Source: a virus
DNA length: 25,458 nucleotides
IMG/VR virus record: IMGVR_UViG_3300046010_010792
Location: 1 to 25,458 of that record
Direction: 5' to 3' (one strand)
Made by a program: the position numbers and the translations under genes. Shown here in pieces: positions 1 through 25,458 of this stretch. Within the stretch, counting starts at the first letter, position 1. Every line of letters begins with the position of its first letter. Under the pieces are notes generated by a model that ran no database searches, had not been told where the DNA came from, and saw nothing but the letters and a program-made list of their open reading frames with translations.

Positions 1-1298
1 CTTTGGTTCTCTGCGGTAGCGTCATCTGTTGCGGGGTGCGAATGATAACGGAACGCTTCTATGATCTCGCGGACCTGCTCCACTTCCTCTTTGCTGCGGG
101 GATAGAACTCCCAAGAGAATGCAAATGATCTAAAATCTTTTTGTTTGAACAGTTTTTCAAGGCGTGGATTTAGAACTTTTCCACGAGCAAGGGCACCTGC
201 ACCCGCTGCACCAACAGCACCTGCCGCCTTTTCTATTCCAACGTTGACTGCCTGACCAGCAGTTTCAATTGGATTTCCTGCGGCATCAAAAAACGCACCA
301 GCAACCGCTTGGCTTGGTTCTTCATATTGAAAACTATCTTCGTTGTTTATCTTTCCGCAGAACGGAAGGTATATGGACAGCATCTGATCGTACACTGCCT
401 CATTCTGAAACAGTTTTGCTGCGCCAACTGTGGCAGCAACTCCTGCTGCTCCTGCGGCACCGCCAATACCCGCGCCGACCGCTGCACCCTTTAGTCCACC
501 AAGAAAAAATCCTGCTACACCACCCAATATTCCTCCAAACAGCCCACCAGACACAGCAGCCTGCCCCACTCCTGTTTGAGAAATGTTCTCATTCAAGCGG
601 TTGAACACCATTGACCGCTCCATTTCGTCCAAACCGATTCTACCTGCACCATCGCTGATTTCAGCCTCTATGCTGCTAAGACGGGTCTGATACGACTTTA
701 TGGTTTCCTCAAGGATCAATTTTGCCTTGTTTGGGTTGTTGGCAAGCATATTTGCCAAAGTGTCATTGATGGTTGGATCAACAACCTTCAATAGATTGGT
801 GTTGTTTGCCAACTCCTTCAGTGCGCTAATCTGCTCATCACTCAACCCACTTTGCTCAACCGTTTCCTTGCTGAGATTGTCCTGCCTGATGTACTCAGTC
901 AGTTTATTCAATCCACCAAGCGTCTTGGATGTTTCTTCCTTCAGGTTTTGCAGGGTTTCCGCTATATCCTTGTTTTCCCACCGCCAATACACCTTGAACT
1001 GCATTACGTGCGGAAACTCACCCGATCCAATCTCTGCGGGATACCGCATGACTGACGGCTTCTTGCGTGATCCCCTTACGGTCCTTGGGGTGCCCTCCAA
1101 AGCACGCATGACATCCGTATCCATTTGGTCATTGAACATCTTCTCCATCAATTTTTGAGAAGAGGTTGAGCGATTTGTGGATATGAACGGCTTTACGCCA
1201 TCTACGCCCGGAGTTCGCACAAAAGCGACTGTTGGGGCTAATGTAGAGGCAGCAACACCGTCCCTTGTCCGTGTTTCGTAAGCGTATGCTGGGTCCAT
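1..1298 (-). CDS. Baseplate tail-tube cap/initiator protein (gp48/gp54-like), 3' end beyond window
   Basis: An open frame of 432 codons begins at the ATG at 1298 and runs off the left edge, so the C-terminus is missing. A good ribosome site (GAGGA) sits 6 bases before the start. The last visible part has a motif with the order VLNP-LEKLF, FRSFAWEFYPRS, then an acidic helix with REIIEAFR, which is the pattern I know from T4-like gp48/gp54 proteins that cap the baseplate and start the tail tube. Before it lies a glycine/alanine-rich hydrophobic stretch (about residues 255-290) that could insert in or cross a membrane. Choice between gp48 and gp54 is open. It is divergent from the head-completion gene with only 33 bp between them. 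Confidence 0.75.
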   Translation of the reverse strand, partial: MDPAYAYETRTRDGVAASTLAPTVAFVRTPGVDGVKPFISTNRSTSSQKLMEKMFNDQMDTDVMRALEGTPRTVRGSRKKPSVMRYPAEIGSGEFPHVMQFKVYWRWENKDIAETLQNLKEETSKTLGGLNKLTEYIRQDNLSKETVEQSGLSDEQISALKELANNTNLLKVVDPTINDTLANMLANNPNKAKLILEETIKSYQTRLSSIEAEISDGAGRIGLDEMERSMVFNRLNENISQTGVGQAAVSGGLFGGILGGVAGFFLGGLKGAAVGAGIGGAAGAAGVAATVGAAKLFQNEAVYDQMLSIYLPFCGKINNEDSFQYEEPSQAVAGAFFDAAGNPIETAGQAVNVGIEKAAGAVGAAGAGALARGKVLNPRLEKLFKQKDFRSFAFSWEFYPRSKEEVEQVREIIEAFRYHSHPATDDATAENQ

Positions 1299-1331
1299 TT
1301 ATTTTCCTCGGGAGGCTTCTACATATCTATA

Positions 1332-1772
1332 ATGGCATACAAGGGATTTTTTAGACCGCAAAACTCGTCCAAATACATGGGCGATCCCACAAAAATCACG
1401 TACAGGAGTATGTGGGAGCGGCGTTTCATGAAATACTGTGACACCAGCCCCAACGTGCTGAGATGGGCATCGGAAGAGATTGCCATCCCATACATCAGTC
1501 CTGTAGACCGAAAGCCCCACCGATACTACGCTGATTTTCTAATTGAAATCAAGACCCCCGAAGGAATCAAGACTTGGCTCATAGAGATTAAGCCCAAGAA
1601 GCAGTGCAGCGCACCTGAAAAGCGATCACGCGTCACCCGAGCCTACATCAACGAAGTAAAGACATGGGCAGTCAATACGGCAAAGTGGGAAGCGGCTAAG
1701 AAGGTGAGCGAAGCACAGGGATGGGAGTTTAAGATACTCACAGAAGACCACTTATTCAGAAAGAAGCCATGA
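1332..1772 (+). CDS. 4: Head completion nuclease, T4 gp4-like
   Basis: This 146-residue protein matches T4 gp4, which acts in head completion before tail joining and has a TnsA/restriction-endonuclease-like fold. Visible family marks are the YRSxWE segment (Glu29), PYxSPVDxKxHRYYADF (Asp68) and LIEIKPKKQ (Glu85, Lys87), the likely metal-binding core, followed by the family block TWAVNTAKWEAAK and the ending GWEFKILTED. Length agrees with the family. The stop overlaps the next start as ATGA, so the two are probably translationally coupled. A GGGAGG lies about 17 bases upstream, farther than usual. Confidence 0.9.
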   Translation: MAYKGFFRPQNSSKYMGDPTKITYRSMWERRFMKYCDTSPNVLRWASEEIAIPYISPVDRKPHRYYADFLIEIKTPEGIKTWLIEIKPKKQCSAPEKRSRVTRAYINEVKTWAVNTAKWEAAKKVSEAQGWEFKILTEDHLFRKKP

Positions 1773-2356
1773 CCCCCGACAATATAAAAAACGAACTAAA
1801 AGAAATACTAGAGGAAACCACTACCGTTTTAGGGGGAACAGACCAAACATACATTGAATTCCTCAAGTTGATGAACGCTGCAAACAAACTATCAATACCG
1901 ACCAGAGTGTTTCAGGGTCAACTAGTGTTTTTTAAATACAAACCCCAAAACGAAACTTTTAAAGAAAGAAATACATACTACGACAAGTATCCTCTTGTGC
2001 TTGTCACAGAAACTTACAGAGGGGGGTTTTCTGGAGTAAACGTCCACTATATTGATCCAATTCACCGCCAATTCCTTTTTGATGTCATAATGCGAGGATT
2101 GCCTGCCATACGCGCATCCGAAGAGTGGAGAACACGGTTGCGTGTAAGTTACGACCGACTAAAAGCGCGACGGCAGTTCAAATTTTTTAGACCTTGCTAC
2201 AGGGCATACTCATGGAAAGGCATGAAACGAAGACCAATAGTGGTTCCATTTGAACTATGGGAGGAAATGGTGCAGTCAAACACCATGAGAATAGAAAAAG
2301 CAAGACCAATTACTATATTCAGAGACTCGTATAAGAAAGCAATCAAGCAAAGGTAA
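1769..2356 (+). CDS. Conserved T4-like phage protein of unknown function (YYD...GFxGxNxHY family)
   Basis: The 195-residue product has a core in which an aromatic FFKYKP segment is followed by YYDKYPLVLV, then GGFSGVNVHYIDP and a short helix. I have seen this pattern in many myovirus structural clusters but cannot name its function. The C-terminal third is basic, with repeated Arg/Lys, which would suit nucleic-acid or capsid contact. In T4 the gene after gp4 is gp53, but this sequence does not look like gp53. A DNA end-protector role (gp2-like) is a possible alternative that I cannot support further. It is coupled to gp4 by an ATGA overlap and ends 3 bp before the tail tube gene. Confidence 0.8.
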   Translation: MTPDNIKNELKEILEETTTVLGGTDQTYIEFLKLMNAANKLSIPTRVFQGQLVFFKYKPQNETFKERNTYYDKYPLVLVTETYRGGFSGVNVHYIDPIHRQFLFDVIMRGLPAIRASEEWRTRLRVSYDRLKARRQFKFFRPCYRAYSWKGMKRRPIVVPFELWEEMVQSNTMRIEKARPITIFRDSYKKAIKQR

Positions 2357-2359
2357 GGA

Positions 2360-3043
2360 ATGGCATACAGACCAGCAAACATAAACGAACTAGTTCAGGA
2401 GATTCAGTCTTCTGGACTTGCGTACAGCAACCGCTACGAAGTAGCGATTTACACCCCACGTTTCATGGGCACTGCGCGTTTTGGATTGATGAGATCTCTT
2501 GCGGTACGGTGCGATTCCATCACCATTCCTGGACGAGCATTCTCAACCACACCATTCAGGCTATACGGTCCTGCACGAAATATGCCGTATGAGCAGATCT
2601 ATAGTGGTGAGGTGACGCTTTCGGTCATTCTTTCAGAGGATCTCCGCGAACGCAAGTTTTTTGAGGAATGGATGGGTGGAGTATCAAGCATCTACAACTA
2701 CAAGATGGGGTTTTACAACGATTACACCACCATTGTGGATGTTGACGTTCTAAATCGTCAAGACCAAGGGTTGTATACCTTCACGTTGGAAGAGGTATAT
2801 CCAAAGGCTATCGGAGACTTGCAGGTGGGCTACGACAAGGACAACGAGTTCATGCGCCAAGACGTTACCCTGTCTTTCAGAAAATACACACCCACATATT
2901 TTGGAAACCGACCAAGGGGCGGTGAAAACCCCCCATCACAGCCTTCAGGTAATGCAAGCATTCAGCGATTCGTTCCACGGGCAGGCGGTGGGATAGACCG
3001 AATTGGTCCCGATGGAACCCTGAACGGAATGCTTGGAGGGTGA
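2360..3043 (+). CDS. 19: Tail tube protein, T4 gp19-like
   Basis: The 227-residue product follows the T4-like tail tube pattern: NRYEVAIY near the start, a block with RCDSITIPGRAFST, YGPARNMPYEQIYSGEVTLSVILSED, then RERKFFEEWM and a late segment with LEEVYPKAIGDLQVGYDKDNE followed by VTLSFRKY. The protein polymerises into the hexameric rings of the inner tail tube. The last 40 residues (Gly/Pro/Asn-rich) extend beyond the usual core and may face the lumen or baseplate. The ribosome site AAGGTAAGGA lies directly before the ATG. It sits between head-completion genes and the tail chaperone unit, as expected for a morphogenesis cluster. Confidence 0.9.
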   Translation: MAYRPANINELVQEIQSSGLAYSNRYEVAIYTPRFMGTARFGLMRSLAVRCDSITIPGRAFSTTPFRLYGPARNMPYEQIYSGEVTLSVILSEDLRERKFFEEWMGGVSSIYNYKMGFYNDYTTIVDVDVLNRQDQGLYTFTLEEVYPKAIGDLQVGYDKDNEFMRQDVTLSFRKYTPTYFGNRPRGGENPPSQPSGNASIQRFVPRAGGGIDRIGPDGTLNGMLGG

Positions 3044-3051
3044 CATAAATA
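3044..3051 (+). promoter_or_regulatory. T4-type late promoter (CATAAATA)
   Basis: CATAAATA lies 27 bases before the ATG at 3079 and directly after the tail tube stop. It differs at one base from the T4 late consensus TATAAATA. Predicted transcription start is near 3057, giving a leader of about 22 nt containing AAAGGA. Confidence 0.65.
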
Positions 3052-3078
3052 CTTGATATTCGTTTGAAAAGGAACACT

Positions 3079-3789
3079 ATGACCACACTGAATTTACAGG
3101 CTGCTGCCCTTCCACAATACACATTTACCCTTCCAGTATCAAAAATTACTTGCAAGTTTAGACCTTTTGTGGTGCGAGAGGAAAAGATTCTTCTCATGGC
3201 ACTACAGACAAAGGACATCAACGGCATCAACAATGCCATGAGAAATGTGATTTTAGCGTGCACCAACGACGCTCTTGACACCAAGAAACTCTGCTCTGCT
3301 GATGCAGAATACGCATTCCTGCAAATACGGGCTAAGTCTGTTGGTGAAGAAGTAAAGCCCCAAGTGGTGTGTTCCAACTGCAAAACCACCACGACCATAA
3401 AAATCAAATTGGACGACATCGCCGTTACAAATGCAGACAAGCCAAAGATAGACGACACAATCAAACTATCGGATAACTTGGCGTTGGTGATGCGCTACCC
3501 GTCTATTCATGATTTTGACTACAACAAGAGCGAAGTAGAAATTGCATTTGACTTGGCAAGAAAGTGCATTGAGTCGGTGATTCTTGATGACCAAGTTCAT
3601 CCTACAAGTGAGATTGATCCAAAGCAATTGGGAGAGTTTGTAGATAACCTGCTACCAGATCAGTTTGCAAAGATGATGGAATTTGTGCAGTCCACACCTG
3701 AACTGCGGTATTCATTCAAATTTACGTGTCCGTCGTGCAAACACATGGTAAACACGGAGTTGAGCAGCGTATCAGATTTTTTTCCATAG
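3079..3789 (+). CDS. 26: Tail/baseplate assembly chaperone, T4 gp26-like (zero frame)
   Basis: The start is the ATG at 3079, 7 bases after AAAGGA; an in-frame TTG at 3064 is less likely because it has no ribosome site. The product (236 residues) begins with LPQYTFTLPVS, then FRPFVVREEKILLMALQ, and IRAKSVGE, which I recognise from gp26-type proteins of T4-like marine phages. Two Cys pairs (CSNC near residue 98 and CPSC near 217) could bind zinc. It ends SDFFP, where the last codons contain seven T residues and the reading frame downstream in -1 stays open. It lies directly before the small -1 frame and the tape measure gene, the usual place for tail assembly chaperones. Confidence 0.8.
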   Translation: MTTLNLQAAALPQYTFTLPVSKITCKFRPFVVREEKILLMALQTKDINGINNAMRNVILACTNDALDTKKLCSADAEYAFLQIRAKSVGEEVKPQVVCSNCKTTTTIKIKLDDIAVTNADKPKIDDTIKLSDNLALVMRYPSIHDFDYNKSEVEIAFDLARKCIESVILDDQVHPTSEIDPKQLGEFVDNLLPDQFAKMMEFVQSTPELRYSFKFTCPSCKHMVNTELSSVSDFFP

Positions 3790-3814
3790 CCCTCTGTCAC
3801 AATGACTTGGGGGC
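3777..3814 (+). promoter_or_regulatory. Probable programmed -1 ribosomal frameshift signal
   Basis: The seven T residues at 3777-3783 read T TTT TTT in the zero frame, the X XXY YYZ form of a -1 slippery site. Five bases later a stem-loop can form at 3789-3814: GCCC pairs with GGGC at the base and GTCA with TGAC above a 3-base loop. Zero-frame translation stops at the TAG at 3787. A -1 slip continues with SIALCHND into an open frame to 3971. The slip site and the stem-loop are seen directly; use in translation is inferred. Confidence 0.65.
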
Positions 3815-3971
3815 ATACTACCAACTGAACTTCAGCCTCATGCAGAACCACGGATACTCGCTTTCAGAAATAGAAGGCATGATACCTTGGGAGCGAGAGG
3901 TATACATACAAATGCTCATACAGCATTTAAAAAAGGAACGGGAAAAGGTATCAAATCGCAAGCCACTGTGA
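3783..3971 (+). CDS. Frameshift extension of the tail chaperone (gp51-like/GT-type second domain)
   Basis: Read in the -1 frame relative to the gp26-like gene, this segment adds 62 residues, ending KVSNRKPL. It contains a helical block around SEIEGMIPWEREVYIQML, a pattern found in the short protein that follows gp26 in T4-like phages. The only internal ATG (3840) has no ribosome site before it and would drop the conserved-looking LCHNDLGAYYQLNF part, so production as a fusion through the slippery site is the better reading. By analogy with lambda G/GT, a minor long form and a major short form would help load the tape measure protein, whose gene starts 31 bp later. Confidence 0.65.
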   Translation, partial: SIALCHNDLGAYYQLNFSLMQNHGYSLSEIEGMIPWEREVYIQMLIQHLKKEREKVSNRKPL

Positions 3972-4002
3972 CCACTATACACCATGACTAATAGGGAACA
4001 GC

Positions 4003-6141
4003 ATGGCAAAAGGCAAACGAACACCCAAGGGTAAAACCCTACATCAGCATCTTGCTGCCTCGCGAAAACGCGGTCCAGGTGGAAGGTTCTTGCCTGTTCA
4101 AAAAACCGCACCAGCAGCAGTTCCATCCGCTGCCACAACAGCAGTAATGGAAAATCAAGTTGATTTCCTGCGTTCTATCATTCAGCAACGCCAAGAGATG
4201 GGATTTTCCACAGGAGCCTTGGACAGAATAGTTCTTGGCATTGACAGCAAAATAAGCATACGACAGCAGTTGCTTGATTACATTGAATCCAACGCATCAA
4301 AATTTAAAGTAGACGATCCCGCAGGAAGAGCAGCAAGAACCCTCTTCAAAGAAACAGTGCAGTTAGCGGATGACACCCTGACAGCATCTAATGCTGAAGC
4401 GGCTGTCATTTACGAAAAACTGAAGTTCATACGTGATATGGCTCAAAAGACTCAGGGGTCGCAGTCTGAAATAGCAAAAGAACTAAACAGGGTAATTGCG
4501 CCTGTTGAAGAGCAACTTAAAAAGCAAACGTCTTTCAGAGAATTTGTGAAAGACAAGGCAATGGACTTCAAAAAGCGAATTCCCGAAAGATTGGCTTCCA
4601 AAATACCAATAGTTGGCGGTCTTGTATCAGAATTCTTACAGCAAAAACGCGAGGCTAAAGAATCATTAGAAGGCTACTCTGGCACTCTTCTTCAGCAGAA
4701 GGCACTCGGTAGTGGAGGCAGCAAGGTTTTTGGTGCGCTGTCTTCCGAAAAGCAAAAGGGAGAAGGAGCAGCGGCAAGCCTTGGAGGATCTCCAGCGTCC
4801 AAAATTCCTGGTTTGTTGAAGGGAATGGAAGGCGGCGGTGGGGTGTTGGGAGAAATACACGCAGAGGTTCGCAAGATACGCGAACTTCTCGTTGATCGCT
4901 TCGGTCCTTCTACTGATGAATTGGCAGCACGCGAGTCGGAATTGGAAGGTATGAAGAAACTTGGAAATGTCGCTCGGTCATCTGCCCCTGCTGGCGCGGC
5001 AGAAAAAGCAGGAGGTGGCGGCATACTTTCTTCAATCGCCAGTATGCTTGGTCCGGGTGGTCTGATGAATCTGCTGCCAACAAAAGCAATGGGTGGATTG
5101 ATGACTCGTGTTGGTGGAGCAGGAAGATCTGCGATAGGGGGATTGGGCAAACTTGGGAGCAAGGCTCTAGGTGCCTTCAAGACCACCTCTCTTTTTAAAG
5201 ACGTTTCGGCTATGGCAAAAACAACTACTAACCTTGGCTCCAAAGCAGTTGGAGCAGTTAAGTCTGTAGGATCATCTGCTATTAAAGCAGGCGCAGGAAT
5301 GGCTACCAAAGCAAGCGGATGGTTAAGCAAGGCATGGGGTTCGGTTTCTGGAGCGGTGAGTGGACTTAATCCTGTAAAAGCACTCGGACCCGCAGTAAAA
5401 TCTGGAGCAGGAAAAATAGTCAAGAGCATAGTGTCTCTTCCTGGGCTGGGTGCTCTCATATCTGGAGCAATGGGTGCATTTGATATTGCTGGAATAAAGA
5501 ACGATCCCGAACTATCGCCAGATGAGAAAAAAGAAAGAATAGGAAGAACGCTTGTAGGAACAGTAGGTGAAGTTCTAGGTTCTATCGGTGGTGGTCTGCT
5601 AGGTTCTCTCATTCCTGTACCTGGATTTGGAACACTAGTAGGAACACTCGGCGGATCATGGGCAGGTGGAAAAATTGCTGAACTTCTTGCCGATGCAATA
5701 GGCGGTAGAGGAATATATGACATGGTTTCATCTATTCCAGGTGTGGGTTCTCTTCTTGAGATCGGTGGTGCAGAAGATCAAAAAGAATCAAAGGCTGCTG
5801 AAGGTGCTGTGGGTGAAATGGGTGCAGCAGTAAATACCGCAGCGGGAGCAAAGGGCATGGGTGGCGAAGCGTCTGCAACCGAAGTGAGCGGCGAAATAGT
5901 TGCCCCTGCCACACCAAACACAAATGTTGGCAAGATGGTTGGTTCCTACAATGCAGAAATGGGTGCATTGAGCGAAGCAAAGGCTGCTGCTGCGGCACCA
6001 ACGGCTGCTCCAATCTCAAATAACTCATCTGTGAACACAAAAATCAACAACACCACGAACAACTTCAACGACGACTTGAGAATCCGCAATAACGAGCCAA
6101 CGATAAAAGAGGCTCAAAGGATGATCCACTCCTCATTCTAA
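4003..6141 (+). CDS. Tail tape measure protein (gp29-like role)
   Basis: The 712-residue product is the longest in the window. It has a basic N-terminus, a helical charged region (about residues 45-230), a long Gly/Ala-rich middle with repeated amphipathic or hydrophobic segments (about 330-560), and an Asn-rich tail (INNTTNNF). That layout, and its place just after a chaperone pair with a frameshift signal, is typical of tape measure proteins, which set tail length and pass into the host envelope. The T4 counterpart would be gp29, but I do not see enough local similarity to assign the name. The ribosome site AGGGAA is 5 bases before the ATG. An intrinsic terminator follows directly. Confidence 0.75.
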   Translation: MAKGKRTPKGKTLHQHLAASRKRGPGGRFLPVQKTAPAAVPSAATTAVMENQVDFLRSIIQQRQEMGFSTGALDRIVLGIDSKISIRQQLLDYIESNASKFKVDDPAGRAARTLFKETVQLADDTLTASNAEAAVIYEKLKFIRDMAQKTQGSQSEIAKELNRVIAPVEEQLKKQTSFREFVKDKAMDFKKRIPERLASKIPIVGGLVSEFLQQKREAKESLEGYSGTLLQQKALGSGGSKVFGALSSEKQKGEGAAASLGGSPASKIPGLLKGMEGGGGVLGEIHAEVRKIRELLVDRFGPSTDELAARESELEGMKKLGNVARSSAPAGAAEKAGGGGILSSIASMLGPGGLMNLLPTKAMGGLMTRVGGAGRSAIGGLGKLGSKALGAFKTTSLFKDVSAMAKTTTNLGSKAVGAVKSVGSSAIKAGAGMATKASGWLSKAWGSVSGAVSGLNPVKALGPAVKSGAGKIVKSIVSLPGLGALISGAMGAFDIAGIKNDPELSPDEKKERIGRTLVGTVGEVLGSIGGGLLGSLIPVPGFGTLVGTLGGSWAGGKIAELLADAIGGRGIYDMVSSIPGVGSLLEIGGAEDQKESKAAEGAVGEMGAAVNTAAGAKGMGGEASATEVSGEIVAPATPNTNVGKMVGSYNAEMGALSEAKAAAAAPTAAPISNNSSVNTKINNTTNNFNDDLRIRNNEPTIKEAQRMIHSSF

Positions 6142-6144
6142 AAC

Positions 6145-6173
6145 AAAAAGAGGCACCCGAAGGTGCCTCTTTT
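6145..6173. terminator. Bidirectional intrinsic terminator
   Basis: An 8-bp stem GAGGCACC/GGTGCCTC with a CGAA (TTCG on the other strand) loop is flanked by five A residues on the left and four T residues on the right, so it works in both directions. It separates the converging tape measure gene and gp32. Confidence 0.85.
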
Positions 6174-6196
6174 CGCAAGGGGTAGGTATTCCTAAA

Positions 6197-7132
6197 TCAC
6201 TCGTCGCTTGCCAACTTCTCAAAATACGAGAGTGCGCTGGTGGTGTCCTCGTCCTCCTCCACCTTTGGAGCAGGCTTCCGTGCCGCAGGAGCAGGAGCAG
6301 GCTTGCGAGCAGGAGGAGCAGTGTCCTCCTCATCGTCAAACGACGCACGCTCCGCACCACCCTTTGCGGTTGACTCCGTAGCCACCGCACGGATATCGTC
6401 GCCAAGCACCATTTGCAGACGAGCCTTCAACTCATCATACGTCTTGAACGACTTGGGATCCGTGAACTCCTTCAGGGAATACTGCGTCTTCCACAACTTC
6501 TCAAGCGCGGCATCGTCGCCACCCAAGAGCGCGGACGGAGCAGCAAACTCGCTCTTCTCGTAGTTTGCGTAGCCGTCCACCTGACGAATCTTCAACTTGA
6601 AGTTCGCGCCCGTCCAAAAGTCAAACGGATTCATGGGCTTCTCGTCCTGGAACTCGGGGTTCATTGCACCCTGAATCTTCTCAAAGATCTTCTTGCCGTA
6701 CTTGAACAGGAACACCTTGCCCTCGTTCTCGGGGTGCTTGGGGTCGCTCACGACGAGAATATTGGAAATGTACGACAGTTTGCGCTTGCGGTCACGGGCA
6801 ATTGCCTTGTCCGAATCCGAACCGCTGTTCCACAGCACGTTGTTCATCTCCGAAACAGGATCCTTCAGCCCGATGGTGGTGAGGGAGTTCTCAATATACC
6901 ACCCGCCCGGACCACGGAACCCGTGATGCCAAATGCGCGCCCACGGCAGATCCTCACCGTCTGGTGCGGGGAGGAAACGGATCTCCGCGTAGCCGTTGCC
7001 TGTCTTGTCTGTCTCTGCTCGCCACAGGCGGTCGTCCTTGTAGGACTCTGAACGCTTGGTCATCTTCTCCATCTCGGACGCGAGCGATTGATACGCAGTC
7101 TTGGACTGCTTCTTCATGTCATTGAAACCCAT
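6197..7132 (-). CDS. 32: Single-stranded DNA-binding protein, T4 gp32-like
   Basis: The 311-residue product shows the gp32 layout: a basic N-terminal arm for cooperative binding, a core with RLWRAETDKTGNGYAEIRFLP, PWARIWHHGFRGPGGWYIENS and MNPFDFWTGANFKLK, and an acidic C-terminal tail (EEDEDTTSALSYFEKL) that in T4 recruits replication partners. An Ala/Pro/Lys-rich linker (PAPAPAARKPAPK) precedes the tail. It coats ssDNA in replication, recombination and repair. The ATG at 7132 has GGAG 8 bases upstream. It has its own sigma70-like promoter and a structured leader, described separately, and lies behind gp33 on the same strand. Confidence 0.92.
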   Translation of the reverse strand: MGFNDMKKQSKTAYQSLASEMEKMTKRSESYKDDRLWRAETDKTGNGYAEIRFLPAPDGEDLPWARIWHHGFRGPGGWYIENSLTTIGLKDPVSEMNNVLWNSGSDSDKAIARDRKRKLSYISNILVVSDPKHPENEGKVFLFKYGKKIFEKIQGAMNPEFQDEKPMNPFDFWTGANFKLKIRQVDGYANYEKSEFAAPSALLGGDDAALEKLWKTQYSLKEFTDPKSFKTYDELKARLQMVLGDDIRAVATESTAKGGAERASFDDEEDTAPPARKPAPAPAARKPAPKVEEDEDTTSALSYFEKLASDE

Positions 7133-7174
7133 GTTGTCTCCTTGTACGTTGTGTACGCTGTGTGTTGATGTATA

Positions 7175-7197
7175 GGCAGGACTGCCCTGCCATCAGT
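7175..7197 (-). promoter_or_regulatory. Structured 5' leader of gp32 (hairpin, possible pseudoknot)
   Basis: In the leader of gp32 a 6-bp stem GGCAGG/CCTGCC with a 5-base loop GCAGT lies at 7175-7191. The four bases just upstream (ACTG, 7194-7197) are complementary to CAGT in the loop, so a small pseudoknot is possible. T4 gp32 represses its own mRNA through a leader pseudoknot; a similar role here is inferred. Confidence 0.4.
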
Positions 7198-7203
7198 ATG
7201 TAG

Positions 7204-7231
7204 AGTGTAATGCCTACCCTGCCGCTGTCAA
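7204..7231 (-). promoter_or_regulatory. Sigma70-like early promoter of gp32
   Basis: TTGACA (7226-7231) and TACACT (7204-7209) are separated by 16 bp on the - strand. The predicted start near 7197 gives a leader of about 65 nt for gp32. Confidence 0.75.
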
Positions 7232-7234
7232 GCG

Positions 7235-7477
7235 TCAAACAGGCAAACGAGTCTTTTTTGGTAGTAGGTTTAGTTCCTGCCCTTCAGCCTTGATTTTTTC
7301 AATGATGGGCTTGTTGAGGAACTTTGCGGCTACTTGTGGCTCTATTCCGTATTGCTCACACACCGCTATCACCGCGTCAATATACGAAACGCCGAATTTC
7401 TTCACATGGTTTTCCACTTCACGGGGGAATCGCAGGTTAGTCATGTCCATTTCAGCCTTGCTTTCTAAAGTATACAT
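7235..7477 (-). CDS. 33: Late transcription co-activator, T4 gp33-like
   Basis: The 80-residue product contains FGVSYIDAVIAVCEQYGIEP, AAKFLNKPIIEKIKAEG and NLLPKK, which line up with the T4 gp33 core (FGMSYLEA, FAKFI, GIIEKIQSEA, NLLRPS). gp33 binds the RNA polymerase flap and the gp45 sliding clamp and links late transcription to replication. The start is uncertain: the ATG at 7477 has no ribosome site, while the ATG at 7450 has AAGG at good spacing. A GATAAATA late-type promoter lies directly upstream, so gp33 may feed its own expression. The presence of gp33 supports the reading of TATAAATA motifs in this window as true late promoters. Confidence 0.85.
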   Translation of the reverse strand: MYTLESKAEMDMTNLRFPREVENHVKKFGVSYIDAVIAVCEQYGIEPQVAAKFLNKPIIEKIKAEGQELNLLPKKTRLPV

Positions 7478-7492
7478 AGAGTTAGGTATTCC

Positions 7493-7500
7493 TATTTATC
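7493..7500 (-). promoter_or_regulatory. T4-type late promoter (GATAAATA) before gp33
   Basis: GATAAATA on the - strand ends 15 bases before the first ATG of gp33. Spacing is like that of the other late motifs here. On the + strand a TATACATA (7471-7478) faces it and could serve the gene at 7526. Confidence 0.55.
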
Positions 7501-7525
7501 AGAACAGACCCCCACGGAGAAGCCA

Positions 7526-9265
7526 ATGGGAGCAACCAGCGACAATTACGAGATCGTCACAGGCGGAACTACTTATACCATAGCCAGTGATTATGTCAAC
7601 CCCTTTGGCGGCGAAACGGCTCACTTTCAGATCGTGAAGGCAGTCTACGGCACTGGCGACTCTGTTACAAACATCAGCAGCGACACTCCACTTCCCGTTC
7701 AGGCGTTTGGTGCGTGGTCGCGCTACGACTATTTGGCTTCATCTGGATACTACAGTCTTGCAGTAAATGTAACAGGCTTCACTGGAAATGCCGTACAGGT
7801 TGAAGGAGTTTCGGGCGGTGCTCTTGTAGGAGTAACCGTAGGAACAGTAGCCGTTTCTTCTTCAAATTTAGATATTCGCGCCCTCTACGGCGGTACGCTT
7901 GGCGATGGTACTCTGGGTGACGAAGATTACGTCAAGGTTCAAGGCATCTGCGGCGGCTATCCTGTAGGAATCACCGTTTCTTCTGCTCTGCCCGTAAGTA
8001 TAACTTCACTTACAGGCTTCGGAGTATGGGGTATTTCAGGTGCAACTGCACTCGGTGTCACTTTTGGAACTGTAGACATTCGTGGTCTGACAGCAGTAAG
8101 CGATACAATCACAGTTTACGGTGGAGGAACCGCTGGAACCGTATCTGTTGGTCTGTTTGGTTTCAACGGAGAAACAGCCGAATCGCTGTTCTCTGAAAAC
8201 AACGCACTAAATGTCAATGTAAAGTACGGAACAGGTGTTACGGTTTCCGCTGCGGACTTGGATATTCGTGCCATAGACTACACAACCGACACCATTACCG
8301 TGGTTGGTCAGGGAGACAGCGACGACGACAGTAAGTCTACAGTTCCCACTTACATCACTGCGGTTGACAAGAACGGAAACCTTGTTCGTGTTGGCGGTTC
8401 CACAGGAGCAGGATGGAGTGCTGGTGCGCTAAATGTGTATCTCGTAAACAATGGCATCACCTTCACAGTTTCTGCAAGTGCAACATTTGATACTCTTGTC
8501 GGAGTAACTGCAACCTATGCAGGTGCACTGCCAATCCAAGGATCGCCCAACGCAGGCTATCCTGTATGGATAGCAGGTAGCACTAGCGGTGGCGCAATTA
8601 CTGTTACAGGAAGTTCTGGCGGATTCTTGCCTGTAGAGGTGAGCGGTTTTGACACACAAACCGCAAATATTCAGGGCAAGGTTGGAGAAGTCAAGAACAA
8701 CACCGATTATCTCCTTGCAGTAAAGAAAGCACTGTACTCCGACAAGATTTCTGTTGGTGCACAGGACTTCTCTGATGAAGCATCCATCTACAATCAGATC
8801 AAAACCAACGTTGGCGACCGTCTTGCTGCCATCCAAGACACTATTGTGCCTGCAAATCAGCCCCACAGCACGCAAAATGCGCTTGCGGTGAATGTAACAA
8901 AGGTAAAGCGCGTGGCATCTTTCATGTCTCGCACTGGTTTTGTCGGAAATACACCCGTAAATCTCACATCTTACAACGGCGCATCGGGATTCACTTGCGA
9001 AATGGGTGTTCGCATCAAGGTTTCGCGTGTTCCAAGCGGTGCAAACTCGTCACAGAACGAGATCATGTGCGTCATTTCCGAAGCCGATGCTGCTGTTTAC
9101 GGTGCTTCAAACGTTGGGGCGTCGTATGTGATGTATCACGGCGACGAAATGTTCTTTGAGGTGGACAATATTGACAAAATCAAGGTGTTCTACCCTGCTC
9201 TTTCGGCAAGCAACGCACCCAGCAACACCTCAAGTGGTCTAACATTCTCATTCTACGCCTCCTGA
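7526..9265 (+). CDS. Large beta-rich virion structural protein
   Basis: The 579-residue product is rich in Gly, Thr, Val and Ser and poor in Lys, Trp and Met, as in extended beta-structured tail or capsid-surface proteins. A motif LDIRA/VDIRGL recurs near residues 115, 183 and 245, each with a following TIT or VGG type strand, which points to degenerate repeats of about 65 residues. A second motif, GYPV, recurs near 144 and further on. The C-terminal 150 residues are different, with an EMCGVR-like beta domain ending SFYAS. I do not recognise a named family; a tail fibre, head fibre or decoration role is inferred from composition and from its neighbours. GGAG precedes the ATG. Confidence 0.75.
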   Translation: MGATSDNYEIVTGGTTYTIASDYVNPFGGETAHFQIVKAVYGTGDSVTNISSDTPLPVQAFGAWSRYDYLASSGYYSLAVNVTGFTGNAVQVEGVSGGALVGVTVGTVAVSSSNLDIRALYGGTLGDGTLGDEDYVKVQGICGGYPVGITVSSALPVSITSLTGFGVWGISGATALGVTFGTVDIRGLTAVSDTITVYGGGTAGTVSVGLFGFNGETAESLFSENNALNVNVKYGTGVTVSAADLDIRAIDYTTDTITVVGQGDSDDDSKSTVPTYITAVDKNGNLVRVGGSTGAGWSAGALNVYLVNNGITFTVSASATFDTLVGVTATYAGALPIQGSPNAGYPVWIAGSTSGGAITVTGSSGGFLPVEVSGFDTQTANIQGKVGEVKNNTDYLLAVKKALYSDKISVGAQDFSDEASIYNQIKTNVGDRLAAIQDTIVPANQPHSTQNALAVNVTKVKRVASFMSRTGFVGNTPVNLTSYNGASGFTCEMGVRIKVSRVPSGANSSQNEIMCVISEADAAVYGASNVGASYVMYHGDEMFFEVDNIDKIKVFYPALSASNAPSNTSSGLTFSFYAS

Positions 9266-9284
9266 TCGGCGTTCGGAGGGGTTG

Positions 9285-10688
9285 ATGTTCAACAATATTC
9301 AGAGAAACCTGTTTCAGAGGTCAACTGTAACCACGGACAATCGCCCTTCAGTAACCATTTCTCTCAAACTTCAGCCAACAGACACATACATAACCGACAA
9401 AGTATCGGAATACGTAGCAAAAATATACGATCCGATACCCAATCGCTTTGTAGAGATCACAGATTTGGATCTTGAAGGCGGTGTTGATCCTTCATCCACC
9501 GAATATTTGGGAGGAATAGGGAACAATCTTCTCTATAGGGAAAGATCGTATGTGAAAGTGGGTACAGTTCAGGATGAAGGAACCTTCAAGAGCATTTTTT
9601 CCTTCAATCCGCAAAGCCTGATCATATCCTCCATCCAAAATACTATTGGAACCACAGCAGACGACACCTACAAGATAGGAAAAGCGTCACTGGTGGTTGA
9701 GACAACAGAAAAACAATCAGTTTCTCATGATTTGTACGCGTATCTGTTGCCATTGGGAATATCAGTTGACGATTCTGCGTCTTGGACAAAGCCCAGCGAA
9801 CGATACACTGATACATGGACCACTTCAGGTGGAGACATTGAACCATCTGCTCAAGGCATTGCGGTAAAAGGCTCGTGGGACAGCGCAGAAATGCCGCAAA
9901 AAGTGACGTTTGACATAACAGAATACATGAGCATATGGAAAACTTCAGGAAACTCCTCTGTTTCAGTGATGATTGAGGACGACGGCACACCTAAAAACGC
10001 ACTACAGTTTTTCTCCGTTGAGTCGTCTGACCTAAAAATAGGAGGAACTGCACTAACCAATTGCCGTTTCTATACAGGAACAGAGAGCCAAGTAACTTCT
10101 GTGGAAGGTGTGCGAGTAATGATCACACCTACAGGCACAACTGCGACAATCTCGTATGTTGATGCGTCTTGTGAAGCAGAAAAACGGTGGAGCACATTCA
10201 ACGCAGCGGCTACAGTGGGTTTCACTTGCAGTATTGTGTCACCAGATCAAGAACAAGGAATAGTAATTGGAAGTGTAGTATGCACCATCACCGACAAGAC
10301 AGTTGGTCCACGTGGTCCCGTGCTTGTTGTGTCGGGTTTGTCATTGGGTAATATTACAAACTACTACACCACAGCAGAGTTCTCAACGACAAAAAACATA
10401 AACACAGGTTTGGGATATGTTGAACTGACAAATCCCGATGAAAAAACTGTATCAGATATTTCATCATTGAAACAGAACGATATTGTAAAAGTGGAGTATG
10501 TTGCAACACTTTCACAAAATAACGTTCGTCAGTATACAGTGCGCTACACAGCAGACGAAACTCTAACCATGAACCGTGCGCGAATCTATTTCAACGAGCA
10601 AGTAGTATCTGAAGACAGGAACGGTCAAAACACCGAACTCTTGATACCCACAAAACGCCCGTCTGTAGAACTACAGATCGTGGTGTGA
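9285..10688 (+). CDS. Virion structural protein with DNRLRE-like domain
   Basis: The ATG at 9285 is chosen because GGAGG lies 6 bases upstream; an in-frame TTG precedes it at 9282. The 467-residue product has an N-terminal beta region, then a part (about residues 130-250) with WTKPSERYTDTWTT, GSWDS and VTFDITEYMSIW, followed by SVSVMIEDDG, a spacing of Trp and FDIT/W that resembles DNRLRE carbohydrate-binding-like domains. The rest is beta-rich. It follows the other large structural gene by 19 bp and is likely part of the same unit, perhaps a fibre or surface adhesin. Its stop shares the hexamer TGATCA with the stop of the converging gene. Confidence 0.72.
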   Translation: MFNNIQRNLFQRSTVTTDNRPSVTISLKLQPTDTYITDKVSEYVAKIYDPIPNRFVEITDLDLEGGVDPSSTEYLGGIGNNLLYRERSYVKVGTVQDEGTFKSIFSFNPQSLIISSIQNTIGTTADDTYKIGKASLVVETTEKQSVSHDLYAYLLPLGISVDDSASWTKPSERYTDTWTTSGGDIEPSAQGIAVKGSWDSAEMPQKVTFDITEYMSIWKTSGNSSVSVMIEDDGTPKNALQFFSVESSDLKIGGTALTNCRFYTGTESQVTSVEGVRVMITPTGTTATISYVDASCEAEKRWSTFNAAATVGFTCSIVSPDQEQGIVIGSVVCTITDKTVGPRGPVLVVSGLSLGNITNYYTTAEFSTTKNINTGLGYVELTNPDEKTVSDISSLKQNDIVKVEYVATLSQNNVRQYTVRYTADETLTMNRARIYFNEQVVSEDRNGQNTELLIPTKRPSVELQIVV

Positions 10689-10883
10689 TCAGCCCACCCA
10701 AAACTCCTGCCGTGCTGCCTGCCGGTGCGCCCGTTCAGCAGCCCTGTACAGCCCCTCTGTGAAGCCGCAGTGCTTGCCGTCGCCGTAGCCGCGCCCGTAC
10801 CCTATAAGGTAGGCTTTAGCCACTACCGCGCCTAAAAAACTGGTGACTGCCACCCCGATTGAAATATATGTTAGCGTTTCCAT
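10689..10883 (-). CDS. Small membrane protein, function unknown
   Basis: The 64-residue product has one N-terminal hydrophobic segment (about residues 5-28), then a Gly/Tyr-rich GYGRGYGDGKHCGFTEG stretch and a basic helix. Orientation and topology suggest a single-pass inner-membrane protein; a lysis accessory role is possible but not shown. A GTAAATAC late-type motif ends 6 bases before the ATG at 10883, which would make the mRNA nearly leaderless if used; otherwise AAAAGG, 12 bases upstream, is a distant ribosome site. It abuts the + strand structural gene with zero spacing. Confidence 0.65.
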   Translation of the reverse strand: METLTYISIGVAVTSFLGAVVAKAYLIGYGRGYGDGKHCGFTEGLYRAAERAHRQAARQEFWVG

Positions 10884-10888
10884 GCCCT

Positions 10889-10896
10889 GTATTTAC
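10889..10896 (-). promoter_or_regulatory. Late-type promoter (GTAAATAC)
   Basis: The motif continues as TAAATACAGG, an extended form also seen at 18801 and 20955. It lies between tRNA-Gln and the small membrane gene. Confidence 0.45.
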
Positions 10897-10928
10897 CTTT
10901 TCCGCGCTCTTGAACGCAGCCTTAACAG

Positions 10929-10999
10929 TTCGCTTGCCTAGATTTGAACTAGGACTAAGAGGACCAAAACCTCCTGTGCTACCGTTACACCACAAGCGA
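10929..10999 (-). tRNA. trnQ: tRNA-Gln (UUG)
   Basis: The 71-nt gene folds as a full cloverleaf: acceptor TCGCTTG/CAAGCGA, a D-arm with GTG/CAC, anticodon arm GGAGG-TTTTGGT-CCTCT (anticodon TTG), and T-arm CCTAG-TTCAAAT-CTAGG. Discriminator base is A; CCA is not encoded. It decodes CAA. Confidence 0.92.
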
Positions 11000-11005
11000 A
11001 TCCAA

Positions 11006-11080
11006 TGATCCCAACGGGATTTGAACCCGTGTTTTCTCCGTGAAAGGGAGGAGTCCTGGACCAGTCTAGACGATGGGACC
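11006..11080 (-). tRNA. trnE: tRNA-Glu (UUC)
   Basis: The 75-nt gene has acceptor GGTCCCA/TGGGATC, D-arm GTCT/GGAC, anticodon loop CTTTCAC (anticodon TTC) and T-arm ACGGG-TTCAAAT-CCCGT. CCA is not encoded. It lies 6 bases from tRNA-Gln, so the two are likely cut from one transcript. Confidence 0.93.
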
Positions 11081-11085
11081 GAGAA

Positions 11086-11181
11086 GCGTAGCGGGGGACT
11101 TGCACCCCTATTCGGTTGCCGTTTGCAACCAACAACCCTATGCAGCCTGCTACGGTTTATTCCTCCGCTGCTGCACTACGC
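11086..11181 (-). ncRNA. tRNA-like structured element, not a canonical tRNA
   Basis: This 96-nt stretch begins 5 bases upstream of tRNA-Glu. Its ends pair as an acceptor-like 7-bp stem (GCGTAGT/GCTACGC), and a T-arm-like hairpin (GGGG-TGCAAGT-CCCC) sits next to the 3' strand. A strong hairpin GGTTGC/GCAACC could be a long variable arm, and TGCAGC/GCTGCA gives another stem, but no arm offers a 7-base loop with T at position 33. It could be a decayed type II tRNA or an unrelated small RNA. Confidence 0.35.
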
Positions 11182-11186
11182 ATTGT

Positions 11187-11222
11187 AAAAGGGCAGACGG
11201 CTTTTACACCGCCTGCCCTTGC
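11187..11222 (-). terminator. Intrinsic terminator
   Basis: A 12-bp stem AAGGGCAGGCGG/CCGTCTGCCCTT with an 8-base loop is followed by TTTT on the - strand. It ends the unit of the exported glycine-rich protein just before the tRNA group. Confidence 0.85.
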
Positions 11223-11243
11223 CTAAGAGGACGAACGATCAGA

Positions 11244-11690
11244 TCACCAGCAGACGGGAGCCTGTGGCAGATACGCGGCAGGGGCACACGGGAACTGCGG
11301 CGCGTAGCACGGATTTCCGAACGTGCCAGTGAAGGGCGAATACGACGCGAACACTGGACGAGGGAAGCAGCCGCCACCGTAATACGGCAAGACAGCAGGA
11401 GCGTAGTAGCCACCACCGTAGCCACCCCAACCACCGCCCCATCCGCCACCCCATCCGCCACCACCCCACGGAAGCGTTGATGTGGTGGACGCTCCACCCA
11501 TACCAACACCCCAATTGAGATTACTGTTCTTGATGGTTTGACCATTGGGCAGCGTGGTCTTGCTGTATCCACCTGCCACGCCCACGTTGAATCCGCCACC
11601 ACTGTTCACGAACTGTGCGTCAGCAGAGGGCGAAAGAACAAGCGCGGACACCGCCGCGACAACCGATACCGAGAGAGTCTTAAAGTTCAT
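11244..11690 (-). CDS. Exported glycine-rich protein, function unknown
   Basis: The 148-residue product starts with a clear Sec signal peptide: MNFKTL, a hydrophobic core to residue 19, and a likely signal peptidase I site after SADA (residue 25). The mature part has a GGGFNVGVAGGYSKTT section, then a run of WGGG repeats (about residues 75-95) and a Cys/Pro/Tyr-rich end with three or four Cys. Such a protein would act in the periplasm or at the cell surface. It has a strong sigma70-like promoter and its own terminator, so it is a separate unit, likely expressed early by host polymerase. AAAGGAG lies 7 bases before the ATG. I do not recognise the family. Confidence 0.75.
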   Translation of the reverse strand: MNFKTLSVSVVAAVSALVLSPSADAQFVNSGGGFNVGVAGGYSKTTLPNGQTIKNSNLNWGVGMGGASTTSTLPWGGGGWGGGWGGGWGGYGGGYYAPAVLPYYGGGCFPRPVFASYSPFTGTFGNPCYAPQFPCAPAAYLPQAPVCW

Positions 11691-11711
11691 TACGAACTCC
11701 TTTCACACATC

Positions 11712-11739
11712 ATCATACTAGAGAACAAAGGGCAGTCAA
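11712..11739 (-). promoter_or_regulatory. Sigma70-like promoter of the exported glycine-rich protein
   Basis: TTGACT (11734-11739) and TATGAT (11712-11717) are spaced by 16 bp. It matches the early-promoter pattern found elsewhere in the window. Confidence 0.75.
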
Positions 11740-11759
11740 GCCCTCACACACCATAACGA

Positions 11760-11861
11760 TTATTTCTTTTGCTTCTTTGTGCTCACTATTTCACGACGAA
11801 TATTTTGAACCGCTCGTCGCAGTAGTGCTTTTTTGAGATCCTTGTTGTCTTGCTTTTTCAT
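11760..11861 (-). CDS. Very small basic protein (33 residues), function unknown
   Basis: An ATG at 11861 opens a 33-residue frame beginning MKKQDNKDLKKALLRR and ending STKKQKK. It is highly charged (about 13 Lys/Arg) and probably one helix, which would suit nucleic-acid or polymerase binding. GGGGGAA stands 4-5 bases before the start and a CTAAATAC late-type promoter a further few bases upstream, giving a leader of about 10 nt, the same geometry as other late genes here. That arrangement is the main reason to believe it is real despite its size. Confidence 0.6.
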   Translation of the reverse strand: MKKQDNKDLKKALLRRAVQNIRREIVSTKKQKK

Positions 11862-11875
11862 GCGTTTCCCCCGAA

Positions 11876-11883
11876 GTATTTAG
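11876..11883 (-). promoter_or_regulatory. Late-type promoter (CTAAATAC)
   Basis: It lies between the stop of the gene at 11898 and the start of the 33-residue gene. Confidence 0.5.
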
Positions 11884-11897
11884 GTATTTGGGAGAAA

Positions 11898-12734
11898 TCA
11901 ATCCTCGTAAATTGTGATCCACTTGGGCGAATCGCCACGACGGAGATACGTTGCCTTTGCAAAATTCCACTCCTCGCGCTCCTGAATCCTCATGCCCTTG
12001 CGGTGAGCCTTTGCGTATTTCTGTGCCTTCTCGCTGTCTTCAAAATACTCGTAGTTGCCTTCCTTGTCCATCGCGCCCCACAATCCACTTGAGGTCTTCC
12101 ACGTGGTGCCTGGTCGGTGACGCGCCGCTGCCGCAGCCGATTCTCCTCCACCTGCATCACTACCACCGCCTCCACCGTCGTCCACAGGGTTGAACACGAA
12201 TTTCGTGTCACGATCTGGACCCTTCTTGATCTTGGAAAAGAAATCAGCAACCTTGTGCTTTGCAAGCGATAGGTTGTCCTGCCCTGCACCCTTCTTGAAG
12301 CGCATGAGAACCTTGCCGATTCCCGCTTCTTCGTTCGTGCCGATGTAGTAGAAGTCTGTCTTGTCCTTATACATCACGGAGTGCTGTTGATACTTGCGTC
12401 CAAGATCAACAATTTCCTTCTTCTTGATGTTTGGAATGAGAACACTCAACTCCTCAGCGAATCCCTCGTCGCCCTTGTAGCCTCCGCGCATCTCAATGTA
12501 ACCGTAACCCATTGAACGGACAAGTTTCTTCAACTCGTCGTGACGAGCCTTGTTCTCCTTGTCAGAGTTTACTGCACGAAATGCCGAAAGAATACCGAAA
12601 TTACGGCTATCGTCCTCCACGTGCTGAAACACACGGGATAGTTTGGCTTCAACAAGAGGCACTTCAGGCAGGGCACGGTCGCTCAGAGCCTCCTGTAAAC
12701 CGCTTGCGCTAAGATATTGGGTGAACTTCTTCAT
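11898..12734 (-). CDS. DUF3293-like protein with C-terminal extension
   Basis: The 278-residue product has a first domain (about residues 45-175) in which FGILSAFRAVNSDKENKARHDELKK, then YGYIEMRGGYKG, EELSVLIPNI and DLGRKYQQHSVMYKD follow the pattern of DUF3293-type proteins found in phages and bacteria; their function is not known to me. A Gly/Ala-rich linker (about 186-205) leads to a small C-terminal domain with TTWKTSSGLWGAMDKEGNYEYFEDSEKA and a basic end. The start at 12734 has AAAGGAG and a perfect late promoter upstream. It overlaps the end of the deaminase-like gene by 26 bp, so it can be expressed late on its own. Confidence 0.7.
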   Translation of the reverse strand: MKKFTQYLSASGLQEALSDRALPEVPLVEAKLSRVFQHVEDDSRNFGILSAFRAVNSDKENKARHDELKKLVRSMGYGYIEMRGGYKGDEGFAEELSVLIPNIKKKEIVDLGRKYQQHSVMYKDKTDFYYIGTNEEAGIGKVLMRFKKGAGQDNLSLAKHKVADFFSKIKKGPDRDTKFVFNPVDDGGGGGSDAGGGESAAAAARHRPGTTWKTSSGLWGAMDKEGNYEYFEDSEKAQKYAKAHRKGMRIQEREEWNFAKATYLRRGDSPKWITIYED

Positions 12735-13143
12735 TCGGCTTCTCCTTTACACCACTATTTATAGGGAAAAGCCCCTCCCCGTGGAGCATTACACCCTCGT
12801 CTGTGGTATACCAAATGGCATCAAAGCATCCAACGCACCACGGCATACACCGCAGGCACGGTCGTGCCATCCGCATCTGCCCGAAACGGTTGAAACGGAT
12901 GTTGAACAGCACCAAGTCACGCCGTGGATGATCAACTTTGAGAAATGCGTCCAATTCGGAGTGCATTTCCTCAAACATATACCCGTGTTCTTTCGCAAGT
13001 GGGTGTGTTTTCATGGCATTGGAGCCAATCGCAACCACCTTGCCCTTGCGAAGAATGAGCGAAACGTGCTTCTTGGGGCGTGGAATCTCCAAGCACAGCG
13101 GATACGCCATCTCCAACAGCCGTTGTATGCGCTTGGTGTTCAT
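12709..13143 (-). CDS. Cytidine/dCMP deaminase-like protein
   Basis: The 144-residue product carries the zinc-site motifs of the cytidine deaminase superfamily: HSE (His61, Glu63) inside MHSELDAFLK, and PCLRC (Cys96, Cys99). The HxE and PCxxC order and the spacing of about 33 residues suit this fold, with Glu63 as the proton shuttle. A nucleotide or base deaminase that supplies dUMP or alters host nucleotides is inferred; the substrate cannot be told. The C-terminal 40 residues are not typical. The ATG at 13143 has no clear ribosome site, and a tRNA-like hairpin lies directly upstream. Confidence 0.68.
   Translation of the reverse strand: MNTKRIQRLLEMAYPLCLEIPRPKKHVSLILRKGKVVAIGSNAMKTHPLAKEHGYMFEEMHSELDAFLKVDHPRRDLVLFNIRFNRFGQMRMARPCLRCMPWCVGCFDAIWYTTDEGVMLHGEGLFPINSGVKEKPNEEVHPIS
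12756..12763 (-). promoter_or_regulatory. T4-type late promoter (perfect TATAAATA)
   Basis: The exact T4 late consensus lies 21 bases before the start of the DUF3293-like gene and inside the 3' end of the deaminase-like gene. Confidence 0.8.
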
Positions 13144-13150
13144 GCAGAAA

Positions 13151-13196
13151 AGGACGGGAGGGAGTTGAACCCTCCAACAACCCTGTGTTGCGTCCC
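13151..13196 (-). other. Minimal tRNA-like hairpin pair or terminator
   Basis: A T-arm-like hairpin GGAGGG-TTCAACT-CCCTCC is followed by CGTCCTTTT; GGGACG 28 bases upstream pairs with CGTCCT and a CAAC/GTTG hairpin lies between. The whole resembles an acceptor stem plus T-arm without D and anticodon arms. It can also be read as a plain intrinsic terminator for the membrane protein gene upstream. Confidence 0.4.
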
Positions 13197-13206
13197 GAAC
13201 GGGGAA

Positions 13207-13590
13207 TTACTTCTTGGAAACGGTGCAGCAGTCGTCCATCTCGTCCATCCTGCGATAGAGCGAAGAGAACTCCTGGTCTGTGCCGCGCTGCACTTCCTCT
13301 ACGCGCTCGTAGATGTCGCGCTTGGACTCCTCCACGTAGCGATACGCGTCACGCATATCGTCCATTGTGCGGCGATCCACACTCTCCACGTATCCGCGCA
13401 GAACCTCTACCTGCTGAATCATGCTGTTCAGCGCAAGCATGGAGATGAAAAATGTAACAAAGCAAAACACCGCAAGCAGTGTGGTTGCTGTGTTCATCTC
13501 GTCCATCTTGCCCACTGCTCCAAGATAGACTGCACCCACAAGACCCACGAAAGCAGCGGTCGCAATTCCGATAGCACTAATGTTCTTCAT
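13207..13590 (-). CDS. Membrane protein with two TM helices and a coiled coil
   Basis: The 127-residue product has two hydrophobic segments (about residues 5-27 and 37-57) and a long charged helix (about 60-118) that looks like a coiled coil, ending MDDCCTVSKK with two adjacent Cys. This gives an inner-membrane hairpin with a cytoplasmic or periplasmic helical stalk. Function is not recognised; superinfection exclusion or lysis control would be guesses. AGGAG precedes the ATG by 9 bases. A terminator separates it from the upstream gene. Confidence 0.68.
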   Translation of the reverse strand: MKNISAIGIATAAFVGLVGAVYLGAVGKMDEMNTATTLLAVFCFVTFFISMLALNSMIQQVEVLRGYVESVDRRTMDDMRDAYRYVEESKRDIYERVEEVQRGTDQEFSSLYRRMDEMDDCCTVSKK

Positions 13591-13626
13591 GATTTTTCTC
13601 CTGTTGTTGATGTGATGAAAACCCGA

Positions 13627-13663
13627 AAGGGGTGACTGCGCCGGTCGGTCACAGTCACCCCTT
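13627..13663 (-). terminator. Intrinsic terminator
   Basis: A 12-bp stem AAGGGGTGACTG/CAGTCACCCCTT encloses a 13-base loop and is followed by TTTCGGGTTTTC on the - strand. Confidence 0.7.
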
Positions 13664-13688
13664 GGGCATATGAAGTTTCCGCGCCTAA

Positions 13689-13937
13689 TTAGGCGTTGGC
13701 AACCGACACCGAAGCGTCAGTCACGCCGCTGCCGAGCCGCTTGCTCCAACGGGAGAGCAGGATGCCCACGCCGCGCTCCGTGCACCCGAAGGTGTAGGTG
13801 CGGGTGTTACGGTTCGTGCGAGCATTGCGAAGCGCAATGTTCGTGCCGCTCACGCGATCCGCGAACGCGTCAAACTTGGTGGGGGTGCTGTTCTCGTAGA
13901 GGTTAACCGACACAGAAACGTTGTACTGATTCTTCAT
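13689..13937 (-). CDS. Small beta-rich protein, function unknown
   Basis: The ATG at 13937 is chosen because GGAG lies 8-10 bases before it; a longer frame upstream would run through the promoter. The 82-residue product (MKNQYNVSVSVNLYEN... VSVANA) has alternating polar/hydrophobic strands, a basic middle (RNARTNRNTRTYTF) and no transmembrane segment. It is the only gene between an early promoter and a terminator, so it is a one-gene early unit. No family is recognised. Confidence 0.62.
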   Translation of the reverse strand: MKNQYNVSVSVNLYENSTPTKFDAFADRVSGTNIALRNARTNRNTRTYTFGCTERGVGILLSRWSKRLGSGVTDASVSVANA

Positions 13938-14016
13938 AACCAAATCTCCAAAAGGGCTTCTTTGAGTTTCGCAGTCGGTGTCAGCCCACACACCTTTCCG
14001 CGTTGTTGATACACAC

Positions 14017-14044
14017 ACTTTAGCAGACACAAACGCTGTGTCAA
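14017..14044 (-). promoter_or_regulatory. Sigma70-like early promoter
   Basis: TTGACA (14039-14044) and TAAAGT (14017-14022) are spaced by 16 bp. The -10 element is followed by GTGTGTGTA, also found at two other early promoters. Confidence 0.75.
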
Positions 14045-14069
14045 GAGTGTGCGTGCGATTTTCTATACT

Positions 14070-14417
14070 TTAAATGATGCCCTTCAAAAATTGGCTAACA
14101 GGACCGATCACGTAGCCGATCCACTTCCGCCAACCCGTAGACGGGGCAGCAGGAGCCGCAGGAGGGGCGCAGCACGGCTTGGGAGCGGTCTTGCCCTTCT
14201 CCCAATACGCATCGTCCTTGAGGTTGTGGAAGGCTTTGCTGTACTTCTCCATCACCTTCTTGTGGCTGTTCTTGATCTTCTTATTTTTAAGAACAGCCTC
14301 GTCCTTTTCTGCATTCCATTTATTAATGCAGTCGGTCACGTATTTGCTTTTGGGAGCCGCTCCTGCATATTTAAGAGTGCGAGGGGTCTTCTTATTATTT
14401 GAATTCTTCTTTGCCAT
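14070..14417 (-). CDS. Basic protein with a hydrophobic C-terminus, function unknown
   Basis: The 115-residue product is Lys-rich at the N-terminus (MAKKNSNNKKTPR), has a helical middle with VLKNKKIKNSHKKVMEKYSK, a Pro/Ala/Cys-rich linker (KPCCAPPAAPAAP), and ends in a short hydrophobic amphipathic segment (IGYVIGPVSQFLKGII). It could bind nucleic acid and touch the membrane. GGTTAGGA lies before the ATG at 14417. It is downstream of tRNA-Lys in the same direction and probably the last gene of the unit started at 16081. No terminator is seen after it. Confidence 0.62.
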   Translation of the reverse strand: MAKKNSNNKKTPRTLKYAGAAPKSKYVTDCINKWNAEKDEAVLKNKKIKNSHKKVMEKYSKAFHNLKDDAYWEKGKTAPKPCCAPPAAPAAPSTGWRKWIGYVIGPVSQFLKGII

Positions 14418-14439
14418 TCCTAACCTTTCGTGTTAACTG

Positions 14440-14695
14440 TGTCCTCGGTGGGGCTTGAACCCACGACAAACGGATTAACTTACCACTTCGGCTTGCGCCG
14501 CCCTTGCGGTTCGTGGTCTGGACTTTGCCTTCATCCGTTCTGGATGCTCGCCGTCAAGTCTCTACACCTTCCCTTTCGGGCTTGGCTCGGCGTTGGGTGT
14601 TTCCACCGTTCACCGACTTTGACGAGATTCATTACACCATTCCTGATGCAATGCTCCTATGAAGTCCGCTACTCTACCAACTGAGTTACGAGGAC
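14440..14695 (-). tRNA. trnK: tRNA-Lys (UUU) interrupted by a group I intron
   Basis: The 5' exon (14662-14695, 34 nt) and the 3' exon (14440-14478, 39 nt) join to a 73-nt tRNA with every arm intact: acceptor GTCCTCG/CGAGGAC, D-stem ACTC/GAGT with GG in the loop, anticodon stem GCGGA/TCCGT, loop CTTTTAA, T-arm GTGGG-TTCAAGC-CCCAC, discriminator A. The anticodon is TTT only after splicing between positions 34 and 35. CCA is not encoded. It lies 9 bp after the gene ending at 14704, inside a protein-coding unit. Confidence 0.9.
14479..14661 (-). ncRNA. Small (183-nt) group I intron in tRNA-Lys, no homing endonuclease
   Basis: The exon ends in CTT and the intron ends in G, as group I splicing needs. 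CTT pairs with GAG at intron positions 6-8 (P1, with the U-G pair at the splice site). Other visible pairings are P3 (CTCGTCAA, 36-43, with TTGACGGCGAG, 105-115), P5 GGTG-GAAA-CACC (55-66), P6 CCC-GAAA-GGG (82-91), P7 GACTT (102-106) with AAGTC (137-141), P8 CATCC/GGATG (116-130) and a closing ACCAC/GTGGT. The blocks GAGCCAAGCC and GAAGGTGTAGAGACT closely resemble the core of the cyanobacterial tRNA-Leu intron. It is smaller than most and has no open frame. Confidence 0.88.
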
Positions 14696-14703
14696 GGTGT
14701 TCC

Positions 14704-14931
14704 TTACTCCAACGTGTCCCACAGTGTGGGGTTCCACTCCAAATCCAACACGCTCTTGCGTGCAAGCATTTGGTCGCGCAGATCATTCAAACGCTGAATG
14801 ATGCTCTCCACTTCCGAAATCGTCCACGCGTCACCCGCCTCATGCACATCCACGCCGTGAATGTGTAGCACAGGGGTAAACGGATCGTAAACGCTTTCGG
14901 TAATGGTTGCTGTAATGTTAGTTCGTGTCAT
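14704..14931 (-). CDS. Small unknown protein
   Basis: The ATG at 14931 is chosen for the GGAG 8 bases upstream and because it lets the gene overlap its neighbour by 14 bp, as is common in this unit. The 75-residue product (MTRTNITATITESVYDPFTPVLHIHGVDVHE...) has an N-terminal beta part and a C-terminal helix (SEVESIIQRLNDLRDQMLARK). No family is recognised. It is cotranscribed with the two NDIV-type genes and with tRNA-Lys. Confidence 0.65.
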   Translation of the reverse strand: MTRTNITATITESVYDPFTPVLHIHGVDVHEAGDAWTISEVESIIQRLNDLRDQMLARKSVLDLEWNPTLWDTLE

Positions 14932-15283
14932 TTGTGTTCTCCTTGTTCGGAAGTCTGTGGGGTGTCCCGAAGAGTCCGTGAATGTCTTCGGAGCCGTTGA
15001 TCCTATTTTTCCTGTTTCTGTATGCACCCATGATGTCAAATGCAACCATGTCGGAGATGTGGCGCAGGATCTCATCGTTTCCAATTGCATCCGCTTCCTC
15101 AAGGAACTCAAAGGTGACGGCAACACTTGCCTCAATCGTGCAGTTGAATCGCTTCTCACGCGCCCACCATGTGAACGGATTGTTTCGTATCCGCTCAATC
15201 TCGTCGGCGGCTTCGCGGCAGATTTCTCCATGCGGGACGCAAGTGCAGTCGCGCAGCCGAGTCACGATGTCGTTGTCAGTCAT
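14918..15283 (-). CDS. Phage protein with N-terminal NDIVxRLR motif (copy 1)
   Basis: The 121-residue product begins MTDNDIVTRLRDC, then CREAADEIERIRNN, a start shared with the next gene upstream and with many short phage proteins of the NDI(V)xRLR...AADEIERLR type; function is unknown to me. The rest (WWAREKRFNCTIEASVAVTFEFLEEADAIGNDEILRHISDMVAFD) is unlike copy 2. GGAG precedes the ATG at 15283, and the gene overlaps both neighbours, so translation is likely coupled. Confidence 0.7.
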   Translation of the reverse strand: MTDNDIVTRLRDCTCVPHGEICREAADEIERIRNNPFTWWAREKRFNCTIEASVAVTFEFLEEADAIGNDEILRHISDMVAFDIMGAYRNRKNRINGSEDIHGLFGTPHRLPNKENTNDTN

Positions 15284-15629
15284 TTGTGATCTCCTTGAGG
15301 TATTCCCACCCACGCTTTTTGTATTCCCTGTCTACATCTTCAAAACGACAGGCTTGGTCTATGATCCAAGACATTACTTCCCGCCTCGCCTCATCGCGCT
15401 CCTTTTCAAGTGCAGAAACACGAAGTCCCCTCTTGTTCATCAAGGCTTCAACATCGGACTCCAATATCTCACACTTTTTCATCGCCTCGTCTCGCTCCTT
15501 CCGCAGCCGCTCAATCTCATCGGCGGCAAGTTTTGCTGTCATTGAGATACGGAGATCGCCGCATCCAACATTGCTGCACATGATTGCGTGAAGTCGGTTC
15601 ACGATGTCGTTGTCGCCTACAAGGTCCAT
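15276..15629 (-). CDS. Phage coiled-coil protein with NDIVxRL motif (copy 2)
   Basis: The ATG at 15629 has AAAGGA at good spacing. The 117-residue product starts MDLVGDNDIVNRLHAI, has CSNVGCGD and then AADEIERLRKERDEAMKKCEILESD, a heptad-rich coiled coil to about residue 85, and ends KKRGWEYLKEITND. The first 45 residues are a diverged copy of those of the next gene, so the pair probably arose by duplication with different C-terminal parts. Role unknown. Confidence 0.7.
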   Translation of the reverse strand: MDLVGDNDIVNRLHAIMCSNVGCGDLRISMTAKLAADEIERLRKERDEAMKKCEILESDVEALMNKRGLRVSALEKERDEARREVMSWIIDQACRFEDVDREYKKRGWEYLKEITND

Positions 15630-15639
15630 AGTTTTCCTT

Positions 15640-15852
15640 TCACCGCGAACGGCAGTTGATCCGCTGCGCACGACGCAGACCCTCACGATCCTCTGCGGAC
15701 ACCAAAACAATTTCGGGTGCGGTCTTGTGTCCCCAATCCATGAAGCCCACGAATGCCTTCACATCGGAACACCGAACGCAAGTTGTAGTGTGGGGCAGTG
15801 CTTCAATCCTGCCACGCGGAATGGTATTGCCGCACTTTGCACAGGTGCGCAT
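15640..15852 (-). CDS. TraR/DksA-type zinc-finger protein
   Basis: The ATG at 15852 has GGAG 6 bases upstream and overlaps the previous stop as TGATG. The 70-residue product has a four-Cys finger: C4-x2-C7, then GNTIPRGRIEALP and C25-x2-C28. The CGxxIPxxRxEALP...CVxC pattern is that of TraR/DksA fingers, small proteins that enter the RNA polymerase secondary channel and shift host transcription. The N-terminal coiled coil of DksA is absent and the finger sits at the very N-terminus, so the protein may be a reduced form with another role. It is the second gene of an early-type unit. Confidence 0.72.
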   Translation of the reverse strand: MRTCAKCGNTIPRGRIEALPHTTTCVRCSDVKAFVGFMDWGHKTAPEIVLVSAEDREGLRRAQRINCRSR

Positions 15853-16046
15853 CACCAACTCCTCTCGTAGCGGTCGCGGATGGTCTTGCACTGAATCCGT
15901 GCCTCACCCTTGGCAAAACCTGCACGCTCCTTCAGGGTGCGGCGGTTCCATCCAAACGGCTTGGACACGTGGGTTGCACACGCACGGAGAGCAGCGCCAT
16001 GCCGCTCGGCTTGTGCGTCAATTGCATCAAAGGATCTCTTTGCCAT
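15852..16046 (-). CDS. Small basic protein, probably translated from a leaderless mRNA
   Basis: The ATG at 16046 (MAKRSFDAIDAQAERHG) lies 8 bases after the -10 element of a good promoter, so the start codon falls at about +1, and no ribosome site is present. A GTG six bases upstream would begin a longer form inside the promoter and is rejected. The 64-residue product is basic with WNRRTLKERAGFAKGEARI and has a helix-rich look. No family is recognised. First gene of the unit that runs to 14070. Confidence 0.62.
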   Translation of the reverse strand: MAKRSFDAIDAQAERHGAALRACATHVSKPFGWNRRTLKERAGFAKGEARIQCKTIRDRYERSW

Positions 16047-16053
16047 GCACACA

Positions 16054-16081
16054 CTCTAACCCGTGGGGGAGTGTGTGTCAA
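16054..16081 (-). promoter_or_regulatory. Sigma70-like early promoter
   Basis: TTGACA (16076-16081) and TTAGAG (16054-16059) are spaced by 16 bp and followed by TGTGTGC and the ATG. Confidence 0.7.
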
Positions 16082-16098
16082 GCACCTGCAATATTTTT

Positions 16099-16341
16099 TT
16101 AGGCGAGGACTGCGCCTGTAATTCCTGCACCGAAAGAAATACCCCAAACACGAACATGGAATATTTGAGTGGTCACGGGCGGCAACTGCACACGGAATGC
16201 AGCAGTGGTTCCTGCGTCACCGAAAATCCAAAGGTCCGCAGTATTTCCTGTAGCCGTAGTGTTTGTAAGCATTACGCCCTTACACTTGCCCACAGCGGTA
16301 TTATTTGCAAACGATTTGGCTTCATTGAATAGGTAACTCAT
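16099..16341 (-). CDS. Small beta-rich protein, possible virion accessory
   Basis: The 80-residue product (MSYLFNEAKSFANNTAVGKCKGVMLTNTT... GAGITGAVLA) is rich in Thr, Gly, Ala and Val with alternating strands (DLWIFGDAGTTAAFRVQLPPVTTQIFHVRVWG). This composition is common in small phage decoration or fibre-associated proteins, but I do not recognise the family. GGAGG stands 9 bases before the ATG. A TATACATA late-type motif lies just behind the tmRNA terminator with the same spacing to the gene as other late promoters here. Confidence 0.65.
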   Translation of the reverse strand: MSYLFNEAKSFANNTAVGKCKGVMLTNTTATGNTADLWIFGDAGTTAAFRVQLPPVTTQIFHVRVWGISFGAGITGAVLA

Positions 16342-16360
16342 TCGGTGTCCTCCATTACTC

Positions 16361-16368
16361 TATGTATA
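16361..16368 (-). promoter_or_regulatory. Variant late-type promoter (TATACATA)
   Basis: It differs at one base from TATAAATA and would give a leader of about 14 nt with GGAGG for the gene at 16341. It partly overlaps the T-run of the preceding terminator. Confidence 0.4.
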
Positions 16369-16396
16369 AAAAGATAGGGGGGTCTTGCGACCCCCC
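16368..16396 (-). terminator. Intrinsic terminator of the tmRNA unit
   Basis: An 8-bp stem GGGGGGTC/GACCCCCC with a GCAA loop is followed by TATCTTTTTAT. It starts seven bases after the tag stop codon. Confidence 0.85.
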
Positions 16397-16605
16397 TTGC
16401 GGTCAAGCCGCGAGTGCCAGTGTGTTGTTGGCGTTTGTGGTTGAACAAGGGTTTTTAACGAGGCTCCTGAACACGCCCCGAATGCCTCCTGCAAGCCGTA
16501 CTGCACGCCATCCGATTCCAGATCGCCCCCGTGGTCTTGGGTAATGGAGGCGAGGAGATTTGAACTCCTGTAATGTACGTGTTTCTTGCCGCTATCAACA
16601 GCACT
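16397..16605 (-). ncRNA. ssrA: Circularly permuted two-piece tmRNA (ssrA)
   Basis: tmRNA rescues stalled ribosomes and adds a degradation tag. Here the acceptor piece comes first (about 16605-16545): T-arm AGGAG-TTCAAAT-CTCCT and acceptor 3' strand CGCCTCC plus A. After a 14-nt spacer (16531-16544) the coding piece begins at 16530 with GGGGGCGATCTGGAATCGG, very like the normal ssrA 5' end. GGGGGCG pairs with CGCCTCC over all 7 bp with G3-U70, the alanine identity pair. A pseudoknot-like part (GAGGC/GCCTC, GGG/CCC) precedes the tag frame at 16432-16403, ANNTLALAA plus TGA. GTACG/CGTAC and CTTGC/GCAAG link the two pieces as helix 2. CCA is not encoded. Confidence 0.88.
16403..16432 (-). other. 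tmRNA tag reading frame (ANNTLALAA, stop)
   Basis: The resume codon is GCC; the tag ends LAA, which is the ClpXP-type degron end (E. coli tag: ANDENYALAA). Confidence 0.85.
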
Positions 16606-16610
16606 AGTTT

Positions 16611-16618
16611 TATTTATG
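16611..16618 (-). promoter_or_regulatory. Late-type promoter of the tmRNA (CATAAATA)
   Basis: CATAAATA lies just before the acceptor piece, with a predicted start near 16605. The TAA stop of the upstream gene lies inside the motif. Confidence 0.6.
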
Positions 16619-17039
16619 CAGGCTCTGCGATCTCGCTCTCGTTGTACGCACCAAGCCAAATGGGGAGTGGAACAAATACGGGTGCTTCCTGCGCGTCGTC
16701 CCACATCCACCATCCTCCTGCGGCTTCAGCGAGGAACTGTAGGATTTGCCCCTCCTCTGTTCCAGGCTTGTTCTTCACCATATGCCACAGGTAATGCTCC
16801 AACCCGATGATCCATCCTGCCGCGTAGTGCTCCTCGCTCATCTCCTGCATCGTGCGGAGCAGGAGAACCTTATGGATTTCTCTTGCGGTTAGTCTTCCGC
16901 GCACGGGGCTTCCGCTTGGTGAAGGCTCGCTTGCCTTTCCCCCAAATAGCCGCCCAACCGTCTTCCCAAGCCTGACGATCCAGTTTGCGATAGGAGTCGC
17001 CTTTTCCTGCACCATGTTGTCCTTCCACGAAGGCTCCAT
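16614..17039 (-). CDS. Conserved-looking phage protein, function unknown
   Basis: The ATG at 17039 is chosen (AGGG 6-7 bases upstream, 2 bp from the previous stop region). The 141-residue product has a basic part (KTVGRLFGGKASEPSPSGSPVRG), then a helical block with REIHKVLLLRTMQEMSEEHYAAGWIIGLEHYLWHM and a Trp-rich end GGWWMWDDAQEAPVFVPLPIWLGAYNE. The strong helix-plus-aromatic pattern is protein-like, but I cannot assign a family. It is the last protein gene before the tmRNA. Confidence 0.68.
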   Translation of the reverse strand: MEPSWKDNMVQEKATPIANWIVRLGKTVGRLFGGKASEPSPSGSPVRGRLTAREIHKVLLLRTMQEMSEEHYAAGWIIGLEHYLWHMVKNKPGTEEGQILQFLAEAAGGWWMWDDAQEAPVFVPLPIWLGAYNESEIAEPA

Positions 17040-17040
17040 T

Positions 17041-17250
17041 TCAGCCCTGCGGCTTGGCAGCAAAACCGAATGGGGTCTGCTGTGGGGTCGCTGGCTTGTC
17101 AAAGTTTGCGATTGCATCTTGAACAATCTTGTTGATCTGCTCGTTGAACGTGAGATTGTTCGTGTGAGCCATCTTTGCGATCTTCATGAAAACTGCGTCA
17201 CCGATCTGCATATCCAACGTTACGGGAGTTGTCTTCTTGGGTGTTGCCAT
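17041..17250 (-). CDS. Small protein with ribbon-helix-helix-like core
   Basis: The 69-residue product has VTLDMQIGDAVFMKIAKMAHTNNLTFNEQINKIV (about residues 10-43), a strand then two helices joined by a short turn, which is the order in ribbon-helix-helix DNA-binding proteins (Arc/MetJ type). The last 20 residues are Pro/Gln-rich. A repressor role is inferred only. AAAGG lies before the ATG. It runs directly into the next gene, with one base between stop and ATG. Confidence 0.62.
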   Translation of the reverse strand: MATPKKTTPVTLDMQIGDAVFMKIAKMAHTNNLTFNEQINKIVQDAIANFDKPATPQQTPFGFAAKPQG

Positions 17251-17260
17251 AGTGTACCTT

Positions 17261-17536
17261 TCAGATTTTCATGCCAGTGGAATACTCAAAACTCTTCAAC
17301 GCTGCTGCGATGGGAGAAACAATCAACCGCTCGGGATCTAGCCCGTGCGTGTTCACGGCACGCCGTGCAAGGGTATTTATGTCCCTGTCCTGATCCAACA
17401 CCTCCACCACGCGAGGACGCTTTCCGTTCTCGCACGCCGCGAAACCCACAACCCACCAGCCGTTGTCAGAGTAGTCCAAGAACGACACCAACTCTGAACC
17501 GTCATCATCACTGTCCCAATTCTCAAAAGAGTCCAT
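17261..17536 (-). CDS. Acidic small protein, function unknown
   Basis: Of two close ATGs, the one at 17536 is preferred because AAAGGA is then 6 bases upstream; the other (17542) is directly against the ribosome site. The product of about 91 residues starts MDSFENWDSDDDGSELVSFLDYSDNGWWVVGFAACENGKRPRVVEV and is very acidic at the N-terminus. A C-terminal helix ends SFEYSTGMKI. No family is recognised. It follows tRNA-Ile by 28 bp. Confidence 0.62.
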   Translation of the reverse strand: MDSFENWDSDDDGSELVSFLDYSDNGWWVVGFAACENGKRPRVVEVLDQDRDINTLARRAVNTHGLDPERLIVSPIAAALKSFEYSTGMKI

Positions 17537-17564
17537 ATCCATTCCTTTCTGTTTTGTAATGGAA

Positions 17565-17635
17565 TGGGCAGTCCAGGTTTTGATCCTGGTTGAACCGGGT
17601 ATAAGCCGGTCTGCGAAGCCATCCGCCCACTGCCC
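17565..17635 (-). tRNA. trnI: tRNA-Ile (UAU)
   Basis: The 71-nt gene has acceptor GGGCAGT/ACTGCCC, anticodon arm ACCGG-CTTATAC-CCGGT with anticodon TAT, and T-stem CCAGG/CCTGG with a slightly unusual loop ATCAAAA. It would read AUA directly, which bacteria normally do with a modified CAU tRNA. CCA is not encoded. It lies 6 bp after a small membrane-protein gene. Confidence 0.87.
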
Positions 17636-17641
17636 GTTTTG

Positions 17642-17815
17642 TTAGTTCCTTGCGATTGCCAAGAGGAGAGCCACAACTGAAATAATTGTGGTGATTACTG
17701 AAAACCCAATCAACCGATTCACGGTGTTCTCATCCAATTGATTTGGCTTGAGAGTGTACTGTGCCTTTTGCTTTCGCGCTGCGTGTTCTGCTGCCTTCTT
17801 AACCAACTTGCTCAT
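17642..17815 (-). CDS. Small tail-anchored membrane protein
   Basis: The ATG at 17815 has GGAG 9 bases upstream. The 57-residue product has a basic N-terminal helix (MSKLVKKAAEHAARKQKAQ) and one hydrophobic segment at the C-terminus (about residues 35-55: RLIGFSVITTIISVVALLLA), so it is probably tail-anchored in the inner membrane. Function is not known; size and topology fit several accessory lysis or exclusion proteins. It overlaps the gene upstream by 17 bp. Confidence 0.65.
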   Translation of the reverse strand: MSKLVKKAAEHAARKQKAQYTLKPNQLDENTVNRLIGFSVITTIISVVALLLAIARN

Positions 17816-18068
17816 CGGGGTTCTCCAACTGAATTTTGCACTTCTTGTTTGTGACATGACCGCTTGGGGTCTTGACAAGGTAGTTGCTCCTTTGGCGATC
17901 CTCGTCATGCCCCAATCGGTATCCGATTTGAGGGACTCCACGGCTACGGAGTCCCTCTAGGAGTGTGCTGTGTGCACGAAGAATCCCGATCACATCCTCC
18001 GTTGCACGGAGGGCTTCATCTTCACTTACGGGAAGCGGAATATCAATATGCAGCCGAAAACCGCTCAT
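17799..18068 (-). CDS. Small unknown protein, first gene of an early-type unit
   Basis: The 89-residue product (MSGFRLHIDIPLPVSEDEALRATEDVIGILRAHS...) has a beta-strand start followed by a helix with EDEALRATEDVIGILR, then RSRGVPQIGYRLGHDEDRQRSNYL. No family is recognised. AGGAG is 8 bases before the ATG, and a sigma70-like promoter with a TATAGT -10 lies upstream, giving a leader of about 14 nt. It overlaps the membrane protein gene. Confidence 0.68.
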   Translation of the reverse strand: MSGFRLHIDIPLPVSEDEALRATEDVIGILRAHSTLLEGLRSRGVPQIGYRLGHDEDRQRSNYLVKTPSGHVTNKKCKIQLENPDEQVG

Positions 18069-18087
18069 GTGTGACTCCTATGCACAC

Positions 18088-18115
18088 ACTATAGCGTGTC
18101 CCGTGGGGAATGCAA
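18088..18115 (-). promoter_or_regulatory. Sigma70-like early promoter
   Basis: TTGCAT (18110-18115) and TATAGT (18088-18093) are spaced by 16 bp; GTGTGTGCA follows the -10 element as at 16054 and 14017. Confidence 0.7.
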
Positions 18116-18149
18116 TCCCTCTCATTCCCTTTTCTATATTTGTTTTGGG

Positions 18150-18180
18150 GGTTACTAGTGGTTACTAGTGGTTACTAGTG
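18150..18180. repeat. Three tandem copies of GGTTACTAGT
   Basis: The 10-bp unit GGTTACTAGT occurs three times without a gap, exactly one helical turn apart, with a palindromic ACTAGT in each unit. It lies 35 bp upstream of an early promoter, in the longest stretch between protein genes without RNA genes (18069-18273). Operator, replication or packaging roles are possible. Confidence 0.8.
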
Positions 18181-18186
18181 ACTCTT

Positions 18187-18206
18187 AATGGAATCTATCA
18201 TTCCAT
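18187..18206. repeat. Inverted repeat ATGGAAT-CTATC-ATTCCAT
   Basis: Seven-base arms around a 5-base centre, 7 bp from the tandem repeats. No T-run follows, so it is not a terminator; it could be a protein-binding site. Confidence 0.6.
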
Positions 18207-18273
18207 ACCCGACACAGATACTTATACGAGTGGAAAATTCCAACCCATATAAAAGTTCATATTTCACTATACT

Positions 18274-18450
18274 TTAATCGCGAGACAATTTTTTCTTGTC
18301 AATCGCTTCAACAGATTTGCGGAGTTCAACCATTACCTTGGCTAATTGCCGCCAGTCGCTCATGTCAAGAAGGTATTCCTCATACGAGTGGACGGCAAGG
18401 GCAGAGGCGGCGAGTAGATCGTCCTGTAGTTCCTTCTCGGTTTTCTTCAT
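18274..18450 (-). CDS. Small helical protein, function unknown
   Basis: The ATG at 18450 has AAGGAG 9 bases upstream and lies just after the previous stop; a longer frame starting inside the neighbour has no ribosome site. The 58-residue product (MKKTEKELQDDLLAASALAVHSYEEYLLDM...) is mainly alpha-helical and charged, ending KKKLSRD. No family is recognised. It follows the late gene at 18784. Confidence 0.62.
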   Translation of the reverse strand: MKKTEKELQDDLLAASALAVHSYEEYLLDMSDWRQLAKVMVELRKSVEAIDKKKLSRD

Positions 18451-18454
18451 GGGC

Positions 18455-18784
18455 TTACTCCTTTTTCCTGAAGAACTGGAGGATTCGGGTGAACCAACTT
18501 TTAGATTTCGCTTTTTGCTCATCTTGTTTGACCTTTATCTTGTATCGTTCTGCTTCTTCAATCACCTCATACATCATGATACGCTGAATGTGATCGTGCA
18601 TTACCATAGGCGTGTCTTCAGAATATCTACTCCTCGCAAACTGTATGAGTTCGTAGACCTTTTTGGATTCTGCCAGCACCTGCCACTCGTTGCCGCCGTC
18701 TACGGACTCGTAGACCCCGTAGATTCCGTCCTCCCCGTCCATCCGCACCAAGTCAATTCCGATCACAGTTTCGCTGCTAAACAT
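18455..18784 (-). CDS. Unknown protein under a late-type promoter
   Basis: The 109-residue product (MFSSETVIGIDLVRMDGEDGIYGVYESVDGG...) starts with a beta meander, then SKKVYELIQFARSRYSEDTPMVM and a long helix, ending with a basic amphipathic KSKSWFTRILQFFRKK. A CATAAATA promoter lies 18 bases before the ATG and GAGG lies in the short leader. No family is recognised. The amphipathic C-terminus could bind a membrane. Confidence 0.66.
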   Translation of the reverse strand: MFSSETVIGIDLVRMDGEDGIYGVYESVDGGNEWQVLAESKKVYELIQFARSRYSEDTPMVMHDHIQRIMMYEVIEEAERYKIKVKQDEQKAKSKSWFTRILQFFRKKE

Positions 18785-18801
18785 GGTGACACCTCTACCT
18801 G

Positions 18802-18809
18802 TATTTATG
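18802..18809 (-). promoter_or_regulatory. T4-type late promoter (CATAAATA)
   Basis: It continues as TAAATACAGG, as at 10889 and 20955. A terminator lies just upstream of it. Confidence 0.6.
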
Positions 18810-18816
18810 GAAATAG

Positions 18817-18846
18817 AAAAAGCCGCCCACAGGGGAGCGGCTTTTT
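18817..18846. terminator. Intrinsic terminator, symmetric
   Basis: A 10-bp stem AAAAAGCCGC/GCGGCTTTTT with a 10-base loop. It closes the gene pair ending at 18872. Confidence 0.85.
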
Positions 18847-18871
18847 CCGTTCACAAGGATTTCTTTTTTGA

Positions 18872-19261
18872 TCAGTAACTGGCGTGAACGTTTCCGCCGT
18901 TCCTTGCTACGATTCTCATCCAATCGTAGAGCGCAAGGAGTTCGCGGAACGAAACGATTTCGTCCTTCCACTCGTCTTCATGGAGTGTGTGGGAGAGGAG
19001 TTGCGAAAGCCCACCGCAGAAATCGTGAACCTTTGCATTGTCCATGTCCTGATACAGCGTGTACTCCTCACCAAGCAGATCAGTCAGCACACGCGAATAC
19101 TCACGCCCACGAAACGTGTTGTGGTTGAAAACGCCGAACGGATACTGCGGATCCGTTACCTTGATGCGCTCGCCGTACAGGAACAATGGAGTGATTCCAA
19201 AAAACCACTTATCGTCCATTGGCTCGTTGCGAGAAGTGTATGCGCAAACGTCAAGCCCCAT
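18872..19261 (-). CDS. Unknown protein (129 residues)
   Basis: The ATG at 19261 has GGGGAG 7 bases upstream and overlaps the stop of the zinc-finger gene. The product begins MGLDVCAYTSRNEPMDDKWFFGITPLFLYGERIKV, then NHNTFRGREYSRVLTDLLGEEYTLYQDMDNAKVHDFCGG and HEDEWKDEIVSFRELLALYDWMRIVA. It has the look of a soluble enzyme or antirestriction-type protein, but I cannot assign a family. Cotranscribed with the gene upstream from a single early-type promoter. Confidence 0.68.
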   Translation of the reverse strand: MGLDVCAYTSRNEPMDDKWFFGITPLFLYGERIKVTDPQYPFGVFNHNTFRGREYSRVLTDLLGEEYTLYQDMDNAKVHDFCGGLSQLLSHTLHEDEWKDEIVSFRELLALYDWMRIVARNGGNVHASY

Positions 19262-19694
19262 TGCTGTCTCCCCAAAGTTGAGTGTTGAGTGTTTCAATTC
19301 CCTGTGCAATCCGACACGGTTCACAAAGCGTATGTATCCACGACGAGCCGCATAGTTTGCCGTCCCCACCGCAGAACTCGCACACAGACGCAGACTTTGC
19401 CTCTGCTTCGTTGATCCACCCGTAGATGGTGTCGTCTGCGCCGAACACGTAGAAGCGGAGTGTGCCGAACTTCTCCTTGATCTGCTGCACCGAGAACTGG
19501 TAGTCGGGATCAAGCAGACCCAGTGCCTGCTTTTCTGCAAGCCGTCCCTCAATCTTGCAGATGAGGTCTTCCACAAGGGGATACCACCCTGCGTTGATCT
19601 CCAGTCCAAAGAGCGAGTAGCACGTGGCTTCGGCAGACTTGCCAAGCGTCAGCGGATACTTCTGCTGCCATTCTGTGAGAGGTGTCGTGTCCAT
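19251..19694 (-). CDS. Cys-rich zinc-finger protein, leaderless
   Basis: The ATG at 19694 falls 8 bases after the -10 element of a promoter, with no ribosome site, so the mRNA is probably leaderless. A longer frame to 19781 runs back through the promoter and the upstream terminator and is rejected. The 147-residue product (MDTTPLTEWQQKYPLTLG...) has ENLYFG-like mixed structure, a FGTLRFYVFGADD block, and a CEFCGG...CEPC pair near residues 112-135 that could bind zinc. Similar short proteins with this layout occur in many phages and plasmids, without known function. Confidence 0.7.
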   Translation of the reverse strand: MDTTPLTEWQQKYPLTLGKSAEATCYSLFGLEINAGWYPLVEDLICKIEGRLAEKQALGLLDPDYQFSVQQIKEKFGTLRFYVFGADDTIYGWINEAEAKSASVCEFCGGDGKLCGSSWIHTLCEPCRIAQGIETLNTQLWGDSNGA

Positions 19695-19701
19695 ACGGAG
19701 A

Positions 19702-19729
19702 ATCTTACTGCGGGTGTTCCCCGTGTCAA
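19702..19729 (-). promoter_or_regulatory. Sigma70-like early promoter
   Basis: TTGACA (19724-19729) and TAAGAT (19702-19707) are spaced by 16 bp; the ATG follows 7 bases later. Confidence 0.72.
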
Positions 19730-19747
19730 GTGTAAAATATAGAAAAG

Positions 19748-19773
19748 AAAAAGGGCAGCATTGCTGCTGCCCG
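19748..19773 (-). terminator. Intrinsic terminator
   Basis: An 8-bp stem GGGCAGCA/TGCTGCCC with a GCAA loop is followed by TTTTTC. It closes the outer-membrane protein unit. Confidence 0.88.
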
Positions 19774-19802
19774 ATTTCCAAAAATGAATTGTCGGCTATT
19801 TT

Positions 19803-19964
19803 TTACTTAGCAGCCGAAACAACGGGATTGATGAGCGCAGCCACGCTATCCCAAACCAGTCCGACCCCCTTCACGGTGAAGGGAAGAACTGCGAAAGCGA
19901 GAGCGAGGTGAATGGGATTCTTCCAGCAGAATCCGCCGAGCGCACAAGTCTTGTTTGAACTCAT
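19803..19964 (-). CDS. Small membrane protein (53 residues)
   Basis: The ATG at 19964 has AAAGGAG 7 bases upstream, right after the stop of the outer-membrane gene. The product starts MSSNKTCALGGFCWKNPIH and continues with a long hydrophobic segment (about residues 18-48) that could cross the membrane once or twice. It is cotranscribed with the outer-membrane protein and ends before a terminator. A holin or an assembly partner of the outer-membrane protein are both possible. Confidence 0.66.
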   Translation of the reverse strand: MSSNKTCALGGFCWKNPIHLALAFAVLPFTVKGVGLVWDSVAALINPVVSAAK

Positions 19965-19980
19965 ATGAGTCTCCTTTAAA

Positions 19981-20721
19981 TTAGAACTTGATACCAAAAC
20001 CCGCTGTAACGAGAACGTTTGATTCAGCGGTAACAACATCCTGATACACAGGAACTCCAAGTCCCAGGCTCAGGTCCACATTGGAGGCAACTGCCCACTT
20101 GACTGTGGGTCCGAGGAACAGTTGCTTCTCTCCAGTGTTCACATAGTAATACTGATTCAGTTCTGCGCCAAACTTGAATGCCTCCCACTTGTAGGTGAGA
20201 TCGGTGCCAAGCCCAACCAGATCCGAGTCTGTCTTCGCAGCGAGCGGCACGAAGAACGAGTTGCCGCCCACAAAGGTGTATTCAAGGGACTGCGAGAAAT
20301 CAAGACCCATGAGCGTCGTGTTGAACACGCCACCGAGGTAAGGGTTGACATTCTCGTTGCGGAAGAACTCCTCGCCCACAGGAATGTATACGCCAGCGTT
20401 GAGATCAATATCCCAAGTCTTGGCGGTGTATGCGTCAAACTGCGCACCCAACTGAATGTTGGAAAGCGATGTCTGACCGCTCTGTGCGTAGAGCGGAAGG
20501 TTCAGCGTTGCCGTGAGGGACGGCGTAAGATCCACCGAGAGCGTCTGATTCAGCCCGACGAGCGAATCGGCTCCACCCTTCATGCTGTTCACCTGAACAG
20601 TCTCCGTGAAATACCACTGCATTTCGTGTGCAGGGGCAGGAGCGGGTGCAGTCTGCGCAGCAGCACCACAAGCAAGCGCAGCAGCAAGTCCAACTCCAAG
20701 GTTCGTTGCAAAGTGTGTCAT
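19981..20721 (-). CDS. Predicted outer-membrane beta-barrel protein
   Basis: The 246-residue product has a signal peptide (hydrophobic residues 8-22, likely cut after the Ala-rich AQTAPAPAPA region), then about 10-12 amphipathic strands with alternating residues (for example TLSVDLTPSLTATLNLPLYA, WDIDLNAGVYIPVG, SLEYTFVGGNSFFVPL, VDLSLGLGVPV) and a final Phe (FGIKF), the usual end of outer-membrane barrels. A phage-borne barrel may change the host surface, for example to block further phages or alter uptake. AAGGAG is 10 bases before the ATG. A strong GC hairpin (20748-20763) lies in the leader. Confidence 0.75.
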   Translation of the reverse strand: MTHFATNLGVGLAAALACGAAAQTAPAPAPAHEMQWYFTETVQVNSMKGGADSLVGLNQTLSVDLTPSLTATLNLPLYAQSGQTSLSNIQLGAQFDAYTAKTWDIDLNAGVYIPVGEEFFRNENVNPYLGGVFNTTLMGLDFSQSLEYTFVGGNSFFVPLAAKTDSDLVGLGTDLTYKWEAFKFGAELNQYYYVNTGEKQLFLGPTVKWAVASNVDLSLGLGVPVYQDVVTAESNVLVTAGFGIKF

Positions 20722-20747
20722 GTCTAGGTTTCTCCTTTTGAAATATA

Positions 20748-20763
20748 GCCCCCACTGTGGGGG
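20748..20763 (-). promoter_or_regulatory. GC-rich hairpin in the leader of the outer-membrane gene
   Basis: CCCCCA/TGGGGG with a 3-base loop lies 27 bases before the start codon, followed by CTATATTT. It has no long T-run, so it is more likely a mRNA-stability or regulatory hairpin than a terminator. Confidence 0.4.
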
Positions 20764-20840
20764 TGTAGGAGTATCTAGAGGGTTGGATGGCAGACGGGAG
20801 GAACTTTACCTATTGATTTCCATACTTCATTTGCCATATT

Positions 20841-20871
20841 TAAAAGAGAAAGGGGAGCCTCACGGCTCCCC
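20841..20871 (-). terminator. Intrinsic terminator
   Basis: An 8-bp stem GGGGAGCC/GGCTCCCC with a GTGA loop is followed by TTTCTCTTTT. Confidence 0.85.
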
Positions 20872-20949
20872 CTCCCCAAGTATGACGGTCACAAGGTAGC
20901 GAAATTCCTGTAACGCATGGATGGCGTAATCACGCCACCGACCCGGTGA
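20872..20949 (-). ncRNA. Candidate small late RNA between promoter and terminator
   Basis: A late-type promoter (20955-20962) and the terminator at 20841 bound about 80-110 nt with no convincing gene. A 30-codon frame exists (20860-20952) but its GTG lies upstream of the expected transcription start. The segment may simply be a leader that ends at the terminator. Confidence 0.3.
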
Positions 20950-20954
20950 CACCT

Positions 20955-20962
20955 GTATTTAG
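20955..20962 (-). promoter_or_regulatory. Late-type promoter (CTAAATAC)
   Basis: It sits directly after the stop of the DUF6321-like gene and continues as TAAATACAGG. Confidence 0.5.
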
Positions 20963-20963
20963 T

Positions 20964-21473
20964 TCAGCAATTCCACTTTCTCAAAGATTTATTGATGCGC
21001 GAATCCGGATCACGAGCAGTTTCTGAACTTGTAAGTTTAGACTTCATGCCTTTCATTCGTGAACAGAAAGATTTCCGCCGCTTCCATTTTTTAGATCCTG
21101 CCTTCAGTTTGGACGGCTTCTCCGTCACAGCGGTCTGTAGTTTGGAGCCTGGATTCTCACGCCTGTAGGAAGCCACCCCTGCCTTGTTTAGACCGCCTTC
21201 AGGGTCTTTCCCTGCCGCCCGTTGCCACGCAGGGGAGGAAGCCTCTACGACCGCCTTCTGCGCCTCCACAGCCCCCTTGCGGAGCGCGGTAGAGGGGGAG
21301 CCGTCGTCCTTAATTTTTGAAAGACGGCGAGCGATCTTATTTTTGAATGTCTGCGCCTTCTCCGCCGAAAGTTTTCCGGAGTGTTTCGCACGGAGGATAT
21401 GCTTAATTCCTTCACTCTGCACTGAGTTAATACTTTCAGTTAGTGAACGGTAGGTGTTGCTTGTGAAGCGCAT
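20964..21473 (-). CDS. DUF6321-like basic phage protein
   Basis: The 169-residue product is strongly basic. Its C-terminal half has GSKLQTAVTEKPSKLKAGSKKWKRR, KSFCSRMKGMKSKL and the ending LRKWNC, a pattern I know from DUF6321 proteins of marine T4-like phages; function is unknown. The N-terminal part (HILRAKHSGKLSAEKAQTFKNKIARRLSKIKDDG) looks helical and nucleic-acid-binding. AGGGGAA precedes the ATG by 5 bases. The upstream late-type promoter overlaps a terminator, see findings. Confidence 0.78.
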   Translation of the reverse strand: MRFTSNTYRSLTESINSVQSEGIKHILRAKHSGKLSAEKAQTFKNKIARRLSKIKDDGSPSTALRKGAVEAQKAVVEASSPAWQRAAGKDPEGGLNKAGVASYRRENPGSKLQTAVTEKPSKLKAGSKKWKRRKSFCSRMKGMKSKLTSSETARDPDSRINKSLRKWNC

Positions 21474-21487
21474 GGGTTCCCCTGTGT

Positions 21488-21518
21488 GTAAAAAATAAGA
21501 GAGGCATTGCTGCCTCTC
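21488..21518 (-). terminator. Intrinsic terminator after hsp20
   Basis: An 8-bp stem GAGAGGCA/TGCCTCTC with a GCAA loop is followed by TTATTTTTTA. Confidence 0.85.
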
Positions 21519-21526
21519 CTATTTAG
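21519..21526 (-). promoter_or_regulatory. Late-type promoter (CTAAATAG) fused to the terminator
   Basis: It touches the 5' arm of the terminator. Transcripts begun here (about 21514) would lack half of that arm. Confidence 0.45.
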
Positions 21527-21548
21527 AAAACCGCGCCGTATGATGTAG

Positions 21549-22037
21549 TTAGAACTTCACGGGTATTTGGCGCGGCTTGTGTGCTTCGGGAACTTCGGAC
21601 ACCAAGATGATGTGGAGCATTCCGTTCTTCATCTCTGCGCTCTCCACCCGTGTCCACTCGCCCAACGTGAAGTGCTTCACGAATGCACGGCGAGCAATGT
21701 TGCGCACGGTGTAGTTGCGGGTGTCTTCTGTGTCCCCTGAACACGAAATGGTGAGGGTCTTGCCTGTCTGCGTGACTGCAATCTTTTGAGGATCGTAGCC
21801 TGCCACGGCAATCTCCACCCCAATGCGATTGTCGTCCATGTCGTATACGTTATACGGCGGATGCGAATCGCTCTTGGAGGAATTGAGGAGTGCAAGGTGC
21901 ACATCCTTGAACCACTCATCCCATCCTAGACCCCAACGGTCCAGTTCCTTCCACAGTGCGTTGTTGAACACAACGTGCTGCGTGAGGGGGGTGTGTGCGT
22001 GTTGCGAATTGGAAATGGTTAGGCTCTTGCCTGTCAT
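21549..22037 (-). CDS. Small heat-shock protein (Hsp20/alpha-crystallin family)
   Basis: The 162-residue product has the alpha-crystallin domain from about residue 60: PPYNVYDMDDNRIGVEIAVAGYDPQKIAVTQTGKTLTI, then RNIARRAFVKHFTLGEWTRVESAEMKNGMLHIIL and a C-terminal tail with the IPV anchor (RQIPVKF). The N-terminal arm includes WKELDRWGLGWDEWF. It is an ATP-independent holdase and is common in T4-like cyanophages, where it may protect virion proteins or the host photosystem; a structural chaperone role is inferred here. AAGGAG precedes the ATG. A perfect late promoter lies 77 bases upstream. Confidence 0.9.
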   Translation of the reverse strand: MTGKSLTISNSQHAHTPLTQHVVFNNALWKELDRWGLGWDEWFKDVHLALLNSSKSDSHPPYNVYDMDDNRIGVEIAVAGYDPQKIAVTQTGKTLTISCSGDTEDTRNYTVRNIARRAFVKHFTLGEWTRVESAEMKNGMLHIILVSEVPEAHKPRQIPVKF

Positions 22038-22113
22038 GGTAGTCTCCTTGCCCCCGTGTGGGCGGCGTAAAGGGTTGTATGCGGTGCCTCCACGCGGAGC
22101 GCACTGCGTAGAC

Positions 22114-22121
22114 TATTTATA
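22114..22121 (-). promoter_or_regulatory. T4-type late promoter (perfect TATAAATA) of hsp20
   Basis: It touches the stop codon of the upstream gene. The leader of about 70 nt can form two hairpins (GTGC..CTCC/GGAG..GCAC and GCCC/GGGC), the second just before the ribosome site. Confidence 0.75.
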
Positions 22122-22391
22122 CTACTCGTCCTTGCCCTTGCCCCATGCACCAATTCTAAAAATATCGGAGTTGGTGCGGCGGTGGGTGTCGTGTTTGGAC
22201 GCTCGCCACGCTGCGAGTTCGGCTTTCAGTTCTTCAATCTCTGCAAGCAGATTGTCAATTCGCGTGTTTAGTCGTGCGGTGGTGCTGTCCGCAACTGCCA
22301 ACCGCGCAGACAGGGATTGGATCTCGTCGTGGAGTTTTTCCTTGTCGCGCATCACGTTTTGGTTGTGGTCTTTCCATTCAGCAGGTGTCAT
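22122..22391 (-). CDS. Coiled-coil protein, function unknown
   Basis: The 89-residue product has a heptad-rich helix from about residue 8 to 65 (DKEKLHDEIQSLSARLAVADSTTARL and IDNLLAEIEELKAELAAW), then a basic end with RRTNSDIFRIGAW. Its ATG follows the TAG of the preceding small gene directly (TAGATG), and GAGGAG lies about 8 bases before it. It closes the operon that begins at the right edge or at 23944. Spanin-like or scaffold roles cannot be told. Confidence 0.68.
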   Translation of the reverse strand: MTPAEWKDHNQNVMRDKEKLHDEIQSLSARLAVADSTTARLNTRIDNLLAEIEELKAELAAWRASKHDTHRRTNSDIFRIGAWGKGKDE

Positions 22392-22493
22392 CTACTTCTC
22401 CTCACGCTTGCGACTGATCTCGTTCATCATCATTGCAAAGCAGATGATCAAGACGAAAAAAGGAAACACACTAATTAGGTCTTCGGGATACAT
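22392..22493 (-). CDS. Very small single-pass membrane protein (33 residues)
   Basis: An ATG at 22493, 6 bases after AAAGGA, opens a 33-residue frame: MYPEDLISVFPFFVLIICFAMMMNEISRKREEK. A short N-terminus is followed by one hydrophobic helix (residues 6-23) and a charged end, so the C-terminus is probably in the cytoplasm. It overlaps the upstream gene by 19 bp and abuts the downstream one, which supports translation. Small membrane proteins of this type can regulate lysis. Confidence 0.65.
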   Translation of the reverse strand: MYPEDLISVFPFFVLIICFAMMMNEISRKREEK

Positions 22494-22654
22494 GGGATGT
22501 CCTTTCGTAAAGCGGCTTGCAGTTGTTCCATCAGCCATCGGGCATCAATCGTTCCACCGTCCATGCACAGAAAAGTGATGGTATCAAAGACGGTTCGGAG
22601 CCGCTCGTTCTCTTCACGCAACGCGGCAACTTCAGTGATTAGGCATTCACCCAC
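22475..22654 (-). CDS. Small coiled-coil protein starting with GTG
   Basis: The GTG at 22654 has GGGGAGGA 7-8 bases upstream and overlaps the end of the PEP-CTERM-like gene by 8 bp. The 59-residue product starts with VGECLITEVAALREENERLRTVFDTITF, a short heptad helix, and ends with RWLMEQLQAALRKDIPCIPKT. No family is recognised. No ATG in this frame has a ribosome site. Confidence 0.6.
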   Translation of the reverse strand: MGECLITEVAALREENERLRTVFDTITFLCMDGGTIDARWLMEQLQAALRKDIPCIPKT

Positions 22655-23129
22655 GACGCTTCCTCCCCTGCCCCCACAGGGCAAGCATTGCAGCCAAGCC
22701 GCAACACAGCGCAACACCAGGTGCAGGCACGGTGGGATCGGTATCGGTTGTGGGCACAGATCCCTTTGCTGATACCAACGCACTGCTGTTGCCAAAGGGC
22801 AATCCACCCATAGACACTGCTTCCACACGATCAAAGGTTACAGGCACAACAAACTGCTGATCTGAAAAGGTGTAAGTGCCGACCAAATTTCCGTCAAGAT
22901 ACAGGCGGAAAATCCAAAAGCCCTGCACATCACCGATGAACAGCGTTTGTGCGTAATCCGCAGCAGGCATGGTGGAACCTTCTATTGCCTTCTCCCACCA
23001 ATTGGTTGGATACGAGAAGTCCTGCGTGAACGTGAGAGGCGCACCATACGATTGGGTAATGTATGTGGAACCCTGCCACCGCACACTGTGCGGAAGCAAT
23101 CCCTGCCCGTAAAGAACAGCATCACTCAC
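22647..23129 (-). CDS. Protein with a PEP-CTERM-like C-terminal sorting signal
   Basis: The 160-residue product (MSDAVLYGQGLLPHSVRW...) has a beta-rich body: YITQSYGAPLTFTQDFSYP, WIFRLYLDGNLVGTYTFSD, VPVTFDRVEAVSMGG. The end has VPAPG (about residue 134), a hydrophobic stretch and RKRRG, the three parts of PEP-CTERM-type signals (Pro motif, TM, basic tail) cleaved by exosortase. No N-terminal signal peptide is visible, which is odd for such a protein. It overlaps the upstream gene by ATGA. The beta body could bind a glycan or virion part; that is inference. Confidence 0.68.
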   Translation of the reverse strand: MSDAVLYGQGLLPHSVRWQGSTYITQSYGAPLTFTQDFSYPTNWWEKAIEGSTMPAADYAQTLFIGDVQGFWIFRLYLDGNLVGTYTFSDQQFVVPVTFDRVEAVSMGGLPFGNSSALVSAKGSVPTTDTDPTVPAPGVALCCGLAAMLALWGQGRKRRG

Positions 23130-23530
23130 GACATCACCTCGTCAGTCTCGCCAGGCTCCCACATCACAGACAGTGGTGCAACACAGTCGTGGCGCATGAT
23201 CTTCGCCAACACACTGAGATTGTAGTGGGAACGAATGGTGTCAATCATTCGGCTCACCATCATCTCATGTGCGCTCTCGTCGGGCTTGTTCGTCCACATG
23301 GACACTACCACGGTGCTTGGGTTGTCTGAATCAGTCACGCCTGTGTAGGTGATTCCGATCACCCAATTTCCAAACTGCTCCACTTCGTGTTCCGTCTGCT
23401 GCACGGTCACAGGAACAGGCTGAAGCCGTGTGTCAATGTCTGCCCATAGCGTAGTGACAGAGACAAAAACTCCGCTCCTCATCATGGAGACTAGTTGTGC
23501 GGGTGTTGCGGTGTTGATGTTGTGAGACAT
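23126..23530 (-). CDS. Unknown protein (134 residues)
   Basis: The product (MSHNINTATPAQLVSMMRSGVFVSVTTLWADIDTRLQPVPVTVQ...) has a mixed alpha/beta pattern with GNWVIGITYTGVTDSDNPSTVVVSMWTNKPDESAHEMMVSRMIDTIRSHY. No family is recognised. Its ATG overlaps the previous stop (TAATG), and its stop overlaps the next start (ATGA), so it is a middle gene of a coupled operon from 23910 to 22122. Confidence 0.68.
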   Translation of the reverse strand: MSHNINTATPAQLVSMMRSGVFVSVTTLWADIDTRLQPVPVTVQQTEHEVEQFGNWVIGITYTGVTDSDNPSTVVVSMWTNKPDESAHEMMVSRMIDTIRSHYNLSVLAKIMRHDCVAPLSVMWEPGETDEVMS

Positions 23531-23910
23531 TACTTGGTCCTCTCGGTAGTAGTGATCTTCAGGTACTTGTAGTTCTCGTCGTCGCGGAGGAGAACAGGAT
23601 CTCGCCCAAACAGTTCCGCTGCTGCGTCACGGGTAATGAAGTCCAATCCAACAATGGTTGTGTGCGGAGTGAAGTATTCAGGCACGTAAATCTCCGAGCC
23701 TGCGACTCCACCGGTGGTGAGGTATGGACCGCCCTCAAAGTCCACCATGCGCCAATCGGTATGGGGATCGGCACTGCCACGGGTAAAGCGGGTGTAGCCC
23801 TCAAGGAGATACACACCGTCTGCCACGTGCGTGAGTGTGCGGAGCGAACCGTAGCGGTTGGTCCACGACGTTGAACGGGTACGATCAGGTGTCGGTGCTG
23901 TTGTGTTCAT
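23530..23910 (-). CDS. Unknown protein from a leaderless mRNA
   Basis: The ATG at 23910 lies 7 bases after the TATGAT -10 element, without a ribosome site; an earlier GTG in frame would lie within the promoter and is rejected. The 126-residue product (MNTTAPTPDRTRSTSWTNRYGSLRTL...) has strands with GVYLLEGYTRFTRGSADPHTDWRMVDFEGGPYLTTGG and ends with a helix and YKYLKITTTERTK. It shares the MNTT-start and general size with the gene at 24969, which may be distant relatives. First gene of its operon. Confidence 0.68.
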   Translation of the reverse strand: MNTTAPTPDRTRSTSWTNRYGSLRTLTHVADGVYLLEGYTRFTRGSADPHTDWRMVDFEGGPYLTTGGVAGSEIYVPEYFTPHTTIVGLDFITRDAAAELFGRDPVLLRDDENYKYLKITTTERTK

Positions 23911-23916
23911 GACCAA

Positions 23917-23944
23917 ATCATACACTGCTGTGGTGTCACTTCAA
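23917..23944 (-). promoter_or_regulatory. Sigma70-like early promoter
   Basis: TTGAAG (23939-23944) and TATGAT (23917-23922) are spaced by 16 bp. Confidence 0.65.
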
Positions 23945-24020
23945 AACATTCTGTCCATTTTCCCTTATTTCACGGGAAGAAAATATTGGGCGTTTTGCAG
24001 AGTTACGCAATTACAATGGT

Positions 24021-24425
24021 TTAACTTCCAAGTCCGGCGCGCTTGCGGGCTTCTGCCAATACACCAAAGTCCTTTACTTTTTTTCCGCCGTCGTATGCCC
24101 ATGCCCACCCGTCGCGGATCAGTATCTCATTCAGGCACTCGGTGTCGCCACGAATCCGCGCAAGGAATCGCCCGAACTTGTCCCCTTCGTCCTTGCTTGT
24201 CTGTGCAACCAGCCGCTTCTGCTTTTTGAGCCATTCTCCAACGAATGCTTTTGTTTCCAATCCCAACTTCTTTTCCTTCAAGTCTTTGGTTACACTTTCA
24301 GGTGTGTCCACCCCTTGGAGCCGAACGCGCTCACGGCGAAACACCTCAAATCCCAAGTCAAATATCACATCAACTGTATCGCCGTCCACAACCCGTTCAA
24401 CTTTGAGAATTTCGTATTCGTACAT
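24021..24425 (-). CDS. Thermonuclease-like nuclease (SNase/TNase family)
   Basis: The ATG at 24425 has GGAGGAAAAA upstream and lies 34 bp after a terminator; longer frames pass through that terminator. The 134-residue product has all staphylococcal nuclease marks: VVDGDTVDV (Asp14, Asp16), RVRLQGVDTPE (Arg35, Asp40, Glu43), and DKFGRFLARI (Arg86), then LIRDGWAWAYDGG. It should cut DNA and RNA with calcium. No signal peptide is present, so it acts in the cytoplasm, or is released at lysis. Such genes are frequent in marine T4-like phages. Confidence 0.9.
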   Translation of the reverse strand: MYEYEILKVERVVDGDTVDVIFDLGFEVFRRERVRLQGVDTPESVTKDLKEKKLGLETKAFVGEWLKKQKRLVAQTSKDEGDKFGRFLARIRGDTECLNEILIRDGWAWAYDGGKKVKDFGVLAEARKRAGLGS

Positions 24426-24458
24426 TTGCCGTTTTTCCTCCACTCTATCTATGGGCAT

Positions 24459-24484
24459 AAAAAAACCCGCGCCGTAGCGCGGGT
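24459..24484 (-). terminator. Intrinsic terminator
   Basis: An 8-bp stem ACCCGCGC/GCGCGGGT with a TACG loop is followed by seven T residues on the - strand. Confidence 0.9.
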
Positions 24485-24543
24485 CGTTGTGGATAAGGGT
24501 GTCACGAATGCCACCCGCTGCCGAGGCAGATTTTTCCACGGGA

Positions 24544-24969
24544 TTATTTAGCAGTTGCCGTATTGGGAACAGGCACCCACCCCTCACGGAGCAGTGCGTC
24601 CCAAACGCGGCGAGCGGTCGTGCGGTAGAAACACTTCCACAACTGGTCAACGCACACACGCTCGTCAACCAATGCTGTGTTTCCTGGCGGCGGAACCTCC
24701 AACCGCACATACACGCTTGTCTCTTCCATCCGCTGCGGTGACAGGCTAATCCACACATCGCCTTCCGTGTGTCCCTTTGTCCACTTGAAGCCCACGATCA
24801 TTGTGCTCATCAGCGACTCCGTGGGATACGCGAGGAACGCGTGATTGCACAGCGCGTCACCCGTCATGCTCTGCACCACCACTTCAGGCGGTGCTTCACA
24901 CAGGCGACCGTTCCAATACGCGTGCCGCTTCACGGTTTGGCGCAGTGGAGGTTGTGGTGTGGTGTTCAT
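24544..24969 (-). CDS. Unknown protein (141 residues), relative of the next gene
   Basis: The product starts MNTTPQPPLRQTVKRHAYWNGRLCEAPPEVV, then a mixed region with AFLAYPTESLMSTMIVGFKWTKGHTEGDVWISLSP and RLEVPPPG, and ends with a helix ARRVWDALLREGWVPV. The C-terminal block RxVWxxLxxxGWxx also occurs in the gene upstream, so the two are probably diverged paralogues. The start overlaps the upstream stop as ATGA. Function not known. A terminator follows 60 bp later. Confidence 0.68.
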   Translation of the reverse strand: MNTTPQPPLRQTVKRHAYWNGRLCEAPPEVVVQSMTGDALCNHAFLAYPTESLMSTMIVGFKWTKGHTEGDVWISLSPQRMEETSVYVRLEVPPPGNTALVDERVCVDQLWKCFYRTTARRVWDALLREGWVPVPNTATAK

Positions 24970-25458
24970 TGGAGGATCGCTGGCGTGATTGAGGACTTGA
25001 CGATGCCACGTGAACGATACGCGGTGAGCAGGGGAGTATACGCTGCGCTCCCACGATCAAGGATTTCCCACCCTGCACGCGCAAGGGTGTTCCACACCAC
25101 ACGCCCGTGATCGCGACGGATGTGGAGGGGAGTCCATGTCGCGATGGAGCGGATCTCCATCCACGTGCGGCTACCTTCCACGGTCATGGGGAAATCGGTC
25201 ACTCCTGTGCCGTCCGTGTCCACAGGCTCAGGGTGCGCTGTTGCCCACACCAACCGCGACTGCTCCCGATCCTCTTGTGGGATGCCACCGATGTCGTGGA
25301 GCAGTTCAGGATTGCGGTGGGTGTGGAGCCAAATGAAACACCCGTCCGTCAAGCCCGACTGCGGCTCGTCAATCCACCCAAAGTACACCAGCGGCACGTA
25401 CGGGCGAGCGTAGCGGCATCCCTTGCCGTGCCGCGCCTCCACCACCTGCGGCGGAACG
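24966..25458 (-). CDS. Unknown protein, 5' end beyond window
   Basis: The frame is open to the right edge, with GTG codons at 25445 and 25442 but no ribosome site at either, so I treat it as cut by the edge (at least 163 residues). The visible part has YARPYVPLVYFGWIDEPQSGLTDGCFIWLHTHRNPELLH, then MTVEGSRTWMEIRSIATWTPLHIRRDHGRVVWNTLARAGWEIL. The VVWNTLARAGW block matches the end of the next gene (RRVWDALLREGW). No function is recognised. Confidence 0.65.
   Translation of the reverse strand, partial: VPPQVVEARHGKGCRYARPYVPLVYFGWIDEPQSGLTDGCFIWLHTHRNPELLHDIGGIPQEDREQSRLVWATAHPEPVDTDGTGVTDFPMTVEGSRTWMEIRSIATWTPLHIRRDHGRVVWNTLARAGWEILDRGSAAYTPLLTAYRSRGIVKSSITPAILQ

Follow-up and report, generated by a model that had tools for sequence, protein, structure and literature searches.

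We propose that a small protein encoded by a T4-like aquatic phage, here termed P160, represents a family of phage accessory proteins in which a body of the extracytoplasmic type is joined to a selected C-terminal tail of the exosortase-substrate type that would anchor or sort the protein in the host envelope, a reading to which we assign a probability of about 0.55. In cellular bacteria, from which it has been described, PEP-CTERM is a C-terminal tag that directs proteins to the cell surface. The initial annotation considered such signals unusual in phage proteins, and indeed searches of open-licence papers, judged mostly by titles and abstracts, turned up no phage-encoded PEP-CTERM protein. 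If the proposal is correct, phages would possess a route to the host surface via exosortase sorting, the tail would serve as a marker of the host for many T4-like phages that are uncultured, and P160 would be a natural case for testing whether the tail can act without a Sec signal.

The P160 gene and its genomic setting

The window (the whole stretch of DNA analysed, 25,458 nucleotides) is a complete IMG/VR record and a linear fragment of a T4-like aquatic phage; its gp32 shares 57% identity with a cyanophage protein, and tail tube and head-closure genes are also present; psbA is absent, and this marker gives no sign of a cyanophage. The features relevant to P160, and to a neighbouring gene found in related contigs (designated by L numbers), are as follows.

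22647..23129, minus strand: P160 gene, a 160-aa protein with a low-basic body and a PEP-CTERM-like tail; 13 homologues
22731..23129, minus strand: P160 body, residues 1-133, without an N-terminal hydrophobic signal
22716..22730, minus strand: Pro motif VPAPG, residues 134-138; VP.P or IP.P at the same position in 14/14 members
22674..22715, minus strand: hydrophobic segment VALCCGLAAMLALW, residues 139-152, from hydropathy; a helix in low-confidence models
22653..22664, minus strand: basic cluster RKRR, residues 156-159, from the translated frame
22659..22667, minus strand: Shine-Dalgarno (SD)-like GGGAGGAAG of the downstream gene, encoding part of the P160 basic cluster
22475..22654, minus strand: downstream 59-aa gene, with a GTG start inside the P160 3' end
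23126..23530, minus strand: upstream 134-aa gene, its stop overlapping the P160 start; without an apparent signal peptide
L121 10443-10976 and L113 493-1026: P177 gene (177 aa), likewise encoded in the L119 and L120 records

The three-part tail described in the initial annotation is indeed present. At 22647-22738 (minus strand) the protein ends ...DPT-VPAPG-VALCCGLAAMLALW-GQG-RKRR-G-stop, with a hydrophobic stretch of 14 aa (best 14-aa Kyte-Doolittle mean, 2.34). The body is likely beta-rich, and the tail is helical in AlphaFold models of low confidence (pLDDT 38 and 46). A polyhedrin match in the PDB was set aside (E 0.43).

Several other genes of these phages deserve mention. A permuted tmRNA (RF04321, 52.4 bits) is found at 16403-16605 (minus strand) of the window, and the same family is found in L084, L092, and L121; a permuted tmRNA is thus encoded by several of these phages themselves. 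A 246-aa protein with a signal-peptide-like start and a C-terminal Phe, probably an outer-membrane beta-barrel, is encoded at 19981-20721 (minus strand), with relatives found in L006, L012, and the L091 record; a Gly-rich protein, also with a signal-peptide-like start, is encoded at 11244-11690 (minus strand), with a relative in L003 and a protein of a similar kind at L006 7633-8007. Judged by eye from the translations, a gene at 21549-22037 (minus strand) is small heat-shock-protein-like, and the related contigs encode adenylosuccinate synthetase-like (L121 6016-7008), IMP dehydrogenase/GMP reductase-like (L089 6975-8033), and LpxH-like (L084 8582-9355) proteins.

Relatives of P160

The P160 body matches 13 IMG/VR proteins encoded on related phage contigs, at about 36-49% identity to the window protein, and these fall into roughly five lineages, the window not counted. 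The first two homologues were reached through the records of gp32 relatives, and alignment-based scans extended the set to 13 contigs, while the window protein alone, used as query against viral and genome contigs, returned nothing. No P160 was found in an alignment scan of bacterial genome contigs, which thus offered no signal-peptide-bearing host version; a tblastn search of annotated phages and plasmids produced no convincing homologue of either P160 or P177. In all 13 relatives the tail layout is kept, as [VI]P[AST]P (variants VPAP, VPSP, VPTP, and IPSP), a hydrophobic helix, and C-terminal basic residues (KRNK, RKRKK, RRKR, RKNPRN), the basic end being weaker in some, such as those ending in KRNK and RKNPRN. 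The P160 genes sit among tRNA and small accessory genes, outside the structural block.

As to the N-terminus, the initial annotation saw no Sec signal and suggested that the start might be misplaced. The former observation holds for all 14 members, the N-terminus of the window protein being not hydrophobic, while the latter suggestion has to be abandoned. The GTG start at 23129 shares bases with the stop codon of the preceding gene, is preceded by an SD-like GAGGTGA, and has an in-frame stop five codons 5' of it (TGA CGA GGT GAT GTC GTG), so the missing signal does not result from a mis-called start. In L085, L087, L088, L089, and L121 the P160 start follows the end of a tRNA gene at a distance of 2-16 bases, and because the tRNA lies directly 5' of the start, P160 is without a Sec signal there as well. 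The homologues with N-terminal signals that were to be looked for do not occur among the P160 relatives; a Sec signal is found only in the neighbour, P177.

Matches to PEP-CTERM models

The window protein has no match to PEP-CTERM or to any other Pfam or NCBIfam model. Four of its relatives, however, pass the curated cut-off of TIGR02595 (16 bits), at 16.3 (L086), 17.6 (L087), 17.8 (L088), and 17.6 bits (L089), and 7 of the 8 members compared with PF07589 match it below its cut-off (best E 0.007). In a six-frame search of 16 phage records the only TIGR02595 matches were the tails of P160 and P177, the four above the cut-off all being P160. The hydrophobic part of the window tail is unmatched even by a profile built from the other tails of the family; as far as the sequences tell, this tail is one whose layout and position are kept and whose helix sequence has diverged. 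For the initial annotation, its proposal would fall if no model matched and if, in addition, homologues in related phages lacked the Pro motif or the basic end: the match is missing for the window protein, but both features persist in 13/13 relatives. The term 'sorting signal' is thus justified in part, the tail being selected and exosortase-like, but with the Glu of PEP replaced and the window protein unmatched.

Tail layout, selection, and exchange

A count of tail layouts covered 1771 ORFs from 103 phage contigs, a partly redundant set. A hydrophobic stretch with a basic end was found in 14 of these ORFs and the Pro motif in addition in 11 of the 14, 10 of these being P160 members or copies of the neighbour gene. 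Independence predicts about 0.1 three-part tails outside the family, and one was seen, in an unrelated ORF at L018 3755-4186 (plus strand) that ends in IPAPGAAILLGAVGLTSRRRRV and scores 14.4 bits against TIGR02595. This L018 tail, IPAPG...SRRRRV, is itself PEP-CTERM-like, and the N-terminus of the protein is unusually hydrophobic.

In most close P160 pairs dN of the tail, like that of the body, is far below dS, with few sites in the tail and saturation in distant pairs, a pattern which, at the level of sequence comparison, is that of purifying selection on the tails of close pairs. It may be asked whether the tail reflects chance instead, with a basic end that results from the next gene's overlapping SD and an incidental hydrophobic stretch. 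In the window, and apparently in the relatives too, that SD does overlap the basic codons. However, basic ends (net +2 or more) occur in 20.3% of ORFs with a close downstream start versus 19.0% of the others, so that SD overlap and basic ends show no general association, and all three parts of the tail recur in 14 members; we thus find this explanation hardly credible.

The neighbour gene adds a further argument. P177 overlaps the 3' end of P160 in four contigs (L119-L121 and L091/L113). Its N-terminus reads MHNSLLVSTVLTLAATNVSQA-A or MRNPLLATTVLALAATNASQA-A, a hydrophobic segment with an SQA^A-type site, and it ends in SVPAPSSFMLIGCAGIAALFGKRNK or SVPAPASVALLLCAPVFGFRRKR, a VPAP tail. The predicted layout of P177 is that of a canonical exosortase substrate, except for PAP in place of PEP. 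The P160 bodies of L083 and L085 align to the L121 P160 body (84-86%) up to about ...GTPE, while from the VPAP codons on, the sequence is that of the L121 P177 tail and the DNA downstream of it, at 95% identity. In the simplest reading, a deletion would have removed P177 in L083 and L085, leaving its tail on P160. The switch occurs at the Pro motif, which makes the tail a module that can be exchanged.

Composition of the body

The window P160 body contains 3.8% K+R, 10.5% T, 9.0% S, and no Cys, with Asn not raised (2.3%). In the P160 and P177 bodies together, K+R amounts to 2.3-3.9%, versus 11.9% over all ORFs, and Thr mostly to about 10-15%, versus 6.3%. Among 814 ORFs with lengths of 100-250 aa, K+R is as low in only 16; these are the P160 family, P177, the L018 ORF, four ORFs with signal-peptide-like starts, two of these in the window, and one fibre-like ORF. 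The same trend in composition is reported for PEP-CTERM proteins (Haft et al., 2006; PMC1569441).

Proposed function and alternatives

How might such a protein work? Most likely, the tail would insert into the inner membrane of the host, its basic end facing inward and its Pro motif lying at the outer face. There the tail would anchor the protein, and a host exosortase could recognize and cut it. P160 would cross the membrane by a route independent of a Sec signal, and its body would come to reside in the infected cell's envelope or on that cell's surface; any role there, such as surface change or keeping out other phages, is guesswork. The tail may accordingly hint at a host that carries an exosortase, as was suggested initially. 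A broader scenario, in which exosortase-bearing aquatic bacteria are hosts to T4-like phages that encode exosortase substrates with (P177) and without (P160) a Sec signal, swap the tails between these, and use the host's sorting system to alter or coat the surface of the infected cell, P160 providing a Sec-signal-independent entry, is put forward tentatively. Counting against the exosortase-substrate reading are the missing Sec signal, the missing Glu of PEP, the lack of a model match for the window protein, the failure of the family tail profile to match its hydrophobic part, and the lack of an exosortase in the 16 phage records searched, most of them fragments.

Some of the same facts would suit a mere C-terminal membrane anchor with a cytoplasmic body, the likeness to PEP-CTERM reflecting a common tail-anchor layout: no P160 member has a Sec signal, the Glu is absent, and the window tail matches no model. 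We regard this as unlikely, as a plain anchor would not need VP.P, which is kept in 14/14 members, nor would it explain the exchange with the tail of a Sec-exported protein, the exported type of body composition, or the curated TIGR02595 matches in relatives. It is improbable that P160 instead belongs to the virion or is injected, its hydrophobic tail docking from outside in the host envelope or aiding assembly, with no cellular sorting involved. While a cytoplasmically made, signal-less protein of exported-type composition would fit, and a tail-fibre-like ORF has this same composition, the P160 genes lie outside the structural block, four contigs have them adjoining a Sec-signal gene with the same tail, and the 'virion structural' match (phrog_34543) is weak and limited to one member. 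Finally, P160 could descend from a host PEP-CTERM gene minus its signal peptide, leaving the tail as a functionless relic, in accord with the missing signal peptide and the tandem of P160 and P177 with shared tails; this is very unlikely, given that the tail persists among members about 40% identical, is under purifying selection in close pairs, and was retained after the swap.

Comparison with known systems

The three-part layout is shared with MYXO-CTERM and GlyGly-CTERM tails. GlyGly-CTERM tails carry a GlyGly motif, which is absent from the P160 family. MYXO-CTERM models produce sub-threshold matches, but their signature is reported to include an invariant Cys before the helix (PMC11980579), and the P160 family lacks it. 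Weak similarity of the tail or of the whole length (E 0.03-0.3) exists to XDP1, an exosortase-dependent surface protein (NF041927), and to the FxDxF PEP-CTERM proteins (NF038126), with 11-15 bits far below the curated cut-offs of 50 or 125. From the PEP-CTERM (TIGR02595/PF07589) substrates of exosortase (EpsH/Xrt), P160 differs in being phage-encoded, in the window member being below any model threshold, in having VPAP, VPSP, or IPSP in place of the near-invariant Pro-Glu-Pro, with Ala, Ser, or Thr for Glu, and in lacking the Sec signal, which only the P177 neighbour of four relatives possesses, while about 97% of PEP-CTERM proteins have signal peptides (Haft et al., 2006; PMC1569441). What P160 shares with these substrates is a Pro motif, a hydrophobic helix of about 14 residues, a C-terminal basic cluster (RKRRG in the window), and a body with few basic residues, high Thr/Ser, and low Cys, along with the four relatives that pass the curated cut-off.
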